Of a stretch of 64,000 nt of DNA, positions 1-64,000 are shown one piece after another. Source of the DNA: Actinomadura craniellae (GTDB taxonomy: Bacteria > Actinomycetota > Actinomycetes > Streptosporangiales > Streptosporangiaceae). Both the position numbers and the translations under genes were made by a program. The notes under the pieces were generated by a model. It saw only the letters and a list, made by a program, of their open reading frames with translations. It did not search any database and was not told where the DNA came from. How positions within the stretch are numbered: the first letter of the stretch is position 1; each line of letters starts with the position of its first letter. The DNA is taken from the NCBI RefSeq assembly GCF_003289645.1, contig NZ_QLYX01000002.1:62001-126000 (forward strand), given 5' to 3'.

Positions 1-1
1 G

Positions 2-412
2 TCGGCCGCGGCCGAGAGCGTCCCCCGCAAGCAGATGTGCTCCACCGTCCGGGATGGCCTGGTGTGCATCAGCGTGACCGGCCGCCCGGGCGAGAAGGGC
101 CTGGTCGGCGTCCGGTACCAGCGCGGCGACGATTCCACCGGCCGGGTCCGGATCGGCTGGCAGGGCAACCGGGCCGACGTCCCGACCCGCCTGTCGGAGG
201 AGATGAAGGTCTCGCCCAACGGCACCGTCGCGCGCAACTGGCGGATCACCGTGCCCCGCGGGTGCGTGCGCGCCCTGGTCCAGGAGGCCGCCGGGGCCGG
301 CATGGCCGTCCGCCCGGGCCCCTGGCAGTGCGACAAGCAGCAGCTCCAGCTTTCCGACCTCTCCCGGGGCGAAGGGGCGGGCGGCCCGGCCCCGGCCACC
401 GGCCGGATCTGA
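2..412 (+). CDS. Hypothetical protein, 5' end outside the window
   Basis: The reading frame is open from base 2 to the TGA at 410-412. An internal ATG at 35 has no convincing ribosome site, and the codons before it look coding, so this is probably the C-terminal ~136 residues of a longer protein. It contains four cysteines (CSTVRDGLVC, PRGC, WQC) and a basic, beta-prone middle, which fits a secreted or surface domain with disulfides. The last ~15 residues are a Gly/Ala/Pro-rich tail. No family recognised. It is followed by a strong hairpin shared with the convergent downstream gene. Confidence 0.55.
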   Translation, partial: SAAAESVPRKQMCSTVRDGLVCISVTGRPGEKGLVGVRYQRGDDSTGRVRIGWQGNRADVPTRLSEEMKVSPNGTVARNWRITVPRGCVRALVQEAAGAGMAVRPGPWQCDKQQLQLSDLSRGEGAGGPAPATGRI

Positions 413-427
413 AACCACCGGCCGGCT

Positions 428-460
428 CCCGGGCGCGCGCCGGTGCGGCGCGCGCCCGGG
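428..460. terminator. Bidirectional hairpin terminator
   Basis: A perfect 14-bp inverted repeat (arms 428-441 and 447-460, 5-nt loop) lies between two convergent genes ending at 412 (+) and 466 (-). There is no T-tract, as is common for actinobacterial terminators. Confidence 0.7.
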
Positions 461-465
461 CCGGT

Positions 466-771
466 TCAGCCGGCCTGGCGGTGCCGGGTGCGCAGCGCCA
501 ACCGGGTGCGGAGCAGCCCGACGGCCTGGGCCGGGGTGGGTGCGGCGGCCTGGGCGCGCACCCGGCGCCCGCCGAGTTCGACATCGGCCTGGACGAGAGC
601 GGGCCGGGGCAGTGCCGGATCGGCGAGAACGCTCAGCGTGACCCGTACCGCGGAGATCGGCTCGGTGGAGTCCGCCAGCACCTCGCGGACCACCCGGCCG
701 GCGCGCTCGGTGTCGGCCTCGTCGACGGCCCCTGAAGTCAGGAACCGGATGGGCGGAACATCGTTCTGCAT
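466..771 (-). CDS. HPF/RaiA-like short ribosome-associated domain protein
   Basis: 101 aa. The central segment (RVTLSVLADPALPRPALVQ, then GGRRVRAQAAAPTPAQAV) resembles the N-terminal domain of actinobacterial HPF/RaiA family proteins, which bind the 30S subunit and favour ribosome hibernation. Those proteins are usually about twice as long, with a C-terminal dimerisation region. Here the protein ends in a basic tail (RTRLALRTRHRQAG), so it is a single-domain version. The start at 771 has a clear GGAGG six nucleotides upstream. A role in ribosome protection is inferred from this resemblance only. It is divergent from the DUF4383 gene, whose promoter is SigB-like, consistent with stress-related neighbours. 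Confidence 0.6.
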   Translation of the reverse strand: MQNDVPPIRFLTSGAVDEADTERAGRVVREVLADSTEPISAVRVTLSVLADPALPRPALVQADVELGGRRVRAQAAAPTPAQAVGLLRTRLALRTRHRQAG

Positions 772-790
772 CGTTCCTCCTTCTGTCTGT

Positions 791-802
791 GGCCGTACGG
801 CC
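791..802. promoter_or_regulatory. 12-bp perfect palindrome plus half-site, possible operator
   Basis: GGCCGTACGGCC is a perfect palindrome 19 bp upstream of the HPF-like start codon. A second GGCCGTAC copy occurs at 811-818. The spacing and repetition suggest a protein-binding site in the leader of the minus-strand gene, but the motif is not assigned to a known regulator. Confidence 0.3.
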
Positions 803-907
803 CCTGGTTCGGCCGTACAACGGATAGACCGAGGAGCCCTTCCCGAGGTTCACATCCGACCCGGTGGAACGGCGAGAGCTTCGTCACTCCGCCCCTGGAG
901 AAAGTGC

Positions 908-932
908 GTGTCACCCTGTTTCGGATGGGTAT
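908..932 (+). promoter_or_regulatory. Candidate SigB-type promoter for the DUF4383 gene
   Basis: GTGT at 908-911, a 15-nt spacer and GGGTAT at 927-932 match the actinobacterial stress-sigma consensus GNNT-N14-16-GGGTAY. The implied transcript start, near 940, lies about 30 nt before the ATG at 972. Confidence 0.45.
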
Positions 933-971
933 GCGAACACTCCAGCGTCTGACCGAAACGGGGTAACGACC

Positions 972-1448
972 ATGAGCCATACCTCCGCCCAGACCACGTC
1001 CACACGCGTCAAGAGCGCGCTGCAGAAAGCGGCCCTGACGCTGGGCGCGATCTTCCTGCTGCTGGGGATCCTCGGGTTCATCCCCGGCATCACCACCAAC
1101 TACGACGCGATGAAGTTCGCCGGCCACACGTCCGACGCCAAGCTGTTCGGCCTGTTCCAGGTCTCGGTCCTGCACAACATCATCCACCTGCTGCTCGGCG
1201 TGGCGGGTCTGGCGATGGCGAAGACGTCGAGCCTGGCCAAGGCGTTCCTGATCGGCGGCGGTGTGATCTCCCTGATCATGTGGTTGTACGGCCTGTTCGT
1301 CGGGCCGACCAGCGGGGCCAACTTCGTCCCGTTCAACGCCGCCGACAACTGGCTGCACCTGGTGCTGGGTGTGGTCATGATCGGGCTCGGCGCGCTGCTC
1401 GGCCGCCAGCACACACCCGCCCGGACCTCCCGGGGCCGCGCGGTGTGA
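972..1448 (+). CDS. DUF4383 family four-helix membrane protein
   Basis: 158 aa starting at the ATG at 972. Four hydrophobic helices are visible at roughly residues 15-40, 60-85, 90-112 and 120-145, with the family-typical GFIPG and NIIHLLLGVAGLA segments and a terminal NWLHLVLGVVMIGLG helix. DUF4383 proteins are small inner-membrane proteins of actinobacteria and cyanobacteria with no established biochemistry. The candidate SigB-type promoter upstream suggests stress induction (inference). An upstream extension to 864 exists in frame but lacks coding character and would overlap the promoter. Confidence 0.8.
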   Translation: MSHTSAQTTSTRVKSALQKAALTLGAIFLLLGILGFIPGITTNYDAMKFAGHTSDAKLFGLFQVSVLHNIIHLLLGVAGLAMAKTSSLAKAFLIGGGVISLIMWLYGLFVGPTSGANFVPFNAADNWLHLVLGVVMIGLGALLGRQHTPARTSRGRAV

Positions 1449-1466
1449 CCGCCGTCCCGTCCCGGT

Positions 1467-1498
1467 CGCCCGGCCGGCTCACCGAAGGCGGCCGGGCG
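1467..1498 (+). terminator. Hairpin terminator after DUF4383 gene
   Basis: Perfect 10-bp stem (CGCCCGGCCG / CGGCCGGGCG, 1467-1476 and 1489-1498) with a 12-nt loop, starting 18 nt after the stop codon. Confidence 0.5.
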
Positions 1499-1502
1499 GG
1501 AC

Positions 1503-1808
1503 AGGTGGGTCCGCCGCACGCGCTCCGGTTCCCGACAGGACCGTGGCGCCCTGCCGCAGATCGGGTGCCCGAACGCTTGTAAACCCCGGTTTCCGTGGTC
1601 TTCACCACCTACTCATGCAGTCCCGCAACCGCGCTGATAGCGCGTATTCACCCACCCGCACCAGCCAATTTCAAATTTGGAACGCGGCAATTCACAATGC
1701 CCCTGAGCAGGCAACTCTTTGGAAACCTCAGTAGCTTATTTTGAATACATCACGTTCGACCGGCTGGATGCATAACGCGCTCAGCGACCATGAAAGTGGT
1801 GAACCCAC
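1503..1808. other. Gene-free, relatively AT-rich leader before otsA
   Basis: About 300 bases without a credible reading frame. From 1590 to 1760 the base composition is clearly more AT-rich than the surroundings, and it contains small imperfect palindromes (GTGGTCTTCACCAC near 1595; CAAATTTG near 1672). It probably holds the otsA promoter, but I cannot place convincing -35 and -10 boxes. Confidence 0.4.
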
Positions 1809-3203
<1,395 letters not shown>

Positions 3204-3212
3204 GGCGGGCGG

Positions 3213-3242
3213 CCGGTGCGCGGGCTGTCGCCCGCGCACCGG
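3213..3242. terminator. Bidirectional hairpin terminator
   Basis: Perfect 13-bp stem with a 4-nt loop (arms 3213-3225 and 3230-3242) between convergent otsA and the PPOX gene. Confidence 0.7.
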
Positions 3243-3254
3243 GGTTCTCCGCCG

Positions 3255-3653
3255 CTACCCGCCGGGGCTGTAGATGACCCGCTCGGGCCGCACCCGGACG
3301 GTGACGCGCTGCTCGTCGGGCCGGCGGAACGGGTAGGTGTCGGCGTCGAGGTACTTCTTGGCGAGACGGTCGATGATCGCGTCCGCTCCCTCGAGTTCCA
3401 GCTCGGCCGGGCCCGAGACGCTGACGAAGTGGTAGTCGTCCTCGGGGTCGAGCACCCCGAGGGACACCCGGGGATCGTCGTGCAGGGCCTTCTCCTTGAT
3501 CCGGCCGACCGCCGTGTTGAAGATGACGTCGTCCCCGTCGACGTCGACCCAGACGACGGTGCTGTGCAGCAACCCGTCGGGGAGGACGGTCGTCACCCAT
3601 CCGTGGATCGGGCGGCCGAGCAGTTCCCTGGCCTCTTCGCTGAGTTTGGGCAT
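3255..3653 (-). CDS. PPOX-class F420-dependent oxidoreductase family protein
   Basis: 132 aa from ATG 3653, which is preceded by GGGGGAG. The split-barrel flavin/deazaflavin-binding fold of the Rv1155-like TIGR03618 group is suggested by GWVTTVLPDGLLHSTVVWV (substrate-facing strands), the phosphate-binding segment NTAVGRIKEKALHDDPRVSL, and SVSGPAELE. Members of this group reduce diverse substrates with F420H2; the substrate here is unknown. A longer reading to 3737 adds a Gly/Arg-rich segment that does not look like family sequence, so the shorter start is preferred. Confidence 0.8.
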   Translation of the reverse strand: MPKLSEEARELLGRPIHGWVTTVLPDGLLHSTVVWVDVDGDDVIFNTAVGRIKEKALHDDPRVSLGVLDPEDDYHFVSVSGPAELELEGADAIIDRLAKKYLDADTYPFRRPDEQRVTVRVRPERVIYSPGG

Positions 3654-3914
3654 CGGCGGCTCCCCCGTCGGAACATGTGCGCCATCGGTCCCGGTTTCCC
3701 TGCCCCGCCCCTCCCGCCCCATCCTGCCGCCGGACATTTCCTGATGTGCTCTTCACCACGACGCGCGCCCCCTCCGCCGCTTTTTGCCCGCGGAACGCGA
3801 GGGATCTCCGCGCGCTTGGCCGCCCCGGCGATCGGCGGGGTTCCCTAGGATTGCGGGGCACGGGCCGGTACCTTCTTGGTGAACATCCGTTCGACCGCCG
3901 CCCGAGGGCTTCAC

Positions 3915-4937
3915 GTGCCGACCACTGAGACTCCCGAGACCGCCCCGCCGCCCGCGCGGCTGCTGCGTCGCTGGGACCTCGGCGAGGTGTCCGCCTGCGT
4001 CCCGGTGGGCGAGGGCCGCAGCCGCCGGATCGACGCCTCCGCGGGGCGCTTCCTGCTGCGCGAGTACACGACCACCACCCGCCGGGAACTGCTGTTCCGG
4101 CACTCGGTGCTGGCGGCGCTGGCCGCGGCCGGGCTGCCGGTGCACCCGGCGGCGCCGGCCCGCGACGGCCGCACGGTGCTCCAGAGCGAGGGCCGCCGGT
4201 ACGCGCTGTTCCCCTGGGCGGAGGGGCGGCGGCTGGGCGGGCTGGAACTCTCCCTCACCCAGTGCCACCGGCTCGGCGGGTTGCTCGGCCGGGTGCACGC
4301 CGAACTCGACGCGCTCACCCCGCCGGTGCAGCAGAGCCTCCTGGTGCCCACCCCGCACGCGGCCGAGGCCGTCGCCACGATCGACGGGCTGCTGGCGGCG
4401 CTGCCCGCCGACGGCGACGACTTCGACGCGCTCGCCGAGCGGCGGCTGCGCGAGCGACGGGCCCTGCTGGTCGAGCTGTCCGACCACCAGCCGCCCGAGG
4501 CCGAGATCATGGCGATGGGTCACGTCCACGGCGACTTCCACGACCGCAACCTGCTGTACGGCTGGTCGGGCTCGGTGGCCGCCGTGCTCGGCTGGGACCG
4601 GCTGCGGGTGGCGCCCCTGGCGGGCGAGCTCGTCCAGGCCGCCATCTCCCTGTTCGGGCACCCCGACGAGCGCGGGCTCGACCTCGACCGGGTGGCGGCC
4701 TTCCTCGGCGGGCACGCCGAGGAGCTTCCGCTCGACCCCGGGCAGATCTGCTCGGCGGTGCACCGGCTGTGGTGGGAGCGACTGTGCGACTTCCGGCCGC
4801 TGCGGCGGCGCTACCTCGACCACGACCGGTCCAGCGACCACCTCTTCCCCGGGGCGGCGGCGCTGGTCGAGTGGTGGACGCCCCGCCTGGACCTCACCCT
4901 CGACGTCTTCGCCCGCCCGTACAGCTCCGCCTCCTGA
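3915..4937 (+). CDS. Phosphotransferase (APH/choline kinase-like) family protein
   Basis: 340 aa from GTG 3915, which has GAGGG upstream; in-frame TTG 3876 and GTG 3879 are alternatives. N-lobe features include FLLREYTTTTRRELLFRHSVL (candidate ATP-binding strand and helix). The catalytic loop is HVHGDFHDRNLLY near residue 205. In APH enzymes a metal-binding Asp normally follows in an IDWD-type motif. Here the position reads VLGWDRLRVAP, with Gly where Asp is expected, so activity is uncertain. The substrate is unknown; homologous folds phosphorylate antibiotics, sugars or small alcohols. The region between it and the divergent PPOX gene (3654-3914) probably holds both promoters. Confidence 0.75.
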   Translation: MPTTETPETAPPPARLLRRWDLGEVSACVPVGEGRSRRIDASAGRFLLREYTTTTRRELLFRHSVLAALAAAGLPVHPAAPARDGRTVLQSEGRRYALFPWAEGRRLGGLELSLTQCHRLGGLLGRVHAELDALTPPVQQSLLVPTPHAAEAVATIDGLLAALPADGDDFDALAERRLRERRALLVELSDHQPPEAEIMAMGHVHGDFHDRNLLYGWSGSVAAVLGWDRLRVAPLAGELVQAAISLFGHPDERGLDLDRVAAFLGGHAEELPLDPGQICSAVHRLWWERLCDFRPLRRRYLDHDRSSDHLFPGAAALVEWWTPRLDLTLDVFARPYSSAS

Positions 4938-5103
4938 GCCGGGGGAGCGCGCGGAGCGGGCCGTGCGGAACGAGCGGGCCGCGCCGTGCACGAGCGAGGC
5001 GAAGGAGGCCGTACGCGCGCCTCCCGAAAAGCCCCGGCAACCGGGACGAAACGGTTGTTCTCGCAGGTGGTACCGGGCCACCATGAGGGCGGAGGGCTGA
5101 TAC

Positions 5104-5874
5104 GTGTCGTCACCGTTCCACCGGATGTACTCACCCCCCGAGCCGCCCGCCGCACAGCGGCGGCGCAGCCGGGGCCGCGGTGTGGCGATCGCGGCCGCCG
5201 CCGTGGTCCTGGCCGGCGCGGTGGCGGCCGGCCTGCTGTTACGAACTTCCGCCCCAGGGGCGACCACCACGCGGGCGCGCCCGGCCGCCCCCGCCCCCGC
5301 CTCGGCCCCGGCCGCACGACGGCAGGTGACCGTGGTCCCCTACACCGGCCCGACCGCCCGGATCTCCGACGAGGCCGCCGACCGGCGCCGGCTCACGGTG
5401 GAGGAGGTCTTCCCGTCCGGCCGGTTCACCCTGGACGGGAGGGCGTACACCCGGGACAAGGCGGCCTCGACCCCGCGCTGCGAGTGGACCGCGCGCGGAC
5501 CGCTGGCCGCGGCGCTCGCCGAGCAGGGCTGCGGCCTGGTGGTGCGGGCCACCTTCGTCGACGCCGACCGGCGGCACGCCGTCACCGCCGGGGTGGCGGT
5601 CCTGCCCACCGCTGCGGCGGCCCGGGCCGTGAGCGTGCTGGGCGACCCGGCCGAGCGCACCTGGTTCCGCGGCATGCGGGGCCGGACGGCCGAGAACATC
5701 GACGAGGCCCTCGGGCGTGCGGCCCTGTCGGTGCGGGGCCGGTACGTCGTCTACGCGTACGCCACCCGCTACGACGGCCGCCCGCCCGGCCCCGAACTCG
5801 CCGGCCTCGCCGCGCGCTTCGTCGGGCACGCCGCCCGCCCGCTGGACCGGCGCGCCGCGGGCCGAGCCTCCTGA
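5104..5874 (+). CDS. Single-pass membrane protein of unknown function
   Basis: 256 aa, GTG start with GGAGGG eight nucleotides upstream. A cytoplasmic basic N-terminus (QRRRSRGRG) precedes one membrane helix at about 26-48. An Ala/Pro-rich linker (52-75) follows, then an extracytoplasmic domain of ~170 residues with two cysteines (PRCEW and EQGCG) that may pair. The exported domain has alternating beta segments (GLVVRATFVDADRRHAVTAG, RGRYVVYAYATRYD). No family recognised. It stands alone, with 166 bp upstream and 132 bp downstream containing no other gene. Confidence 0.7.
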   Translation: MSSPFHRMYSPPEPPAAQRRRSRGRGVAIAAAAVVLAGAVAAGLLLRTSAPGATTTRARPAAPAPASAPAARRQVTVVPYTGPTARISDEAADRRRLTVEEVFPSGRFTLDGRAYTRDKAASTPRCEWTARGPLAAALAEQGCGLVVRATFVDADRRHAVTAGVAVLPTAAAARAVSVLGDPAERTWFRGMRGRTAENIDEALGRAALSVRGRYVVYAYATRYDGRPPGPELAGLAARFVGHAARPLDRRAAGRAS

Positions 5875-6006
5875 GGCCTCCTGAGGCCCCCTGCAGCCCC
5901 GGATTCCGTCGTACCGGGGCGGTAGGACGGCGGGCGGGAGACACGCCGCCCACCGAAAGGCTGGAAAACCCTGGAATCGTCAGGAAGATCAGATAACCTC
6001 CGGGCC

Positions 6007-6831
6007 ATGCGGGAGTCGCCCGACGCGCTGGAGGAGCGCATCGCCGAACTGCGCGGGGCCGTCCGGCGCGCGGTGGCCGGCGGCGACCGGCGGCAGGCGC
6101 GGACGCTCCGGGCCAGGCTGCGCGAGGCCGAACGGGCCTGGGACCGGGCGGTGGTCGGCGAACCCGAGCCGGCGCCCGCCGCGGCTCCCCCGGACCGCTC
6201 GGTGCGGGTACCGGCCCGCGAGCACGTGCACCACGCGCTGACCCTGCTCGGCGGCCCGGCCGCACCCAAGCTGATCCTCGCGGTGCACGATGCGTTCTTC
6301 CCCGGGCCGCTCGGCAACTCGCGGATCAGCAGCCTGCGCCGCGACGAGGAGCGTTCCTTCCGCGGCTCCCCCTACGCCCGGCCGTACTATGTGTGCGCGG
6401 CGCTGACCGCGGACCTGCTGGCCCCCGCCCGGGGGCTGCTGGCGATCAGCACCTGGCCGCTGGAGCGGCGGATGGTCGGCCCGCTCAGCCCGCGCACCGA
6501 CTTCCTCACCGCCGCCCTGCGGATCGCCGAGCACCTGGAACGGCTGGGCGACGTGCCCACCCCCGGGGCGCGGCGGCTGCTGTGGCGGTTCGCCGCCAAC
6601 ATCCCCGGTGCCGCCGCCGACCCGGGCGCCGCGCAACCGGCCGGGCTGGCCGCCGCCGCGCGCGCGGAACTCCAGGTCCACGCCGAGGCCGACGCCGCGC
6701 ACCGGGCCACCGCCGCCCGGCGCGCGCTGGACCGGCTCGACGAGGCCGAGCAACTGTTCGGCGCCCGGCTCACTGCGGTCCGACGGCGCACCGGCACCCA
6801 CGGAAAGACAGAAACGGAACCATCGACGTGA
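6007..6831 (+). CDS. Coiled-coil, basic protein; first gene of the nuclease-helicase operon
   Basis: 274 aa. Residues 5-50 form a charged helical segment rich in Arg and Glu that could be a coiled coil. Residues ~72-190 are a mixed region (REHVHHALTLLGGPAAPKL, then SSLRRDEERSF and WPLERRMVGPLSP) that may be a winged-helix DNA-binding fold. The C-terminus (220-262) is helical again. I do not recognise the family. Its stop overlaps the GTG of the Cas4-like nuclease by 4 nt, so the two are translationally coupled. It probably gives DNA binding or complex assembly to the operon (inference). GATAACCT lies 12 nt before the ATG and could be a -10 element. Confidence 0.7.
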   Translation: MRESPDALEERIAELRGAVRRAVAGGDRRQARTLRARLREAERAWDRAVVGEPEPAPAAAPPDRSVRVPAREHVHHALTLLGGPAAPKLILAVHDAFFPGPLGNSRISSLRRDEERSFRGSPYARPYYVCAALTADLLAPARGLLAISTWPLERRMVGPLSPRTDFLTAALRIAEHLERLGDVPTPGARRLLWRFAANIPGAAADPGAAQPAGLAAAARAELQVHAEADAAHRATAARRALDRLDEAEQLFGARLTAVRRRTGTHGKTETEPST

Positions 6832-7922
6832 CCGACCTGGCCGCACGACTCGACCGGCTGCGCGGGGCCGCGCAGCCGCGCAACCACGACGCCCGGACGA
6901 TCGCGGCGCTGACCTCCAACCCGGGCTGCGCCCGGCGCGGGGTGCTGGACGCCGCCGGGATCGACAAAGACGCGATCGCCGCGGAGCTGGGGTTCGCCGC
7001 CCCGTTCGGCCAGTCCCAGTTCGCGATCACCCGGGGCAACGTGTTCGAGGCCCAGGTGAAGGCCGACGGGTGCGCCGAGTTGCTGAGCCTGCTGCGCGAC
7101 CGGCTGGGGCTGTCGATCCCCGAGGTCGCCTACGACGACCTGGGCGTGGTCGGCGGCAACGAGAGCCGCAAGGTGCGGCATGCCCGCACCCGGCAGCTCT
7201 TCGCCCGGGCGCTGGGCGAGGGGCCTGGCACGCTCTTCGACCACCCGTTGCTGCGGCTGGACATCGCCGGCCAGCCCGCCTATCTGGAGCCCGACGTCAT
7301 CGCGTTCCAGTTCGAGGGCCGGTTCCACATCATCGAGATCAAGTCGTTCGCGATGATCGACGGTCAGGCCGACCCGGCGCAGGTGGCCTCGGCCGCCCGG
7401 CAGTCGGCGGTGTACGTGCTGGCGCTGCGCCGGCTGCTGACCGAGCTGGGACACGACGAGGACACCGTCTCGCACGAGGTGGTGCTGGTCTGCCCGGAGA
7501 ACTTCTCCAACCGGCCCACGGCCACCTTCCTGGACGTGCGCCCGCAGCTCGCCGTGCTGCGCCGGCAGCTCGCCCGGCTAACCGGCATCGACAGGATCGT
7601 CGCGGAGCTGCCGGCGGACCTGACCTTCGAGCCCGGCGCGGGGCTGGCCGGCGCGGTGCGCAGCGTCGAGGCCCGGTACTCGCCCGACTGCGTGTCGGGC
7701 TGCGAGATGGCCCTCTTCTGCCGGGACGAGGCGCGGGCCTGCGGCTCCACCGGAGCGCTGGGCCGGTCGATCCGCGACGACCTGGGCGGCGTCGACTCCA
7801 TCGCCACCGCGCTGGCCCTCGCCGACGGCTCGCTGGAGCCCGCCGAGGAGCTGGCCGAGACCGCGGCCGGCCTGCGCCTGGCCGCCCGCCTGCGCCGCGA
7901 GGCCCTGGGCGCCGCCTCGTGA
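6828..7922 (+). CDS. Cas4/RecB-like PD-(D/E)XK nuclease with Fe-S cysteines
   Basis: 364 aa, GTG start inside the stop of the preceding gene. The PD-(D/E)XK core is visible: E74 (RGNVFEAQ), D156 (YLEPDVIAF), E170 and K172 (HIIEIKSF), and Q192/Y196 (RQSAVYVLAL). One cysteine near the N-terminus (C34, NPGCARRG) and a C-terminal group (C288, C292, C298, with C305 spare) match the split four-cysteine arrangement that holds a [4Fe-4S] cluster in Cas4, AddB and Dna2 nuclease domains. Such enzymes are single-strand DNA exonucleases. No Cas1/Cas2 or CRISPR array is nearby, so a CRISPR role is not supported. The partner helicase two genes downstream suggests a Dna2-like nuclease-helicase complex. Confidence 0.85.
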   Translation: MTDLAARLDRLRGAAQPRNHDARTIAALTSNPGCARRGVLDAAGIDKDAIAAELGFAAPFGQSQFAITRGNVFEAQVKADGCAELLSLLRDRLGLSIPEVAYDDLGVVGGNESRKVRHARTRQLFARALGEGPGTLFDHPLLRLDIAGQPAYLEPDVIAFQFEGRFHIIEIKSFAMIDGQADPAQVASAARQSAVYVLALRRLLTELGHDEDTVSHEVVLVCPENFSNRPTATFLDVRPQLAVLRRQLARLTGIDRIVAELPADLTFEPGAGLAGAVRSVEARYSPDCVSGCEMALFCRDEARACGSTGALGRSIRDDLGGVDSIATALALADGSLEPAEELAETAAGLRLAARLRREALGAAS

Positions 7923-7947
7923 CCGTCCCGGTGCGAGAGGCGACGGC

Positions 7948-9432
7948 GTGAGCGCGCTGGGGGCGCTGGCCCGGCTGGAGGCGGTGGCGGCCGGGCGGGC
8001 GGTGCCGGTGGCGACCGTCCGGCACTGCCACCTGTCGGAACGGCCGCTGGTGATCGTGCCATTGCGGCTCGCCGGGGAGGCGGTGGCGCCGCTGGCCGCG
8101 ATGGTCGGCACCGACCCGGAGCGGCCCCGGCTGCTGTTCGTCCCGCAGCCGCGCAACCGCGACCTGCGTTTCCGCTTCGCCGCGGAGCTCGCCGAGGTGG
8201 TGCTGGGCCGGATCGAGGAGTGCCGGACGGCCGTGGAGGAACTGCCGCCGGCCAAGGACGGGACGGAGCGCGTCCGGTACGGCGAGGCCCCGCAGATCAT
8301 CGTGCCGAACCAGGCCGGGGTGGGGTTCCTGCGGATGCTCGGCCGGTCCACCCGGTTCCGCCGCACCGACGGCCCGTACCCGGTGGACCCGGCGGTGCCG
8401 ATGCTGGGCCGCTGGCTGACCTGGTTCGCCGACCGGTACGAGCGTCCCGGCGCCGCGCTGCTGCTCGCCATGACCGAGACGCTGCGGTTGCACTGGGCCA
8501 GCGGGCAGAGCTCGCTGGAGGACGGCAACCTGGCGGCGCTGCTGGGCTGGATCGACCCGCCCGAGGGACTGACCGGGCCGCAGGCCGCGGCGCTGGCGGA
8601 GGACCCGGTGGCCTCTCCCCCGGCCGGGCCCGCCACCGATCCCTCGTTCGACAACGAGGTGCTGGCCCCGGCGATCGCCGGCTACGACGAGGCCGCCGAC
8701 GAGACCGGCCTGTCCCATGCCAAGGAGCGGCTGCGCACGGTGCTGTCCTCCCAGCTCGTCCCCACCTGGGAGCTGATGTGGCGGGCGATCGGCCTGCTGC
8801 GCGCACTGCCCGAGGGGGCGAACGTGGCCGCCCGCCACGACCGCGACCGCGACTCCTTCACCTGGTACGCGGAGACGTTCGAGGAGGGGTTCCCGCAGGC
8901 CCGCCGCGACGACGCGGTCAACGCCGCGCGGCGGCTGCACGACCTGGAGCGCGCGCAGGAGTCCTACGACGCGCAGCGGGCGTTCGACGACCCGCTGGTG
9001 ATGGCCGAGTACCGGCTCACCGGCGAGGCGTTCGGCGGTGTGGTGACCGAGTGCCTGCCGACCCGGCTGGACGAGACCGGCAAGAAGCCGAAGCTGCGGC
9101 CCTGGCTGCGGGTCCGGACCGGCGACCCCGTCCGGCTGGAGCCGGGACGCGCGGTGTGCAGCGCGGCGCGGCCGGGGCTGAAAGGCCGGATCGTGGAGGT
9201 CGCGGCGGGCGAGGTGCTGGTGGAGCTGACCGGCGGGATGGGCCGGAAGCTGACCCCCGAGCCCGGCAGCGTGCCCGAGGTCGGTGACCGGGTGTGCTTC
9301 ACCTCCCTGGGCACCGACTCAGCCCGGGGCCGGCCGAACTTCCCCGAGCGGGAGCAGACGCCGTGGACGCACGGCGGTCCCCCGGCCGAGTACGTCCCCA
9401 CCGACGAGGACGCCCAGGAGGCGTGGTCGTGA
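7948..9432 (+). CDS. Large beta-rich partner protein of the helicase
   Basis: 494 aa, GTG start with GAGAGG eight nucleotides upstream and 25 nt after the nuclease stop. The N-terminal ~160 residues are alpha/beta (ATVRHCHLSERPLVIVPLRL; LLFVPQPRNRD). The middle is helical and acidic. Residues ~355-465 are beta-rich (ACSAARPGLKGRIVEVAAGEVLVEL-like strands) and resemble the barrel that precedes motif I in UPF1/Dna2-type SF1B helicases. Its last codons overlap the start of the helicase gene by 4 nt. I infer it supplies the accessory half of a split helicase. No named family recognised. Confidence 0.7.
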   Translation: MSALGALARLEAVAAGRAVPVATVRHCHLSERPLVIVPLRLAGEAVAPLAAMVGTDPERPRLLFVPQPRNRDLRFRFAAELAEVVLGRIEECRTAVEELPPAKDGTERVRYGEAPQIIVPNQAGVGFLRMLGRSTRFRRTDGPYPVDPAVPMLGRWLTWFADRYERPGAALLLAMTETLRLHWASGQSSLEDGNLAALLGWIDPPEGLTGPQAAALAEDPVASPPAGPATDPSFDNEVLAPAIAGYDEAADETGLSHAKERLRTVLSSQLVPTWELMWRAIGLLRALPEGANVAARHDRDRDSFTWYAETFEEGFPQARRDDAVNAARRLHDLERAQESYDAQRAFDDPLVMAEYRLTGEAFGGVVTECLPTRLDETGKKPKLRPWLRVRTGDPVRLEPGRAVCSAARPGLKGRIVEVAAGEVLVELTGGMGRKLTPEPGSVPEVGDRVCFTSLGTDSARGRPNFPEREQTPWTHGGPPAEYVPTDEDAQEAWS

Positions 9433-10733
9433 CCTTCGATCCGGGCGCCGAGGCCGGGCGGGTCGTCGACGCGGTGCTGGCCGACCTGGCCGCGGGACAC
9501 CGCGGGGTGGTGGTCGACTCGCCGCCCGGCGCCGGGAAGTCCACGCTGGTGGTGCGGGCCGCCGCGCACCTGGCCGGGGCCGGCGAGCGGCTGATGATCG
9601 TCGCCCAGACCAACGAGCAGGTCGACGACCTGATCGACCGGATCGCCACCGGGCATCCGGAGCTGGCGCTGGGCCGGCTGTCGGCCGCCGGTTACGCGCC
9701 CTCGGCCCGGGTCGCGGCGCACCCGGCGGTGCGGATCGCGCAGAAGGCCGCCGACCTGGACGAGCATTCGGTGGTGATCGCCACCGCGGCGAAGTGGGCG
9801 ACCCTGGCGGAAGGGTCGTGGCCGTGGGCGATCGTCGACGAGGCGTACCAGATGCGCTCGGACATGCTGCTGCGGCTGGCGGGGCGGTTCGAGCGGGCGC
9901 TGTTCGTCGGTGACCCCGGGCAGCTCGACCCGTTCTCCACGGTGGAGGTGGAGCGCTGGGCCGGCCTGTCCTGGGATCCGCTGCGCAGCGCCGTGTCGGT
10001 GCTGCTCGCGCACAACCCCGAACTGCCGGTGCACCGGCTGCCGGTCTCGTGGCGGCTGCCCGCCTCGGCCGCCCCGGTGGTGTCGGAGGCGTTCTACCCG
10101 TTCACCGGGTTCCGGGCCGGGACGGCCCCGGGCGACCGGCGGCTGGAGTTCTCCGCCCGCGGTATGGGCACCCCGCACGACCGGGCGCTGGACGAGGCGG
10201 CCGCGACCGGCTGGGCGCTGCTGGAACTGCCGGCCCGGCACACCGTGCGCACCGACTCCGAGGCCGTCCGGGCCACCGCGGCGCTGGCCGTGCGGCTGTT
10301 GCAGCGCGGCGGGGTGGCGCATTCGGAGCGGGGCACCGCGCCGGTGGACGCCGCCCGGATCGCGGTCGGCGCGGCCCACCGCGATCAGGTGACCGCGCTG
10401 CGGGCGGCGCTCGGCCCGGCCGGGGCGGGCGTCACCGTCGACACGGCCAACCGGCTGCAGGGCCGGGAGTACGACGTGACCGTGGTGCTGCATCCGCTGT
10501 CGGGGCGCCGGGACGCCACCGCGTTCCACTTGGAGTCGGGGCGGCTGTGCGTGCTCGCCTCGCGGCACCGGCATGCCTGCGTGGTGGTCGCCCGGGCCGG
10601 GATCCCGGAGCTGCTCGACGCCCACCCGTCCGCGGAACCGGTGCACCTGAACGTTCCGGTGCGCTTCCCCGACGGCTGGGAGGCCAACCAGGCGATCCTC
10701 GCCCACCTGGCGGAGCACCGTGTGCGTGCGTGA
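9429..10733 (+). CDS. SF1 (UPF1/Dna2-like) helicase ATPase
   Basis: 434 aa from GTG 9429. Complete set of SF1 motifs: Walker A SPPGAGKST (31-39), Walker B AIVDEA (134-139), motif III FVGDPGQLDPF (159-169), motif IV-like VSWRLP (206-211), motif V TVDTANRLQGREYDV (336-350) and motif VI CVLASRHRHA (374-383). The GREYD form of motif V is typical of the UPF1/Dna2/AAA_12 group. The protein is compact and lacks the large N-terminal and insertion domains of fused relatives, consistent with the preceding gene encoding them separately. Together with the Cas4-like nuclease it would unwind and resect DNA, in repair or anti-phage defence (inference). Confidence 0.85.
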   Translation: MTFDPGAEAGRVVDAVLADLAAGHRGVVVDSPPGAGKSTLVVRAAAHLAGAGERLMIVAQTNEQVDDLIDRIATGHPELALGRLSAAGYAPSARVAAHPAVRIAQKAADLDEHSVVIATAAKWATLAEGSWPWAIVDEAYQMRSDMLLRLAGRFERALFVGDPGQLDPFSTVEVERWAGLSWDPLRSAVSVLLAHNPELPVHRLPVSWRLPASAAPVVSEAFYPFTGFRAGTAPGDRRLEFSARGMGTPHDRALDEAAATGWALLELPARHTVRTDSEAVRATAALAVRLLQRGGVAHSERGTAPVDAARIAVGAAHRDQVTALRAALGPAGAGVTVDTANRLQGREYDVTVVLHPLSGRRDATAFHLESGRLCVLASRHRHACVVVARAGIPELLDAHPSAEPVHLNVPVRFPDGWEANQAILAHLAEHRVRA

Positions 10734-10763
10734 GCGGGGCGGCCCCGCCGCGGGGTTCCGCTC
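10732..10763. terminator. Possible hairpin terminator after the helicase operon
   Basis: Imperfect inverted repeat beginning in the helicase stop codon: outer arms GAGCGG / CCGCTC and an inner CCCC / GGGG stem. It lies between convergent genes. Confidence 0.4.
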
Positions 10764-10778
10764 CGCTCACTGGCCGGC

Positions 10779-11198
10779 CTACCGGCTGGCGTAGACGCTT
10801 TCCACGAACTCGGCGAGCTTGTCCTCGGGCAGGCTCCGGGCCAGGTCGGCCTCACTGATCATGCCGACCAGCCGCTTGTTCTCCAGCACCGGGACCCGGC
10901 GGATCTGCCTCCGTTCCATCATCTGCACGACCTTTTCGGCGTCGTCGTTGGCGTTCACGCACTGCGGCGCGCCCTGGGCGAGCTCGCCGGCCATCGCGTC
11001 CGCGGGGTTCTTGCCCTCGGCGATGCACTTGATGACGATGTCCCGGTCGGTGATGATCCCCTTCAGCCGGTCGTCCTCGCCGCAGATCGGCAGTGCCCCC
11101 ACTCCCAGGTCGCGCATCATCCGTGCGGCCGAGAGCAGGCTCTCGCTCTCTCCGACGCACTGCGCGCCCTCGTGCATGATCTCTCGTGCAGTGGTCAT
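10779..11198 (-). CDS. Tandem CBS-domain protein
   Basis: 139 aa from ATG 11198, with GGAGGGG upstream; an in-frame extension to 11285 covers the leader and is not favoured. Two CBS domains fill the protein (about 8-62 and 72-128). The characteristic turns are DLGVGALPICGEDDRLKGIITDRD in two pieces and RRVPVLENKRLVGMISEAD. Overall it resembles mycobacterial Hrp1-type stand-alone CBS proteins. Such proteins sense adenosyl nucleotides or act as stress or redox sensors; the ligand is unknown here. It is convergent with the helicase operon and divergent from the Zn-ribbon gene. Confidence 0.85.
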   Translation of the reverse strand: MTTAREIMHEGAQCVGESESLLSAARMMRDLGVGALPICGEDDRLKGIITDRDIVIKCIAEGKNPADAMAGELAQGAPQCVNANDDAEKVVQMMERRQIRRVPVLENKRLVGMISEADLARSLPEDKLAEFVESVYASR

Positions 11199-11417
11199 GT
11201 CCCCTCCTTCGGTCTCTCCCTCGACCCTGTTCCCCTTTTCCCACCCATCCCACCTTTTCCTGACATCAGCCTTGTACCAGGTCATAGGGGGTATTCCTGG
11301 CGGTAATCGGCCGAGTCGTTCCCATGACCGAGCGGCCGGAGGGATTGCGTCCCGGTGGGTTCTGGTATGCGGTTAGGGTGACGACTAGGTCCGGCACTGC
11401 GTGGAAGCGGGAGGGAC

Positions 11418-11933
11418 ATGAACGACCTCGGTTTCATCTGCGCCCGCTGCGAGGGCGAGGTTCAGGACGTCACGCACGGCCGGGAGAACGAGCTCGAAGG
11501 CGTCGGCTACCGGCACGACCGGCGGGTCGAGCCCTGGGACCACGAGCTCGAACTCGCCGTCGGAGAGCCGATCGAGAGCGAGCCCGCCTGCGACTTCTGC
11601 GCGGCCACCGACCCGCGGTGGCTGTACTACCCGAGCTTCGACGCCGAGGACGACGAGACCTTCGAGGTCGAGCTCGACGTCACCGGGCTGTCCCCCGACG
11701 ACACCGCCGGGGCCGTGCTGAACGTGCTGTACCCCTGGTACGCCTGCGACACGTGCTCGGTACTGGTGGCCGACCGCAACCTCAACGGCCTCGTCGACCG
11801 GGCGCTCCGGCTGACCCCCGTGCCGCCCGAAGGGCGGCTCGACGAGAAGGCCGTCCGGACCCGGCTGACGGGGGCCTTCTCGGTCTTCCTGTCCACCCGC
11901 CCGGGCCGGCCGCAACCGTCCCGGGCCCTCTGA
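11418..11933 (+). CDS. Zinc-ribbon-like protein of unknown function
   Basis: 171 aa, ATG with GGGAGGG seven nucleotides upstream. Three CxxC pairs (CARC at 9-12, CDFC near 59, CDTC near 112) suggest one or two structural zinc sites. The middle is strongly acidic (SFDAEDDETFEVELD). I do not recognise the family. It lies 48 bp upstream of an ADP-ribosylglycohydrolase gene, which has its own leaderless promoter. The two may act together in an ADP-ribose signalling or immunity function, but that is only suggested by position. Confidence 0.65.
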   Translation: MNDLGFICARCEGEVQDVTHGRENELEGVGYRHDRRVEPWDHELELAVGEPIESEPACDFCAATDPRWLYYPSFDAEDDETFEVELDVTGLSPDDTAGAVLNVLYPWYACDTCSVLVADRNLNGLVDRALRLTPVPPEGRLDEKAVRTRLTGAFSVFLSTRPGRPQPSRAL

Positions 11934-11969
11934 CCCCGAAAACCCGTGCTCCACCGATCTTCGAGCCGG

Positions 11970-11975
11970 TAGCGT
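11970..11975 (+). promoter_or_regulatory. Leaderless -10 box TAGCGT before the ADP-ribosylglycohydrolase gene
   Basis: TAGCGT ends 6 nt before the ATG and there is no purine-rich ribosome site, so the transcript probably begins at or next to the start codon. The same hexamer occurs 7 nt before the starts at 20409 and 21503. Confidence 0.45.
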
Positions 11976-11981
11976 GCCCGA

Positions 11982-12944
11982 ATGACCGTTCACCAGGAGG
12001 ACTCCGGGCAGACCGACCGAATCGCCGGGGTGCTGCTCGGTGCGGCCTGCGGCGACGCGCTCGGCGTGCCCTACGAGTTCGCCACCCCGCCCGGCCCGGA
12101 CGAGGCACCCGAGATGATCGGTGGCGGGCTCGGGCCCTACGCCCCCGGGGAGTACAGCGACGACACCCAGATGGCGGTGTGCATCGCCCGGGTCGCGGCC
12201 TCCGGGGCCGACCTGCGCGAGGAATCCGCGCTCGACGCCGTCGCCACCGGGTTCCTGGAATGGTTGCGCGAGGGCGCCAGCGACGTCGGCATGCAGACCC
12301 GCCGGGTACTGGAGGGCGCCCTGGCGGCCGGCTCCCGGCCCCCGGCACTGACCATGCGCACCATCACCGCCACGCTGCACGAGAAGACCGGCCGGACCGC
12401 GGGCAACGGCTCACTGATGCGGACCGGCGTGGTGGGCCTCAACCACCTGGCCGACCCGGTCGCGACAGCCGAGGCGGCCCGCGCGGTCAGCGAACTCACC
12501 CACTTCGACCCGCTGGCCGGAGACGCGTGCGTGCTGTGGTGCGAGGGCGTACGGCAAGCGGTGCTCGACGGCACCTTCGACGGAGTACGGGCCGGACTGG
12601 ACCTACTGCCGCCCGAGCGCCGCGACCGCTGGGCCGACTGGCTGACCGAGGCCGAGTCCCGGCCACCCGGCGACTTCATCCCGAACGGCTTCGTGGTGCA
12701 AGCCCTCCAGGCCGCCTGGTCCTCGATCACGCACACCCCCGGCACCGGCACGGAACACCTGGTGGCGGCACTGGCCACGGCCGTACGGATCGGCGACGAC
12801 ACCGACACCGTGGCGGCGATCGCCGGAGCGCTGCTGGGCGCCCGGTGGGGCGCGAGCGCCATCCCGGCGCACTGGCGGCGATCCGTCCACGGCTGGCCCG
12901 GCCTGGTCGCCGAAGATCTCATCGACCTAGCCCGTAGAGTCTAA
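11982..12944 (+). CDS. ADP-ribosylglycohydrolase family protein
   Basis: 320 aa, the usual length for the DraG/ARH3-like family, which removes ADP-ribose from proteins or nucleic acids using a two-metal centre. Metal-ligand motifs are present: GDALGVPYEF (32-41 region), EYSDDTQM, the GNGSLMRT loop, ELTHFDP, and the C-terminal GDDTDTVAAIAGALLGA, whose Asp residues complete the dinuclear Mg site. It is therefore likely active. No ADP-ribosyltransferase partner is seen nearby. The preceding Zn-ribbon gene is the only co-oriented neighbour. Confidence 0.9.
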   Translation: MTVHQEDSGQTDRIAGVLLGAACGDALGVPYEFATPPGPDEAPEMIGGGLGPYAPGEYSDDTQMAVCIARVAASGADLREESALDAVATGFLEWLREGASDVGMQTRRVLEGALAAGSRPPALTMRTITATLHEKTGRTAGNGSLMRTGVVGLNHLADPVATAEAARAVSELTHFDPLAGDACVLWCEGVRQAVLDGTFDGVRAGLDLLPPERRDRWADWLTEAESRPPGDFIPNGFVVQALQAAWSSITHTPGTGTEHLVAALATAVRIGDDTDTVAAIAGALLGARWGASAIPAHWRRSVHGWPGLVAEDLIDLARRV

Positions 12945-13023
12945 GTTTGCTTGGCGCGCAGGGTTTAATTGGCTCGCTTCGCTCGCTTGTCGCGGCGCCT
13001 TCGGCGCGCCGTCTTCCCTCGTC

Positions 13024-13060
13024 GTGGTGAAGATCGCTCGTACCTCACGATCTTCACCAC
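13024..13060. repeat. 13-bp perfect inverted repeat in a repeat-rich gap
   Basis: GTGGTGAAGATCG (13024-13036) and its exact complement (13048-13060), separated by 11 nt. It sits in a 273-bp gap (12945-13217) between convergent genes that also holds smaller palindromic runs such as GCTCGCTTCGCTCGC and GCGCCTTCGGCGC. It may serve as a terminator or be a REP-like element. Confidence 0.5.
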
Positions 13061-13217
13061 TCCTCAGTCCAGACGACGCGGGCGCCGCTCCCTTTCGCCT
13101 CGCTGCGCATCGGCACCTGTCTCGTCCGGCCGGGGGCGCACGACCCCTCAGCATCCAAGGCGCCATAGCGCGCCAACTGAAGGATCAGCTGGCGGGTGCA
13201 GTCGTGCCGGTGCTGAA

Positions 13218-14762
13218 TCAGGGGCGGACGTAGAGCGGGTCGTCCCGGAGCGGGTCGTCTCGGTCGGGGGCGCCGTTGGGTGGTGGGGGGCTGCCCAGCG
13301 GGGAGGGCTGGGGGGTCGGGGGGTGGCTGGGCGGAGGTGCGGGCGGGGCGCCGAACGGGATGGCGGGGGTGGGTGCGGGCGGCGGGGGGCTGCCCAGCGG
13401 GGATCCGGCGGGGCGGGCCAGATCGCCTGGCAGGGGGGATCCGGCGGGGCGGGTGGGGGCGCCTGACGGTGGGGGGGCGCCGTGGCGGGCCAGGTCGCCC
13501 GGGAGGGGGGATCCGGTGGGGCGGGCGTGGGCGCCCGGTGGGGGGCTGCCGGGGACCACGTTGGAGGACAGGCTGTTGTGGGTCAGGTTGTCGATCTGGC
13601 GGCGGGCGCGGTCGGCCTCGGCCCGGGCCGCGTCGCGTTCCTCGGCCAGCGCGAGCAGCGCCGACTGGAGTTCGGCGACGGTCTGGCCGAGGCGGCGCGT
13701 CTGGGCGGACTCCTCGGTCAGCCGGGTGGTGAGCTGGTCGCGTTCGGCCATCGCCTGCTGGATCCGGGCCAGCAGGGCGTCGCGCTCGGCGGCCGCCTCG
13801 GCGCGCAGCGCGCTCGTCCGGGCCGCGTCGGCCTCCAACTCGGCCTTGACCCGCAGCACCTCGGACCGCTCGGCATCGGCCTGGGCGACCGCCTGGACGG
13901 CCTGCTGCCGCTGCGCCTCGGCGTCGCGCATCGCGGCGCGCAGTTCCTCCGCGTTCTGGCGGGCCGCCGACAGCTCCGCGCGCAGCGTCTCCACCGCGCT
14001 CTCCGCCTCGGCGGTCCTGGCGTGCAGGGAGACGAGTTCGGTCCGGGCGGACTCCATGCCGCCCAGCAATTCGGCCTCCCGGGCGGCGACCCGGTCACGC
14101 TCGCTCTCGGCGGCCTGCTTCGTGGTCATCGCCTGCTGGGCTATCTGGTGCGCCTCCTCCCAGGCGCGCTGGGCGGCGTCCCGCTTGGCGGTGGCGCGCT
14201 TGGCCTCCTCGCGGGCGCGGGCGGCCTCCTGCTCGGCGTTCTCGGCACGGGTCCGCGCCGAGGCGGCCTCGCGCCAGGCGTCCTCGGCCTGCCGGTGCGA
14301 GGCGTCGCGCTCGCTCTGCGCGACCGCCAGATGCTGGGCGGCCTCCGCGCGCACCTCGGCGATCTGCCGCTCCACACCGGAGACGCTCAGCTCGGAGGTC
14401 AGCGCGCCGGCCAGCACATCGGCCATGCTCTCCAGCCGCTCGACCATCTCCCAGGTCCAGGCGACCTGCCCGGTCAGCCCGGGGGCGCCCCGGCCCCGCT
14501 CGCGCTGCTCCCGGGCGGAGCGCTCGCAGGCCCCGTCATTGTCCTGGCAGTAGCGGACCGTACGGACCCCGCCCACCTGCTGCGGCACCGGACGCCCGCA
14601 GTTGGCGCACGGCCACACCGTGACCGGGTCGCCCAGCCGGGCAACCGTGCCCTCGGCGTTCTCGGGCCGGGCCCATTCACCCGGCGGGGTGGAGCCGGGA
14701 TCTTCCCCCTGTGCATTCACTTCAGTCACACCACTTATGTCGACCTGCTGACCGTCTGACAT
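13218..14762 (-). CDS. Zn-finger, coiled-coil, proline-rich protein
   Basis: 514 aa from ATG 14762 (GTG 14771 is an alternative). Residues ~50-85 hold a putative zinc site (CANCGRP and YCQDNDGAC) resembling FCS-type or DUF-style short fingers. Residues ~120-400 form one long Ala/Glu/Arg-rich coiled coil. The C-terminal ~110 residues are Pro/Gly-rich and contain repeated GSPLPGDLAR units. No enzyme domain is visible. A scaffold or nucleoid/cell-pole organiser is possible, but function is unknown. It is upstream of nothing obvious; hrpA begins on the same strand further upstream. Confidence 0.7.
   Translation of the reverse strand: MSDGQQVDISGVTEVNAQGEDPGSTPPGEWARPENAEGTVARLGDPVTVWPCANCGRPVPQQVGGVRTVRYCQDNDGACERSAREQRERGRGAPGLTGQVAWTWEMVERLESMADVLAGALTSELSVSGVERQIAEVRAEAAQHLAVAQSERDASHRQAEDAWREAASARTRAENAEQEAARAREEAKRATAKRDAAQRAWEEAHQIAQQAMTTKQAAESERDRVAAREAELLGGMESARTELVSLHARTAEAESAVETLRAELSAARQNAEELRAAMRDAEAQRQQAVQAVAQADAERSEVLRVKAELEADAARTSALRAEAAAERDALLARIQQAMAERDQLTTRLTEESAQTRRLGQTVAELQSALLALAEERDAARAEADRARRQIDNLTHNSLSSNVVPGSPPPGAHARPTGSPLPGDLARHGAPPPSGAPTRPAGSPLPGDLARPAGSPLGSPPPPAPTPAIPFGAPPAPPPSHPPTPQPSPLGSPPPPNGAPDRDDPLRDDPLYVRP
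13398..13526. repeat. Imperfect tandem repeats encoding GSPLPGDLAR units
   Basis: Three copies of a GGGGATCCGGYGGGGCGG core, near 13399, 13435 and 13505, lie within the 3' part of the coiled-coil gene. They encode repeated Pro/Gly-rich peptide units and are not a CRISPR. Confidence 0.6.
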
Positions 14763-14910
14763 GGTAGGCACCCTACGCCTTGATAACAGGATGGCCCCGG
14801 GTACTTCCGTGAAACCTGTTAGCTGCTTATACTCTGCGCGCTCGAGTTATGGCATCGCGTACAAGACACGGCACCCACGGGGATGAACGCCATGAGACGC
14901 CCGGCCCGGC

Positions 14911-17900
14911 TCACCGGAACTCGGCCATGGCCTTGCGGATGCGCTTGTCGGAGACCGGATGCCGGGTGCCGAGCTGCTGGGCGAAGTAGCTGACCCGCAG
15001 TTCCTCCAGCATCCAGCCGATCCGGCGCACCTCCTCCTCGTCCCGGCGAGCCGGGATCAACCGCGCCACGAACCGCTCGTACTCCTGCTCGACCACCGCG
15101 GCCTGGGCCATCAGCTGCCGGTCACGGCCGGGGCTCTCGGGCAGCTTGTCCAGCCGGACCTCCAGGGCGCGCAGGTAGCGCAGCAGGTCGGGCAGGCGGC
15201 CCCAGCCGGTCCCGGTCACGAAGCCGGGATGGACCAACCGGTCGAGCCGGGCGCGGACGTCGGTGAGCGACGGCACCAGGGTGAGGCTGGCGGTGCCGCG
15301 CAGCCGGCGGTCGATGCCGTGGGCGACGGCCAGCGCCCGCCCCGTCTGGGCCACGACCGCCGCGGTGGCGTCGGCCAGCCCGGACCGGACGTGGTCGCGC
15401 AGCCGGGCGAAGCCCGCCTCGTCCCAGACCGGGCCGCCCGCCTCGGCCATCAGGTGGTCGGCGGCGCACGCCAGGCAGTCGTCCAGCAGTTTCTGCACCG
15501 AGCCGTACGGGTTGTGGCTGAGCGCCAGCTTGGCCTGGTTGGTCAACCCCGACTGGACGAGCTTGAGGGGCGACGGGCTGGTCAGCAGGAGCAGCCGGCG
15601 GGTGCCCGCCCACATCGCCCGGCGCTGGTCGGCCTCGGTGGCGAACATGCGCACCGCCACGCTGTCGCCCTCGTCGGCCAGCGCCGGATACGCCTTGACC
15701 GCGCCGCGCTCGAAGGTGCGCGGCAGGGTGCCGATGCTCCACTCCGTCAGCCCGCCGCGCTCGACGCTGTCGGCGGCGGCCGACAGGGTGGAGCGCACCT
15801 TGGTCTGCAGCCGCCGCTTGAGCGCCTGCAGGGAGGTGTCCTCGCCCAGGGTGCGCGAGCCGTCCACCACCCGGAAGGTCACCTTCAGGTGATCGGGGAG
15901 CCGGCCGAAGTCCCAGTTCTCCCGGGCGACGGTCACCCCGGTCATCGCGCGCAGTTCGCGTTCGAGGGCGTCCAGCAGCGGTTCGGTGCGCGGCCGCACC
16001 CGGGCCAGCACCTTGCCGGCCACGTCGGGGGCGGGAACGAAGTTGACCCGCAACTGCTTGGGCAGCGACCGGATCAGTTCGGTGACCAGTTCCGCCCGCA
16101 GCCCGGGGATCTGCCAGTCGAAGCCGGCGGCGGTCACCTGGTTGAGGACGCGCAGCGGGATGTGCACGGTCACGCCGTCGGCCTCGCTGCCCGGCTCGAA
16201 CTGGTAGGTCAGCTTCAGCCGCAGCGGCCCCTGCTGCCAGAAGTCGGGGTAGTCGGCCTCGCTGACGTCGCCGGCCGACTCGTTGATGAGCATCGACTTC
16301 TCGAAGCTCAGCAGGTCGGGGGCGGCGCGGCGGGCCTGCTTCCACCAGGAGTCGAAGTGCCGTCCGGAGACCACGTCGGCGGGGACGCGCTCGTCGTAGA
16401 AGTCGAACAGCGTCTCGTCGTCCACCAGGATGTCGCGGCGCCGGGCCCGGTGCTCCAGGTCCTCGACCTCCTCCAGCAGCGCCCGGTTCTCGTGGAAGAA
16501 GGCATGCCGGGTCTCCCAGTCGCCCTCCACCAGGGCGTGCCGCAGGAACAGCTCGCGGGACGTCCCTGGGTCGATCCGCCCGTAGTTGACGCGGCGTTGC
16601 GCGACGATCGGCACCCCGTACAGGGTGACCCGCTCGTACGCCATCACCGCCGCCTGTTTCTTCGACCAGTGCGGTTCGCTGTACTGGCGCTTGACCAGAT
16701 GCTGGGCGAGGGGCTCCACCCACTCGGGCTCGATCCGGGCGTTGATGCGCCCCCACAGCCGGGAGGTCTCCACCAGCTCGGCCGACATCACCCAGCGGGG
16801 CGGCTTCTTGAACAGGGCCGAGCCGGGGAAGACCGCGAACCGGGCGCCGCGGGCGCCGGCGTACTCGCGCTTCTCCGGGTCCATCAGGCCGATGTGCGAC
16901 AGCAGGCCGGGCAGCAGCGACAGGTGGACCTTGTCCGGGGCGGCGTCGACGGTGTTGTCGGTGACGCCGAGGTTCTTGGCCACCTGGCGGAGCTGGGCGT
17001 GCAGGTCCTGCCACTCGCGGACGCGCAGGTAGTGCAGGAACTCGTTCTTACACATCCGCCGGAACTGGCTCGACGACAACTCGCGCTGCCGCTCCCGCAG
17101 GTGGTTCCACAGGTTCAGGTAGGCCAGGAAGTCGGAGGTGGGGTCGGCGAAGCGGCGGTGCCGCTCGTCGGCGGCCTGCTGGTGCTCGGCGGGGCGCTCG
17201 CGCGGGTCCTGGATCGACAGCGCGGCGGCGATGACCAGCACCTCGCGCACGCAGCCGTTGTCGTCGGCGGCCAGGATCATCCGGGCCAGCCGGGGATCGA
17301 CGGGCAGCTGGGCCAGCTTGCGGCCGAGCGGGGTCAGCCGTTTGCGGGGGTCCTGCTCCTTGGGGTCGAGCGCGCCCAGCTCGTGCAGCAGGTCGACGCC
17401 GTCCTTGATGTTGCGCCGGTCGGGCGGCTCCACGAACGGGAACTCGGCGATCTCGCCCAGCCCCAGCGAGATCATCTGCAGGATGACCGAGGCCAGGTTG
17501 GTGCGCAGGATCTCGGGGTCGGTGAACTCCGGCCGGGACAGGAAGTCCTCTTCGTCGTACAACCGGATGCAGATGCCCTCGGAGACCCGCCCGCACCGGC
17601 CCTTGCGCTGGTCGGCGGAGGCCCGGGAGATCGCCTCGATGGGCAGCCGCTGCACCTTGAGCCGGTGGCTGTAGCGGGAGATCCGCGCGGTGCCCGCGTC
17701 GATCACGTACTTGATGCCGGGGACGGTCAGCGAGGTCTCGGCGACGTTGGTGGCCAGCACGACCCGGCGGCCGCGGTGCCGCTGGAAGACCCGGTGCTGG
17801 TCGGCGGACGACAGCCGGGCGAACAGGGGCAGCACCTCCACCGCGGGTGCCGCGCCCGGCCGGTTGAGCCGCTTGTTCAGCGCGTCGGCGGTGTCGCGGA

Positions 17901-18786
17901 TCTCCCGCTCGCCGCTGAGGAAGACCAGGATGTCGCCGGGGCCCTCCGCGGTCAGCTCGTCCACCGCGCCGAGGATCGACTGGACCTGGTCCGCGTCCTC
18001 CTCCGGCGGGCGGTAGCGCACCTCGACCGGGTAGGTGCGGCCGGACACCTCGACGATCGGTGCGCCGCCGAAGTGCCGGGAGAACCGCTCGGGGTCGATG
18101 GTCGCCGAGGTGATGATCACCTTGAGGTCGGGGCGGCGGGGCAGGATCTCCTTGAGGTAGCCCAGGATGAAGTCGATGTTGAGGCTGCGCTCGTGCGCCT
18201 CGTCGATGATCAGAGTGTCGTAGCGGCGCAGCAGCCGGTCGTGCTGGATCTCGGCCAGCAGGATGCCGTCGGTCATCAGCTTGACCAGCGTGTCGTCGCC
18301 GGAATGGTCGGTGAAGCGGACCTTGTAGCCGACGGCGTCGCCGAGTTCGGTGCCCAGTTCCTCGGCGATGCGCTCGGCCACCGTGCGGGCGGCCAGCCGG
18401 CGTGGCTGGGTGTGGCCGACGACGCCGGTGACGCCCCGGCCCAGTTCCAGGCAGATCTTGGGGATCTGGGTGGTCTTGCCCGAGCCCGTCTCACCAGCGA
18501 CGATCACCACCTGGTGGTCGCGGATGGCCGCGGCGATGTCGTCCTTCTTCTGGCTGACCGGCAGCTCTTCGGGGTAGGTGATCTCGGGCACGGCCGCACG
18601 GCGGTTCGCGACACGGCGCTCGGCCGCGTCGACCTCCGTGGTGATCTGGGCGAGGATCGCTCGCTTCCTGGCCGCGTCCCGGATCTTGCGTGCGCCGTCG
18701 AGGCGCCGCCCCAGCCGGTGCCGGTCGTGCGGCATCAACCCGGTCAGGCGTTCGTTCAGCGGGGCGTTCACAGGTGGGGTTCCCAT
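14911..18786 (-). CDS. hrpA: ATP-dependent RNA helicase HrpA
   Basis: 1291 aa from ATG 18786, close to the ~1300 aa of E. coli HrpA. An upstream in-frame start at 18834 is possible but adds atypical sequence. DEAH/RHA motifs: Walker A GETGSGKTTQ (98-107), motif Ib TQPRRLAA, DEAH (195-198), SATID, and the motif VI region QRKGRCGR. The RHA-type helicase-associated and OB-fold regions follow. The long C-terminal part (~from residue 600) is the HrpA-specific domain. HrpA acts on structured mRNA and colliding ribosomes. The gene appears monocistronic. Confidence 0.93.
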   Translation of the reverse strand: MGTPPVNAPLNERLTGLMPHDRHRLGRRLDGARKIRDAARKRAILAQITTEVDAAERRVANRRAAVPEITYPEELPVSQKKDDIAAAIRDHQVVIVAGETGSGKTTQIPKICLELGRGVTGVVGHTQPRRLAARTVAERIAEELGTELGDAVGYKVRFTDHSGDDTLVKLMTDGILLAEIQHDRLLRRYDTLIIDEAHERSLNIDFILGYLKEILPRRPDLKVIITSATIDPERFSRHFGGAPIVEVSGRTYPVEVRYRPPEEDADQVQSILGAVDELTAEGPGDILVFLSGEREIRDTADALNKRLNRPGAAPAVEVLPLFARLSSADQHRVFQRHRGRRVVLATNVAETSLTVPGIKYVIDAGTARISRYSHRLKVQRLPIEAISRASADQRKGRCGRVSEGICIRLYDEEDFLSRPEFTDPEILRTNLASVILQMISLGLGEIAEFPFVEPPDRRNIKDGVDLLHELGALDPKEQDPRKRLTPLGRKLAQLPVDPRLARMILAADDNGCVREVLVIAAALSIQDPRERPAEHQQAADERHRRFADPTSDFLAYLNLWNHLRERQRELSSSQFRRMCKNEFLHYLRVREWQDLHAQLRQVAKNLGVTDNTVDAAPDKVHLSLLPGLLSHIGLMDPEKREYAGARGARFAVFPGSALFKKPPRWVMSAELVETSRLWGRINARIEPEWVEPLAQHLVKRQYSEPHWSKKQAAVMAYERVTLYGVPIVAQRRVNYGRIDPGTSRELFLRHALVEGDWETRHAFFHENRALLEEVEDLEHRARRRDILVDDETLFDFYDERVPADVVSGRHFDSWWKQARRAAPDLLSFEKSMLINESAGDVSEADYPDFWQQGPLRLKLTYQFEPGSEADGVTVHIPLRVLNQVTAAGFDWQIPGLRAELVTELIRSLPKQLRVNFVPAPDVAGKVLARVRPRTEPLLDALERELRAMTGVTVARENWDFGRLPDHLKVTFRVVDGSRTLGEDTSLQALKRRLQTKVRSTLSAAADSVERGGLTEWSIGTLPRTFERGAVKAYPALADEGDSVAVRMFATEADQRRAMWAGTRRLLLLTSPSPLKLVQSGLTNQAKLALSHNPYGSVQKLLDDCLACAADHLMAEAGGPVWDEAGFARLRDHVRSGLADATAAVVAQTGRALAVAHGIDRRLRGTASLTLVPSLTDVRARLDRLVHPGFVTGTGWGRLPDLLRYLRALEVRLDKLPESPGRDRQLMAQAAVVEQEYERFVARLIPARRDEEEVRRIGWMLEELRVSYFAQQLGTRHPVSDKRIRKAMAEFR

Positions 18787-18891
18787 TGCGCTGCAAGGAT
18801 AGGTACTCGCCGGGACCGACCCGTCATCGGACACGGCGACCTTCCGACGCTAGTCCCCCACCCCCGCCCGGCGCGATCCGTTTTCCGCCGG

Positions 18892-19848
18892 TCAGCCGGC
18901 GGCGCGGCCGATCTGGCGGGCGAGCCCGGTCACCCGGGTGGCCGCGGCCTGGAAGGGGCTTCCGGCGGGCTGCAGGGTCAGCAGCACCAGGACGTACCGG
19001 TCGCCCTGGCCGAAGGTGCCGGTGGTGTGCAGGACCGGGCGGCCCAGCCCCAGGTCGGGGGCCGCCACCGGGTGGAAGGCGGGACCGCCGCCGGCGGCGG
19101 GACTCACCCCGGGGGCGCGGGGCCCGGTGCAGGGGACGGCGGGGACGTCGCCGAAGCCGGACCACCCCTGCTTGACCGCCCACGGCCGGGGCAGCGCCCG
19201 GGGCACGCCGAAGTACTGGTCGAACCGGTCGACCCCGCACTGGGTGGCCTGGTGCAGCTGGGTCATGATGAACGTGCGGGCCGGGCGCGGCGCCCGCTCC
19301 AGCAGGTAGCGGTAGGTCCGGGCGATGTCCAGCGCGCTGATGGCGGTGTACCCCCAGAACCCCGGCTTGTCGGCCGGGGGCGGCGCGGTGTCGGTGAGCC
19401 CGATCCGGGCGCGCATCCGGCCGATGATCGCGCCCTGGCCGCCCCGCCGCCACAGCAGGGTGGCGGCCCGGTCGTCGCTGGAGCGCAGCATCGGCCGCAG
19501 CATCGCCGCGTCGGCCGCCGGGACGGGGGCGGACGCGGGCCGCGCGGCGAAGTAGTCCAGCGCGATCAGCACCTTGACCACGGACGCCGACCGCATGGTC
19601 CGGCGCTCGTTCCCGCGCAGCACCACCCGCCGGGTCTGCCGGTCGTACAGCACGTACCCCGCGGTCACCCCGGCCGGCACCCGGGGCGCCCGCACCGCCG
19701 GGCGGGTCGGCGCGGGAGTCGGCGCGGCGGAAGCGGAAGTGGGCGCCGCCGGCTCGGCGGCGGGCGGCGCGCTCGCCGGGCCGAGCATTCCGCAGCCGGC
19801 GAGCAGGGGCGCCACGCCCGCCGCCACGAGCAGCCTGAAGGACCTCAC
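18892..19848 (-). CDS. Lipoprotein with beta-lactamase/serine-hydrolase-like domain
   Basis: 318 aa. The signal peptide ends in the lipobox LLAGC, with lipidated C19. An Ala/Pro/Thr linker (20-58) leads to a domain with features of class A beta-lactamase or D,D-peptidase-like folds: S89-x-x-K92 (SASVVK), an SSDDRAA segment in the place of the SDN motif, and KQGWSGFG where KTG is expected. Conservation of the last two motifs is loose, so hydrolytic activity is uncertain. It probably sits on the outer face of the membrane. The sigma region-4 gene ends 49 bp upstream on the same strand, so the two may be co-transcribed. Confidence 0.75.
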   Translation of the reverse strand: MRSFRLLVAAGVAPLLAGCGMLGPASAPPAAEPAAPTSASAAPTPAPTRPAVRAPRVPAGVTAGYVLYDRQTRRVVLRGNERRTMRSASVVKVLIALDYFAARPASAPVPAADAAMLRPMLRSSDDRAATLLWRRGGQGAIIGRMRARIGLTDTAPPPADKPGFWGYTAISALDIARTYRYLLERAPRPARTFIMTQLHQATQCGVDRFDQYFGVPRALPRPWAVKQGWSGFGDVPAVPCTGPRAPGVSPAAGGGPAFHPVAAPDLGLGRPVLHTTGTFGQGDRYVLVLLTLQPAGSPFQAAATRVTGLARQIGRAAG

Positions 19849-19897
19849 CGCCTCTGCCTACCAGATCCGCCCACCCGGAGGTGGGAATCCGGCGAGG

Positions 19898-20236
19898 TCA
19901 GGTGCCGGGTTCGGCGTACCAGCGGGGCCGGGCGGGGCGTGGCGGGTCGACGGCGTCCAGGGCGGCGCGCAGGGCGTGCAGCGCCTCGTAGACGCGGGTC
20001 TTGACGGTTTCGACGGGCAGTCCGAGAACGCTCGCGGCCTCGTTGACGGAGCGGCGCCGGAAGTAGGTCTCGACCAGGATCTCCCGGTGCGCGGACGACA
20101 GGCTGTGCAGCGCTTGGGACACGTTCGCTGAACGCACGGGGTCCTCCCACCGTCGGCGGTGCGCCCACCCGTCCTCGAACCCGCCGGACACGTGACGGTC
20201 ATCGGTGGGGTACGGGGTCGTGCGGCGCTGTGTCAC
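19898..20236 (-). CDS. Sigma-70 region 4-only protein
   Basis: 112 aa, GTG start. Residues ~40-95 are a clear ECF-type sigma region 4 (ALHSLSSAHREILVETYF, then ASVLGLPVETVKTRVYEAL) with the helix-turn-helix that recognises the -35. Region 2, which binds the -10, is absent: the N-terminal 35 residues are polar and unstructured, and there is no upstream sigma-2 reading frame. It could be an accessory half-sigma, an anti-sigma-like decoy or a remnant. The start is uncertain because GAGGGG abuts the GTG; GTG at residue 16 is an alternative. Confidence 0.75.
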   Translation of the reverse strand: MTQRRTTPYPTDDRHVSGGFEDGWAHRRRWEDPVRSANVSQALHSLSSAHREILVETYFRRRSVNEAASVLGLPVETVKTRVYEALHALRAALDAVDPPRPARPRWYAEPGT

Positions 20237-20395
20237 CCCCTCAAGCTGGCACGCTCCCCGCCTCCGACCAAGCCTCTTATGGCGCTCTTAATCCACGACT
20301 AAGTCCCTGATATCGGAGCCCGGTGAACCCGCGACAACTCCTTACCGTTCCAGGACGTCGCCCCTGCCACGCCCCGCCGGCCCGCACCGGAGGGC

Positions 20396-20401
20396 TAGCG
20401 T
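20396..20401 (+). promoter_or_regulatory. Leaderless -10 box TAGCGT for the epimerase gene
   Basis: TAGCGT followed by 7 nt and the ATG at 20409, with no ribosome site in between. Confidence 0.4.
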
Positions 20402-20408
20402 CACGATC

Positions 20409-21419
20409 ATGCGAGTACTGGTGACAGGATCGGCGGGTTTCATTGGATCGCACATCGTCGAGGCGCTGGCCGCGGCGGGCCACGAGGTCGTCGGGCTCGA
20501 CCTGCGGGCGGCGGCCGGCACGGCCGCCGGGGACGTGCGCGACCCGGAGCGGGTCGCCCGGTGCCTGGCCGGAGCCGACGCCGTGTGCCATCAGGCGGCG
20601 ATGGTCGGGCTGGGCACCGACATCCACGACCTGCCCGCCTACACTTCCGTGAACGCGTTCGGGACCGCGGTCCTGCTCTCGGAGATGGCCCGGTCCGGGG
20701 TCGGCCGGCTGCTGCTGGCCTCGTCGATGGTGGTGTACGGGGAGGGCCGCTACACCTGCCCGGAGCACGGGCCGACGCCCGCCCCGCCACGGGCCGAGGA
20801 AGATCTGGCCGCGGGCCGGTTCGAGCCCGGGTGCCCGCGGTGCGGCGCCCCGCTGGAGCCGAGCACGATCGGCGAGTCCACCGGCCTGGACCCCCGCAAC
20901 GTCTACGCCGACACCAAGGTGGCCCAGGAACATCTGGCGGCCTCGTGGGCCCGGGCGACCCGCGGCCGGGTGATCGCGCTGCGCTACCACAACGTGTACG
21001 GGCCCCGGATGCCGCGCGACACCCCCTACGCCGGGGTGGCGGCCATCTTCCGGTCCGCCCTGGAGCGCGGCGCGGCGCCCGAGGTCTTCGAGGACGGGGC
21101 ACAACGGCGGGACTTCGTCCACGTCCGTGACGTGGCCGCGGCCAACGTGCTCGCGCTGGAGTCGGCGTGGTCGCGCCCGTTCCGCGCGTACAACGTCGCC
21201 AGCGGCGACCCGCGCACGGTCGGCGAGATGGCCCGGGCCCTCGCCGCGGCCTGCGGCGGCCCCGACCCCGTGGTGACCGGGCAGTACCGGCTCGGCGACG
21301 TCCGCCACATCGTCGCGTCCCCTGAACGCGCCCGCCGCGAGCTCGGGTTCACCGCCGCGGTGTCCTTCGAGGCGGGCCTGGCGGAGTTCGCCCGCCGGCC
21401 GGTGAACGAACCGCGATGA
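20409..21419 (+). CDS. NAD-dependent nucleotide-sugar epimerase with zinc insert
   Basis: 336 aa, extended SDR. Rossmann motif TGSAGFIGSH (6-15), catalytic YADTK (Tyr and Lys near 174-178), and SSMVVYGEG for the Ser/Thr position. An insert at ~115-155 contains YTCPEHG and CPRCG, a likely Cys/His zinc site as seen in dTDP-L-rhamnose 4-epimerases and relatives. The exact sugar is not decided by sequence alone. It precedes the GT2 gene by 83 bp and may supply an activated sugar to the cluster downstream, though each has its own leaderless promoter. Confidence 0.8.
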   Translation: MRVLVTGSAGFIGSHIVEALAAAGHEVVGLDLRAAAGTAAGDVRDPERVARCLAGADAVCHQAAMVGLGTDIHDLPAYTSVNAFGTAVLLSEMARSGVGRLLLASSMVVYGEGRYTCPEHGPTPAPPRAEEDLAAGRFEPGCPRCGAPLEPSTIGESTGLDPRNVYADTKVAQEHLAASWARATRGRVIALRYHNVYGPRMPRDTPYAGVAAIFRSALERGAAPEVFEDGAQRRDFVHVRDVAAANVLALESAWSRPFRAYNVASGDPRTVGEMARALAAACGGPDPVVTGQYRLGDVRHIVASPERARRELGFTAAVSFEAGLAEFARRPVNEPR

Positions 21420-21450
21420 CCCGGATATGACCGGGCAAAACCGTCGGCCC

Positions 21451-21467
21451 GTCACCGCTTCGTAAGG
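21451..21467 (+). promoter_or_regulatory. 17-bp motif shared with 26454-26470
   Basis: GTCACCGCTTCGTAAGG lies 35 bp before the GT2 start. The same motif with one mismatch is found at 26454-26470, upstream of the convergent glycosyltransferase gene. The pair brackets the 21.5-26.4 kb cluster and could be a common regulator site. Confidence 0.35.
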
Positions 21468-21489
21468 GTCTGCCACGGGGATCCGGGCC

Positions 21490-21495
21490 TAGCGT
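21490..21495 (+). promoter_or_regulatory. Leaderless -10 box TAGCGT for the GT2 operon
   Basis: TAGCGT followed by 7 nt and the ATG at 21503, the same geometry as at 20396. Confidence 0.4.
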
Positions 21496-21502
21496 CGATC
21501 GC

Positions 21503-22147
21503 ATGACCGATGTCGTGCTGCCCTGCCTGAACGAGGCGGAGGCGCTGCCCTGGGTGCTCTCCCGGATGCCCGACGGCTTCCGGCCGATCGTGGTCGACAA
21601 CGGCTCCGACGACGGATCGGCCGAGGTCGCCGCCCGGTACGGCGCGGACGTGGTCCGGGAGGCTCGGCGCGGCTTCGGCGCCGCCTGCCAGGCCGGCGTG
21701 CGGGCCGCCACCGGTGAGGTCGTGTGCTTCATGGACGCCGACGCCTCCCTGGACCCCGCCGAGTTGCCGCGGCTGGTCGCGGCGCTGGCCGGCGCCGACC
21801 TGGTGCTCGGCCGGCGGCGCCCGGTGCGCCGGTCCGCATGGCCGGTCCACGCCCGGGCCGGCAACGCCGTCCTCGCCGCGTCGCTGAACCGCCGCCATCC
21901 GGATCTGCGGGTCCGCGACCTCGGGCCGATGCGGGCGATCCGGCGCGCCAACCTGCACCCGCTCGACCTGCGCGACCCGCGGTTCGGCTACCCGCTGGAG
22001 ATGGTGCTGCGGGCCGCGCAGCGCGGCTACCGGATCACCGAGATCGACGTGGCGTACCTGCCGCGGCGCGGCCGGTCCAAGGTCACCGGGACCGTCCGCG
22101 GCACCCTGCGCGCCGTCCGCGACATGCGGCGGGTGCTGGCGGCGTGA
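21503..22147 (+). CDS. Family 2 glycosyltransferase (DPM1-like)
   Basis: 214 aa, a minimal GT-A fold. VVLPCLNEAEALPWVL and VVDNGSDDGSAEVA form the nucleotide-binding half, and FMDADASLDP carries the metal-binding DxD-type motif. The C-terminal RRGRSKVTGTVRG segment is typical of polyprenyl-phosphate sugar transferases of the DPM1 type. It has no membrane helix. It probably loads a sugar on a lipid carrier or acceptor at the cytoplasmic membrane. It is the first gene of a five-gene run with 4-nt overlaps to the next gene (GTGA at 22144). Confidence 0.85.
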   Translation: MTDVVLPCLNEAEALPWVLSRMPDGFRPIVVDNGSDDGSAEVAARYGADVVREARRGFGAACQAGVRAATGEVVCFMDADASLDPAELPRLVAALAGADLVLGRRRPVRRSAWPVHARAGNAVLAASLNRRHPDLRVRDLGPMRAIRRANLHPLDLRDPRFGYPLEMVLRAAQRGYRITEIDVAYLPRRGRSKVTGTVRGTLRAVRDMRRVLAA

Positions 22148-22782
22148 GCGCGTTCGACGTGGTGGTCATCGCCAAGGAGCCCCGGCCGCGGTATGCCAAG
22201 ACCCGGCTCACCCCGCCGTACACCCCCGGCGAGGCCGCCGCGCTGGCCGAGGCCGCGCTGACCGACACGCTGGCCGCCGTGGCCGGCTCGCCCGCCGCCG
22301 TCCGGACCGTCTGCCTGGCGGGCCGGCCCGGGCCGTGGCTGCCCGCCGGTGTCCGGGTGACCGGGCAGCGCGGGGACGGGCTGGCCGAGCGGCTGGCGCA
22401 CGCCTTCGACGACGCCCACGCGGGCCGGCCGGTGGTGCTGATCGGCATGGACACCCCGCAGGTGACACCCGGCCTGCTGGCCGCCGCCGGCGACGCGCTG
22501 CGCACCCACGACGCGGTGTTCGGGCCCGCCACCGACGGGGGTTTCTGGCTGCTCGGGCTGCGCGAACCCGATCCGGCGTTGCTGCGCGGCGTCCCGATGT
22601 CGCGGGCCGACACCGGCGCCCGGCAACTCGCCCGGCTGCGCGGCGCGGGCCTGGCGGTGGCGAAGGCTCCGGAGCTGACCGACGTGGACACCGCCGCCGA
22701 CGCCGCACTCGTCGCGGCGCAGGCGCCCGGCGGTGCCTTCGCCGCCGCGTTCCACCGGTACCGGCGGGAGGCTCCGGCGTGA
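22144..22782 (+). CDS. TIGR04282/DUF2064 family glycosyltransferase-like protein
   Basis: 212 aa from GTG 22144, coupled to the GT2 stop. The nucleotidyltransferase-like fold begins VVVIAKEPRPRYAKTRL, with the family-typical AKTRL. It then has VVLIGMDTPQVTP (DxP motif) and DAVFGPATDGGFWLLGL, which is the conserved GPxxDGGxxLLG signature. TIGR04282 is named for arsenosugar biosynthesis, but most actinobacterial members have unknown substrates. The neighbours here do not include arsenic genes, so I would not transfer that role. Confidence 0.8.
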   Translation: MSAFDVVVIAKEPRPRYAKTRLTPPYTPGEAAALAEAALTDTLAAVAGSPAAVRTVCLAGRPGPWLPAGVRVTGQRGDGLAERLAHAFDDAHAGRPVVLIGMDTPQVTPGLLAAAGDALRTHDAVFGPATDGGFWLLGLREPDPALLRGVPMSRADTGARQLARLRGAGLAVAKAPELTDVDTAADAALVAAQAPGGAFAAAFHRYRREAPA

Positions 22783-23420
22783 TCGGCGAGCCGTACGCGG
22801 CGGCGCTGGCCGGTCGCGGAACCGCCGAGATCGAGTCGGCGGACGGCCGGCGCCGGCCGCTGCGGGTGGCGGACTGGCTGCGCGCCCGGCCCGGGGACGC
22901 GGGCCTGCTGCTGCGGTGCTCCGGGGCGACCCTGGACGTCGGCTCCGGGCCGGGCCGGCTCACCGTCGCGCTGGCCGAGCTCGGCCTGCCCTCGCTCGGC
23001 ATCGACGTGACCCCGTACGCGGTCGAGATGACCCGCGCGGCGGGCGGGCTGGCACTGCACCGGGACGTTTTCGACCGGGTCCCCGGCACCGGGCGGTGGC
23101 GGACCGTACTGCTCGCCGACGGCAACGTCGGCATCGGCGGCGATCCGGGGGCGCTGCTGCACCGGGTCGCCCAGTTGCTCGCTCCGGACGGCCGCGCGCT
23201 CGTCGAGGTCGAGCCCCGGGGCGGGCGGAGCCGGGTCGAGCGCGTCCGTCTGGTCGCCGCGGAGCGTCGCACCCCGTGGTTCGACTGGGCGCACCTGGCC
23301 CTCGACGACGCCCCGGCGCTCGCCGCCCGGTGCGGCATGCGCCTGACCGACCACTGGGAGGAGGCCGGACGATGCTTCGCCGTCCTCGCACACCGGACCG
23401 CCGCACGACCGGCCGGCTGA
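22779..23420 (+). CDS. Class I SAM-dependent methyltransferase
   Basis: 213 aa from GTG 22779, 4-nt overlap with the preceding stop. SAM-binding motif I is LDVGSGPGRLTVALAE (48-63 region), followed by the acidic strand SLGIDVTPY (motif II) and VLLADGNVGIGGDP (motif IV). The substrate is unknown; the position suggests a small molecule or lipid-linked sugar in the cluster. Its 3' end overlaps the molybdopterin oxidoreductase start by 49 bp. Confidence 0.8.
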   Translation: MIGEPYAAALAGRGTAEIESADGRRRPLRVADWLRARPGDAGLLLRCSGATLDVGSGPGRLTVALAELGLPSLGIDVTPYAVEMTRAAGGLALHRDVFDRVPGTGRWRTVLLADGNVGIGGDPGALLHRVAQLLAPDGRALVEVEPRGGRSRVERVRLVAAERRTPWFDWAHLALDDAPALAARCGMRLTDHWEEAGRCFAVLAHRTAARPAG

Positions 23421-24604
23421 ACAGCCCCGGGATCCGGCGGTCGCTCGGCCGGGCGAGCACCGTCCCGGCCACGGTCGGCGACCGGTTCACCAGCGCGCTG
23501 CACGGCGAGCGGGTCGCGGCCTGGCTCGGTGTCTGGCTGGGCATCAGCTTCACGGTCGCGTTCGTCACCGGGCTGATCAGCCATTTCATGCAGCACCCAC
23601 CCGGCTGGGCCGCCTGGCCGGCGCGCCCGGTGGGCCTCTACCGGTTCACCCAGGGACTGCACGTGATCGGCGGGCTGGCGACCGTCCCGCTGCTGCTGGC
23701 CAAGCTCTGGACGGTCTACCCGAAGCTCTGGCGGTGGCCGCCGTTCCGCTCCCCCAGGCACGCGGTCGGGCGCGGCCTGATCTTCCTGCTGGTCGCGGGC
23801 GCGTTGTTCCAGGTCGGCACCGGCGTGCTCAACATCGCCTACTGGTACCCGTTCCCGTTCTTCTTCACCACCGCCCACTACTGGACTGCCTACGTGCTCT
23901 TCGGGGCGCTGCTCATCCACGCCGCCGACGAGTGGGCCAAGGTGCGCCGGCACGTTCCGGGCGGCTCCCTGGACCGGCCGCTCCGGCCCCGCTCGGCCGA
24001 GGACCGGACGCGGCGCGGTTTCTTCGCCTCCGTCGCGGCCGCCTGCGGGCTGGTCGCCCTCACCACGGCCGGGGAGGCGTTCACGCCGCTGGCCCGGCTG
24101 GCGGTGCTCGCGCCCCGCCGGCCCGGCGTGGGACCCCAGGGGCTGCCAGTCAACAAGTCCGCCGCGGCGGCGGGGGTCACCGCCGCCGCCGTCGATCCGG
24201 GCTGGCGGCTGGCCGTCACCGGCGACGTGGCCCGGGAGTTGTCGCTGAGCCTGGCGGAGTTGCAGGCGCTGCCGCAGCGGACGGCGCGGCTGCCGATCTC
24301 CTGCGTGGAGGGGTGGAGCGCCGAGGGGACCTGGAGCGGTGTGCGGCTGCGCGACCTGCTGCGGCGGGCCGGAGCGCCCGACGGCGCCCGGGTCCGGGTG
24401 GAGTCCCTGGAGCGGGGCGGCCGGTACCGGACCTCGACGGTCGATCCGCCGCACTGGCACGACCCGCTCACCCTGCTCGCGCTGCGGCTCAACGGTGAAC
24501 CCCTCGACCTCGACCACGGCCGGCCGTGCCGGCTGATCGCCCCCAACCGGCCCGGCGTCCTGCAGACCAAGTGGGTGACCCGGCTGGTGGTGACCGCGCC
24601 ATGA
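23372..24604 (+). CDS. Membrane-anchored molybdopterin-dependent oxidoreductase
   Basis: 410 aa from ATG 23372 with GGAGGAGG upstream, inside the end of the methyltransferase gene. Residues ~40-190 form a four-helix cytochrome b561-like membrane domain with spaced His residues (LISHFMQHPPG, GLHVIGG, FTTAHYWTAY, LLIHAADEW) that could ligate haem. Residues ~260-405 are a sulfite-oxidase-fold molybdopterin domain. It contains LPISCVEGWSAEGTWSGVRL, whose Cys is the expected Mo ligand, then WHDPLTLLALRLNGEPLDLDHG in family-typical positions. It likely reduces or oxidises an extracytoplasmic substrate using quinone electrons. The substrate is unknown. Confidence 0.85.
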   Translation: MLRRPRTPDRRTTGRLNSPGIRRSLGRASTVPATVGDRFTSALHGERVAAWLGVWLGISFTVAFVTGLISHFMQHPPGWAAWPARPVGLYRFTQGLHVIGGLATVPLLLAKLWTVYPKLWRWPPFRSPRHAVGRGLIFLLVAGALFQVGTGVLNIAYWYPFPFFFTTAHYWTAYVLFGALLIHAADEWAKVRRHVPGGSLDRPLRPRSAEDRTRRGFFASVAAACGLVALTTAGEAFTPLARLAVLAPRRPGVGPQGLPVNKSAAAAGVTAAAVDPGWRLAVTGDVARELSLSLAELQALPQRTARLPISCVEGWSAEGTWSGVRLRDLLRRAGAPDGARVRVESLERGGRYRTSTVDPPHWHDPLTLLALRLNGEPLDLDHGRPCRLIAPNRPGVLQTKWVTRLVVTAP

Positions 24605-25050
24605 GGATCAGGCCGCCGGGGGCCGGTGCCCTCGTCCGCGCGGCCGGGATCGCGCTGATCGGTGTCGGCGCGGCCGGGCTGCTCGCCCACGCCGCCGACA
24701 CCCGGCCCGCCGCGTGGGCGGTGTGGTTCGCCGGCGCCGCCCTCGTCCACGACCTGCTGCTGGTGCCCGCGGTCCTAGCCGTCGGGGCGGCCACCACCTG
24801 GATTCCCGGTCCTTACCGCCGGCCTGTCCAGGCCGGGCTCGCCATCGGCGGGACCGTCGCCCTGGTGGCGCTGCCCGTGGTCCTCGGGTACGGGCGGCGC
24901 CCCGACAACCCCTCCGTCCTCCCCCTGGACTACGGCGCCAACCTGCTGCTCGTCCTCGCCCTGGTCGCCGCGGCGACCGGTGCGGCGTCGGCCGCCACGT
25001 GGTGGCGGCGCCGGCGGCGGAAATCCCGGGGCCGGTCACCACTCCGATAG
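24601..25050 (+). CDS. Small four-helix membrane protein
   Basis: 149 aa from ATG 24601 (ATGA overlap with the oxidoreductase stop). Hydrophobic helices are at about 11-30, 38-62, 75-96 and 107-128, with a very basic tail (WWRRRRRKSRGRS). No family recognised. Coupling to the oxidoreductase suggests an accessory subunit or a membrane partner. Its stop overlaps the convergent minus-strand gene by 15 bp. Confidence 0.65.
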   Translation: MRIRPPGAGALVRAAGIALIGVGAAGLLAHAADTRPAAWAVWFAGAALVHDLLLVPAVLAVGAATTWIPGPYRRPVQAGLAIGGTVALVALPVVLGYGRRPDNPSVLPLDYGANLLLVLALVAAATGAASAATWWRRRRRKSRGRSPLR

Positions 25051-26412
25051 CACCAGCGCCTGGACGGCCACGGCGGTCAGCGCCTGTGCCGCCAGCCAGC
25101 CGCGGGCCGGCGGCCGGTGCAGGGCCGCGGCGACGACGATCCAGGCGGCGTACGGCACCCAGATCCGCTCGACCTCTCCCCGGGTCACCCCGGAGACGGC
25201 CAGGGCGAGCGTGCCCAGCAGCGCGGCCCCCACCAGCGGCGCGACCCCGGTGGCCCAGGCGGCGGGCACCGGGCGGCGGCGGGCGGCACGGCGGGCGGCC
25301 GCCGCCACCGCCGGCAGCGCGTACGCGACGGCGGGACCGGTCAGCAGCCCGAGCACGGCGAAGTCCGCGACCAGGAAGTAGGTGTAGGAGCGGCGGGCCG
25401 AACCCCCGCTGACGAGGTAGGTGTCGAGCGTTGCGGCCACCCCGTCGGGCCACCAGAACCCGGCCAGGGTGAAAGCGGCCGGGACCACCGCCATGCCGCC
25501 CAGCAGGACCGCGACGGCCGCCCGGCGCGGGCGCCCGACCAGCAGCACGGCCAGCGGCACCGCGAACAGCGGCAGCAGCCCGTAGCTCAGGTACGGCAGC
25601 GTGCCGAGCAGCAGCCCGCCGGCCGCGGCGGCGAGCAGGCGCCCCCGGCCCCCCCGCTCCTCGCGCCGGACCGCCAGCGCGACCAGCGCCGTCCCCCACG
25701 CCGCCACGCCGAGGAAGAAGGCGTCCATCGCGGTGGCGATCCACAGCGCGAGCGGGGCGAGCACCAGGAACGGCAGCGCCCGCCGTGCCGCCGGCTCGCC
25801 GGCCAGGCAACGGATCGTGATCGCGATGGCCGCGACCGCCGAGCCCCCCACCGCGATGATCAGGGCCGCGGCCCAGCCCGTGCCGCCGAACCCCAGGGCC
25901 TCCCAGCCCCACAGCACCAGCATCGGCAGCGGCGGGTGCCCGCGGGTGTGCACGGGGTAGGCGGGCAGCGCCTCAGTGAACGTCCGCAGCCAGTGCAGCG
26001 GGTCGGCCCGGACCGCGGCGAGCCCGGCGGGGTACTCGGTCGGAGCGTTCAGCGGGGCGGCGAGCGCGCCGGGGCCGTCGGCGGCCGCCAGCGCGACCGC
26101 CCAGCCCACGGCCGCCGCCCAGGACACCAGGAGCAGGGGACGCCAGGCCAGCCGGCGCGCCGCCACCGGGAACGCGGCGACGACCAGCGCGGCCACCGCC
26201 ACCGCGGGCAGCAACTGCCAGGTGAGCAACCGGGCCTGGGCGTGCAGGGGCGGCAGGTCGTCCTCGGTCGCCAGCCCGGCCCGGCGGAGCAGGTACCCGA
26301 CGATGAACGCTCCCGCGATCAGCAGAGCCCAGCAGGCCACGGCGATCCACCCGGCCCGCGGGCGGCCCGCCGAGCGGCCGGAGCCGCGCCGGGTGCTCTC
26401 ACATGCGGTCAC
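25036..26412 (-). CDS. Polytopic membrane glycosyltransferase-like protein
   Basis: 458 aa, GTG start. About eleven hydrophobic helices, with a first loop after helix 1 (RRAGLATEDDLPPLHAQ) and a larger loop carrying HWLRTFTEALPAYPVHTRGHPPLPML. The latter resembles the extracytoplasmic catalytic loops of GT-C/GT39-type mannosyl- or arabinosyltransferases that use polyprenyl-phosphate sugars. It faces the GT2 operon tail to tail (15-bp overlap). A DPM1-like enzyme that makes the lipid-linked sugar and this protein that would transfer it form a plausible pair. The TAGGTT box 8 nt before the GTG suggests a leaderless transcript. Confidence 0.7.
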   Translation of the reverse strand: MTACESTRRGSGRSAGRPRAGWIAVACWALLIAGAFIVGYLLRRAGLATEDDLPPLHAQARLLTWQLLPAVAVAALVVAAFPVAARRLAWRPLLLVSWAAAVGWAVALAAADGPGALAAPLNAPTEYPAGLAAVRADPLHWLRTFTEALPAYPVHTRGHPPLPMLVLWGWEALGFGGTGWAAALIIAVGGSAVAAIAITIRCLAGEPAARRALPFLVLAPLALWIATAMDAFFLGVAAWGTALVALAVRREERGGRGRLLAAAAGGLLLGTLPYLSYGLLPLFAVPLAVLLVGRPRRAAVAVLLGGMAVVPAAFTLAGFWWPDGVAATLDTYLVSGGSARRSYTYFLVADFAVLGLLTGPAVAYALPAVAAAARRAARRRPVPAAWATGVAPLVGAALLGTLALAVSGVTRGEVERIWVPYAAWIVVAAALHRPPARGWLAAQALTAVAVQALVLSEW

Positions 26413-26453
26413 CCGCCCAACCTAGATCCGGCCGGACCCGAACCCGCCGACGC

Positions 26454-26470
26454 GTCACCGCCTCGTAAGG
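26454..26470 (+). promoter_or_regulatory. 17-bp motif shared with 21451-21467
   Basis: GTCACCGCCTCGTAAGG, one mismatch from the copy before the GT2 gene. Here it lies 41 bp upstream of the minus-strand glycosyltransferase start, in inverted orientation relative to that gene. Confidence 0.35.
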
Positions 26471-26475
26471 AAGTC

Positions 26476-28092
26476 TCAGCGGCTCGCGGCGGCCTGCCAG
26501 GTGCGCAGGAAGGACTCGGCTCCGGCGGCCATATCCCGCACGATGGGGTCGCCGGCGACCAGGCGCAGGTCCTCGATCCAGTCGGGGACCAGCCCGTAGT
26601 GGGCGACGCCGTCGGTGTTGACGTCCCAGACGCGCTGGCCGGTGCGCTGCCGGTCCAGGGTGACGCCGCCGTCGAAGGACCTGAAGGGGTAGCGGACGGG
26701 GTTGCCGGCGTTGCCGGCCCGGGGCGGTGGGAGGGCGCCCAGGCCGTTGGCGTCCAGGCCGTAGCCGTAGCCGGGGACGCCGTGCTCGTCGCGCAGGTGC
26801 TCGGTGCGGCGCCATTCCTCGGTGAACCGCTCGGAGCCGAACCCGTAGGAGGTGATCATGCCGCCCAGGGCGTAGATCCGGTGCTGGTAGGCCGGTTCCA
26901 TCCAGCTGTGCGAGGACAGGACGCCCGGGTAGCCGGCGGCCTCCAGCAGGTCGAGGGTGCGGTCGGCGGCCTTGACGCTCATGTGGTCGATGTCGATCAT
27001 CATGCCCCGCCGCATCATGCCCTGGAGCGCGTACTCGCCGAGCCCGGTCAGGCCGTGGACGTTGCAGTGCGGCGCGGGCGGGTACAGCGGCGGCGGGAGG
27101 AGCCCCGCGAGGAAGTCGGGGATGACTCCGCCGGGCTCGATGGGGTTGTCGTGCTCGGGGCCGGTGCAGGTGCGGGCCTGCCAGAAGCGCCCGGTGCTCA
27201 GCAGGTTGCCGAGGTTGACGATGACCCCCTGGGCGCCGGAGTCGAAGCGAACTCCGCACAGCGCGTTGTCGTACTTGTGGCACAGGAACATGCTCCGCAC
27301 GCCCATCGCGTGCAGCTCGTCCAGCCTGCGGTCGATCTGTCCCCGGGTGCAGTGCGGGATGCCGAAGGTCTGGCGGCAGCCGAACGGCTCGGAGGTCTCG
27401 ACGCCGAGCACCACGGCGAGTTTCCCGCCGGTGATGACCTGGCGGGCCTCGGCGGGGGTGCGCACGACCCGGAACCAGCCCCGGCCCGGCCCGCCGCTGC
27501 GCTCGTCGATGTACTCCTGCAGTTCGAGGGTCCGGCGGGCCTGGACCCGCAGGATCTCCATCTCGTCGCAGGTGTTCTGCTTGAGCGGGTAGATCTCGCA
27601 CAGCTGCCGGTTGGCGACCAGCTGGTTGACCATGAGGCGGAGGCCGCCGCGCCACGCCCGCTCGACCCACTTGTGGTACGCCTGCTGGTGCGTCAGCGAG
27701 TCGGGTGCGGGCCAGTCCTCGAAGGTGGGCCAGCCGACCGGGTCGTGCGTGCCCAGCGGGGAGCCGTGCCGCAGCAGGTTCTCGATGAGGGCGAGCTCGC
27801 CGTTGGGCAGGTGGTCCGGGCAGTCCGCCAGCGCCTTGGTGATGCCCTCGGGGTGGAACGGCCGCCCGCACAGCATCCTGCCGCCGAACGCCTCGTAGGA
27901 GAACAGGTGGCTGTGCGCGTCGACGAACCCGCGGACCGAGCCGTCCGGGGCGGTGCCGGTGAACGGCTCCCCGACGGCGTTGACCTCCGATTCCGGCGGC
28001 GCCGCGCCGGCCGGGGCCTGGGCCAGGCCCACGGCGAGGGCCGCGCACAGCACCGCGGCGAGCGTTCGGATCCCGGGACGGCGACGGAACAT
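26476..28092 (-). CDS. Secreted amidohydrolase/membrane-dipeptidase-like protein
   Basis: 538 aa from ATG 28092, with GAGGT upstream. An N-terminal signal peptide (basic MFRRRPGIR, hydrophobic ~10-28, AGAA cleavage region) indicates export. The metal-dependent hydrolase signature is FVDAHSHLFS (HxH), with further candidate ligands in VVLGVETSEP, FLCHKYDNALCG, MMIDIDHMSVKAAD and VLSSHSW. The order resembles renal-dipeptidase (M19)-like barrels. Several cysteines may form disulfides. The substrate is unknown. It follows a small membrane protein gene by 8 nt and may be the last gene of the pca transcript. Confidence 0.75.
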   Translation of the reverse strand: MFRRRPGIRTLAAVLCAALAVGLAQAPAGAAPPESEVNAVGEPFTGTAPDGSVRGFVDAHSHLFSYEAFGGRMLCGRPFHPEGITKALADCPDHLPNGELALIENLLRHGSPLGTHDPVGWPTFEDWPAPDSLTHQQAYHKWVERAWRGGLRLMVNQLVANRQLCEIYPLKQNTCDEMEILRVQARRTLELQEYIDERSGGPGRGWFRVVRTPAEARQVITGGKLAVVLGVETSEPFGCRQTFGIPHCTRGQIDRRLDELHAMGVRSMFLCHKYDNALCGVRFDSGAQGVIVNLGNLLSTGRFWQARTCTGPEHDNPIEPGGVIPDFLAGLLPPPLYPPAPHCNVHGLTGLGEYALQGMMRRGMMIDIDHMSVKAADRTLDLLEAAGYPGVLSSHSWMEPAYQHRIYALGGMITSYGFGSERFTEEWRRTEHLRDEHGVPGYGYGLDANGLGALPPPRAGNAGNPVRYPFRSFDGGVTLDRQRTGQRVWDVNTDGVAHYGLVPDWIEDLRLVAGDPIVRDMAAGAESFLRTWQAAASR

Positions 28093-28100
28093 CGCGCACC

Positions 28101-28355
28101 TCACAGTTCGGGGGGAACCGCCGCCCGCACTGTAAAACGGCACACGGCCGGGATCAATGAAACCTGAAAGGGTTTCGCATTTTGGGCCCCGTCCTGGCCG
28201 GTCCGGGAGATCTCCTGGACGGGGACCCCGGTGGGGTCCGGCGCGGGCGGTTCGGGATCCTCCCAGGCCGCCAGGCTGAGCAGCAACAGCAGGTGGGCCA
28301 GCACGATGATCACGGCCAGGGCCAGTGCCAGATCCCGGCCGTAGCCGCGGCTCAC
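28101..28355 (-). CDS. Small single-helix membrane protein
   Basis: 84 aa from a GTG that overlaps the pcaC stop (GTGA). One strong membrane helix lies at about 9-30 (LALALAVIIVLAHLLLLLSL), then a Pro-rich linker and a polar C-terminus. No family recognised. The coupling to pcaC argues that it is translated, but the last 30 residues look poorly constrained, so it could be a chance extension. Confidence 0.45.
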   Translation of the reverse strand: MSRGYGRDLALALAVIIVLAHLLLLLSLAAWEDPEPPAPDPTGVPVQEISRTGQDGAQNAKPFQVSLIPAVCRFTVRAAVPPEL

Positions 28356-28741
28356 CCCTCGGCCAGGACCCGCTGGGCGATGGCGAAGGCGGTGTTGGCC
28401 GCCGGCACCCCGCAGTAGATCGCGGCCTGCAACAGGACCTCCTTGATCTCGTCCGGGGTGAGGCCGTTGCGGAGGGCGGCGCGGACGTGCATGGCGAGCT
28501 CGTCGTGGTGGCCGCCGGCCACCAGCGCGGTGAGGGTGATGCAGCTGCGGGTGCGGCGGTCGAGGCCGGGGCGGGTCCAGATCTCGCCCCAGGCGTACCG
28601 GGTGATGAGGTCCTGGAAGTCCGCGGTGAAGTCGGTGGTGCGGGCCGTCGCGCGGTCGACGTGGGCGTCGCCCAGCACCTCGCGGCGGACCTTCATGCCC
28701 GCGGCGTGCCGCCGCTCGTCGGGCTCGTCGGCCGGGTTCAT
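28352..28741 (-). CDS. pcaC: 4-Carboxymuconolactone decarboxylase
   Basis: 129 aa, the normal size for stand-alone PcaC. It decarboxylates 4-carboxymuconolactone to 3-oxoadipate enol-lactone in the protocatechuate branch. Family sequence is clear: GMKVRREVLGDAHVDRA, then FQDLITRYAWGEIWTRPGLDRRTRSCITLTAL in two conserved blocks. The GGHHDELAMHVRAALRNG segment carries the catalytic-site residues (AhpD/CMD-like fold). It overlaps pcaD by 4 nt. Confidence 0.93.
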   Translation of the reverse strand: MNPADEPDERRHAAGMKVRREVLGDAHVDRATARTTDFTADFQDLITRYAWGEIWTRPGLDRRTRSCITLTALVAGGHHDELAMHVRAALRNGLTPDEIKEVLLQAAIYCGVPAANTAFAIAQRVLAEG

Positions 28742-29523
28742 TTCCAGTACTCCCCCAGGTGGGCCGCGAGGGCGGCGGTGAACTCGACCGGGCGTTCCAG
28801 GTTGGCCAGGTGCGCGGCGCCCGGGAGGACGGTCAGCCGGGCGCCGGGGATCCCGCCGGCGAGCGCCCGCGCCACCGGCTCCGGGACGGCGGGGTCCGCG
28901 GCGCCGGCGAGCACCAGGGTGGGTGCGGCGACCGCGGGCAGGTCTGCGGTCACGTCGTAGTCCGCGAGCGCCTCGCAGCAGGTCGCGTACCCCTCGGGGT
29001 CGATGCCGCGGATCATGGCGATCGCGGCGTCGGCCACCGCCGGGTCGGCGGCCGGGGTGAACCAGCGGCCCCGCGCCCCCTCGGCGATCCCGTCCATCCC
29101 CTGGGCGCGCACCGCGGCCGCCCGGTCGTGCCACATCGCGGGCTCGCCGAACCGGGCGGCGGAGCAGCACATCGCCAGCGCGCCGACCCGGTCGGGCACC
29201 GCCAGCGCGAGCGTGACGGAGATGGCCCCGCCCAGCGAAATGCCGGCGGCCGCGAACCGCTCGACGCCCAGCCCGTCCAGCAGGGCCAGCACGTCCCCGG
29301 CCAGGTCGGCCAGGGTGGCCGGGCCGGGGACGACCTCCGAGCCGCCGTGCCCGCGCAGGTCGTACCGGATCACCCGCCAGGACTCCGCCAGCACGGGCAA
29401 CTGCGGGTCCCACAGCTCCAGCGTGCTGCCCAGCGACGGGCCCAGCACCAGCACGGGCGCCCCGTCGGGGCCGTCCACCCGGTGGTGCAGCCGCGCGGGG
29501 CGCTGCGGGGACGGGGACGTCAT
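28738..29523 (-). CDS. pcaD: 3-Oxoadipate enol-lactonase
   Basis: 261 aa alpha/beta hydrolase. Nucleophile elbow AAGISLGGAIS (Ser near 97), oxyanion region LGPSLGST and YDLRGHGGSE, acid in VLAGAADPAVP, and catalytic His in LPGAAHLANLE. It hydrolyses 3-oxoadipate enol-lactone to 3-oxoadipate. In many actinobacteria PcaD and PcaC are fused as PcaL; here they are separate genes with an ATGA overlap. Confidence 0.93.
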   Translation of the reverse strand: MTSPSPQRPARLHHRVDGPDGAPVLVLGPSLGSTLELWDPQLPVLAESWRVIRYDLRGHGGSEVVPGPATLADLAGDVLALLDGLGVERFAAAGISLGGAISVTLALAVPDRVGALAMCCSAARFGEPAMWHDRAAAVRAQGMDGIAEGARGRWFTPAADPAVADAAIAMIRGIDPEGYATCCEALADYDVTADLPAVAAPTLVLAGAADPAVPEPVARALAGGIPGARLTVLPGAAHLANLERPVEFTAALAAHLGEYWK

Positions 29524-30698
29524 GGCTTCCTCCGGTGGTAGTGGGCCTGGTAGTGAGCCAGGGCCCGGTCGGTCAGCTCGGCGGCGGCCCCGGTGGTGCC
29601 GTCGAGCCCGGCGAGGCCGGCGAGCATCCGGTCGGGGTGGACGACCATACCGCCGGTCAGTTCGGCGGCGGCGTCGGCGGCACCCGCGACCAGCCGCAGG
29701 GTCTCGCGCAGCGGCTGCCACTCCGCGTGCCAGGCCCCGACCGGCCGCTCGTGCTCGCCGACCGCCGAGGCCGCCAGGACCGAGACGTAGGCGGGCACCT
29801 GGAGCGCGGCCGAACGCACCCGCACCGACAGCACCGGGTTGCGCTTGTGCGCCATGATCGAGGAACCGCCGCGCCCGGGGGCGGCGGGCTCGGCGACCTC
29901 GCCCACCTCGGTCTGCGCCAGCCAGATCACGTCGGTGGCGAGCTTGCCCAGCGCCCCCGAGGTCTCCGCCAGCGCGGCGCCCAGCCGCAGCACCGGGGCG
30001 CGCCGGGTGTGCCAGGGCAGGATGGGCTCGGCCAGGCCGAGTTCCGCCGCGTACAGCGGCAGCAGTTCGGGCCCGGCGGGCGCGGCGAGGGTCCCGGCCG
30101 CGCCACCGAGCTGGACGGGCAGCGCCCGGCGGGCCCGGTCGAGCTCCTCGCGGGCGTCCAGGCAGCCCAGCAGCCAGCCCGCCGCCTTCAGCCCGAAGGT
30201 GGTCGGCACCGCGCGCTGGCCGAGGGTGCGGGCCGGCATCGGGGTGTCGCGGTACCGGCCGGCCAGCCCGGCGAGCGCCGCCAGCGTCCGGTCGAGCGCG
30301 GCCAGGACGGGTTCCAGGGCCCGGTGCGCCACCAGCATCGTGGCGGTGTCGACGATGTCCTGGCTGGTGGCCCCGCGGTGGACGTGCCCGGCGACCGCCG
30401 GGTCCAGGGCGGCGCGCAACTCCGCCAGCAGCGGCACCACCGGGTTGCCGGTCTCCAGCGCGCGCAGCGCCAGCGCTCCGGGGTCCGGGCGCAGCCCGGC
30501 CGCCACCCGGGTGATCTCGGCGGCCGCGGCGGCGGGTACGGTGCCGGCCCGCGCCTGGGCGCGGGCCAGCGCGGCCTCGGCGTCCAGCAGCGCCCGCACC
30601 CAGGCGGCGTCGCCGGTCGAGGCGGACGCGCCGGCCCGCGCCGGCGCGAGCAGCCCCACGTCGGCGGACGGCGGGTCCGGCCGGATCTCGGGCGGCAC
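29520..30698 (-). CDS. pcaB: 3-Carboxy-cis,cis-muconate cycloisomerase
   Basis: 392 aa, GTG start. Member of the fumarase/aspartase superfamily: HRGATSQDIVDTAT (the C1 region) and the signature GGSSIMAHKRNPVLS, which contains the catalytic Ser loop. It converts 3-carboxy-cis,cis-muconate, the PcaHG product, to 4-carboxymuconolactone. It overlaps pcaD by 4 nt and is 44 nt downstream of pcaG. Confidence 0.92.
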   Translation of the reverse strand: MPPEIRPDPPSADVGLLAPARAGASASTGDAAWVRALLDAEAALARAQARAGTVPAAAAAEITRVAAGLRPDPGALALRALETGNPVVPLLAELRAALDPAVAGHVHRGATSQDIVDTATMLVAHRALEPVLAALDRTLAALAGLAGRYRDTPMPARTLGQRAVPTTFGLKAAGWLLGCLDAREELDRARRALPVQLGGAAGTLAAPAGPELLPLYAAELGLAEPILPWHTRRAPVLRLGAALAETSGALGKLATDVIWLAQTEVGEVAEPAAPGRGGSSIMAHKRNPVLSVRVRSAALQVPAYVSVLAASAVGEHERPVGAWHAEWQPLRETLRLVAGAADAAAELTGGMVVHPDRMLAGLAGLDGTTGAAAELTDRALAHYQAHYHRRKP

Positions 30699-30742
30699 GG
30701 GTCTCCTCTCGGCTCCGGCCCGGCCCAGCAGGCCGGGAAGGC

Positions 30743-31189
30743 TCAGTAGGCCAGGAAGACGGTCTCCCGCTCGCCCTGCAGGTGCACGTCGAAACGGTAT
30801 TCGCCGGGCCCGGCGACGGCGGCGACCAGGGTGTCCCGGCGGGCGGGGTCGACCGCGGCCAGCAGCGGGTCCGCGGGGTCGGGGGCGAGGTAGGCGCGGG
30901 TGGCGACCGGTTTGAGCAGCCCCCGGGCGAAGACGAGCACCGCCAGGTAGGGGGCGCGGGCGGTGGTGAAGCGGTACTCCCCGTCCGCACCGGTGGGGCA
31001 GCGGCCGAAGCCGGCGTCAGGGTGCCAGATCTCCACCAGCGCGTCCGGCACCGGGTCGCCGGCGCCGTCGAGCACCCGGCCGTGCAGCACGATCGCGCCG
31101 GGCGTGCCGGGCGGCACCGTCTCCGGGCCGCCCTCGTAGGGCAGGGCGTAGTGGAAGAACGGTCCGACGGTCTGCGACGGGGTCGGCAT
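30743..31189 (-). CDS. pcaG: Protocatechuate 3,4-dioxygenase, alpha subunit
   Basis: 148 aa from ATG 31189, somewhat shorter than Pseudomonas PcaG. The start reads PTPSQTVGPFFHYALPYEGG, which is diagnostic for this subunit. VLDGAGDPVPDALVEIWHPD is the shared beta-sandwich core. Alpha subunits lack the iron ligands and pair with PcaH. TGATG overlap with pcaH gives coupled, equal translation. Confidence 0.93.
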   Translation of the reverse strand: MPTPSQTVGPFFHYALPYEGGPETVPPGTPGAIVLHGRVLDGAGDPVPDALVEIWHPDAGFGRCPTGADGEYRFTTARAPYLAVLVFARGLLKPVATRAYLAPDPADPLLAAVDPARRDTLVAAVAGPGEYRFDVHLQGERETVFLAY

Positions 31190-31857
31190 CACTGCTCCTC
31201 GAAGGGGACGGCGTCCAGCACGATGTCCCATACGTAGCCCAGTGCCCATTCGGGCTCGGTGGTCGCCAGGTCGAAGCCGGCGATCAGCTGCTCCCGCGCC
31301 TTGACGTCCGGGATCGACTGGAAGATCGGGTCGAACGCGAACAGCGGGTCGCCGGGGAAGTACATCTGGGTGACCAGCCGCTGGGTGAAGGCCCGGCCGA
31401 ACAGCGAGAAGTGGATGTGCGCGGGCCGCCAGGCGTTGGCGTGGTTGCGCCAGGGGTACGCGCCGGGCTTGATCGTGACGAACCGGTACCGGCCCGCGGC
31501 GTCGGTCAGGCAGCGTCCCGCTCCGGTGAAGTTGGGGTCGAGTGGAGCGGGGTGCCGGTCGCCGGAGTGCACGTACCGGCCGGCGGAGTTGGCCTGCCAG
31601 ATCTCCACCAGCGCGTCCGGCACCGGCCGCCCGGCGCGGTCGAGCACCTGGCCGGTCACGATGATCCGCTCCCCCAGCGGCTCCCCGGCGTGGCCCCGGG
31701 TCAGGTCGCTCTCGGCGGGGTCCACGTCGGTCGAGCCGTACACCGGGCCGGTGAGCTCGACGGTCTCCGGGTCGTAGGGCACCGGCACCAGGTCCCGGGC
31801 GGGGGCGCGCAGCGTAGTGCCCCGGTAGTCGGGGTGCAGGTACGGAGGGTGGGTCAT
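31189..31857 (-). CDS. pcaH: Protocatechuate 3,4-dioxygenase, beta subunit
   Basis: 222 aa. The four Fe(III) ligands are all in place with the spacing known from Pseudomonas PcaH: Y95 (GRYVHSG), Y134 (PGAYPWRN), H147 and H149 (RPAHIHFS). The 39, 13 and 2 residue steps match Tyr408, Tyr447, His460 and His462. It performs intradiol cleavage of protocatechuate to 3-carboxy-cis,cis-muconate. ATGA overlap with pobA. Confidence 0.95.
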   Translation of the reverse strand: MTHPPYLHPDYRGTTLRAPARDLVPVPYDPETVELTGPVYGSTDVDPAESDLTRGHAGEPLGERIIVTGQVLDRAGRPVPDALVEIWQANSAGRYVHSGDRHPAPLDPNFTGAGRCLTDAAGRYRFVTIKPGAYPWRNHANAWRPAHIHFSLFGRAFTQRLVTQMYFPGDPLFAFDPIFQSIPDVKAREQLIAGFDLATTEPEWALGYVWDIVLDAVPFEEQ

Positions 31858-33089
31858 GGCCGGTGGCCTTCCGGGAACGCGGGTGGAACGGCTGGAATGT
31901 CGGCGGGGACGTCCTCGAACGGCAGGCCGACGTAGTTCTCCGCCAGCGTCGCCGCCGCCGCGTCGGAGGAGGTGACGTAGTCCAGGTAGGAGCGCTGCAG
32001 CCGCCGCCCGTAGGCGTCGTCGGAGTCGAAGGTGTGCAGCAGCGTCGTCATCCACCAGGAGAAGTGCTGGGCCCGCCAGACCCGGCGCAGGCAGGTGTCC
32101 GAGTAGCCGTCGAGCAGGTCGGTGGAGCCGGTGGCGTACCAGGCGGCCAGCGCCTCGGTGAGCAGCCGCACGTCGGCCACCGCCAGGTTGAGGCCCTTGG
32201 CCCCGGTGGGCGGCACGATGTGCGCGGCGTCGCCGGCGAGGTAGAGCCGCCCGCAGCGCATCGGCTCGGCCACGAAGCTGCGCATCGGGGTGACGCTCTT
32301 CTCGATGATCGGGCCGGTGGTCAGCGCGAACCCGGGGACGGTCTCCAGCCGGGTGCGCAGCTCGGCCCAGATCCGCTCGTCCGGCCAGTTCGCCACGGGC
32401 TCGTCCGGCGGCACCTGGAGGTAGAAGCGGCTGATCGTCGGGGAGCGCATGCTGTGCAGCGCGAATCCCCGGTCGGTCTGGGCGTAGATCAGTTCCTCGG
32501 CGGAGGGGGGCACCTGGGCGAGGACGCCGAGCCAGGCGAACGGGTAGTCCCGCTCGAAGACCGACAGCACCCCCGGCGGGATCGCGGGCCGGGACACCCC
32601 GTGGAAGCCGTCGCAGCCGGCGATCACGTCGCAGTCGAGCCGGACGCGCTCGCCGTCGGCCCGGGTGAAGGAGATCGCGGGCTTGTCCGTCTCGAAGCCG
32701 TCGGGCACCACGTCGGAGACCTCGAACAGCACCTCGCCGTCCGCGGCCAGCCGCGCGGCGATCAGGTCCTTGACCACTTCCTGCTGCCCGTACACGGTGA
32801 TCGACCGGCCGGGCACCAGCCGCTCGAAGGCGATCCGATGGCCGGCGCCGCCGAAGCGCAGCTCGATCCCGTGGTGCGGCAGGCCCTCGCGGCGCATCCG
32901 GTGCCCGACCCCGGCCTCGTTCAGGACGTCGACGGTGCCCTGCTCCAGGACCCCGGCCCGGACCCGGCGCTCCACGTACTCCCGGTCGCGGGTCTCCAGC
33001 ACCACCGAGGAGATGCCGCGCAGGTGCAGCAGGTGGGACAGCAGCAGGCCGGCCGGTCCGGCCCCGATGATCCCGACTTGAGTACGCAT
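31854..33089 (-). CDS. pobA: 4-Hydroxybenzoate 3-monooxygenase
   Basis: 411 aa, FAD-dependent class A hydroxylase. GAGPAGL (9-15) binds the ADP part of FAD, CDVIAGCDGFHGVSR is the DG motif, and YLAGDAAHIVPPTGAKGLN is the second FAD motif. RRVRAGVLEQGTVD covers the substrate and NAD(P)H region typical of PobA. It makes protocatechuate from 4-hydroxybenzoate. It is the first gene of the overlapping pobA-pcaHGBDC operon. GGAG seven nucleotides upstream and an inverted repeat (33104-33123) precede the start. Confidence 0.95.
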   Translation of the reverse strand: MRTQVGIIGAGPAGLLLSHLLHLRGISSVVLETRDREYVERRVRAGVLEQGTVDVLNEAGVGHRMRREGLPHHGIELRFGGAGHRIAFERLVPGRSITVYGQQEVVKDLIAARLAADGEVLFEVSDVVPDGFETDKPAISFTRADGERVRLDCDVIAGCDGFHGVSRPAIPPGVLSVFERDYPFAWLGVLAQVPPSAEELIYAQTDRGFALHSMRSPTISRFYLQVPPDEPVANWPDERIWAELRTRLETVPGFALTTGPIIEKSVTPMRSFVAEPMRCGRLYLAGDAAHIVPPTGAKGLNLAVADVRLLTEALAAWYATGSTDLLDGYSDTCLRRVWRAQHFSWWMTTLLHTFDSDDAYGRRLQRSYLDYVTSSDAAAATLAENYVGLPFEDVPADIPAVPPAFPEGHRP

Positions 33090-33103
33090 GAACGCTCCAG
33101 GAC

Positions 33104-33123
33104 GAAGGATGTTCCGATCCTTC
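33104..33123 (-). promoter_or_regulatory. Inverted repeat upstream of pobA, candidate operator
   Basis: GAAGGAT-N6-ATCCTTC, a perfect 7-bp inverted repeat ending 15 bp before the pobA start codon, in the 70-bp gap after the IclR gene. Its position over the 5' leader or promoter suggests binding by the adjacent IclR regulator. Confidence 0.5.
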
Positions 33124-33159
33124 CCGAACGGGCGAACGCACCGTCACCGTTCCTTCCGC

Positions 33160-33921
33160 TCAGCGGAAGCCCGCCTCGGCGTCGAGGTCGCGGGAGAGCG
33201 CCCGGGCGGCGGTGAGCAGGGCCGGCGCCAGCAGCCGCATGTCCCCGGCGTGCCGGCGGGTGACCAGCGAGAGCGCGGCCACCACCCGCCCCCGGGACCG
33301 CACCGGGACCGCCACCGAGCGCGAGCCCAGGGACATCTCCTCGTCGGTGCCGGCCACTCCGGAGTCGCGGATCCGGGCCAGCTCGGCGCGCAGCCGGACC
33401 GGGTCGGTGATGGTGTGCGGGGTGTGCCGGTGCAGCCCGGCGGCGATCACCCGGTCGGTCAGCTCGGGCGGGCCGAAGGCCAGCAGGACCTTGCCGACGC
33501 CGGTGGCGTGCAGCGGCAGTTCGGCCGCCACCCGGGTGACGATCGGCACCGACCGCGGGCCGCGCAGCCGCTCCACGTACAGCGCCTGGTCGTCGCTCAG
33601 CACCGCGAGCTGGACGTTCTCCCGGGTGGCCGCGTACAGGTCCTCCATGTAGGGCAGGGCCAGCTCGCGCAGCTCGCGGGGCTCGGTGGCCTGGGCACCG
33701 ATCCGCCACAGCCGCATGCCCACCCGGTAGGAGCCGTCGGGCAGCCGTTCCAGGAACCCGCCGCCGACCAGTTCGCCGACCAGCCGGTGCCCGGTCGACA
33801 GCGGCAGCCCGGCCCGGCGGCAGATCTCTGTTAGCGTCAGCCGCACGTCGCCGGGCAGGAACGCGGCGAGGATCGCCATCACCTTGCCCGCCACGCTGGG
33901 CGGGCTCGCCGGATCGCCCAT
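33160..33921 (-). CDS. IclR-family regulator, probably of pobA-pca
   Basis: 253 aa from ATG 33921, with GGAGGGGG upstream. The N-terminal winged helix (VMAILAAFLPGDVRLTLTEI, then CRRAGLPLSTGHRLVGELV) is followed by the IclR effector domain (YMEDLYAATRENVQLAVL, ATGVGKVLLAF, GVAGTDEEMSLGSRSVAVPV). IclR members such as PcaR, PcaU and PobR respond to 4-hydroxybenzoate, protocatechuate or 3-oxoadipate. Position directly upstream of pobA and divergent from couL makes control of one or both likely. Confidence 0.88.
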   Translation of the reverse strand: MGDPASPPSVAGKVMAILAAFLPGDVRLTLTEICRRAGLPLSTGHRLVGELVGGGFLERLPDGSYRVGMRLWRIGAQATEPRELRELALPYMEDLYAATRENVQLAVLSDDQALYVERLRGPRSVPIVTRVAAELPLHATGVGKVLLAFGPPELTDRVIAAGLHRHTPHTITDPVRLRAELARIRDSGVAGTDEEMSLGSRSVAVPVRSRGRVVAALSLVTRRHAGDMRLLAPALLTAARALSRDLDAEAGFR

Positions 33922-33968
33922 GGGCCCCCTCCCCGGCCTGGTACCCCAGATCAATGTTCGGCAGAGTA

Positions 33969-33997
33969 TTGACTGTCGTCAAGAAAAAGCCTAATTT
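33969..33997 (+). promoter_or_regulatory. couL promoter with operator over the -35
   Basis: TTGACT (33969-33974), a 17-bp spacer and TAATTT (33992-33997) form a good housekeeping-type promoter. The perfect inverted repeat TTGAC-TGTC-GTCAA (33969-33982) covers the -35, so a bound protein would block RNA polymerase. A near-identical element lies on the couN promoter. Confidence 0.65.
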
Positions 33998-34054
33998 CAC
34001 CCCCGTCCGTGATCAGGTCGGGCGGCCACCGCCCGCATTCCAGGAGGTAGCCGC

Positions 34055-35539
34055 GTGCGCGATCAGGGTCTGGGTTCGTGGCCGGCCCGCCGGGCCCGGA
34101 TGGCCCCCGAGCGGACGGCACTGATCTTCGAGGGCCGGGCGACCAGCTACGGCGACCTGGCCGAGCGGGTGGCCCGGCTGGCCCGCGCGCTGCGCGGCCG
34201 CGGGATCTCCCCCGGCGACCGGGTCGCCTACCTGGGCCCCAACCACCCCGCGTTCCTGGAGACGCTGTTCGCCACCGCGGCGGCGGGCGCGGTCTTCGTC
34301 CCGCTCAACTTCCGGCTGGCCGGGCCCGAGCTCGAGTACATCCTCGACGACTGCGGTGCGGAGATGCTGGTCTACGCGCCCGACCAGGCGCCCCTGGTGG
34401 CCGGGCTGGACGTCCGCGTCCGGCACCTGGTGTCCCTGGCCGAGGACTACGAGGACCTGCTGACCGAGGGCCGGCCCGAACTGCTGGACGAGACGGTGGG
34501 CCACGACGACGTGTGCATGATCATGTACACCTCGGGCACCACCGGCGTGCCCAAGGGCGCCATGCTCACGCACGGCAACCTCACCTGGAACTGCGTCAAC
34601 GTGCTGCTCGACATCGACCTGACGCGGGACGAGGTGACGCTGGTCAGCGCGCCGATGTTCCACGCGGCGGCACTGGGCATGACCTGCCTGCCGACCTTCA
34701 TCAAGGGCGGCGCGGCGGTGATCATGCCGTCCTTCTCCCCCGACGGCGCCTTCGACCTGATCGAGAAGCACCGGGTGACGTTCATGTTCGGGGTGCCCGC
34801 CATGTTCGCCGCGATGAGCCAGGCGCCCCGCTGGGCGGACGCGGACCTGTCGTCGGTGCGGATCCTGGAGTGCGGCGGGGCCCCGGTGCCCGGCGCGCTG
34901 ATCGAGACCTACCGCGAGCGCGGCCTGACCTTCCTCCAGGGGTACGGCATGACCGAGGCCGCGCCCGGGGTGCTGTTCCTCGGCCCGGAGGCCGCCGACC
35001 GGGTCGGCTCGGCCGGGAAGGCGTCCTTCTTCACCGAGGCCCGGCTGGTCGGCCCCGACGGCTCTCCCCCGCCGGCGGGTGAGCCCGGCGAGATCCAGGT
35101 CCGCGGCCCGAACGTGATGAAGGGCTACTGGAAGCGGCCCGACGCCACCCGCGAGGTCTTCGCCGAGGGCGCGTGGTTCCGCTCCGGGGACGCCGCCTAC
35201 CTCGACGACGAGGGCTTCTTCTACATCTACGACCGCATCAAGGACATGATCATCTCGGGTGGGGAGAACATCTACCCGGCCGAGGTCGAGCGGGCGCTGG
35301 CGGGCGACCCGGCCGTCGCCGAGTGCGCGGTGATCGGCGTTCCGGACGAGACCTGGGGAGAGGTCGGCAAGGCCTTCGTGGTGCCCCGGGAGGGCATCGC
35401 GCTGGAGCCCGGCCGGCTACTGGAGTCGCTGGCCGGCAAACTCGCCAAGTACAAGATCCCCAAGTACGTCGAGGTGGTGGACGCACTGCCGCGCGGCGGG
35501 TCCGGCAAAGTGCTCAAACAGCACCTGCGGCGGAGCTGA
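34055..35539 (+). CDS. couL: p-Hydroxycinnamoyl-CoA ligase (ANL superfamily)
   Basis: 494 aa, GTG start with GGAGG eight nucleotides upstream. ANL motifs: P-loop YTSGTTGVPKGA (158-169), A5 QGYGMTEAAP, A7 WFRSGDAAYLDDEGFFYIYDR split by the hinge region, A8 MIISGGENIYPAEVE, and catalytic K485 (GGSGKVLKQ). By itself this would be a fatty- or aromatic-acyl-CoA synthetase. The couN-couO-couM set on the other strand and the downstream 4-hydroxybenzoate pathway make p-coumarate/ferulate/caffeate the likely substrates, as for Rhodococcus jostii CouL. The symbol is assigned from that context. Confidence 0.8.
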   Translation: MRDQGLGSWPARRARMAPERTALIFEGRATSYGDLAERVARLARALRGRGISPGDRVAYLGPNHPAFLETLFATAAAGAVFVPLNFRLAGPELEYILDDCGAEMLVYAPDQAPLVAGLDVRVRHLVSLAEDYEDLLTEGRPELLDETVGHDDVCMIMYTSGTTGVPKGAMLTHGNLTWNCVNVLLDIDLTRDEVTLVSAPMFHAAALGMTCLPTFIKGGAAVIMPSFSPDGAFDLIEKHRVTFMFGVPAMFAAMSQAPRWADADLSSVRILECGGAPVPGALIETYRERGLTFLQGYGMTEAAPGVLFLGPEAADRVGSAGKASFFTEARLVGPDGSPPPAGEPGEIQVRGPNVMKGYWKRPDATREVFAEGAWFRSGDAAYLDDEGFFYIYDRIKDMIISGGENIYPAEVERALAGDPAVAECAVIGVPDETWGEVGKAFVVPREGIALEPGRLLESLAGKLAKYKIPKYVEVVDALPRGGSGKVLKQHLRRS

Positions 35540-35543
35540 GCCC

Positions 35544-36359
35544 GTGGCCGCCGGCCCCGCCCCCCGGACCACCCCGGAGCCCTGGCCGCCGCCGGCGAGC
35601 CGTCCCTCCTCGGTGGAGCGGGCGCTGACGATCCTGGCCGCGTTCTCCCCCGAACGCCCCCAGATGACCCTGTCGGAGATCAGCCGCCCGACCGGCCTGC
35701 CCGTCGCCACCGCGCACCGGCTCACCGGGACGCTCACCCGGTGGGGCGCGCTGGAGCGCGACGAGCGAGGCGTCTACCGGATCGGGCTGCGGCTGTGGGA
35801 AGTCGCCGCGCTCGCCCCGCGCGGCGTCGGGCTGCGCGAGGCCGCAATGCCGTTCCTGGAGGACCTCTACGAGGCGACGCACCAGAACGTGCAGCTCGCC
35901 GTGCTCGACGGCCCGGACGTGGTCTACCTGGAGAAGATCTCCGGGCGGAGCGCGGTGAACGTGCTGACCCGGGTGGGCGGCCGGTGGCCGGCGCCCGCCA
36001 CCGGGGTGGGCCTGGCGCTGCTCGCGCACGCCGAGACCGAGGTCCAGGAGCGGGCGATCGCCGGACCGCTGCGCCGGTTCACCCCCCGCACCATCACCTC
36101 CGGCGCCGAACTGCGGCGGGCCCTCGCCGAGGTGCGCCGCACCGGGGTGGCCGTCAGCGACGGCCAGGTCGAACTCGTCGCGCTGTCGGTGGCGGCCGCG
36201 ATCCACGGCCCCGACGACACCGCCGTGGCGGCGCTGTCGGTGGTGGTGCCGACCGGCGGGCTCCCCGCCCACGCGTACGTCCCAGCCGTCCGCGCGGCGG
36301 CCCGGGGCGTGTCGCGGGCACTGGGGGCGCCGAGCGTCCGGGGGGCCGGACGCGGGTGA
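35544..36359 (+). CDS. IclR-family regulator co-transcribed with couL
   Basis: 271 aa, GTG start 4 nt after the couL stop. Winged helix at ~20-85 (LTILAAFSPERPQMTLSEIS, RPTGLPVATAHRLTGTL), then the effector domain (FLEDLYEATHQNVQLAVLDG, ATGVGLALLAH, GVAVSDGQVELVALSVAAAI). It resembles the IclR protein at 33160 but is clearly distinct. Rhodococcus uses the MarR-type CouR for hydroxycinnamates; this protein is the best candidate for that role here, possibly binding the TTGAC-N4-GTCRA repeats. Confidence 0.85.
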   Translation: MAAGPAPRTTPEPWPPPASRPSSVERALTILAAFSPERPQMTLSEISRPTGLPVATAHRLTGTLTRWGALERDERGVYRIGLRLWEVAALAPRGVGLREAAMPFLEDLYEATHQNVQLAVLDGPDVVYLEKISGRSAVNVLTRVGGRWPAPATGVGLALLAHAETEVQERAIAGPLRRFTPRTITSGAELRRALAEVRRTGVAVSDGQVELVALSVAAAIHGPDDTAVAALSVVVPTGGLPAHAYVPAVRAAARGVSRALGAPSVRGAGRG

Positions 36360-36369
36360 CGCGGAAGCC

Positions 36370-36395
36370 GGGCCGCCCCGGGGCGGGGGCGGCCC
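36370..36395. terminator. Hairpin terminator after the couL-iclR operon
   Basis: Perfect 10-bp stem (GGGCCGCCCC / GGGGCGGCCC) with a 6-nt loop, 10 nt after the stop codon, between convergent operons. Confidence 0.55.
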
Positions 36396-36505
36396 ACTCC
36401 GCTCGCTCCCTCGGCTCAGCGGTGCCGGCCGCCGCTTCACCTCACTCACTCCGCGGACCGCTCGTCCCTCACGGCCCACTCCGCTCGCTCCCTCGGCTCA
36501 GCGGT
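36391..36505. repeat. 33-bp exact direct repeat flanking the couM 3' end
   Basis: The 33 bp at 36391-36423 recur exactly at 36473-36505, 82 bp apart. The second copy covers the couM stop codon (36498-36500) and its last codons, so the first copy looks like a duplicated gene tail. Sequence between them is a low-complexity CTCACTC-type run. Confidence 0.8.
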
Positions 36506-36956
36506 AGAAGCGGGTGACGCTCTGCAGGACGCAGGCGGGCTTGGTGCCGCCCTCGATCTCGATGGTGCCGTCCACGGTGATCTGCACGCCGTTTCCGGCC
36601 ACCTCCTCCACCGAGGCCAGGCTCGCCCGCAGCCGCACCCGGGAGCCGACCGGCACCGGGGCCGGGAAGCGCACCTTGTTCAGCCCGTAGTTGATCTTTG
36701 TGGTGACGTTCTCCACGTCCAGCAGGGCGCTGTAGAGCGGGATGAACAGCGAGAGCGTCAGGTAGCCGTGCGCGATCGGCGCGCCGAACGGGCCGGCGGC
36801 GGCCCGCTCGGGGTCCACGTGGATCCACTGGTGGTCGTTCGTAGCGTCGGCGAAGGTGTCGATCCGCTTCTGGTCGATCTCGATCCAGTCGCTGACACCC
36901 AGGTCGGTGGTACCGAGCTTCACCAGCTCGTCCAGGTCCTTGAGGAGCAGTGCCAT
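36498..36956 (-). CDS. couM: MaoC-type (R)-enoyl-CoA hydratase
   Basis: 152 aa single hot-dog domain. The catalytic pair is D37 and H42 in FADATNDHQWIHVD (D-x4-H hydratase motif), followed by the PFGAPIAHGYLTLSL helix. It would hydrate the hydroxycinnamoyl-CoA double bond. It is the third gene of a couN-couO-couM transcript, the same order as couNOM of Rhodococcus jostii RHA1. It starts 20 nt after the couO stop. Confidence 0.82.
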   Translation of the reverse strand: MALLLKDLDELVKLGTTDLGVSDWIEIDQKRIDTFADATNDHQWIHVDPERAAAGPFGAPIAHGYLTLSLFIPLYSALLDVENVTTKINYGLNKVRFPAPVPVGSRVRLRASLASVEEVAGNGVQITVDGTIEIEGGTKPACVLQSVTRFYR

Positions 36957-36976
36957 GGGGGTTCTCCCTGGTTTCT

Positions 36977-37870
36977 TCAGTCGGAGCCGAGGCCGAGCAG
37001 CCGGACCGCGTTGTCCTTGAGGATCTTCGGCCTGACCTCGGGCTTAATGTCCAGCTCGGCGAAGTCGGCGAGCCAGCGGTCGGGGGTGAGGACGGGGTAG
37101 TCCGAGCCGAACAGCACCTTGTCCTTGAGCAGCGTGTTGGCGTAGCGCACCAGCTGCGGCGGGAAGTACTTCGGCGACCAGCCCGACAGGTCGATGTAGA
37201 CGTTGGGCTTGTGGGTGGCCACCGACAGCGCCTCGTCCTGCCAGGGAAACGACGGGTGGGCCAGGATGATCTTCAGCCCGGGGAAGTCCGCGGCGACGTC
37301 GTCCACGATCATCGGGTCGGAGTACTTCAGCCGGATACCGCCCCCGCCGGGCAGCCCCGCCCCGATCCCGGTCTGGCCGGTGTGGAACAGGGCGATCACC
37401 CCCAGCTCCTCCAGTGCGGCGTACAGCTCGTAGGCCATCCGGTCGTTAGGGAAGAACGCCTGCAGGTTGGGGTGGAACTTGAACCCCTTGACCCCGTGCT
37501 CCTCGACCAGCCGCCGGGCCTCGCGGACGCCCGCCCGCCCCTTCCAGGGGTCGATGCTGGCGAACGGGATCAGCACGTCGGAGTTGGCCTGCGCGGCAAG
37601 GGCGACCTCCTCGTTGGGCACCCCGGGGGTGCCCAACGCACTCTCGGCGTCCACGGTGAACACCACGGCCGCCATGTCGCGCTCGCGGTAGTAGGCGGCG
37701 AGCTCGGTGAGGGTGGGCTTGCGGTGTCCGCCGGCCTTGAAGTACGCCCCCGACGCCTCCATCAGGTCGTCGGACAGGGAGGTCTCCCCCTTCTCCGACA
37801 CCTCGGCGTGGGTGTGGACGTCGATGGCGACGATCCGGTCCACGTCGATGCCACTGCCGATGCCGCTCAT
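36977..37870 (-). CDS. couO: Amidohydrolase-superfamily beta-keto hydrolase
   Basis: 297 aa, amidohydrolase-2 type barrel. The N-terminal metal motif is DVHTHAE (18-24). Further positions are FKFHPNLQAF (His 133), ILAHPSFPW (His 205) and LFGSDYP with D257. In Rhodococcus CouO, Asp257 is the metal ligand whose substitution abolishes function, and the residue number coincides exactly here. The enzyme removes the acetyl unit from the beta-keto intermediate, replacing thiolase and thioesterase. ATGA overlap with couN. Confidence 0.83.
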   Translation of the reverse strand: MSGIGSGIDVDRIVAIDVHTHAEVSEKGETSLSDDLMEASGAYFKAGGHRKPTLTELAAYYRERDMAAVVFTVDAESALGTPGVPNEEVALAAQANSDVLIPFASIDPWKGRAGVREARRLVEEHGVKGFKFHPNLQAFFPNDRMAYELYAALEELGVIALFHTGQTGIGAGLPGGGGIRLKYSDPMIVDDVAADFPGLKIILAHPSFPWQDEALSVATHKPNVYIDLSGWSPKYFPPQLVRYANTLLKDKVLFGSDYPVLTPDRWLADFAELDIKPEVRPKILKDNAVRLLGLGSD

Positions 37871-38802
37871 CGGGCCGCCTCCGCGTCCTGCGGCGGCTTG
37901 GGCGGGGCGATGCCGACGGTCTGCGGCTCGCGGCCCGCGCCCTGCGCCCACCGCTCGGCGATGGCCTCGGGCGTCCAGCCGCCCGCGGCGAAGTCGGCCG
38001 CGACCTCCTGCGGGTGCGACCAGAGCGCGAGCCGGTCGCCGCCGATGCCGATGCACTGCCCGGTGACGTCGCGGGCCGCCTCGGACGCCAGGAACGGCAC
38101 CACCGCGGCGCAGTCCTCGGGGGTGCCGAAGCCCTCGTCGTGGCGGATCCAGTCCGGCAGCGGGGCGCCGTTCTTCCACGCCTCGATGTAGGGGGCGAAG
38201 GCGGGGATGGTCTCGGTCATCGCGGTGGCCGCCACCGGCACGATCGCGTTGACCGTGATGCCGGCCCGGCCCAGCTCCATCGACCAGGTGCGCGCCATCG
38301 CGGCGATCCCGGCCTTGGCGGCGGCGTAGTTGGTCTGGCCGAAGTTGCCGCGCTGGCCGGCGGGCGAGGCGACCAGGACGATGGTGCCGCCCTCGCCCTG
38401 CTCGCGCATCCGGACGGCGGCGGCCCGGGCGCAGGTGAAGGTGCCGCGCAGGTGCACCCGGATCACGTCGTCGAAGTCCTCGTCGGACATCTTCCACAGC
38501 ACCCGGTCACGCAGGATCCCGGCGTTGGTGACCAGGACGTCCAGCCGGCCGAACTCGTCCACCGCGCGGGCCACCAGCCGGTCGGCCACCTCGGCGGTGC
38601 CCACCGGGCCGGCCTCGGCGACGGCCCGGCCGCCGGCCTCGGTGACGGTCTTCACCGCCGCGGCGGCGGCCTGCTCGTCCACGTCGTTCACCACGACCGC
38701 CGCGCCGGCCGCGGCCAGCGCGGTGACGTACGCCAGGCCGAGCCCGCGCCCGGCACCGGTGACGACCGCCACCTTCCCTGTCAGATCGATACGCTCGCTC
38801 AC
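37867..38802 (-). CDS. couN: SDR-family beta-hydroxyacyl-CoA dehydrogenase
   Basis: 311 aa, classical SDR. TGAGRGLG (15-22) binds NAD(P), NAG (93-95), catalytic S146, Y159 and K163 (NYAAAK). It resembles the (3R)-hydroxyacyl-CoA dehydrogenase part of peroxisomal multifunctional enzymes, which pairs naturally with a MaoC hydratase. It would oxidise the beta-hydroxyacyl-CoA formed by CouM. The C-terminal 60 residues are an extra Pro/Ala-rich tail. First gene of couNOM, with its own promoter at 38855-38883. Confidence 0.82.
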   Translation of the reverse strand: MSERIDLTGKVAVVTGAGRGLGLAYVTALAAAGAAVVVNDVDEQAAAAAVKTVTEAGGRAVAEAGPVGTAEVADRLVARAVDEFGRLDVLVTNAGILRDRVLWKMSDEDFDDVIRVHLRGTFTCARAAAVRMREQGEGGTIVLVASPAGQRGNFGQTNYAAAKAGIAAMARTWSMELGRAGITVNAIVPVAATAMTETIPAFAPYIEAWKNGAPLPDWIRHDEGFGTPEDCAAVVPFLASEAARDVTGQCIGIGGDRLALWSHPQEVAADFAAGGWTPEAIAERWAQGAGREPQTVGIAPPKPPQDAEAAR

Positions 38803-38854
38803 TCGCCCACCTCGTCGTCTTCAGTGCGAAAGCCGCGCCGGGCGCGGCATCCTG

Positions 38855-38883
38855 AAGTTAGACTCCATCTCGACGCTCGTCAA
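38855..38883 (-). promoter_or_regulatory. couN promoter with operator over the -35
   Basis: On the minus strand TTGACG, a 17-bp spacer and TAACTT. The -35 lies in TTGAC-GAGC-GTCGA (38870-38883), the same inverted-repeat pattern as at the couL promoter. The predicted transcript start is about 46 nt upstream of the couN ATG. Confidence 0.65.
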
Positions 38884-38896
38884 TGAGACGTCCAAC

Positions 38897-39784
38897 ATGA
38901 TGGTGGAACGAACCACTTACGATCGGGTGCGGGAAAGGCGGGTGAGCCACCGGGTGGAGGCCAAGACCACGGCGGGGCAGGTCGAGCCGCAGCGGGGCAA
39001 GCCCCAGGATCTCGTCCTCGCGTTCCTGGGCTCGGTGGTGCTCGACCGGTTCGACGACCGGCCCGTCCCCACCAGGGTCTTCCTGAACCTGCTCGGCCGG
39101 CTCGGCGTCAGCGACGTCGCCGCCCGCGCCACGCTCAGCCGGATGGCCCAGCGCGGCCTGCTCGCCCGGCGCCGGGTCGGCCGCGAGACGGCGTTCACCC
39201 TGACCGACCGCTCCCGCGAGGTGCTGCGCGAGGGCGAAGACCGCATCCTGTCGCACACCCCCTTCGACCACGCCGGGGACGTCTGGACGCTGCTGGCCTT
39301 CTCGCTGCCCGAGAGCCGCCGCGACGTGCGGCACCGGCTGCGCACCCGGCTGAGCTGGGCCGGCTTCGGGCCGCTGCGCGACGGCCTGTGGATCGCTCCC
39401 GGCACCGTCGACGTTACCGCCCTGCTGCGCGACCTGCCCGAGATCGCCGACGACGAGGCGGTCGGCGCGTTCAGCGCGGTCCCCCGCCCGCCGGCCCGGG
39501 TGGACGCCATGATCCGCAAAGCCTGGGCCCTGCCGCAGCTACGCGCCGCGCACGAGGAGTTCCTACGCCGCTGGGAGGGCACCGAACCCGAGCCCGAGAC
39601 GCTCCCCCAGCTCGCCCGGCTGCTGGCCGACTGGATCCGGCTGCTGCGCACCGACCCCGGCCTGCCCGCCGCCCACCTCGCCGCCGACTGGCCGGCCGCC
39701 CGCTCCACGGCCGCCTTCCACGGCCTGCACGACCGGATCGAGTCCCCGGCCATCGCCGAGTTCGCCGCCCTGCTGGACCCCTGA
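38897..39784 (+). CDS. PaaX-family transcriptional regulator
   Basis: 295 aa from ATG 38897; GTG 38942 (280 aa) has a slightly better ribosome site and is an alternative. The N-terminal winged helix (VFLNLLGRLGVSDVAARATL, SRMAQRGLLARRRVGRE) and the middle ferredoxin-like domain (WTLLAFSLPESRRDVRHRLR, FGPLRDGLWIAP) match PaaX, the repressor of phenylacetate catabolism. Many PaaX-like proteins control other aromatic-CoA routes. It is divergent from couN and may respond to a CoA-thioester intermediate; no paa genes are in the window. Confidence 0.85.
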   Translation: MMVERTTYDRVRERRVSHRVEAKTTAGQVEPQRGKPQDLVLAFLGSVVLDRFDDRPVPTRVFLNLLGRLGVSDVAARATLSRMAQRGLLARRRVGRETAFTLTDRSREVLREGEDRILSHTPFDHAGDVWTLLAFSLPESRRDVRHRLRTRLSWAGFGPLRDGLWIAPGTVDVTALLRDLPEIADDEAVGAFSAVPRPPARVDAMIRKAWALPQLRAAHEEFLRRWEGTEPEPETLPQLARLLADWIRLLRTDPGLPAAHLAADWPAARSTAAFHGLHDRIESPAIAEFAALLDP

Positions 39785-39996
39785 CCCCGAACCGGCCGGG
39801 CCCGTTCTTCCGCTCCTCTCCCGCCGGCCGCAGCCCATCCAAGCGGACGCCGCGCCGTCGGATGTCGCCGCCGGTCAGGCGGAAGAGCCTGCCACCAGAG
39901 GACGTCGGCGGGCGCCCGGATCATCGGCGTCGCACCGGCGACAGGCGGGAAGACCGGGCGGCCGGACGCAGGCCCGGCGGTGGCTCCCCTCGGGGT

Positions 39997-40659
39997 TCAC
40001 AGCCCCACGATGGCAAGCAGGACCTGCTCCACGCCGAACGCCACCAGGCCGAGGGGAAGGGCGGCCAGTACCGACTGCCACCGATCCCGGCCGGTACGGC
40101 CAGGCAACAGCGGCAGCAGGAGACCGAGGGCGGCGAAGACTCCCGCCTCAGCGGTGTACTCGAGAACCCACTGGTATCTGATGGCTTCCATGAGGAACAC
40201 GCCGCCCAGTACGGCGGCCCCCAGCACCCTGCGGGAGCGCCGGTCGCCGCGGGTCCAGGACCCGGCCGTGGCGAAGATCGGCCCGGCCACCAGAGCCGCC
40301 GCCAGCCACACCGCTGGTGCGTACAGATCTCCCATGCCGTCACGGACCAGTTCGGCGTATCCGTAGTAGCCGACGACGGCACCAGCCTGGGTACCGACCC
40401 CAGCGATGACGGTCCACCGTCCCCGGCCCGGCAGCAGCAGGCCCGTGACGAAGGCGGCCACCACCCAGACCGCCCCGGAGTTGACGAACTGGTTCCACAC
40501 GCCGGGCAGCAGTCCCTGTCCGATGTTGGTGAGCACACCGACCGCAAGCCCGGCCCCGATCGCCCAGGCCACCACCCGCCACAACCGGGCCGAACCGGAT
40601 CCGGCCTCGCCGGCGGCGGGGGACGACGGGGACACCACGCTCTGCGGCAAATCGACCAT
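39997..40659 (-). CDS. Polytopic membrane protein (DUF6518-like)
   Basis: 220 aa. Six or seven hydrophobic segments, beginning after a polar N-terminus of ~28 residues. The NSGAVWVVAAFVTGLLLP helix and GYYGYAELVRDGMG loop are reminiscent of DUF6518-type proteins, an assignment I hold loosely. No catalytic motif. Convergent with the PaaX gene across a 212-bp gap (39785-39996) in which I see no gene. Confidence 0.65.
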   Translation of the reverse strand: MVDLPQSVVSPSSPAAGEAGSGSARLWRVVAWAIGAGLAVGVLTNIGQGLLPGVWNQFVNSGAVWVVAAFVTGLLLPGRGRWTVIAGVGTQAGAVVGYYGYAELVRDGMGDLYAPAVWLAAALVAGPIFATAGSWTRGDRRSRRVLGAAVLGGVFLMEAIRYQWVLEYTAEAGVFAALGLLLPLLPGRTGRDRWQSVLAALPLGLVAFGVEQVLLAIVGL

Positions 40660-40677
40660 GAGGCACGATAACCAGCG

Positions 40678-40890
40678 AAGGGGTTCCAGCTCGACTGGGC
40701 GGCGCGCAACGCCCAGGAGGCGCTGGCGGCGGGCGGCCCGGCCGTCCAGACGTCCAGTGGTACCTGGACCTGCTGCGCGGTTTCGTCCTGGACCTGTCGC
40801 AGATCATGATGGACGAGACCGCCGAGTGGGTGACCGGCTTCCCATCGGGCCCGCTGCAGCTCCAGTCCCAGGCCACCCGCCGCGGTTCAG
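40678..40890 (+). pseudogene. Frameshifted remnant of an unidentified gene
   Basis: Two adjacent plus-strand frames give coherent helical protein: KGFQLDWAARNAQEALA near 40678-40735, then, after a shift of frame near 40745, RPDVQWYLDLLRGFVLDL and IMMDETAEWV up to ~40860. Neither has a start or upstream extension. The amphipathic pattern suggests the C-terminal end of a small membrane or SLATT-like protein, but I cannot name it. It lies between two minus-strand membrane protein genes. Confidence 0.35.
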
Positions 40891-41831
40891 CCGCGGGACT
40901 GCGGGAGGAGCTGGAGCCGGACGCTCCCGTCGTAGGGGATCACGAAGGTCGAGACGCGCGCCGTGGTGTCGGTGGGCCGCCAGGTCAGGGGGACAAGGAA
41001 GAGCCTCCCGCCCGAGGCGGTGAGCAGGCGCAGGTTCCGGTAGCGGTACCGGAAGGCGACCTTCTCCCCGAAGTCCTCCTGGTGGGGGGCGTCGGTCAGC
41101 GGTTCCTTGGTGTACAGGACGACCTCGGGCAGTTTCTGGAAGTTGCGGGCGTCGTCGTAGGCGCGGGCGACGCCGACCTCGCCGGCGAGGCTGTTGGCGG
41201 CCCAGAACAGGCCCACCACGGCCAGGGCGATCGCCACGAGGCGCCCGCCGCGTTGCACCTCGCCCATCACCGGCCGGTCCCGCCACCCGCCGTCGCCCGC
41301 CTGGCGGGCCAGCCAGAACGCGTACACCAGCAGCGGGGCGCAGGCGGTCAGCGACAGCGGGGTGATTCCCGGGGTCTCGTTCTCGGCCACCCGGGGCCAG
41401 AAGACGCCGGCCAGCGCCCGGACCGCCAGCGCCGCGCCGGCCAGCGCGAGGGCGAGCGCGATCCCGCGGGCCAGCCCTGGCCGGGTGGGGAGGACGATCC
41501 CTCGGATCAAAAGGTGCGCCCCCAGCGCGCCGAGCGTGATCAGCAGCAGCAGGGTCGCCGCCGGGTAGGCCACCTCCAGGCCGTACAGCAGCAGGTCCTG
41601 GTTGGACAAGCCAGTGAGCTTCAGGTCGACCCCGAAGTACCGGAAGCGCTGCAGGGTGGCGACGTAGCCGTACCAGATCAGGACACCGGCGACGAGCGTC
41701 GTCGGCGGGCCGAAGGTGCCGAGGGCGGTCAGCCGCTGGGTCCAGTCCGGCGCCGGTTCCGCCGCCGGTGCGGCCTCCTCGGCGGCACGGCGCCGCTGTT
41801 CGGCCCTTCTACGAGCCGGGGCACTGGGCAA
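40887..41831 (-). CDS. Membrane protein with exported C-terminal domain
   Basis: 314 aa. A charged cytoplasmic N-terminus (RRRAEQRRRAAEEAA) precedes hydrophobic helices at about 40-62, 85-112, 120-145, 158-175 and 200-217. The last ~95 residues (ARAYDDARNFQKLPEVVLYT onward) are soluble and beta-rich, probably outside the membrane. No family recognised. Its start overlaps the end of the lipoprotein gene by 23 bp, so the two are one operon. Confidence 0.68.
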   Translation of the reverse strand: MPSAPARRRAEQRRRAAEEAAPAAEPAPDWTQRLTALGTFGPPTTLVAGVLIWYGYVATLQRFRYFGVDLKLTGLSNQDLLLYGLEVAYPAATLLLLITLGALGAHLLIRGIVLPTRPGLARGIALALALAGAALAVRALAGVFWPRVAENETPGITPLSLTACAPLLVYAFWLARQAGDGGWRDRPVMGEVQRGGRLVAIALAVVGLFWAANSLAGEVGVARAYDDARNFQKLPEVVLYTKEPLTDAPHQEDFGEKVAFRYRYRNLRLLTASGGRLFLVPLTWRPTDTTARVSTFVIPYDGSVRLQLLPQSRG

Positions 41832-42573
41832 CGACGCCCTCCCCGCGGTTGACCCCTTCGGGATAGTCGATCCATAGCACGCAGCTGGCGACGGTCGTGG
41901 TCACCTGCCAGAAAGCGCGTACCGGACGGCCGGAAGACGGCTGCACGCCGCCCTGAAGCCGTGCGCACGGCCCGCTGGCGGCGTCGGTGCACCCCTTCGA
42001 GAGGCTCCAGGTGATCGTCGTGGTGTACCTGGCCGGCAGGGCGGGCTGGGGATCGCCCGCCGTGAAGTCGGGCTCCACCGCGCAGCCCGCCCTCGAGTCG
42101 ATGATCCTGCCGGGCGCGCAGGGCTGCCGGCCCTGCGGACCTCCGCCCAGCTCCGCGCCGCCCGTGCACTGCGGAGCGGCCCGGTAGTTCACGGTGGCGA
42201 ACTTCGCCCGCTGCCGGACCTCGGCGTCCAGCTCCGAGGCGTCCCGCGCCACCGGCGGGTACGAGGTCCGGAAGTGGACGTTCTCGATCCGCACCGAATC
42301 GGCCGCCCAGATCACCAGGCACGTGCCGTTGGGGGTGCGGTTGTCGAGCCGCGAGCCGCTGAGGCTGGGCACTCTCGGCGTGGTCCAGGGCTGCGCGGAC
42401 GGCCCCACGGACGGCGGCGGCGAGACCTCCGCCCCGTACGACGGCTGTCCGGAGGTCGGGCCGAGCGGCGCGGGGGTCACCGCAATGCCCCGGTCGGGTG
42501 GCCCGCCGCATGCTACGACGGCCAGCGGGACCGATACCGCCAACACCGCCTTCTTGAACCGGAACACATTCAC
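41809..42573 (-). CDS. Lipoprotein of unknown function
   Basis: About 254 aa from GTG 42573; ATG 42600 and GTG 42567 are in frame and none has a strong ribosome site. The signal peptide (FRFKKAVLAVSVPLAVVACGG) has a lipobox ending at the first Cys. A Pro/Ser-rich linker is followed by a domain with about eight cysteines (TCLVIWAAD, PQCTGGAE, QPCAPG, AGCAVEP, KGCTDAASGPCA, ASCVLW, VAQCPGS), probably disulfide-bonded. It is first in an operon with the membrane protein, and divergent from the DUF1906 gene. Confidence 0.65.
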   Translation of the reverse strand: MNVFRFKKAVLAVSVPLAVVACGGPPDRGIAVTPAPLGPTSGQPSYGAEVSPPPSVGPSAQPWTTPRVPSLSGSRLDNRTPNGTCLVIWAADSVRIENVHFRTSYPPVARDASELDAEVRQRAKFATVNYRAAPQCTGGAELGGGPQGRQPCAPGRIIDSRAGCAVEPDFTAGDPQPALPARYTTTITWSLSKGCTDAASGPCARLQGGVQPSSGRPVRAFWQVTTTVASCVLWIDYPEGVNRGEGVVAQCPGS

Positions 42574-42830
42574 CAGGCAAGTATCAGACCCCTTGCCCAT
42601 ATTTGTCGTGGCATTTCATGTCCGACGAAGACTGCCGCGGACCGACCAAACAGTGACCCACCCAAAATGGCCCCCCAGAAATCACCGGCAAGACTGACCA
42701 AAAAAAGGATATTCCTGGCATGCGGGACCAGCCGCTCCATGGAATCCGCTTTGCCGATGATTACCCTGCGCAATACCATCATCACCATCCGGGGCGGGCC
42801 GGCGAGGCCCGCCGGACGAACGGGGGGCTC

Positions 42831-45092
42831 ATGGCCGACGAGATGGTCCGCACGGCGCAGCAGTGGGTCAACGCCACCTACCAGAACGTTCCCGGCTACC
42901 AGCCGGTCGAGGAGAACGGCAGGACCGGGTGGTCCACGGTGTTCGCGCTCACCCGCGCCCTCCAGCACGAACTCGGCCTCTCCCCCCTGTCCGACAGCTT
43001 CGGTCCGGCCACCCTCGCGGCGCTGTCCGCGAGATGGCCGGTGATCGACCACACGGCCGGGCCGGCGAACCTCGTCAAGATCGTGCAATCCGCGCTCTAC
43101 TGCAAGGGGTATCCGGGCAGCGGGATCTCCGGCTCCTACGACGTCGAGACGGCCAACAGCGTGCGGCGCCTCAAGGAGGACACCGGTGTCATCGGTGTCC
43201 TCCCCGGCTTCGGGCTCGTCCCGAAGGTGTTCAAGGCGCTGCTGACGATGGACGCCTATGTGGTGCTCTCCGGCGGCTCGCCACGAGTACGCGAGATCCA
43301 GAAATGGCTCAACAGCACCTATGTCGGCCGCCGCGACTTCTTCATCATCCCCTGCGACGGCCACTTCTCGCGTGACGTGCAGAAAGCGCTGGTCCGTGCC
43401 CTCCAGTACGAGCTCGGCATGGACGACGACACCGCGAACGGACGGTTCGGCCCGGGTACCCAGACGGGCATCCGGAACCACGCGGCCCTGAACACCGGTG
43501 CCGCCGACTCGACCAGGCGGTTCGTCCGCCTCTTCCAGGCGGCCATGGTGTTCAACACCTGGGACGTCCCGTTCGACGGACGCTACACCGCCGCGGTGGC
43601 GGGCACGGTGGCGGAGTTCCAGCGGTTCGCGTGCCTACCGCGGACCACGGGGGCGGCGGACTTCCCCACCTGGGCCTCGCTCCTGGTCAGCACCGGCGAC
43701 CCCACCAGGCGCGGATCGGCGTGCGACTGCGTCACCACCGTCACCCCCGCCCGGGCCCAGGCGCTGCGCGCGGCCGGTTACACGACCGTGGGCCGCTACC
43801 TGAGCAACGTCCCCGGGTCCAAGCTGAACAAGAAGATCCAGCCCGGAGAGTTGCAGGCCCTCGTGGCGGCGGGCCTGGCGGTCTTCCCCATCTACCAGAC
43901 CAAGGGCGGCACGGCCGACTACTTCTCCGCCGCGCAGGGAGCCGACGACGCGCTGGCGGCGGTGGAGACGGCCCGCGAGCACGGCTTCCAGCGCGGCACC
44001 ACCATCTACTTCGCGGTCGACTTCGACGCGATGGACCACGACATCACCCAGCGGATCATCCCGCACTTCCGCATGGTCTCCCAGCGCCTCGCGCAGTACG
44101 GCGGCGAGTACCGGGTGGGCGTCTACGGCCCGCGCAACGTCTGCCGGCGGCTGGCGAAGGAGGGCCTGACGGTGTCGAGCTTCGTCTCGGACATGTCCAC
44201 CGGGTTCAGCGGGAACCTCGGCTTCCCGCTCCCCCGCGACTGGGCGTTCGACCAGATCGCCACGATCACCGTCGGTACCGGCGACGGGCACATCGAGATC
44301 GACAACAACATCGCCTCCGGCCGTGATCACGGTCAGAACCGTTTCGCTCCGGCACCGCCCGGCCGGCCGGCCCTCGACCTGCCCTTCGACATGTCCCGGC
44401 AGCCGGCGCTCACCCAGGACATCGTCGCCTACATGAACGGCATCGGCTGGGGCGAGGGCGTCCTCGAACCGCTGACGCACCCGAACTCCCCGCCGGAGAG
44501 CGTCTCCATGACGCTGGGGCACGACGAACTGATCACCGGGCTGAGCCGGGCCTACCGGGTACGCAAGTTCACCATCCAGAGTCTCCTGCTGACCGAGGTC
44601 CGCACGGTCACCCGGGACGACCCCGTCGTCGACCTCACCGTCCGGGCCAACTACCTCTACGAGGAGAAACTCGAAGAATGGATGAAGAACCCGGTGGGCG
44701 ATCCGCCCGCCCCGCCGCTCGTCAGGCGTACCGACTCCAGCACCGGGCCGGGTGCCATCTTCGCCAAGACGGCCATCAAGGCCCGTAACCACGCGGCGTC
44801 GATCGGCCTCATCCCCGACGAACGGCTGAACGCCGCCGACTGGCACGACGTCTGGAAGGTCTGGAAACGGCTCAACGAGGACACCGGCTACAACATCACC
44901 ACCCTCGCCCTCGTCACCATCGAGGCGGCCCACGAGCTCGGCATCACCACCGACCGCCTCCGCTACGGCGAGGAGGAGACGCGCCGGATCCTGGCCCGCT
45001 ACAACGGCACCGGTTCCGCGGCCGACGGCTACGGCACGAAGGTCCTCGGCATCTACCGGATCTTCGAAAAGCACCGGACCCCGGCCGGGTAG
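42831..45092 (+). CDS. Multi-domain protein: peptidoglycan-binding-like repeats plus DUF1906
   Basis: 753 aa from ATG 42831 (GGGGGG upstream); an in-frame extension to 42720 is not coding-like. Residues ~5-290 hold about four PG_binding_1-like helical repeats, with SFGPATLAAL and RFGPGTQTGI turns. Residues ~297-500 are a DUF1906 (Rv2525c-like) glycoside-hydrolase-like barrel: ALRAAGYTTVGRYLSN, GLAVFPIYQ, TIYFAVDFDA with candidate acids near 394-398, YRVGVYGPRNVC, and the closing HIEIDNNIASG. Residues 500-753 are an unknown helical domain. No signal peptide is visible, so it may be exported by a non-Sec route or Tat-independent machine. A cell-wall hydrolase or wall-binding effector is likely. 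Confidence 0.8.
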   Translation: MADEMVRTAQQWVNATYQNVPGYQPVEENGRTGWSTVFALTRALQHELGLSPLSDSFGPATLAALSARWPVIDHTAGPANLVKIVQSALYCKGYPGSGISGSYDVETANSVRRLKEDTGVIGVLPGFGLVPKVFKALLTMDAYVVLSGGSPRVREIQKWLNSTYVGRRDFFIIPCDGHFSRDVQKALVRALQYELGMDDDTANGRFGPGTQTGIRNHAALNTGAADSTRRFVRLFQAAMVFNTWDVPFDGRYTAAVAGTVAEFQRFACLPRTTGAADFPTWASLLVSTGDPTRRGSACDCVTTVTPARAQALRAAGYTTVGRYLSNVPGSKLNKKIQPGELQALVAAGLAVFPIYQTKGGTADYFSAAQGADDALAAVETAREHGFQRGTTIYFAVDFDAMDHDITQRIIPHFRMVSQRLAQYGGEYRVGVYGPRNVCRRLAKEGLTVSSFVSDMSTGFSGNLGFPLPRDWAFDQIATITVGTGDGHIEIDNNIASGRDHGQNRFAPAPPGRPALDLPFDMSRQPALTQDIVAYMNGIGWGEGVLEPLTHPNSPPESVSMTLGHDELITGLSRAYRVRKFTIQSLLLTEVRTVTRDDPVVDLTVRANYLYEEKLEEWMKNPVGDPPAPPLVRRTDSSTGPGAIFAKTAIKARNHAASIGLIPDERLNAADWHDVWKVWKRLNEDTGYNITTLALVTIEAAHELGITTDRLRYGEEETRRILARYNGTGSAADGYGTKVLGIYRIFEKHRTPAG

Positions 45093-45134
45093 CGCACACC
45101 AGGCCGGCCGCGTCACCGGCGAGGAGGCGGACGG

Positions 45135-45152
45135 CCCGCGCCTCCGCGCGGG
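45135..45152. terminator. Hairpin between convergent genes
   Basis: CCCGCGC / GCGCGGG, a perfect 7-bp stem with a 4-nt loop, 42 nt after the DUF1906 stop. Confidence 0.4.
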
Positions 45153-45218
45153 TCGCCGGGGATCCGGGCGGACGTCCCGGCGACGCCGCGGGCTCCGGTG
45201 AGGTCGCCCGGGACGCGC

Positions 45219-46082
45219 TCAGGCCCGCAGTTCGGCCGCCAGCGCCCGGAGCCAGGGCTCGGTGACGGCGGGCTCGCCGGCCATGACGCGGGCGAGCCGC
45301 CGCCGGACCTCCCGGTCGCGGCCGGCCCGGACCAGGGAGACGGCCTCGGCCAGGGCCGCGCGCGCCGCCTCGTCGCGCGGGGGCCGGGTGACCTCCGGGT
45401 CGGCCCACCGGCCGCGGTGGAACGAGCGGGTCAGCTTGTGCTGCACCTCGCCCAGGCAGCGCCAGACGTCCGGGGCGAGCGAAACGTTGACGACGGCCCG
45501 GGGCGGCAGGTCAGCCGTCCACGCGGACCGCTGCTGCCAGCGCCAGGTGGTGGGGCTGGTGTGCTTGCGTGCGGTGACCCCCAGGAAGCGCAGCTTCGGC
45601 CGCACCGCCCGCCAGGGGACGCGCTCGTCGTCGATCCAGTCGCGGATCAGGCCGTACAGGGCCTCGAAGGTGCCGCCCACGGAAACGATGTCGGCGAACA
45701 CCACCGGGCGGGGGCGCCCGGCTAGGTCCCGCGGCGCCAGGCCCGCCGCGGCCAGCCGGGCGCGGAACCGCCGGACGTCGGCCGCGGCGAACCCGCGCCT
45801 CCTGCCGCCGTAGGCGGAGAACGGCAGCAGGTGCAGCCGCTCCCGCCACGAGGTGGCCGCCAGGGCCCCGCCGAGCAGGTCGTGGACGCTGTCCAGCGAG
45901 CGCCCCACGAAGTACAGGTCGCCGTTCCCGCAGCGGGCCAGGATCCGCCCGGCGCATCCGACCAGTTCGTCCAGGTACCAGGGCGGGCCGGGCGGGTCCT
46001 CGGGCAGCAGCGTCCCCAGCCGGTCTCCGCGGACCAGGTCCCAGCGGAACGGCCGGACGGGCTCCTCCGGGTCGGGCGACAT
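45219..46082 (-). CDS. Putative phosphoribosyltransferase-fold protein
   Basis: 287 aa, ATG 46082. VVFADIVSVGGTFEALYGL (127-145) resembles the PRPP-binding loop of type I phosphoribosyltransferases (hydrophobic strand, acidic residues, then GGT). GDLYFVGRSLDSVHDLLGG (54-72) would be the pyrophosphate-binding loop. The C-terminal ~60 residues are charged helices. Substrate and pathway unknown; the assignment rests on these two motifs only. It is monocistronic and divergent from the NmrA-like gene. Confidence 0.6.
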   Translation of the reverse strand: MSPDPEEPVRPFRWDLVRGDRLGTLLPEDPPGPPWYLDELVGCAGRILARCGNGDLYFVGRSLDSVHDLLGGALAATSWRERLHLLPFSAYGGRRRGFAAADVRRFRARLAAAGLAPRDLAGRPRPVVFADIVSVGGTFEALYGLIRDWIDDERVPWRAVRPKLRFLGVTARKHTSPTTWRWQQRSAWTADLPPRAVVNVSLAPDVWRCLGEVQHKLTRSFHRGRWADPEVTRPPRDEAARAALAEAVSLVRAGRDREVRRRLARVMAGEPAVTEPWLRALAAELRA

Positions 46083-46198
46083 GCCCGCAGTGAAGCAGAC
46101 CGCCCCGCCCTCGCGACACCCGTTTTTCCGGGTGGACGGCCGCCGACCTGGGCGAAAACCGGTGGCGCGAGGTCACGGCCATCGGGTTGACTCCGCCC

Positions 46199-46927
46199 GT
46201 GATCGTCATTACCGCCGCATCCGGGGCGCTCGGCGGCCTCGTGCTCCAGGAGCTCCAGAACCTGCCCGCGGGCCCGGTCCGCCCGACCGCCCGGCGCCCG
46301 CGGCGCCCGGAAGAGGTCCGGGCCGACTACGACGACCCCGCGAGCATGCGGGAGGCGTTCGCGGGAGCCGACCGGCTGCTGCTGATCTCCTCCCCCGAGC
46401 TCGATCCCGCCCGGCGGCTGCGCCAGCATCTCGACGCCCTCGAAGCGGCCCGGCGGGCGGGGGTGAAGTCCGTCGTCTACACCAGCTTCCTCGGCGCCGA
46501 CACCGACCCGACCGGTCTGACCGAGGCGCACCACGCCACCGAGCAGGCGCTGATCGGCGGCGACCTGCCGTACACCGTCCTCCGCAACCCCTTCTACAGC
46601 GAGGCGTTCCTGCCCCCGGCGGCCGCACGCGGGGTGACCAGCGGCACCGGCGGCCGGGGGCTGAACACCGCCTTCCGCGCCGACCTCGCGCGGGCGGCGG
46701 CCACGGTCCTCACCGAGGACGGGCACCTGGGGCGCGCCTACGACCTGACGGGCCCGCTGTGGACCTTCCCCGGGCTCGCGGCGGCGCTCGGCCTCCCCTA
46801 CCGGGAGCAGGAACCGCCCGGCGCGCTGGGATGGCTGCACGCCCAGGTGCGGTCGGGCCGGTACGAGCGGCAGACCGGCGACCTGGAACGGCTGCTCGGC
46901 CGCCCGCCGACGCCGATCACGCGCTAG
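46199..46927 (+). CDS. NmrA-like NAD(P)-binding protein
   Basis: 242 aa from GTG 46199 (TTG 46187 is an alternative). VIVITAASGALGGLVLQEL is a Rossmann nucleotide-binding start of the atypical SDR/NmrA/QOR2 type. KSVVYTSFLGADTDPTGL and the LPYTVLRNPFYSEAFLP segment are standard for this group. Members are quinone reductases or redox-sensing regulators. The function here is unknown. Confidence 0.75.
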   Translation: MIVITAASGALGGLVLQELQNLPAGPVRPTARRPRRPEEVRADYDDPASMREAFAGADRLLLISSPELDPARRLRQHLDALEAARRAGVKSVVYTSFLGADTDPTGLTEAHHATEQALIGGDLPYTVLRNPFYSEAFLPPAAARGVTSGTGGRGLNTAFRADLARAAATVLTEDGHLGRAYDLTGPLWTFPGLAAALGLPYREQEPPGALGWLHAQVRSGRYERQTGDLERLLGRPPTPITR

Positions 46928-47183
46928 TGAAACTCCCGGGCGCACCGGGGGTCGGGCGGACCCGAACACCGTGAGTGATCCGTACCTCCTTGGCGTCGGT
47001 GGAGGTGGTACGCCCGGTCCCCCGCCGTTACGGTGCTGGGACCCGACGGCCGACGGCCGCTACGTGCCGACCGGGGTGCCGGAAGAGGAAGGCCGATCGG
47101 TGTCGGCGGCATGCCTGCCCCGGACGCGGGCATCCCGGCCCGTGAAGTCGATGTGTAAGTGCGAAGCACGGACGGCAGGAGAC

Positions 47184-48602
47184 ATGAGCACCGCCATCGT
47201 CGTGGGCGCGGGCCCCAACGGGCTCGCCGCCGCCGTCACCCTCGCCCGGCGGGGGGTGCGGGTCACCGTCGTGGAGTCCGCCGGCACCATCGGCGGCGGG
47301 ACCAGGAGCGAGGAGCTCACCGTGCCCGGGCTGACGCACGACCGCTGCTCGGCCGTCCACCCGCTGGGCGTGGCGTCGCCGTTCCTGCGCGGCCTGGACC
47401 TGGAGCGGCACGGCCTGGTCTGGCGCCACCCCGAGGTCGATCTCGCCCATCCGCTCGACGGCGGGCGCGCCGCGGCGATGACCCGGTCGCTGCCGGACAC
47501 CGTCGCCCGGCTGGGCGAGGACGGGCCCGCCTGGCGGCGCCTGTTCGGCCCGCTGGCCGGCGACTTCGACAAGCTCCTCGCCGAGGTGCTGCGCCCGCTG
47601 CCGCACCTGCCCCGGCACCCCCTGCCACTGGCGCGCTTCGGCGTGCGCGCCCTGCAGCCCGCCGCGCTCCTCGCCCGGCGCTGGCGCTCGGTGGAGGCGC
47701 GGGCGCTGTTCGGCGGGGTCGCCGCGCACGGCTTCCACCCGCTGCACCGGCCCACCACCGCGGCCGTCGGCCTCATGCTGATCGCCGCCGGCCACCGGTA
47801 CGGCTGGCCCGTCGCCGCGGGCGGCTCCCAGGCCATCGCCCGCGCGCTGGCCGCCGACCTCGCCGAGCACGGCGGCACCGTCGAGACCGGCGTGACCGTC
47901 CGCTCCCTGGCGGACCTCCCGCCGTCCGACGCCGTGCTGCTGGACCTGGCGCCCGGCGCGGTGGCCGCGCTGGCCGGCGACCGGCTGCCCCCGCGGGTCC
48001 GCCGCGCCTACCGGCGTTACCGGCACGGGCCCGGCGCCTTCAAGCTCGACCTGGCCGTCGAGGGCGGGATCCCCTGGGCAGATCCGCACAGCCTCCGCGC
48101 GGGCACCGTCCACCTCGGCGGCACCCTGGAGGAGATGGCTCAGGCCGAGCGCGACATCAACCGGGGCCGGATGCCCGAACGCCCCTTCGTCCTCGTCGCC
48201 CAGCAGTACCTCGCCGACCCGGCGCGCTCCCGGGGCGATGTCCACCCCGTCTACAGCTACGCGCACGTCCCGCACGGGTACTCCGGGGACGCCACCGAGC
48301 ACGTCCTCCGCCAGTTCGAACGCTTCGCCCCCGGCACCCGGGAGCGCGTCGTCGCCACCGCGTGCACCCGGGCGGACGCCTGGAGCCGATACAACGCCAA
48401 CTACGTGGGCGGGGACATCGCCACCGGCGCCGGCACCGCCCGCCAGCTGGTGCTGCGCCCCCGCATCGCCCCGGACCCCTACCGGACCGGCATCCCCGGC
48501 GTCTTCCTCTGCTCGGCCGCCACCCCACCCGGCGCCGGGGTCCACGGCATGTGCGGCCACAACGCGGCCCGCTCCGCCCTCCGCTTCCTCACCGCGAAGT
48601 GA
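47184..48602 (+). CDS. FAD-dependent phytoene-desaturase-like oxidoreductase
   Basis: 472 aa, ATG with AGGAG upstream. FAD-binding motif GAGPNGLAAAV (9-19) and the following ESAGTIGGGTRSEE, then a C-terminal FAD motif (PGVFLCSAATPPGAGVHGMC). It belongs to the phytoene dehydrogenase-related (CrtI-like) amine-oxidase superfamily found in many actinobacteria outside carotenoid clusters. No other carotenoid gene is nearby, so the substrate is unknown. Confidence 0.82.
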   Translation: MSTAIVVGAGPNGLAAAVTLARRGVRVTVVESAGTIGGGTRSEELTVPGLTHDRCSAVHPLGVASPFLRGLDLERHGLVWRHPEVDLAHPLDGGRAAAMTRSLPDTVARLGEDGPAWRRLFGPLAGDFDKLLAEVLRPLPHLPRHPLPLARFGVRALQPAALLARRWRSVEARALFGGVAAHGFHPLHRPTTAAVGLMLIAAGHRYGWPVAAGGSQAIARALAADLAEHGGTVETGVTVRSLADLPPSDAVLLDLAPGAVAALAGDRLPPRVRRAYRRYRHGPGAFKLDLAVEGGIPWADPHSLRAGTVHLGGTLEEMAQAERDINRGRMPERPFVLVAQQYLADPARSRGDVHPVYSYAHVPHGYSGDATEHVLRQFERFAPGTRERVVATACTRADAWSRYNANYVGGDIATGAGTARQLVLRPRIAPDPYRTGIPGVFLCSAATPPGAGVHGMCGHNAARSALRFLTAK

Positions 48603-48656
48603 CGGCGCCCCGGAAACAGTTTCAGGGGGCCGTCCCGGAGGCGGCACCATGGGGGG

Positions 48657-49181
48657 ATGAACTGGACTGTTCCGCGGAGTGCCCGGGTCGATGTTCCGCC
48701 GGCCGGTGACGAGCGCGTGTTGCTGGAGGCGTGGCTCGACCACCACCGGCAGACCCTGCTGGGCAAGTGCGCCGGGTTGACTCCCGGGCAGCTCGTGGTC
48801 CGCAGCGTCGAGCCGTCGAACCTGACGCTGCTCGGCCTGGTGCGCCACATGGCGGAGGTGGAGCGCGCCTGGTTCCGGTTCCGGGTCGCGGGTGAACCGG
48901 TCGACCTCCTGTACTGCGATCTCGACACCAACCCCGACGGCGACTTCGACGACGTCGACACCGCCGACGCGCGGGCGGACTTCGAGACCTTCGCCCGCGA
49001 GGTCGAGCTGGCCCGCGCGGCGGTGGCCGGGCGCTCCCTGGAGGAGACTTTCCACCACGAGCGCCGGGGCGTCGAGATGAACCTCCGCTGGGTGTACCTG
49101 CACATGATCGAGGAGTACGCCCGCCACAACGGCCACGCCGACCTGCTCCGCGAGCGCATCGACGGCGCCACCGGGGCGTGA
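48657..49181 (+). CDS. DinB-family (DUF664) protein
   Basis: 174 aa, a four-helix bundle of the DinB/YfiT fold. TLLGLVRHMAEVERAWF contributes the first metal His, and YLHMIEEYARHNGHADLLRE the last two, giving the three-His metal site of mycothiol-type thiol transferases. Such proteins conjugate or transfer mycothiol or bacillithiol during detoxification. The substrate is unknown. Confidence 0.85.
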   Translation: MNWTVPRSARVDVPPAGDERVLLEAWLDHHRQTLLGKCAGLTPGQLVVRSVEPSNLTLLGLVRHMAEVERAWFRFRVAGEPVDLLYCDLDTNPDGDFDDVDTADARADFETFAREVELARAAVAGRSLEETFHHERRGVEMNLRWVYLHMIEEYARHNGHADLLRERIDGATGA

Positions 49182-49366
49182 GACGGGACGAACGTCCAGC
49201 CTCCGGAAGCCGAAGGAGCAGGTCGGCAGCGGCTCGGGAGGGTGCGGGCACAGCCGGTGCCGGTACGCGGTGGGCTCCTGACCTCACTTCGAGGCACGGC
49301 CTGGAGGGCTTCATCACCGGCGGATAAGGTACGCGGAGCTTGTTCGACGGATGCGGGAGGTGCCCG

Positions 49367-49741
49367 GTGGCGGTCGATCCGACCGGGGAGTCGCTGAAGG
49401 ACTATCTGGCCGAGGACCCCGGTGGCCCGGTGGTGATGCTCAACCTGCTGCGCTTCAAGGAGGGCGGGCAGGCCGACTACGCCCGGTACTCGCGGGCGCT
49501 GGCCGAGACGGTCCTCCCCCGGTACGGCTCCGAGGTCATCTACTACGGCAAGGGCTCCACCGCCCTGGTCGCCGAGGACGGCCAGGCGTGGGACGCGGTC
49601 CTGCTGGTGCGCTACCCGTCCCGGGAGGCGTTCTCCCAGATGGTCGCCGACCCCGACTTCCAGGCCGTCACGCACTTCCGCACCCAGGCCCTCACCGAGG
49701 CGGTCCTCCAGGCCACCGTCCCGATCGTCCCGGCGAGCTGA
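49367..49741 (+). CDS. DUF1330-family protein
   Basis: 124 aa from GTG 49367, with GGGAGG eight nucleotides upstream (an ATG-type alternative at 49340 has no site). A small ferredoxin-like barrel of the dimeric alpha/beta-barrel group: PVVMLNLLRFKEGGQADYAR, GSEVIYYGKG, WDAVLLVRYPSREAFSQMV, HFRTQALTEA. Function unknown for the family. Convergent with the DUF202 gene 13 nt away. Confidence 0.8.
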   Translation: MAVDPTGESLKDYLAEDPGGPVVMLNLLRFKEGGQADYARYSRALAETVLPRYGSEVIYYGKGSTALVAEDGQAWDAVLLVRYPSREAFSQMVADPDFQAVTHFRTQALTEAVLQATVPIVPAS

Positions 49742-49754
49742 CGGGGTCCTCGGG

Positions 49755-50084
49755 TCAGCCGAAGGCGATGTAGGCCGCCAGGGCGAGGCCGACGACCACG
49801 ACGAGGCCGGTGAGGACGGGGGCGAAGGCGGGCGGCGGCAGCGGTTCGCCGGTGCGCAGCGCCCGCTGCACCTTCCGCCAGTGGACGAAGGCGAAGACGC
49901 TCAGCGCCACCCCGGCCAGGATCGGCAGGGCCGCGAGCGCCCTGCCGGGGGCCGGGCCCTTGAAGTGGTCGCCGAGCTGGGCCAGTACCACCCCGCCGGC
50001 GATCAGGGCGAGCGAGGTGCGGATCCACGACAGGAAGGTCCGCTCGTTGGCGAGCGTGAACCGCGGATCGGGCTCGGAGTCCAT
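49755..50084 (-). CDS. DUF202/YidH-family membrane protein
   Basis: 109 aa from ATG 50084, with AAAGGA upstream; longer in-frame starts cover the leader. The family mark RFTLANERTFLSWIRTSLALIAGG (in two parts: LANERTFLSWIRT and the helix) is intact. Three membrane helices at about 20-40, 52-70 and 85-107. DUF202 proteins are small inner-membrane proteins of unknown role. Confidence 0.85.
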   Translation of the reverse strand: MDSEPDPRFTLANERTFLSWIRTSLALIAGGVVLAQLGDHFKGPAPGRALAALPILAGVALSVFAFVHWRKVQRALRTGEPLPPPAFAPVLTGLVVVVGLALAAYIAFG

Positions 50085-50251
50085 GGTTCCGTCCTTTCCC
50101 GGACCGCCGAACGCGGGAGGCCCGCTCGTGATCATCACCGTATCGCCGGGCGGCGGGACGGCGTCGTGCCGGGGCCACCGGCCGGTCACCCCGGATATCG
50201 GGTTGCCGGGCGGCGGGATCGCGGACACGATCGACTCATGGGAGTTCGCCC

Positions 50252-50941
50252 GTGCGGTTGAGGTTGCGCCAGTTCCGTCCGCGGTTCGGGCCGGTGGAGT
50301 ACCGGGTCGTCCAACCCTGGCATCCGCTGCGGCACACCGCGCTCGCCGACCCCGACACGTACGGCTACCTGGTGGGCGACCACGACGGGCTGTCACGGCT
50401 GGCGGGCCTGTTCTCGTTCGCCGCCTACTCGCGCCGCACCATCGTGCACGTCCCGCTGCGGAACGGGGTCCCCCTGCACGGGGAGGAGCGTTTCATCGAG
50501 TCCTGCGGTGGCCGGGTCGACCTGGTGCTGGCGCACCACTCGCTGGGCCTGCGGGTGTCCGCCTGGCCACGGCTGCGGCGCAGGCTGACCGGCGGCACCC
50601 CGCTCACGGTGCGCACCGACGAGCACCGGACCGCCCGGGACGCCGCGGCCTGGCTGCGGCGCTCCCCTCATGCCGGGACGCGGGACCGGCTGCGCCCGGT
50701 CACGTACGCCCGGACGCTCTTCCTGGTCGGGAGCCGGGACGTCTTCGCGTCCGCCGCCACGGAGTTCGAGGCCGCGGCGGGCTGGGGGCCGCGGCGGAAG
50801 CGGGTGCACCGGGGCGACTCGGCCTTCGTCTCCACGATCACCTATGAGTTGGAGCGCCGCCCCGGCGACCGTCGCGGCCCGGAGTTCGACATCGCGTTCA
50901 AGGCGTACCCGCCGTACGCCCACTTCCGGCGGCCGGGGTGA
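50252..50941 (+). CDS. Hypothetical protein coupled to the RNA-ligase-like gene
   Basis: 229 aa, GTG start. Alpha/beta composition with YGYLVGDHDGLSRLAGLFSF, FIESCGGRVDLVLAHHSLGL and TVRTDEHRTARDAAAWL segments. No membrane helix and no recognised family. The stop overlaps the GTG of the 2'-5' RNA ligase-like gene by 4 nt, implying a shared role, perhaps in nucleotide or RNA-end metabolism (inference from position only). Confidence 0.65.
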   Translation: MRLRLRQFRPRFGPVEYRVVQPWHPLRHTALADPDTYGYLVGDHDGLSRLAGLFSFAAYSRRTIVHVPLRNGVPLHGEERFIESCGGRVDLVLAHHSLGLRVSAWPRLRRRLTGGTPLTVRTDEHRTARDAAAWLRRSPHAGTRDRLRPVTYARTLFLVGSRDVFASAATEFEAAAGWGPRRKRVHRGDSAFVSTITYELERRPGDRRGPEFDIAFKAYPPYAHFRRPG

Positions 50942-51561
50942 GCGGCCTGCTGCGCGACCACTGGTGGTCGCGGCCCGGCGTCGAGGACGGCCGCCGCATG
51001 CTGGTCTGGCACGTCCTGCTCGACGACGCGCCGGAGGCGGTCGAACTCGCCGGCGCGTTCCGGGCCCGGCTGGCCGCCCTGCCCGGGCTGGACCCGGTGC
51101 CCGCGCCGTGGCTGCACATCACCACCCAGGTCGTCGGGTTCACCGACGAGATCACCCCCGCCGAGGCCGCGGCGATGACGGCTGCCGCGGCGCGCTGGCT
51201 GCGCGGGCACGGCCCGGTCGGCGTCTCCCTCGGCCGTGACCTGTTCCACCCCGAGGGCGTCGTGCTCGGCATCGACCCGCCCGGCGCGCTCGACCCCGTC
51301 CACCGCGCGGTCCGGGAAGCCGCCGCCGCAACGGTCGCCGCCCACCGGCTGGCCGACTACACCGACTGGGCCGACTGGGGCCCGCACCTGTCGGTCGCCT
51401 ACGCCAACGCCGACGTCCCCACCGCCGCCGTCGCCGCCGCGCTGGCCCCCCGCCCGCAACCGGTCCCGCTGACCGTCCGCGCGGTGCACCTGGTCTCCCA
51501 GCAGCGCGTCGGCCGCCTGTACCGGTGGGACCCGGTCACGTCCGTCCCGCTGACCGGTTGA
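50938..51561 (+). CDS. 2'-5' RNA ligase/cyclic phosphodiesterase-fold (2H) protein
   Basis: 207 aa from GTG 50938. The two His motifs of the 2H phosphoesterase superfamily are recognisable: WLHITTQVVGF (HxT) and WGPHLSVAYAN (HxS/T). 2H enzymes act on 2'-5' linked or cyclic phosphodiesters in RNA. Convergent with the flavin reductase-like gene, only 16 nt apart. Confidence 0.75.
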   Translation: MSGLLRDHWWSRPGVEDGRRMLVWHVLLDDAPEAVELAGAFRARLAALPGLDPVPAPWLHITTQVVGFTDEITPAEAAAMTAAAARWLRGHGPVGVSLGRDLFHPEGVVLGIDPPGALDPVHRAVREAAAATVAAHRLADYTDWADWGPHLSVAYANADVPTAAVAAALAPRPQPVPLTVRAVHLVSQQRVGRLYRWDPVTSVPLTG

Positions 51562-51577
51562 GGGGCACAGCCGACGA

Positions 51578-52117
51578 TCAGGCCGGGTGGCCGGGGGCGA
51601 TGTCCGGCAGCCCGGTGAAGGTGAGCGGGGCCGTGCCGGCGCCGGTCCACACCTCGACGGGGGCGAGCAGGAAGCCGTGGTGGTCGCCGAGGTCCACGCG
51701 CGCGCGGATCTCGCCGACGAGCCGGCGGGGGCAGTCCGTCAGGAGGGGGACGCCGTGCGGGCCGGGCTGCCAGGCGCAGCGGGCGAACTTGTCGATCTCG
51801 TCGCCGGTCTCGCCGCCGAACAGCTCCGCCAGATCGGTCTGGTCGCGGGCCGGGGCGTGGACCGCCAGGACGGGGGCGGCCGCCGCGATCCGGAAGGTGC
51901 GGTTCCGCGTGGAGAGGCAGACGAGGTAGCGGAACGGGTCGATGCTGGTCTGGGTGGTGAAGCCGACCAGGCAGCCCGCGCGCTCCCCGGTTCCGGGGTC
52001 GGCCGCGGTCACGACGAACATCGGGTAGTCGAACCCGTCGACGAACCGGTCCGCGCCGCCGGTCGGCGCCCGCTCCCCGGGTCCCTGGGCTCGCAGGTGG
52101 CCGTCGTGTCGCCGCAT
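51578..52117 (-). CDS. Flavin-reductase-like domain protein
   Basis: 179 aa from ATG 52117, with GGAGGG and AAGG upstream. Split-barrel FMN-binding fold: FDYPMFVVTAADPGTGERAG, CLVGFTTQTSIDPFRYLVCL, STRNRTFRIAAAAPVLAVHA, and LGDHHGFLLAPVE near the end. Related proteins reduce free FMN for two-component monooxygenases or act as FMN-dependent oxidoreductases. No partner oxygenase is adjacent. Confidence 0.8.
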   Translation of the reverse strand: MRRHDGHLRAQGPGERAPTGGADRFVDGFDYPMFVVTAADPGTGERAGCLVGFTTQTSIDPFRYLVCLSTRNRTFRIAAAAPVLAVHAPARDQTDLAELFGGETGDEIDKFARCAWQPGPHGVPLLTDCPRRLVGEIRARVDLGDHHGFLLAPVEVWTGAGTAPLTFTGLPDIAPGHPA

Positions 52118-52191
52118 CCCGATCCGCCTTCCCTCCGGTGCTCGCGTGCCCGTCCGGTCTTCCCCGTCCGGCGCCGGCGATGCGGGCCGGG

Positions 52192-52386
52192 TCAGCGGGA
52201 GGATTCGTACCACACGTGGGGGATGGTCCAGTCCCAGCGCTCCGGCGGTTCCGGGACGGGGTCCAGGCACTGGGGCGCCCAGAGGAGGGCGTACGCGCGG
52301 CCGGCCTCGGCGGCCCAGGAGAGGCACAGGCGGACGGCCCACCCGCGCAGGGGCCACCGTCCGCGGGTCAGCGGCAAGAGGGCCAT
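52192..52386 (-). CDS. Small hypothetical protein
   Basis: 64 aa, Trp-rich (six Trp), from ATG 52386 with GAGGAG nine nucleotides upstream. The N-terminal half is amphipathic and basic; the C-terminus (ERWDWTIPHVWYESS) is aromatic. No family recognised. The good ribosome site supports it, but it may be a chance frame. Confidence 0.4.
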   Translation of the reverse strand: MALLPLTRGRWPLRGWAVRLCLSWAAEAGRAYALLWAPQCLDPVPEPPERWDWTIPHVWYESSR

Positions 52387-52632
52387 CGGGCATCACTCCT
52401 CGACGGGTCGGGGCCTGCTCGTTCCCGATCGCGTGCGGGTCGGGGGCGGGAAAGGTGGTCCGCCGAGGATCTGGTGGGCCGGGCCCGGACCTGGGCGTGT
52501 CCCCGATCGGGGTGAGCGGGTCCGGGCCCGGCAGGGTGTTCCGCGAGGGCCGCGGGCGCCATCCGGTCAGGGCGTTCGGTGGTGGGGGAACGCAACGGGC
52601 GGGGCCTTTCCGGTACGGCGCGGCGGCGCGGG

Positions 52633-52818
52633 TCAGGTGAGCTTCAGCGCGGCCATCGGGCAGGCGCGGACGGCGGCCCTGACCACGGGGAGGGAGTCGG
52701 GGGGCAGGTTCGGCTCGACGTGCAGGTCCCCGTTGTCGTCCACGCGGAACAGGTGAGGGGCGGTCTCCTCACACATGCCGTAGCCCTCGCAGCGGTCCCA
52801 GTCGACCTCGATCTTCAT
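52633..52818 (-). CDS. [3Fe-4S] ferredoxin, P450-partner type
   Basis: 61 aa, ATG 52818. Three cluster cysteines C10, C16 and C53 (RCEGYGMCEE and ACPMAAL), with Tyr-Gly where a fourth cysteine would be in 4Fe ferredoxins. This is the small actinobacterial type that feeds electrons to cytochrome P450s. It is intact, but the P450 gene directly upstream (52821-53310) is decayed, so it has lost its local partner. AAGGGCTG precedes the start. Confidence 0.9.
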   Translation of the reverse strand: MKIEVDWDRCEGYGMCEETAPHLFRVDDNGDLHVEPNLPPDSLPVVRAAVRACPMAALKLT

Positions 52819-52820
52819 GG

Positions 52821-53310
52821 TCAGCCCTTCGTGACGGTCACCGGGAACGAAGCGAGCCCCCGAGTGATGGCGGTGAAGTGCCGGACGGGCTTCCCGTGCC
52901 ACTTCGATCTCGGCCGGCCGCCGCGCCGAACACCGCCCGGTCCCGAGCCCGGCCGGCACGGCGGTGAACGCCGTGCCCGGAGCCTGGGTGGCCGGTGGTG
53001 TCGCGGCCGATGTCGAACGCGTCGGGCAGGTCCGGCACCGCTCCTGTCGGTGGGCGGCGCCGGACATCGGGAACCCCCGCTGTCCGGCGGGAATCGTCGC
53101 TCCGCAGACGCCGGTGTCCGGGAGGTGGTGCGGGAGCCGCCCTGGACGGGTGGCTCCGGGCGGGGCGCCTCCTCGAACGCCCCGTCGCTGGAGGGCGGGT
53201 CGGCCCTGACCGCGCCCCAGGTGCCTGGACGGCGGGCGAACGGCCCCGCGACGCCACCGATCGCATCGGTCGTCGCGGCCATGCTCGCCACCAGGTGTCC
53301 CGACAGCGGC
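52821..53310 (-). pseudogene. Decayed cytochrome P450 (3' half)
   Basis: Conceptual minus-strand translation shows P450 landmarks in order but in different frames. The I-helix AATTDAIGG and following GPFARRPGTWGAVRADP, then K-helix FEEAPRPEPPVQGG with ExxR, are in one frame (~53291-53130). The meander PDAFDIGRDTTGHPGSGHGVH is in another (~53040-52975). An L-helix-like PAEIEVAREA is in a third, and ITRGLASFPVTV ends in the first. The haem-binding FxCxG is not preserved: the position reads FTAVPAG. The 5' half is missing. It ends 2 nt before the ferredoxin start, the usual P450-ferredoxin arrangement. Confidence 0.75.
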
Positions 53311-53693
53311 GGCGCACCGACTTGTGGTCGATGTCACCACGCTGGGCGGCAGCGTACACCGTCGCGGCCGTCCCGTCAGGACTCAATCGTCGGGGGTCCG
53401 CCGGGGGTCATCGCCCTGGTGACAGGCGCCGGACCGGGCCGTGGCAGTGCCGGTCCCGGCGCGCCCGCCGGGACCGGGGCGGATTGTGACGAGTACCGGT
53501 ACGACCCCGCTCGTTTTCGACTGGGTCACACGTTCCCGGCCGTTCGACGGCAGGCCGGTAATTCCACCGATGCCCCGGTAACAGGGCCGCAACAAACTGC
53601 TGGCAATTCGGTTCTTGAATCGGATTCGGTTTCCGGCCGACCGGCGGGAGACCGTCCGCCCTGCATTTCGCGGGACCCCCCGGAAGGAATGCC
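53311..53693. other. Gap between P450 remnant and cutinase gene
   Basis: About 380 bp with no credible gene. It may contain unrecognisable remains of the 5' part of the P450 gene. The last 130 bp are less GC-rich (CAACAAACTGC, GGTTCTTGAATCGGATTCGG) and probably hold the cutinase promoter. I cannot define boxes with confidence. Confidence 0.35.
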
Positions 53694-54563
53694 ATGCGTT
53701 TGAAGAGGTCCCTCGGGCTGCTGCCCGCCGCGACCGTGCTGCTCGCCGGCCTCGTCTCCGCCCCCGCCGCCCAGGCCACCGCCCAGAGCCCCTACGAGAA
53801 GGGCCCGAACCCGACGGAGTCCCTGGTGAACTCCGCCCGCGGCCCGTTCTCAACGTCGCAGACGAACGTCTCCTCGCTCAGCGCGACCGGGTTCGGTGGC
53901 GGCGTCATCTACTACCCGACCACCACCAGCGAGGGCACCTTCGGCGCCATCGCCATCGCCCCCGGATTCACCGCCTCCTGGTCCACCCTCGACTGGCTCG
54001 GCCCGCGGCTGGCCTCGCACGGCTTCGTGGTCTTCGGCATCGAAACCAACACCCGGCTCGACCAGCCCGGCCAGCGCGGCGACCAGCTCCTCGCGGCGCT
54101 GGACTACCTGACCCAGCGCAGCACGGTGCGCAGCCGGGTCGACGCCTCCCGCCTGGCCGTGGCCGGCCACTCCATGGGCGGCGGCGGCACCCTCGAGGCC
54201 GCGGCGGACCGCACCTCGCTGAAGGCCGCGATCCCGATCGCGCCGTGGAACCTGGACAAGTCCTGGCCGGAGGTCCGCACCCCCACCCTGATCATCAGCG
54301 GGTCCGCCGACACCATCGCGTCCACGGGCTCGCATTCCATGCCGTTCTACAACAGCCTGTCCAACGCCCCCGACAAGGCGCTGATGGAGCTGCGCGGCGC
54401 CAGCCACTTCTTCCCGCAGTTCTCCAACACCCTCATGGCCAAGATGATGATCAGCTGGCTCAAGCGGTTCGTCGACGACGACACCCGCTACGAGCAGTTC
54501 CTGTGCCCGCCCCCCGGCGGCCTGGACATCTCCCAGTACCGCAACACCTGCCCACACAGCTGA
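53694..54563 (+). CDS. Secreted polyester hydrolase / cutinase (PET-hydrolase family)
   Basis: 289 aa, ATG with GGAAGGA upstream. Signal peptide 1-~29, with Ala-rich cleavage region. The mature protein starts SPYEKGPNPTESLVNSARG, closely like Thermobifida fusca cutinases. Catalytic triad: S160 (GHSMGG), D206 (SADTIAS) and H238 (GASHFFP). The oxyanion loop has F92 (PGFTAS) where Thermobifida has Tyr; the wobbling Trp is W185 (APWNLD). C271-C286 would form the conserved C-terminal disulfide. The enzyme is extracellular and hydrolyses cutin-like or synthetic aliphatic/aromatic polyesters; activity on PET is plausible but not proven. Followed by its own terminator. Confidence 0.92.
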   Translation: MRLKRSLGLLPAATVLLAGLVSAPAAQATAQSPYEKGPNPTESLVNSARGPFSTSQTNVSSLSATGFGGGVIYYPTTTSEGTFGAIAIAPGFTASWSTLDWLGPRLASHGFVVFGIETNTRLDQPGQRGDQLLAALDYLTQRSTVRSRVDASRLAVAGHSMGGGGTLEAAADRTSLKAAIPIAPWNLDKSWPEVRTPTLIISGSADTIASTGSHSMPFYNSLSNAPDKALMELRGASHFFPQFSNTLMAKMMISWLKRFVDDDTRYEQFLCPPPGGLDISQYRNTCPHS

Positions 54564-54571
54564 GATCCCTC

Positions 54572-54607
54572 CCGGTGGCGGCCGTGCGTGTGCACAGCCG
54601 CCACCGG
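54572..54607 (+). terminator. Hairpin terminator after the cutinase gene
   Basis: Perfect 11-bp stem (CCGGTGGCGGC / GCCGCCACCGG) with a 14-nt loop, 8 nt after the stop codon. Confidence 0.6.
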
Positions 54608-54799
54608 CGTTCAGACGCGGGCTCTCGTTCCGGCCCCGTCCGATCGCCGTCCCTGGCGGGGAACCGGGGGCGGCGGTCCCGCCCGACCGGCCGAGCAACC
54701 GGGACACGAATACCTCCACCGTCGAGGGGTCGGTTCTGCCGCGCCGTGCGTCGAAGGGGCTGCGAATCACTTGGCGGGCCACGCCCCCGCCGATTCACC

Positions 54800-54920
54800 G
54801 AATTCCGGAATTCTTTTAATAAAGAATTCACGAACTATTAATAGGGCCTCCCAGCAGGGGATTTACCGGGCGAACAGAGATCCCGCAGGCCCATTATTAA
54901 TAGGCCCTGGGGCCCTTTTT
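54800..54920. promoter_or_regulatory. AT-rich palindromic island and T-tract hairpin before the paralogue pair
   Basis: Unusual for this genome. GAATTC occurs three times (54800, 54808, 54824), and the last two form an 8-bp inverted repeat. TATTAATA occurs twice (54836-54843 and 54895-54902), each followed by a GGGCC-type run. AGGGCCT (54843-54849) can pair with AGGCCCT (54902-54908), or the latter can pair with GGGCCC just before TTTTT (54916-54920). These foldings exclude each other, as in attenuators. The rest of the 431-bp gap (54608-54799, 54921-54994) contains no gene. Confidence 0.5.
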
Positions 54921-54994
54921 GGGTGATCGCTCAACTCATACCTTCGAAGCTCGTACGGTGCCGGCCGGAAACTAGCTGACAGGCGGTAATCGAC

Positions 54995-56587
54995 ATGCCT
55001 CCGCACGCCCGCGAGCGCGGCAGGAACTCCGGAGAGGGGACCGTCAGCTACCTAGCGGTGATCTCCCTGCTCGGCGCGATCCTCGCGACCGTCACCATCA
55101 CTCCTGTCGGGACGAAAGTGACCGGCGGTATCGAGTCGGCCATCTGCCGGGTCGTGGAGCAGGCCCTCGCCCAGGCGTGCATCCCGGGCACGAAGGGCGG
55201 CAACGGCGATGTCACGTCGGACCCGCGACCGCCCGTCGACCCGAACGCGCAGCCCACGCCGGAGGACGAAGCCTTCCAGCCGAATCGGTGCATCATCTCC
55301 CAGGAGACGACCACGACCCGGTCGGCGATGCGGATCCTCTTCATCAAGATCACCTCGACCAGCCAGGTGAAGGTCATCCAGTGGTCCGACGGCACGGTGA
55401 CCGTCGACAGCACGGGCGTCGCCGCCGGCGGGGTGGAGGCCGCGTTCGACATCCCGGGGCTCGGCAAGTGGGGTGGCAGCGCCTCGTTGCAGGGCAGCTT
55501 CACCAAGGGCAGCGGCGGCGGCGGGCGGTGGCTGTTCGACAAGCACAAGACCGGCGACCCGCAGAAGGACCTGGAACTCAACCACGCGGACGCCGAGCAG
55601 TTCATCGAATACCTCAAGGGCGCGGCCAAGTGCAACTCCCGCCCGCCCGGAGCCCGCAGCACCGAACTCGGCATGCTCTGCCACCACAACAACCAGGACA
55701 AACTGCCCCCGCTACCGCCCGACCGGATCCCCGACCTGGACATCACCCGGACCACCATGGAGGCTGCCGGCGACCTCAAGTTCGGCGGGTCCTTCAGCAA
55801 GGGCGACAAGAAGATCCTCAGCGGCACCACCAAGGGCCTCGCCGGCACCGTGCTGGATGACGTCCTGGTGATGCGCGGCAACGGCGAGGTCACCTTCGTC
55901 TACACCATGGAGATCGGCGGCAAGATGGGCGCCGGCTACCAGGCCGAAGGCTCCTACATGCAGCAGGTCTACGTCACCTATAACGCCGAGGAGTACGACA
56001 AGGCCAAGAAGGAGGGCCGGTCCCCGAGCCCGGTCTACCTGCGGATCACCACCGCCCGCCGGGGCGCCGACGGCAACCCGGGCTTCGAAGGCAAGATCAC
56101 GCCGCAGGCGGGGCCGTTCACCATCCAGATCGAGGGCGGCGGCGGCAAGACCGACACCACCGTCCACACCGAGGTCGCCGAGCTGGACCTGCACAACAAC
56201 CCCGGCGACAGCGCGATCGTCCAGGAATGGCTGGAGGGCCGTGGGCGCAACCCCGCCGCCAGCCTCCCCACCCCCCGGGACTTCACCAACCCCCTGCCGC
56301 CCAACGCCTCCGAGTTCGAAAAGCTGATGCACGAGAAGGCCAAGATCAGCAGCCTCGAGTACAGGGTCAACATCGACTGGTGGAAGGCCGCCTTCGCGAT
56401 CGGCCTGGGCGTGTCCACGGGCAAGGGCGGGACCGTCGGCTTCAAGCTCTTCGGCCTGGAGATCAGCCAGGAGACCGAGACCCAGACGCTGTCCGGCAAC
56501 CCGCTCTACGCGGGCGCGCCCGACCCCGACGGGAGCCGCCCCTGGTTCCCGTTCACCAACTGCACCAAGGTCAAGCCGATTCCCTGA
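54995..56587 (+). CDS. Unknown exported protein, paralogue A, pilin-like N-terminus
   Basis: 530 aa. The N-terminus RNSGEGTVSYLAVISLLGAI resembles class III (Flp/TadE) prepilin signals: a Gly, then a short polar stretch, then a Tyr and a hydrophobic helix. The usual Glu at +5 is Ser. Residues ~60-95 are a Pro/Gly linker. The remaining ~430 residues are Gly-rich and beta-prone (GGSASLQGSFTKG, FGGSFSKGDKKIL, MEIGGKMGAGYQAEGSY). Six cysteines are conserved in the paralogue (ICRVV, QACIP, RCI, KCNSRP, MLCHH, TNC). It ends FTNCTKVKPIP. No family recognised. Tandem with paralogue B at 56885. Confidence 0.8.
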   Translation: MPPHARERGRNSGEGTVSYLAVISLLGAILATVTITPVGTKVTGGIESAICRVVEQALAQACIPGTKGGNGDVTSDPRPPVDPNAQPTPEDEAFQPNRCIISQETTTTRSAMRILFIKITSTSQVKVIQWSDGTVTVDSTGVAAGGVEAAFDIPGLGKWGGSASLQGSFTKGSGGGGRWLFDKHKTGDPQKDLELNHADAEQFIEYLKGAAKCNSRPPGARSTELGMLCHHNNQDKLPPLPPDRIPDLDITRTTMEAAGDLKFGGSFSKGDKKILSGTTKGLAGTVLDDVLVMRGNGEVTFVYTMEIGGKMGAGYQAEGSYMQQVYVTYNAEEYDKAKKEGRSPSPVYLRITTARRGADGNPGFEGKITPQAGPFTIQIEGGGGKTDTTVHTEVAELDLHNNPGDSAIVQEWLEGRGRNPAASLPTPRDFTNPLPPNASEFEKLMHEKAKISSLEYRVNIDWWKAAFAIGLGVSTGKGGTVGFKLFGLEISQETETQTLSGNPLYAGAPDPDGSRPWFPFTNCTKVKPIP

Positions 56588-56658
56588 CCCGCCCGGCACG
56601 ACCCGATGGCGGCCGGCCTGCCCGACTCACCGTCCGGGTGAAATGCCAGATCACCGGC

Positions 56659-56715
56659 GGGCTGCCGGGGCCGATGCCAATGAACTGATCGGTGCCGGAC
56701 TCCACCGCCACCCGG
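56659..56715 (-). pseudogene. 57-bp remnant of a DUF574-type methyltransferase gene
   Basis: 50 of 57 bases match 59032-59088, the part of the intact methyltransferase gene that encodes VESGIDQFIDIGSG around SAM motif I. The rest of the gene is missing. It lies between paralogues A and B in the same place and orientation as the intact methyltransferase after paralogue B. Confidence 0.75.
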
Positions 56716-56744
56716 CTTTACCAGATCACCCACCGGTCGCATGA

Positions 56745-56787
56745 AGGGCCTGGGGACCCATTTCCAATGGGTCCCCAGGCCCTTTTT
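56745..56787 (+). terminator. Strong intrinsic terminator between the paralogues
   Basis: Perfect 16-bp stem (arms 56745-56760 and 56768-56783), 7-nt loop, followed by a TTTTT run. A canonical Rho-independent terminator, rare in such GC-rich genomes. Confidence 0.85.
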
Positions 56788-56790
56788 GGT

Positions 56791-56808
56791 GGGCCTACAG
56801 GCCCTTTT
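56791..56808 (+). terminator. Second short T-tract hairpin in the paralogue B leader
   Basis: GGGCC-TACA-GGCCC followed by TTTT. It aligns with the T-tract hairpin at 54903-54920 before paralogue A, both ending about 75 nt before the start codon, so it belongs to the duplicated leader. Confidence 0.5.
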
Positions 56809-56884
56809 CAGGTGAACATTCGGCTTCTATCTTCGGAATTCTTGCGGTGCCGGTCGGAAGCTAGTTGACAGGCGGTTAGCCGAG

Positions 56885-58483
56885 ATGTCTCCGTACGACT
56901 GCAAGCACAACAGGAACGCCGGAGAGGGGACCGTCAGCTATCTGGCGGTGATCTCCCTGCTCAGCGCGGTTCTCGCGACCATCACCATCACCCCCGTCGG
57001 GACGAAGGTGACCGGCGGCATCGAGTCGGCCATCTGCCGGGTCGTGGAGCAGGCCCTCGCCCAGGCCTGCATTCCGAGCACGAACGGCGGCGGTGGCGGC
57101 AACGGCGACGTCTCGTCGGACCCGCCCGTCGACCCGGACGCGCGACCCACACCGGAGGACGACGCGTTCCAGCCGCCCAAGTGCATTCTCGCCCAGGAGA
57201 CGACCAAGACCAGAACGGTGATGCGGATCCTCTTCATCAAGATCAGCTCGACCAGCCAGGTGCAGGTCACCCAGTGGTCCGACGGCACGATCACCGTCGA
57301 CAGCACGGGCGTCGCCGCCGGCGGGGTGGAAGGCGGGCTGGACATCCCCGGACTCAGCCAGTGGGGCGGCGATGCCTCGTTGCAGGGCAGCTTCACCAAG
57401 GGCGGCGGCGGCGGCGGACGGTGGCTGTTCGACAAGCACAAGACCGGTGACCCGCAAAGGGACCTGGAACTCAACCACGCGGACGCCGAGCAGTTCATCG
57501 AATACCTCAAGGGCGCGGCCAGGTGCAACTCCCGCCCGCCCGGAGCGCGCAGCACCGAACTCGGCATGCTCTGCCACCACTCCAACCAGGACAAACTGCC
57601 CCCGCTGCCGCCCGACCGGATCCCCGACCTGGACATCACCCGGACCACCATGGAAGCCTCCGGCGAGTTCGAGTTCGGCGGGGCCTTCAGCAAGGGCGAC
57701 AAGAAGATCCTCAGCGGCATCACCCGGGGCCTCAGCGGCACCGTGCTCGACGACGTCCTGGTGCTGCGCGGCGGCAACAACGAGCTCACCTTCGTCTACA
57801 CCATGGAGATCGGCGGCAAGATGGGCGCCGGCTACCAGGCCGAAGGCTCCTACATGCAGCAGGTCTACGTCACCTACAAGGCCGACGAGTACGACAAGGC
57901 CAAGAAGGAGGGCCGGCCCCAGCGCCCGACCTACCTGCAGGTCGTCACCTCCCGCCGGGGCGCCGACGGCAACCCGGGCGGCGACGTCAAGATCAACCCG
58001 CAGGTGGGACCGTTCACCATCCAGGTCGAGGGCGGCGGCGGCGAGACCGAAACCACCGTCCACACCGAGGTCGCCGAACTGGACCTGAGCAACAGCCCCG
58101 GCGACAGCGAGATCGTCCAGAACTGGCTGGAGGGCCGCGGGCGCAACCCCGCCGCCAGCCTGCCCACCCCCCGGGACTTCACCAACCCCCTGCCGCCCAA
58201 CGCCTCCGAGTTCGAGAAGCTGATGCACGGCAAGGGCAAGATCAGCAGCCTCGACTACAAGGTCAACATCGACTGGTGGCGGGCCGCCTTCGCGATCAGC
58301 CTCGGAGTGGCCACGCGCAAGGGGGGGACCACCGGCTTCAAGCTCTTCGGCCTGGAGATCAGCCAGGAGACCGAGACCCAGACGCTGACCGGCAACCCCC
58401 TCTTCGCGGGCGCGCCCGACCCCGACGGGAGCCGCCCCTGGTTCCCGTTCACCAACTGCTCCAAGGTCAAGCCGGTTCCCTGA
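56885..58483 (+). CDS. Unknown exported protein, paralogue B, pilin-like N-terminus
   Basis: 532 aa, roughly 85% identical to paralogue A by eye from residue 9 onward, with the same N-terminal motif (RNAGEGTVSYLAVISLL), linker, Gly-rich beta domain and six shared cysteines. One extra Cys lies at position 6. The most variable stretch is the linker (TNGGGGGNGDVSSDPPVDPD). The leader before it is also duplicated, with the segment CGGTGCCGGTCGGAAGCTAG corresponding to the sequence before A. The 3' end overlaps the convergent methyltransferase gene by 17 bp. Confidence 0.8.
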   Translation: MSPYDCKHNRNAGEGTVSYLAVISLLSAVLATITITPVGTKVTGGIESAICRVVEQALAQACIPSTNGGGGGNGDVSSDPPVDPDARPTPEDDAFQPPKCILAQETTKTRTVMRILFIKISSTSQVQVTQWSDGTITVDSTGVAAGGVEGGLDIPGLSQWGGDASLQGSFTKGGGGGGRWLFDKHKTGDPQRDLELNHADAEQFIEYLKGAARCNSRPPGARSTELGMLCHHSNQDKLPPLPPDRIPDLDITRTTMEASGEFEFGGAFSKGDKKILSGITRGLSGTVLDDVLVLRGGNNELTFVYTMEIGGKMGAGYQAEGSYMQQVYVTYKADEYDKAKKEGRPQRPTYLQVVTSRRGADGNPGGDVKINPQVGPFTIQVEGGGGETETTVHTEVAELDLSNSPGDSEIVQNWLEGRGRNPAASLPTPRDFTNPLPPNASEFEKLMHGKGKISSLDYKVNIDWWRAAFAISLGVATRKGGTTGFKLFGLEISQETETQTLTGNPLFAGAPDPDGSRPWFPFTNCSKVKPVP

Positions 58484-59276
58484 CCCTGCCGACCCCGCCC
58501 AGCACCAGGAAGCGCTCCGGACGCTCGGCGACCTCGCCGGCGTCCGGGCGCCACAGGGGGACGTAGACCACGCCGGGATCGAGGAGCTCGTAGCCCGCGA
58601 AGAAGCGGAGGATCTCGGCGTGCGTGCGCGCCACCGCGGGCGAGCTCGCCCGGGTGTAGAGCTTCTCGATGGCGGCCGACTTGCCCGGCTCGTCGTCCCG
58701 GGTGAGATGCGAGATCACCAGCAGGCTGCCGGGGGCCGAGACCTCGCGCAGGGCGCCGACGATGCCGTAGGGGTCCTCGTCCGGCTTGATCAGATGCAGT
58801 GCCGCCACCAGCAGGAACGCCACTGGGCGGGAGAAGTCGATCAGGTCGCCCACGGTGGGGTGCCCGAGGATGTCCGCCGGCCGCCGCATGTCGGCCTCGA
58901 TCACGGCGGTGCGCTCGTCGCCCGCCAGGATGGCCTTGCTGTGCGCCACCGCCACGGCGTCGTTGTCGACGTAGACGACGCGCGCCCGCGGATCGACCTG
59001 CTGGACGATCTCGTGCACGTTGCCCTGGGTCGGGATGCCGGAGCCGATGTCGATGAACTGGTCGATGCCGGACTCCACCGCCATCCGGGCGGCCCGGGTC
59101 AGGAAGGCACGGTTCGCCTGGGCGAGCTCACGGGCCTGGGGCTCGATCCTGAGCAGGCCGGTGGCCAGATCCCGATCCGCGGGGAAGTTGTGCGTCCCGC
59201 CGAGCAGGAAGTCGTAGACCCGCGCCACGCTGGGCTTCTGCTCGTCGATCTCGGCGGGGATCCGGGCCGAGTCCAT
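58467..59276 (-). CDS. DUF574-type SAM-dependent methyltransferase
   Basis: 269 aa from ATG 59276, with GGAGGTGG upstream. Family sequence is clear: PSVARVYDFLLGGTHNFPAD near the N-terminus, QFIDIGSGIPTQGNVHEIVQ for SAM binding, VVYVDNDAVAVAHSKAIL, and the ADMRRPADILGHP motif. This group is greatly expanded in Streptosporangiales and Streptomyces, with no settled substrate. It overlaps paralogue B tail to tail. A remnant of a second copy exists at 56659. Confidence 0.9.
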   Translation of the reverse strand: MDSARIPAEIDEQKPSVARVYDFLLGGTHNFPADRDLATGLLRIEPQARELAQANRAFLTRAARMAVESGIDQFIDIGSGIPTQGNVHEIVQQVDPRARVVYVDNDAVAVAHSKAILAGDERTAVIEADMRRPADILGHPTVGDLIDFSRPVAFLLVAALHLIKPDEDPYGIVGALREVSAPGSLLVISHLTRDDEPGKSAAIEKLYTRASSPAVARTHAEILRFFAGYELLDPGVVYVPLWRPDAGEVAERPERFLVLGGVGRVREPA

Positions 59277-59433
59277 GCTGGTCCACCTCCGGTGATCACC
59301 TGGGTGCAGGCTCCCGGGAATCGTAGCCTTTTCGGAATCTGTTGCCCTAGATCCCCGCGCATAGGAAAATAAGCAACGCAGGCGACGGGATAGTTCTCTG
59401 GCACATTTCCGCACGGAGGCGAGGCGCACCGCG

Positions 59434-61038
59434 GTGGAAGCGGCAGGTTGGCCGTTCCCGGCCACCGTGGTGCTCGGCCCCGAGGGCCGGGTGACCGGCT
59501 GGAGCTCCGGGGCCGAACGGTTGCTCGGCCTCCCCGCCGGGCAAGCCCTCGGGCGCGACGTCCGGGACCTGCTCGACCACCCCGCGCTGGAGCAGGGGCT
59601 CGCGCTCGCGACAACGGGCGGGACCTGGCACGACACCTGCCCCGCCGGGGTGCGGCTGGTCTGCGAACCGTTGCTGCGCGACGGGCGCGTCTCGGTCCTC
59701 CTCACGATGATCCCCGGGATCCCCGGCGGCCTGGAACTGCTGAACGAGGCCGCCGACCGGATCGGCTCCACGCTCGATCTCGGCCGTACCGCCCGGGAGA
59801 TCGTCGAGGTCGCGGTGCCGCGCTTCGCCGACGCCGGCGGCGTCTACGTGCTGGAACGGCTGCTGGCCGACGAGGACTCCCCGCGCCGGGAGGCCGACGG
59901 CCGCATCGTGGTGCGCCGGCTGGCCATCGTGCTCGCCGCGGACGATCCGGACGACTGGAGCGACGTGTTCCCCGTCGACGAGGTGATCGTCCATCCGGCC
60001 GGCAGCCCGTACGCCGAATGCGTGGCCACCGGCCACCCGGTGCTGTGCACCGGAGCGGACGTCGGCGACCTCATCACACACCGCACCGGACGGCACCTGG
60101 CCGAGGTCCGCGACCACGCCTCCCTGCTGACCGTGCCGCTGACGGCCCGCGGCCGGACCCTGGGCTTCGCCCTCTTCAGCCGCAAGCGGCCCCGCCCTCC
60201 CTTCGCCCCCGCCGACACCCGCCTGGCGGTGGAACTGGCCGGGCGCGCCGCGGTCTGCGTCGACAACGCGCGGCTGTACCGGCGCGAGCACCGCACGGCG
60301 GTCACCCTGCGCGCAAGCCTGCTGCCCGCGCAGATCACCGTGCCGGACGCGCTGGAGGTCGCGCACCGCTACCTGCCCGCCGACGACGTCACCGAGGTCG
60401 GCGGCGACTGGTACGACGTCGTCCCGCTGCCCGGCGGCGACGTCGCCCTCGTCATCGGCGACGCGATGGGGCACGGGGTGACGGCCGCTGCGGCGATGGG
60501 GCAGTTGCGCGTCGCCGCGCACACCCTGGCCGGCCTCGACCTGCCGCCGCACGAGGTGCTGACCCGGCTCGACAAGATCGCTCAGGGGCTGACCGCGGCC
60601 CAGTTCGCCACCTGTCTCTACGTCGTCTGCTCCCCCACCACCCGGCGCTGCCGGATCTCCGGCGCCGGGCACCCGCCGCCGCTGCTGGCGCTGCCGGACG
60701 GCACCACGCGGGTCCTGGACCACCCGCCGGGGCTTCCCCTCGGTGTCGGGGACACCGGCGTCGGGACCGGCTACGAGACCACCGAGTTGGAGATCCCGCC
60801 CGGCGCGACGCTCGTCCTCTACACCGACGGCCTGATCGAGAGCCGCCGGCACGATCTGGAGACCGGGATCGCCGCGCTGCGGGAATCCCTCACCCCGCAC
60901 CGCGGCTGCCTGGAGTCCGCCGCCGACGCCGTCCTCGACACCCTCCGGCACCGGCGGGGCGACGACGACATCTCCCTGCTCCTGGCCCGCCCCGCGGCAC
61001 CTGATCCGGACCGGCCCGCCATTACGCCCTGCGCGTGA
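59434..61038 (+). CDS. PAS-GAF-SpoIIE (PP2C) phosphatase
   Basis: 534 aa, GTG start. Residues ~1-70 are a short PAS-like segment (VVLGPEGRVTGWSSGAERLL). Residues ~105-275 are a GAF domain (IGSTLDLGRTAREIVEVAVP to ELAGRAAVCVDNARLY). Residues ~300-520 are a SpoIIE/PP2C Ser/Thr phosphatase with the metal acids in VGGDWYDVVPL, IGDAMGHGV, YTDGLIESR and RGDDDISLLL. No HATPase anti-sigma kinase domain is fused. Such proteins dephosphorylate anti-anti-sigma factors and control stress sigma factors, with a small ligand sensed by GAF. The partner is not in the window. Confidence 0.9.
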   Translation: MEAAGWPFPATVVLGPEGRVTGWSSGAERLLGLPAGQALGRDVRDLLDHPALEQGLALATTGGTWHDTCPAGVRLVCEPLLRDGRVSVLLTMIPGIPGGLELLNEAADRIGSTLDLGRTAREIVEVAVPRFADAGGVYVLERLLADEDSPRREADGRIVVRRLAIVLAADDPDDWSDVFPVDEVIVHPAGSPYAECVATGHPVLCTGADVGDLITHRTGRHLAEVRDHASLLTVPLTARGRTLGFALFSRKRPRPPFAPADTRLAVELAGRAAVCVDNARLYRREHRTAVTLRASLLPAQITVPDALEVAHRYLPADDVTEVGGDWYDVVPLPGGDVALVIGDAMGHGVTAAAAMGQLRVAAHTLAGLDLPPHEVLTRLDKIAQGLTAAQFATCLYVVCSPTTRRCRISGAGHPPPLLALPDGTTRVLDHPPGLPLGVGDTGVGTGYETTELEIPPGATLVLYTDGLIESRRHDLETGIAALRESLTPHRGCLESAADAVLDTLRHRRGDDDISLLLARPAAPDPDRPAITPCA

Positions 61039-61078
61039 AGCGTTCCGGGGGTGATCCGCACGGGCCACAGTGGACGGC

Positions 61079-62065
61079 ATGAAACTGCTGATACTGGGCG
61101 GTACCGAATTCGTCGGACGGGCCTACGTCGCGGCGGGGCTGGCCCGGGACTGGACGGTGAGCGTCTTCAACCGGGGCACGCACGCGGCGCCCGCCGGGGT
61201 GACGGCGCTGCGCGGCGACCGTACCGCGGCCGGTGGGCTCGCCGCGCTCGGCCGCGGTGAATGGGACGTGGTGGTCGACACCTGGTCGTGGGCGCCGGCC
61301 GCGGTACGCGACACGGCGGCGCTGCTGGCGGATCGGGCCGGGCGCTACGTGTACGTGTCGAGCCGGTCGGTGTACGCGTTCCCGCCCCCGGCCGGGGCCG
61401 CCGAGGGCGCGCCGCTGGTCGAGGCGTCCCCGGACGACGACGGCTCGGTGGAGTACGCCCGGCTCAAGGCCGGCGGGGAGTCGGCCGCCGTCGCGGCGTT
61501 CGGCGACCGCGCCCTGCTGGCCCGGGCGGGGCTGGTGCTGGGGCCGTACGAGAACATCGGACGGCTGCCCTGGTGGCTGCACCGGATCGCCCGGGGCGGG
61601 CCGGTCCTCGCCCCCGGCCCGGCCGACGCCACGGTGCAGTACATCGACGCCCGCGACCTCGCCGGCTGGAGCCTGGACGCCGCCGCGCGCGGGCTCGGCG
61701 GGCCCTACGACCTGGTCTGCCCGCCCGGCCGTACCACCCTGCGGGAACTGCTCGAAGCCTGTGCGGCGGTGACCGGCGGCGCGGCGGAGCTGCGCTGGAC
61801 CGACCCCGGACCGATCCTGGCGGCCGGCGTGCAGCCGTGGACCGACCTGCCGATCTGGCTGCCGCCGGGCGAACTGCGCGACGCCATGCACGGGGCGGAC
61901 GTGTCCAAGGCGCTCGCGGCCGGGTTGCGGTGCCGCCCGGTCGCCGAGACGGTGGCCGACACCTGGGCCTGGCTGGAGGACCTGGGCGGCGAGCCGCCGC
62001 TGCGCCCCGACCGGCCGCCCGTCGGCCTCGACCCCGCGGTGGAGGCGAAGCTGCTGGCCGGCTGA
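61079..62065 (+). CDS. Atypical SDR / NAD-dependent epimerase-like protein
   Basis: 328 aa from ATG 61079 (GTG 61070 is an alternative). MKLLILGGTEFVGRAYVAAG is the Rossmann start. YVYVSSRSVYAFP and EYARLKAGGE cover the Ser/Tyr/Lys region, where the YxxxK is represented by YARLK. The closest general type is the CSP41/isoflavone-reductase-like extended SDRs common in actinobacteria. Substrate unknown. Confidence 0.75.
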   Translation: MKLLILGGTEFVGRAYVAAGLARDWTVSVFNRGTHAAPAGVTALRGDRTAAGGLAALGRGEWDVVVDTWSWAPAAVRDTAALLADRAGRYVYVSSRSVYAFPPPAGAAEGAPLVEASPDDDGSVEYARLKAGGESAAVAAFGDRALLARAGLVLGPYENIGRLPWWLHRIARGGPVLAPGPADATVQYIDARDLAGWSLDAAARGLGGPYDLVCPPGRTTLRELLEACAAVTGGAAELRWTDPGPILAAGVQPWTDLPIWLPPGELRDAMHGADVSKALAAGLRCRPVAETVADTWAWLEDLGGEPPLRPDRPPVGLDPAVEAKLLAG

Positions 62066-62148
62066 GCCGTCCCTGCGGCGCAGGTCCTGGCCCTCGGTGT
62101 TTCGACCGGTCAGCGGCGGTTATCCGTCGGGGGAACGAAAGGAAGAGC

Positions 62149-63609
62149 ATGACCCCGACGTCCCCGCCGCCGACGGGCCCGCCCCAGGCCGGAGTGGTGC
62201 GCACCAAGATCCCGGCCCGGCTCGACCGGTTGCCGTGGTCCCGCCCGCACTGGATGATCCTCATCGGCCTCGGCACCGTCTGGATCCTCGACGGTCTCGA
62301 AGTCACGATCGTCGGCAACATCTCGGGACAGATCGCCAAGCCCGGCAGCGGCCTGGACATCACCCAGGCGCAGATCGCCGGGCCGGGCGCGGCCCTCTAC
62401 GTCGCCGGAGCCTGTATCGGCGCGCTGTTCTTCGGCCGGCTCACCGACCGGTTCGGCCGCAAGAAACTCTTCATCATCACGCTGGCCGTGTACCTGGCGG
62501 GCACCGCCCTCACCGCCCTGGCGTGGACGCCGTGGTGGTTCTTCCTGTGCCGGTTCATCACCGGGTTCGGGATCGGCGGCGAGTACGCCGCGATCAACTC
62601 CGCCATCGACGAGCTGATCCCGAGCAAACACCGCGGGCGCGTCGACATCGTCATCAACGGCTCGTACTGGCTGGGCGCCGCGGGCGGCGCGCTGCTGACC
62701 GTGCCGCTGCTCAACGAGTTCTCCACCGGCGTCGGCTGGCGGCTGGCGTTCGGGCTCGGCGTGGTGCTGGGCCTGGTCATCCTGCTCGTCCGGCGGAACG
62801 TCCCGGAGAGCCCGCGCTGGCTGATCATCCATGGCCATACCGAGCAGGCCGAACGGGTGGTCGGCGGGATGGAGCGGCAGGTCGAGCGGGAGACCGGCGA
62901 CCGGCTCGCGGAGCCCGAGCGGAGCATCGACATCCACCAGCGCAAGACCATCGGGTTCGGGGAGATCGCCCGCACCATGGTGACCCGGTATCCCCGGCGG
63001 ACGATCCTGGGTTTCTCGCTGTTCGTCGGGCAGGCGTTCCTCTACAACGCCATCACCTTCGGGTACGCCCAGATCCTGACGAAGTTCTTCGGGGTGGACA
63101 CCTACACCGGCTACTACTTCGCCGTCATCGCGATCGGCAACTTCCTCGGACCGCTGATCCTGGCGCCGCTGTTCGACACGGTCGGCCGCAAGCCGATGAT
63201 CGCGGGGACGTACATCCTGTCCGGCGTCCTGCTGCTGGGCACGGCGTACCTGTTCGGCCAGGGGCATCTCACCGCCACCACGCTGACCGCCTGCTGGTGC
63301 GTGGTGCTGTTCTTCGCCTCCACCGGCGCCAGTTCGGCCTACCTGACGGTCAGCGAGATCTTCCCGATGGAGACCCGCGCGATGGCCATCGCGTTCTTCT
63401 ACGCGATCGGCACGGCGGTCGGCGGGATCACCGGCCCGCTGCTCTTCTCCAAGCTCGTCGAGACCGGACGGCCCGGCGACACCGCGCTCGCCTTCGTCAT
63501 CGGCGCCGTCCTGATGATCGCCGCCGGGATCGTCGCGCTCCTCTTCGCGGTGAAGGCCGAACGCAGAAGCCTGGAGGACATCGCCAAACCGCTGACCGCG
63601 GCGAGCTGA
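62149..63609 (+). CDS. MFS transporter (sugar/aromatic acid-H+ symporter type)
   Basis: 486 aa, ATG with AAAGGAAG upstream. Twelve membrane helices. MFS marks: GRLTDRFGRKKLF between helices 2 and 3, GFGIGGEYAAINSAIDELIP around helix 4-5, PESPRWLIIHGHTEQA after helix 6, DTVGRKPMIAGTY in the second half. Together these match the sugar-porter/AAHS-like families. The large loop 6-7 (residues ~225-270) is charged. The substrate is not decided by sequence. It is distant from the cou/pca island, so a link to aromatic acids is not claimed. Confidence 0.88.
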   Translation: MTPTSPPPTGPPQAGVVRTKIPARLDRLPWSRPHWMILIGLGTVWILDGLEVTIVGNISGQIAKPGSGLDITQAQIAGPGAALYVAGACIGALFFGRLTDRFGRKKLFIITLAVYLAGTALTALAWTPWWFFLCRFITGFGIGGEYAAINSAIDELIPSKHRGRVDIVINGSYWLGAAGGALLTVPLLNEFSTGVGWRLAFGLGVVLGLVILLVRRNVPESPRWLIIHGHTEQAERVVGGMERQVERETGDRLAEPERSIDIHQRKTIGFGEIARTMVTRYPRRTILGFSLFVGQAFLYNAITFGYAQILTKFFGVDTYTGYYFAVIAIGNFLGPLILAPLFDTVGRKPMIAGTYILSGVLLLGTAYLFGQGHLTATTLTACWCVVLFFASTGASSAYLTVSEIFPMETRAMAIAFFYAIGTAVGGITGPLLFSKLVETGRPGDTALAFVIGAVLMIAAGIVALLFAVKAERRSLEDIAKPLTAAS

Positions 63610-63670
63610 CCTGTGACCCTTCGGCATCCCGGTGCGCCGTGGCACCTCGGATGCCGAAGGATCACAGGTC
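63608..63670 (+). terminator. Long hairpin terminator after the MFS gene
   Basis: 22-bp stem (63608-63629 with 63649-63670) with a single mismatch that can pair as G-U, and a 19-nt loop. The left arm begins inside the stop codon. Confidence 0.75.
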
Positions 63671-63711
63671 GGTCCGCCGCAGGCGGGCGAGGTCGTGTCC
63701 CGGTAGGCCGG

Positions 63712-64000
63712 TCAATTCGAATGCCCGGCAGGAACGGTGAATCCGGGCTGGAACCGGGTCAGTCCTCCGGCGGCGAGCGACCTCCGTACGCGGTCGCCGA
63801 AGACCCGGTCGTCCACCGCCGCCACGAACGACTCCGGGGCGGCGCCGACCGCCGCGGCGAGTTCGGGAAGGTCCGCCAGCAGCGCCGCGATCAGGGACGG
63901 CTGGTCGGTGAGCCGGCGGGGACGGCCGGACCCCCGCTCGACGACGCAGCCGTGCCGGGACGCGTACACCCAGCAGCGCGGGACGTCCGGGGAGCCGCCG
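63712..64000 (-). CDS. Hypothetical protein, 5' end outside the window
   Basis: The frame is open from the stop at 63712 to the window edge, so the protein is at least 96 residues and probably longer. GTG 63969 is internal to a coding-like stretch (DVPRCWVYASRHGCVVERG). The C-terminal part is helical (SLIAALLADLPELAAAVGAA; VAAVDDRVFGDRVRRSLAAG). No family recognised. Confidence 0.5.
   Translation of the reverse strand, partial: GGSPDVPRCWVYASRHGCVVERGSGRPRRLTDQPSLIAALLADLPELAAAVGAAPESFVAAVDDRVFGDRVRRSLAAGGLTRFQPGFTVPAGHSN

What the first reader, a model, noticed from the sequence alone, without database searches (positions are those of the whole stretch)
6007..10733. Four-gene split-Dna2-like nuclease-helicase operon, candidate uncharacterised repair or defence system
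Seen: four plus-strand genes with 4-nt overlaps or a 25-nt gap. They encode a basic coiled-coil protein, a PD-(D/E)XK nuclease with a Cas4/AddB/Dna2-like cysteine set (C34 plus C288, C292, C298), a beta-rich 494-aa protein and an SF1 helicase with all motifs. Known: in Dna2 and AdnAB/AddAB the same activities are fused or paired for end resection. Inferred: here the helicase barrel and motor are on separate chains, making a four-subunit machine. There is no CRISPR or Cas1/Cas2, and I do not recognise the first and third proteins.
Basis: partly seen in the sequence, partly recalled or inferred. Interest (0 to 1): 0.78.

Follow-up and report, generated by a model that had tools for sequence, protein, structure and literature searches.

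The report
Split Dna2-like nuclease-helicase operon in actinobacteria
A four-gene cluster, unnamed in the databases searched and kept in about 94% of sampled Streptomyces genomes in a three-gene form, looks like a DNA-end-processing machine whose cutter, helicase arm and helicase motor are made as separate proteins.

Summary
Genes A (6007-6831), B (6828-7922), C (7948-9432) and D (9429-10733) are real and tightly packed. B carries a PD-(D/E)XK/QxxxY core and four cysteines (C34, C288, C292, C298) that are invariant in 122 of 122 sequences. D is an SF1B Upf1/Dna2-type motor, but it starts about 25 residues before Walker A, so it lacks the stalk and barrel. C is predicted to end in long helices plus a beta-barrel, the missing part; this match is structural and weak, with no sequence signal. 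Gene order B-C-D copies Dna2 domain order.

The genes travel together: the same 16 of 60 relatives hold B and C, distances correlate at r 0.89-0.98, and diverged B-C-D occurs in another actinobacterial class. A diverged A-B-C-D sits behind an integrase on an IMG/VR contig. C was found in 141 of 150 Streptomyces genomes; examined chromosomal copies are B-C-D at a conserved site. Accessory A-B-C-D copies are subtelomeric or on plasmids, most beside SbcCD, two also beside Wadjet. A C-D pair without B occurs on actinobacterial plasmids with MoxR-VWA genes.

Most likely a split Dna2-like DNA-end or flap processor, probably repair. No assay exists. New variant of a known kind.

The parts
6007..6831 (+). 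Gene A, 274 aa, pI 10.8. Predicted N-terminal helical hairpin (residues 5-50, UVR-like), then a winged-helix-like part (helices 70-120, strands 129-147) and helices. Likely DNA-binding or adaptor subunit; absent from the examined main Streptomyces copies.
   Evidence: UvrB C-terminal domain 1qoj, rmsd 0.7 over 46 columns, but E 2.5; sub-threshold UVR hit E 0.077 and winged-helix hit E 0.067 in two homologues
6828..7922 (+). Gene B, 364 aa. Cas4/AddB/Dna2-like PD-(D/E)XK nuclease: D156, E170-x-K172, Q192-x3-Y196, cysteines C34, C288-x3-C292-x5-C298 (inferred 4Fe-4S).
   Evidence: profile match to Cas4 in the right motif register, score 22.4 against shuffled maximum 20.9
7948..9432 (+). Gene C, 494 aa. 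No database family. Mixed N-terminal region, long helices 252-347 and a C-terminal beta-barrel about 361-452: candidate stalk and barrel of the helicase.
9429..10733 (+). Gene D, 434 aa. SF1B Upf1/Dna2-like motor (two RecA folds by homology), Walker A at about residue 31-38, no room for stalk or barrel.
   Evidence: (SMUBP-2 2.1e-10, DNA2 4.6e-8, UPF1 3.3e-7)

Best explanation
B, C and D form a split Dna2-type nuclease-helicase. D is the ATP-driven motor, C supplies the stalk and barrel that Upf1/Dna2 helicases carry on the same chain, and B is an iron-sulfur PD-(D/E)XK nuclease through which single-stranded DNA is threaded and cut. A, where present, is a basic winged-helix adaptor that helps load the complex on DNA. 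The expected substrate is a DNA end, flap or stalled fork, with 5'-to-3' translocation as in SF1B enzymes; the chromosomal form would serve DNA repair. Shown: the genes, their conservation, co-inheritance and motifs. Inferred: complex formation, the iron-sulfur cluster, threading, polarity, substrate and cellular role.
For: B: four cysteines invariant 122/122 and nuclease residues mostly kept, also in relatives from another class. B aligns with Cas4 at motif II, ExK and QxxxY, above all 60 shuffled controls. D profile matches SMUBP-2, DNA2 and UPF1. D residues 24-83 align with SMUBP-2 204-264, so about 180 N-terminal residues are missing from D. Dna2 is built as a nuclease of about 310 residues, then stalk and barrel, then a helicase of about 450 residues (PMC4716839), matching B 364, C and D 434 in the same order. 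C model: pLDDT 88, helices then barrel; Dna2 5ean is the first Foldseek hit and Ighmbp2 4b3g is listed. C-D stay paired even where B is absent. The same 16 of 60 relatives carry B and C; distance correlations 0.89-0.98. Near-universal in Streptomyces, 141/150, at a conserved locus. SbcCD sits divergently beside A in seven accessory loci.
Against: No sequence-level link between C and Upf1-like barrels; the Foldseek E-value for Dna2 is 0.009 with TM 0.16, and most other hits are generic barrels. B reaches no Pfam, NCBIfam or PDB nuclease model and its hhalign probability with Cas4 is only 1.4%. E170 is lost in 11 of 122 B sequences, so nuclease catalysis is not always needed. No structure of B and no complex was modelled. 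Upf1-family motors can act on RNA. Streptomyces already has AdnAB as its main end-resection enzyme (PMC5869714).
Confidence: 0.55

Rival explanations
1. It is primarily an antiphage or antiplasmid defence system: the complex attacks DNA ends of invaders, and A provides recognition.
For: A diverged A-B-C-D set lies directly behind a tyrosine integrase and before Vsr and a C5 methyltransferase on an IMG/VR contig. Streptomyces accessory copies are subtelomeric or on plasmids, two of them next to Wadjet. Patchy outside Streptomyces: 15 of 36 other genera of the window's family carry B. Related C-D pairs accompany MoxR-VWA genes on plasmids; MoxR-VWA systems are known conflict systems (PMC7159879).
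Against: Present in 94% of Streptomyces genomes with one conserved location. Flanks in Actinomadura and Streptomyces hold no recognised defence gene. No PADLOC model matches A, B or C apart from noise-level hits. The two Wadjet plasmids are related to each other, so they count as about one event.
Confidence: 0.25
2. It acts on RNA or RNA-DNA hybrids: a Upf1-like motor with an iron-sulfur nuclease that removes R-loops or primer-bearing flaps.
For: D's closest solved relatives include UPF1 and SMUBP-2, which act on RNA or DNA (PMC4716839).
Against: B's motifs belong to DNA nucleases of the RecB/Cas4/Dna2 group; neighbours of accessory copies (SbcCD) are DNA enzymes.
Confidence: 0.1
3. It is mainly an ATP-driven remodeller; B is a structural iron-sulfur DNA-binding subunit whose cutting activity is optional.
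For: The four cysteines are invariant in 122/122 and the motor in 114/114, while E170 is replaced in 11 B sequences, including one Streptomyces accessory group with L170 and R172 and the Herbidospora type. C-D pairs exist without B.
Against: About 91% of B sequences, including those of Streptomyces main copies and the distant classes, keep D156, E170 and K172.
Confidence: 0.1

Closest known systems
Eukaryotic Dna2 nuclease-helicase
   Same: Iron-sulfur type PD-(D/E)XK nuclease plus Upf1-like SF1B motor; order nuclease, stalk and barrel, motor; similar sizes (PMC4716839).
   Different: Three chains instead of one; cysteine spacing C-x3-C-x5-C; an extra large N-terminal region in C; gene A has no Dna2 counterpart; C-to-barrel link is by predicted fold only.
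AddAB, AdnAB and RecBCD
   Same: Helicase plus RecB-family nuclease for DNA ends; AddB-like cysteine set.
   Different: Those motors are UvrD-like SF1A; here the motor is SF1B Upf1-like with no UvrD-type match above the curated cut-off, and nuclease and motor are not fused.
Cas4 and solo-Cas4 nucleases (PF01930)
   Same: One N-terminal cysteine plus a C-terminal cysteine triplet around a RecB-like core; motif register aligns.
   Different: No Pfam match; twice the length; no cas1/cas2 or CRISPR; obligate pairing with C and D. The Cas4 survey names UvrD-like and COG1205 helicase links, not this one, in the passages read (PMC5704561).
TM0106-type RecB-like nuclease fused to a Upf1-like helicase (recalled name)
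   Same: Nuclease-like and Upf1-like helicase parts joined in bacteria; such fused proteins appeared in the TIGR00376 search (L179, L181, L183).
   Different: One long chain; not membership-tested here.
Mokosh (MkoA/MkoC) helicases
   Same: D matches the helicase part of MkoA in PADLOC (6.2e-13).
   Different: Large fused proteins with other partners; only the shared motor matches.

Membership tests
Dna2-like nuclease-helicase | PD-(D/E)XK nuclease with four iron-sulfur cysteines | tested here: met
   Motifs and four invariant cysteines by alignment; cluster itself not testable
Dna2-like nuclease-helicase | Upf1-like SF1B motor | tested here: met
Dna2-like nuclease-helicase | Stalk and beta-barrel between nuclease and motor | tested here: inconclusive
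   Predicted helices and barrel in C, Dna2 first in Foldseek but E 0.009; no profile signal
Dna2-like nuclease-helicase | Nuclease and motor on one polypeptide | tested here: not met
   Separate genes in all loci read
Cas4 (PF01930) | Match to the family model above cut-off | tested here: not met
   B gives no Pfam family; window genome has no PF01930 match
Cas4 (PF01930) | RecB-like core with cysteine set | tested here: met
AddAB/AdnAB/RecBCD | UvrD-like SF1A motor | tested here: not met
   UvrD models below cut-off, AAA_11/AAA_12 above
Known defence system in PADLOC 2.0 | Models matching the component set | tested here: not met
   the 2023 library misses later systems
Mokosh | MkoA or MkoC full-length architecture and partners | tested here: not met
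   Only motor segments match
MoxR-VWA ternary conflict systems | MoxR and VWA genes in the operon | tested here: not met
   Absent beside the window operon; found only beside the related plasmid C-D pairs

The most novel reading that the evidence does not exclude
C and D are a previously unrecognised two-subunit Upf1-like helicase used as a common engine with exchangeable partners: an iron-sulfur nuclease (plus A, and SbcCD in mobile copies) or a MoxR-VWA pair on plasmids, giving bacteria a Dna2-like end-resection route, and in Streptomyces a near-universal one beside AdnAB.
Probability: 0.4. Interest if true: 0.85.

Novelty: new variant of a known kind. Interest (0 to 1): 0.72.

Why it matters
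Streptomyces are major antibiotic producers with linear, unstable chromosomes. A nuclease-helicase set present in nearly all of the sampled species but without any named family for three of its four proteins would add an unstudied actor to how these genomes handle ends and breaks. It would also show a Dna2-like machine built from separate chains, and a helicase module shared between probable repair and probable conflict systems. The question is directly testable by deleting B-C-D in a laboratory Streptomyces strain.

Tried and rejected
Direct family searches of A, B and C (Pfam, PADLOC, NCBIfam) gave only noise. hhalign of C against the N-terminal parts of seven bacterial Upf1-like helicases gave nothing, while D as control matched at 99.2%. 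The weak PF14518 hit of A was rejected because it covers 42 residues below the cut-off. Fold search of A gave no hit with E below 0.001. No A-B-C-D relative by C or B in the phage collection. A first region request failed for length and was repeated. Literature searches found no paper on this gene set in the held library. Considered and dropped: CRISPR association (none near), Wadjet partnership (two related plasmids only).

Full report
OBSERVATION.

WHAT EACH PROTEIN IS. D matches AAA_11 and AAA_12 above their cut-offs, and its family profile matches SMUBP-2, DNA2 and UPF1 in the PDB. B has no family match, but alignment of orthologues shows D156, E170-x-K172, Q192-x3-Y196 and cysteines C34, C288, C292, C298. 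Across 122 sequences from the fetched loci the cysteines and Y196 never vary; E170 is kept in 111. Profile comparison with 17 Cas4 proteins aligns the nuclease motifs in register; the score, 22.4, exceeds all 60 column-shuffled controls (mean 13.3, SD 2.3, maximum 20.9), and profiles of A, C and D score 10.8-13.6. The hhalign probability itself is low, 1.4%. So B is a RecB/Cas4/Dna2-type nuclease by motif, with moderate statistical support; the iron-sulfur cluster is inferred.

C has no database family. Its AlphaFold2 model (pLDDT 88) shows long helices 252-285, 293-313, 323-347 followed by a beta-barrel about 361-452. The first of 350,542 PDB chains by Foldseek is Dna2 (5ean), E 0.009, and Ighmbp2 is rank 50; neither is significant alone, and generic barrels fill most ranks. 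hhalign found no link to bacterial Upf1-like N-terminal regions. The argument that C holds the stalk and barrel therefore rests on predicted fold plus arithmetic: D residue 24 aligns with SMUBP-2 residue 204, so D lacks that part, and in Dna2 the order is nuclease, stalk-barrel, helicase (PMC4716839).

A is a basic protein whose model shows a helical hairpin, a winged-helix-like unit and helices. The hairpin superposes on the UvrB C-terminal domain (rmsd 0.7 over 46 columns, E 2.5), and single homologues give sub-threshold UVR and winged-helix hits. This is suggestive only.

CONSERVATION. A scan of GTDB genomes with C gave 80 loci, all actinobacterial. B and D lie next to C wherever the contig extends far enough, except that in one locus (L079) D lies about 5.5 kb downstream and in its relative L083 D was not found in the 2.4 kb held. 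B and C occur in the same 16 of 60 relatives (one further genome has a C fragment); chance of identical sets about 7e-15 if genomes were independent, which they are not. Pairwise distances correlate: A-B 0.92, A-C 0.95, A-D 0.89, B-C 0.98, B-D 0.97, C-D 0.95; shared ancestry explains part of this. Diverged B-C-D sets in another class were found in four genomes, one possibly with a broken C (L147).

DISTRIBUTION. C was found in 141 of 150 Streptomyces genomes. Flank clusters recur within Streptomyces, Actinomadura, the Planobispora/Streptosporangium group and Herbidospora, but differ between these groups, and the window shares the Actinomadura flanks. The flanks tested hold regulators, metabolic genes, a GGDEF-EAL protein and an HrpA-like helicase, no recognised defence gene. 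That is vertical, housekeeping-like inheritance. The examined main Streptomyces copies lack A, and A was found in 5 of 61 Streptomyces genomes, in accessory copies.

MOBILE FORMS. Accessory A-B-C-D copies were read on plasmids (L117, L118) and in second chromosomal copies (L121, L122, L140-L145, L150). L140 is within 10 kb of a contig end and L150 has a twin at the other end of its chromosome, consistent with terminal repeats. SbcCD lies divergently beside A in L117, L118, L121, L140, L141, L145, L150 (broken up in L117), but not in L122, L142-L144. Wadjet JetABCD follows D on L117 and L118, which are related to each other. An IMG/VR contig (L184) holds a diverged A-B-C-D set at 4106-8696, after a tyrosine integrase and before Vsr and a C5 methyltransferase.

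C-D WITHOUT B. Searching plasmids with the L184 motor gave 47 records, mostly Rhodococcus and Mycobacterium. In six of the seven regions read, the gene before the motor is a 388-396-aa protein preceded by a small ORF and a VWA-like gene, with an annotated ATPase/MoxR gene before it in five; in Euzebya a DNA cytosine methyltransferase stands there instead. These upstream proteins are homologous to C: hhalign probability 96.8, E 2.6e-10. No B was found in the annotations or by profile in that protein. So C-D behaves as a unit with exchangeable partners.

MECHANISM. Most likely D translocates on single-stranded DNA 5' to 3', held by C, and feeds it to B. Steps shown: gene set, motifs, co-inheritance. 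Steps inferred: complex, cluster, substrate, polarity, role. Repair is favoured for the chromosomal form by near-universal presence; defence is favoured for some mobile copies by context. Repeated loss of E170 with all cysteines and motor motifs kept suggests that B also has a structural role.

NOVELTY. No named system matched within the libraries and papers available; subscription papers, preprints and post-2023 defence lists were not covered. I file it as a new variant of nuclease-helicase machines. It is Dna2-like in plan but fails the single-chain feature, so it is not called Dna2.

Noticed in passing
L187, L188, L189, L190, L192, L193 (plasmids; e.g. L187:3056-8137): A C-like protein and D-like motor follow a small ORF and a VWA-like gene (with an annotated ATPase/MoxR gene in five of six) on Rhodococcus, Mycobacterium and Xylanimonas plasmids; no B or A.
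   Followed up: partly
L184:2708-10315: Diverged A-B-C-D set on an IMG/VR contig directly behind a tyrosine integrase and before Vsr and a C5 methyltransferase.
   Followed up: partly
L117, L118, L121, L140, L141, L145, L150: SbcCD divergent from accessory A-B-C-D copies in Streptomyces; two plasmids also carry Wadjet next door; some copies subtelomeric.
   Followed up: partly
L115, L125, L126, L127, L080, L082, L084, L015, L016, L017, L013: B sequences that lost E170 of the ExK motif (A, L, T or Q) while keeping all four cysteines.
   Followed up: partly
L098:7349-8302 and other Streptomyces loci: A PAP2-like phosphatase-looking membrane protein gene ends at or just inside the start of B in Streptomyces main copies; identification by eye only.
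   Followed up: no
L079:11449-17002: About 5.5 kb with other genes separates C from an intact D.
   Followed up: no
L147:1325-2623: C homologue broken by stop codons between intact-looking B and D in a genome of another class.
   Followed up: no
window:53694-54563: PET-hydrolase-like protein, PF12740 at 1.6e-118.
   Followed up: no
window:54995-56587 and 56885-58483: Two neighbouring ORFs of nearly equal length (530 and 532 aa) without a Pfam match at 1e-5; not compared with each other.
   Followed up: no
window:14911-18834 (minus): HrpA-like helicase with DUF3418, a conserved downstream neighbour also in Actinomadura.
   Followed up: no

What the first reader, a model, noticed from the sequence alone, without database searches (positions are those of the whole stretch)
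54995..58483. Tandem pair of exported ~530-aa proteins of unknown function with pilin-like N-terminus
Two adjacent proteins, about 85% identical by eye, have a GEGTVSY-hydrophobic N-terminus like Flp/TadE prepilins (Ser in place of Glu at +5), a Pro/Gly linker, a large Gly-rich beta domain and six conserved cysteines. I cannot match the domain to any family. They lie next to a secreted polyester hydrolase, but no tad genes are in the window. A new class of surface or secreted protein is possible.
Basis: partly seen in the sequence, partly recalled or inferred. Interest (0 to 1): 0.7.

Follow-up and report, generated by a model that had tools for sequence, protein, structure and literature searches.

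The report
Pilin-tagged effectors of an actinomycete pilus
Two neighbouring proteins of unknown fold turn out to belong to a large set of soil-bacterium proteins, some carrying toxin or enzyme domains, that all start with the same pilus-building tag, which suggests that a pilus machine displays or exports a whole arsenal.

Summary
In detail: two adjacent proteins (530 and 532 aa, 84% identical) share a prepilin-like start (G|EGTVSY), a linker and a large beta-rich domain with no Pfam hit. The caveat "no tad genes" falls away at genome scale. The N-terminal ~57 residues recur in 18 proteins of this genome. One is a 65-aa stand-alone protein in the Flp slot of a complete Tad (type IVc pilus) locus; 16 are fused to larger, mostly unrelated parts. 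In 120 family genomes the module (35) and this Tad type (36) coincide in 34. Among 90 long module proteins Pfam finds pretoxin-HINT, colicin-E3-like, deaminase, ADP-ribosyltransferase, calpain, lipase and NlpC/P60 domains. So the window pair are modular Flp-type pilins within a pilin-led polymorphic effector family. The missing Glu+5 is replaced by an acid at +1, in Flp and cargo alike (108 of 112 proteins carry exactly one acid at +1 or +5). Export by Tad is inferred, not shown. The pair's beta domain keeps an unknown function; relatives often precede a small membrane-protein gene, hinting at a membrane-acting toxin with immunity, but the window pair lacks that partner. No paper found describes Flp-led polymorphic effectors; modular pilins and polymorphic toxins are known separately.

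The parts
54995..56587 (+). First modular Flp-type pilin, 530 aa (P0001)
   Evidence: 84% identical to the second
56885..58483 (+). Second modular Flp-type pilin, 532 aa (P0002)
55031..55051 (+). Prepilin motif G|EGTVSY of the first protein (Gly -1, acid at +1, Ser at +5, Tyr at +6); inferred prepilin peptidase site after the Gly
   Evidence: sequence; alignment A2; +1/+5 pattern
56921..56941 (+). Prepilin motif G|EGTVSY of the second protein
   Evidence: as above
55013..55186 (+). Shared Flp-like N-terminal module of the first protein (hydrophobic helix plus ...GIESAICRV...C)
   Evidence: alignment A2 and genome search
56903..57076 (+). Shared Flp-like N-terminal module of the second protein
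55277..56584 (+). Beta-rich C-terminal domain of the first protein; no known family
   Evidence: structure models poor
57170..58480 (+). Beta-rich C-terminal domain of the second protein
   Evidence: as above
56752..56776 (+). Inverted repeat (two 9-base arms, 7-base spacer) between the two genes, with a T-run shortly after: terminator-like for the first gene, and also one GGRCCCA and one TGGGYCC element of the kind found upstream of other module genes
   Evidence: sequence; terminator-like site 56769-56782; element positions

Best explanation
The two proteins are modular Flp-type (type IVc, Tad) pilins: a short prepilin module serves as the export and assembly tag, and a large C-terminal domain is the cargo. 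Shown: the module is shared by 18 proteins of this genome, one of them the stand-alone Flp-slot protein of a complete Tad locus; module and Tad type co-occur across genomes; and the +1/+5 acid rule is common to Flp and cargo. Inferred: the prepilin peptidase cuts after Gly13, and the Tad platform (TadA/B/C) pulls the subunits into, or through, a filament so that the C-terminal domain is displayed on or released from the cell surface. In the family as a whole many cargos are polymorphic-toxin or hydrolase domains, so the system most likely serves antagonism or predation toward neighbouring cells plus surface enzymology. For the window pair itself a surface-displayed domain acting on or near membranes or cell surfaces is most likely, without my being able to name its activity.
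For: Module in 18 own-genome proteins at E<=1.5e-11 (15 found first with the first protein as query). Tad locus CpaB-TadZ-TadE-TadE-TadA-TadB-TadC-HK-RR-Flp on contig C38 with the 65-aa module protein in the Flp slot. Of 120 family genomes 35 have the module at E<=1e-3 and 36 have this TadA type (gap between E 1e-179 and 1e-117); 34 are shared, Fisher p 2e-26, not corrected for kinship; presence and absence also agree inside genera g38, g49, g51 and g67. A short Flp-type ORF was seen in 33 of 36 such loci. Relatives' stand-alone proteins score weakly as Flp_Fap in 3 of 10 and DUF4244 in 6 of 10, all below the curated cut-offs. Acid at exactly one of +1/+5 in 108 of 112 proteins, none at both, 4 with neither; the five genomes whose Flp has the acid at +1 are the five whose cargos do. 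Cargo domains among 90 long members: PT-HINT 13, calpain 5, single Cytotoxic, ADPrib_exo_Tox, Ntox24, Ntox17 and two deaminase hits, NlpC/P60 2. Tandem element TGGGYCC-N4/5-TGGGYCC: 6 hits in the genome, 4 of them just upstream of module genes including the Flp gene.
Against: No experiment. The window module has no Pfam pilin hit, and Glu+5, a hallmark of most pilins, is absent. Bulky 530-aa subunits may not fit a filament body. G076 has one borderline module hit without this Tad type. Flp was not found in 3 of 36 loci. The strict tandem element is not upstream of either window gene, and hits of that pattern are no more numerous genome-wide than its reversed control (6 versus 7). The window pair has no toxin hit and no adjacent immunity-like gene.
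Confidence: 0.72

Rival explanations
1. The module is only a membrane anchor that descends from a pilin: the proteins stay in the cytoplasmic membrane with the C-terminal domain outside, and the Tad machine is not involved.
For: The hydrophobic stretch is enough for a signal anchor; many cargo genes lie far from the Tad locus; no biochemical evidence of processing.
Against: Near-perfect co-occurrence with one Tad type and the joint +1/+5 acid behaviour of Flp and cargo are not expected of a plain anchor.
Confidence: 0.2
2. The window pair's beta domain is a membrane-acting toxin whose relatives are paired with membrane immunity proteins, delivered by the Tad filament (a sub-question of the best explanation).
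For: The next gene on the same strand is a small protein with 3 or more predicted membrane spans in 9 of 18 beta-type members against 0 of 31 other cargos (p 2e-5) and 32 of 571 background genes; a lipoprotein-like gene follows 5 more.
Against: 7 of the 22 beta-type rows were joined by eye or weak scores; L106 and L118 are near-copies; 7 of 31 other cargos are also followed by a lipoprotein-like gene; the window pair itself has no such partner; no known toxin fold; model quality too low to judge.
Confidence: 0.25
3. The window pair's domain is an adhesin or structural tip module, as in known modular pilins of Streptococcus sanguinis or CpaL of Caulobacter (also a sub-question of the best explanation).
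For: Known modular pilins are mostly adhesive (PMC8179133, passages; CpaL, PMC12607857, passages); beta-rich domain with conserved Cys; no enzyme signature; no immunity partner in the window.
Against: Membrane or lipoprotein partner genes beside relatives are not explained.
Confidence: 0.3

Closest known systems
Modular type IV pilins (PilB/PilC of Streptococcus sanguinis; more than 1,200 proteins and 264 architectures in PMC8179133, passages)
   Same: Short N-terminal pilin module followed by an unrelated functional domain
   Different: Those are defined by the IPR012902 motif and studied as adhesins; here the module is Flp/Tad-type, in 18 to 45 copies in some genomes, with many toxin-like domains
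CpaL of Caulobacter crescentus (Tad minor pilin with a vWA domain, PMC12607857, passages)
   Same: Tad system, pilin-like module plus large extra domain
   Different: One gene, proposed as a tip mechanosensor; no family of exchangeable cargos
Polymorphic toxin systems (PMC3482391, passages)
   Same: Shared N-terminal trafficking part, variable C-terminal toxin, HINT domains
   Different: 'pilin', 'pilus' and 'TadE' do not occur in the part of that text that is held; here the trafficking part is a pilin
Kil Tad-like apparatus of Myxococcus xanthus (PMC8460266, passages)
   Same: Tad-like machine linked to contact-dependent killing
   Different: No pilin-fused effectors mentioned in the passages seen; its authors leave open whether it secretes a toxin
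Flp/Fap pilins (PF04964) and DUF4244
   Same: Size, Gly -1, hydrophobic helix, place in the Tad locus; weak hits in relatives
   Different: Cargo fusions; acid at +1 instead of +5 in this lineage

Membership tests
Type IV (class III signal) prepilins | Gly at -1 followed by a hydrophobic stretch of about 20 residues | tested here: met
Type IV (class III signal) prepilins | Glu at +5 | tested here: not met
   Ser at +5 and Glu at +1 in both window proteins; same shift in the genome's Flp
Type IV (class III signal) prepilins | Cleavage by a prepilin peptidase | not testable with these tools
   one PF01478 gene is present in the genome
Flp/Tad pilin | Homology to the Flp-slot protein of a Tad locus | tested here: met
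   The 65-aa protein at C38:317911 matches the window protein alone at E 1.4e-7 and the profile at 9e-23, of which it is itself a row; Tad context
Flp/Tad pilin | Pfam Flp_Fap or DUF4244 above the curated cut-off | tested here: not met
   window proteins no hit; relatives only below cut-off
Modular pilin | Pilin module fused to an unrelated domain | tested here: met
Modular pilin | Displayed by a filament | not testable with these tools
   needs experiment
Polymorphic toxin system (the family as a whole) | Common N-terminus with variable, partly toxic C-termini and pretoxin-HINT | tested here: met
   13 of 90 PT-HINT and several toxin families
Polymorphic toxin system (the family as a whole) | Immunity gene next to the toxin gene | tested here: inconclusive
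   SMI1_KNR4 in 1 of 44 downstream genes; small membrane proteins next to beta-type members
Polymorphic toxin (the window pair) | Recognised toxin domain or adjacent immunity gene | tested here: not met

The most novel reading that the evidence does not exclude
In many actinomycetes a Tad pilus works as a contact-dependent effector delivery or display machine: the major pilin's own module is copied in front of dozens of exchangeable toxins, hydrolases and beta domains (18 module proteins here, 45 in a relative), a pilin-led counterpart of the CDI, T6SS and T7SS polymorphic toxin systems. In part of the family the assembly-critical acid has moved from +5 to +1 in the pilin and its cargos together.
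Probability: 0.4. Interest if true: 0.9.

Novelty: new variant of a known kind. Interest (0 to 1): 0.74.

Why it matters
If the Tad route is real, it adds a trafficking mode to polymorphic toxins, gives the little-studied Tad loci of actinomycetes a function, and explains many hypothetical 300-900 aa secreted proteins by one tag. The +5 to +1 acid exchange makes a long-standing question, what the Glu5 charge does in pilin assembly, testable in a natural experiment. The tag could also be used to find further unknown effector domains.

Tried and rejected
Family and structure searches for the beta domain: Pfam and NCBIfam none, PDB by profile only chance-level hits, PADLOC no meaningful hit. Two AlphaFold jobs with six sequences gave mean pLDDT 37.6 and 39.6, so no fold search was run. 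The named-genome scan returned only four relatives. A phylum-wide search with one relative's Flp found 2 of 396 genomes at E<=1e-6: a single short sequence is too weak a query, so it says little about spread; the profile search found 45 of 394 genomes of the class at E<=1e-5.

Considered and rejected: that the GGGCCC-type element is only a terminator. It is present where the upstream gene is divergent (4 of 8) as well as codirectional (12 of 21), but between the two window genes it does overlap a terminator-like site, so there it is undecided. Element statistics: found by k-mers and by eye in the own genome, hence post hoc there. In seven other genomes TGGGYCC/GGRCCCA was enriched in G050 (13 of 25 versus 2 of 24, p 0.0009) and G023 (4 of 4 versus 0 of 10, p 0.0006), and not significantly in G037, G089, G007, G071 or G056. 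The strict tandem form hits 12 places in G050, 6 of them close upstream of listed module genes; 1 in G037, upstream of a module gene; 2 in G023 and 2 in G084, none near listed modules; 0 in G089 and G113 (positions compared by hand). The pattern was drawn after seeing several of these sites.

+1/+5 counts: the script gave 51 (+1 only), 57 (+5 only), 0 both, 4 neither of 112. By hand two of the 51 are misplaced (L112:18366 and L160), giving 49/59/0/4. The rows are related, so the script's Fisher value (1e-27) is not a probability of chance. An exception seen outside that count: G043's Flp has Glu at +4.

Tree of TadA: the +1-acid genomes need 3 changes, at least 2 by starred branches; G088 stands apart on a long branch, and the outgroup is too distant to root, so I do not claim the number or direction of the changes.
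Full report
What was checked. The two ORFs are real and 84% identical. Each starts with a short charged leader, G|EGTVSY, a hydrophobic stretch and ...GIESAICRV...C, then a Pro/Gly-rich linker and a beta-rich domain. Neither matches Pfam at E<=10, and the one NCBIfam hit is far below its cut-off.

The module recurs. Searching the window's own genome (7.5 Mb, 41 contigs) with the first protein gave 15 places, 13 of which match only over about the first 60-110 residues and continue into other sequence. A 57-position profile of these (alignment A2) gives 18 places at E<=1.5e-11 and two more that look like chance (0.011 and 0.82). Two of the 18 are short (65 and 86 aa); 16 are 297 aa or longer. 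Of ten scanned one by one, two carry GDPD-type domains (one above, one below the Pfam cut-off) and two a DUF6782-type metallopeptidase-like domain (both below cut-off); the other six have no convincing hit.

The Tad link. The best TadA/CpaF-type ATPase of the genome lies on contig C38. Gene calls there show, in order, CpaB-like, TadZ-like, two TadE-like, TadA, TadB, TadC, a histidine kinase, a response regulator and then the 65-aa module protein, followed by an OmpA-like lipoprotein (the names other than TadA rest on order and sequence features as I recall them, not on a family search). Four more module proteins lie within about 21 kb. A second TadA on contig C37 is accompanied by a different small protein with GMSTAEY. 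The only prepilin-peptidase (PF01478) match is on contig C2.

Co-occurrence. In 120 genomes of the same family the module is present in 35 (E<=1e-3). The C38 TadA finds 36 genomes at E<=1e-179 and none between that and 1e-117. 34 genomes are in both sets. The one module-only genome, G076, has a single hit at 5e-4. The two Tad-only genomes, G030 and G079, do have a module-like protein in the Flp slot on direct inspection, so the profile search had missed them. Genera that are mixed (g38, g49, g51, g67) agree genome by genome. The best-supplied genomes have 45 (G050), 30 (G007) and 22 (G071) matches. In the 36 Tad loci inspected a short Flp-type ORF was seen in 33; for G046 and G056 the contig ends near it, and in G112 none was seen. 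In the class, 45 of 394 genomes had the module at E<=1e-5; 24 of them lie in one genus of another family, which I take to be Streptomyces from recall only.

Cargo. Of 112 module proteins collected from 27 genomes, 90 were complete and at least 150 aa. Pfam at E<=1e-3 on these 90: PT-HINT 13, Peptidase_C2 5, DUF6782 3, GDPD_2 3, NlpC/P60 2, PI3/PI4-kinase-like 2, alpha/beta hydrolase or lipase entries in a few, and one each of Cytotoxic (colicin E3-like), ADPrib_exo_Tox, Ntox24, Ntox17, XOO_2897-deam, BURPS668_1122-type deaminase and thermolysin C-terminal domain. That is the make-up of a polymorphic toxin system, mixed with hydrolases. In several loci a further pilin-like protein of about 200 aa ends in sequence that reads as NlpC/P60. 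Immunity genes: of 44 codirectional downstream genes one matches SMI1_KNR4.

The acid at +1 or +5. In most genomes the Flp and the cargos read like G|A..VEY, with Glu at +5. In G000, G037, G050, G088 and G089 the Flp has Glu or Asp at +1 and no acid at +5, and the same genomes have cargos of that kind. The three G050 exceptions carry Ser at +1 and Asp or Glu at +5. Over 112 proteins exactly one of the two places is acidic in 108, neither in 4 and both in none (corrections under Tried and rejected). A TadE-like protein of the G000 and G050 loci keeps Glu at +5. Glu5 is thought to pair with the N-terminal amine of the next subunit in the filament (PMC10191384, passages). A shift to +1, next to that amine, in pilin and cargo alike, is best explained if both are cut after the same Gly and pack by the same rule. 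That is inference.

The window pair's domain. Fifteen proteins of the collection, including the window pair, belong to one beta family by iterative profile search; seven more look alike at the C-terminus but score weakly. Four Cys are invariant in an 11-sequence alignment. In the 22 together, the next codirectional gene within 300 bp encodes a small protein with 3 or more predicted membrane spans in 9 of the 18 cases that have such a gene, and a lipoprotein-like one in 5; among other cargos these numbers are 0 and 7 of 31. The 18 include the first window gene, whose next gene is the second window gene. The second window gene is followed by a gene on the other strand. So a toxin-immunity reading is suggestive for relatives and not supported for the window pair itself. 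Structure prediction failed.

Regulation. TGGGYCC/GGRCCCA elements are commoner upstream of module genes than of other genes in the own genome (9 of 18 versus 8 of 103 upstream regions) and in two of seven other genomes tested. They often stand as tandem pairs 11 or 12 bp apart. The strict pair occurs 6 times in the own genome; four are close upstream of module genes on the same strand, including the Flp gene, and a fifth lies in the same C38 cluster in front of a lipoprotein-like gene, reading the other way. Neither window gene has the strict pair.

Literature. I searched the open library with eight sets of terms, saw the listings, read passages of six papers and the abstract and outline of one (PMC11630599, CDI ionophore toxins). 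Modular pilins and CpaL are the closest published kind; polymorphic toxins are the closest kind for the cargo. I found nothing that joins the two for Flp/Tad pilins. Subscription papers and preprints are mostly not held, so this is not proof of novelty.

Verdict. It is best filed as a new variant of modular pilins: Flp-type modules heading a large, partly toxic cargo family tied to one Tad locus type.

Noticed in passing
53694-54563 (+): Secreted PET hydrolase/cutinase-type esterase; best PDB match E 1.6e-138 (triacylglycerol lipase) with several named PET hydrolases close behind.
   Followed up: partly
L048:7132-15076 (contig C38): Complete Tad locus with a histidine kinase and response regulator between tadC and flp, conserved in most of the loci inspected.
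   Followed up: yes
L106:13875-14540, L118:14124-14783 and others: About 200-aa proteins in the Tad loci with a pilin-like start and an NlpC/P60-like C-terminus, perhaps a wall-opening minor pilin.
   Followed up: partly
L050:8646-12651 (contig C37): A second Tad-like locus with a different small Flp-like protein (GMSTAEY, Glu kept at +5).
   Followed up: no
L011:14534-15115, L011:16811-17362, L125:1936-2478: Lipoprotein-like genes with a '...HPAGW' or similar motif beside beta-type module genes.
   Followed up: partly
58467-59771 (-): ORF convergent with the second gene and overlapping its end by about 16 bp; looks like a SAM-dependent methyltransferase (recalled, not searched).
   Followed up: no
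L083-L090: About 700-750 aa fusions with G|QTAVEYLG-type starts in another family of the class, Glu kept at +5.
   Followed up: no
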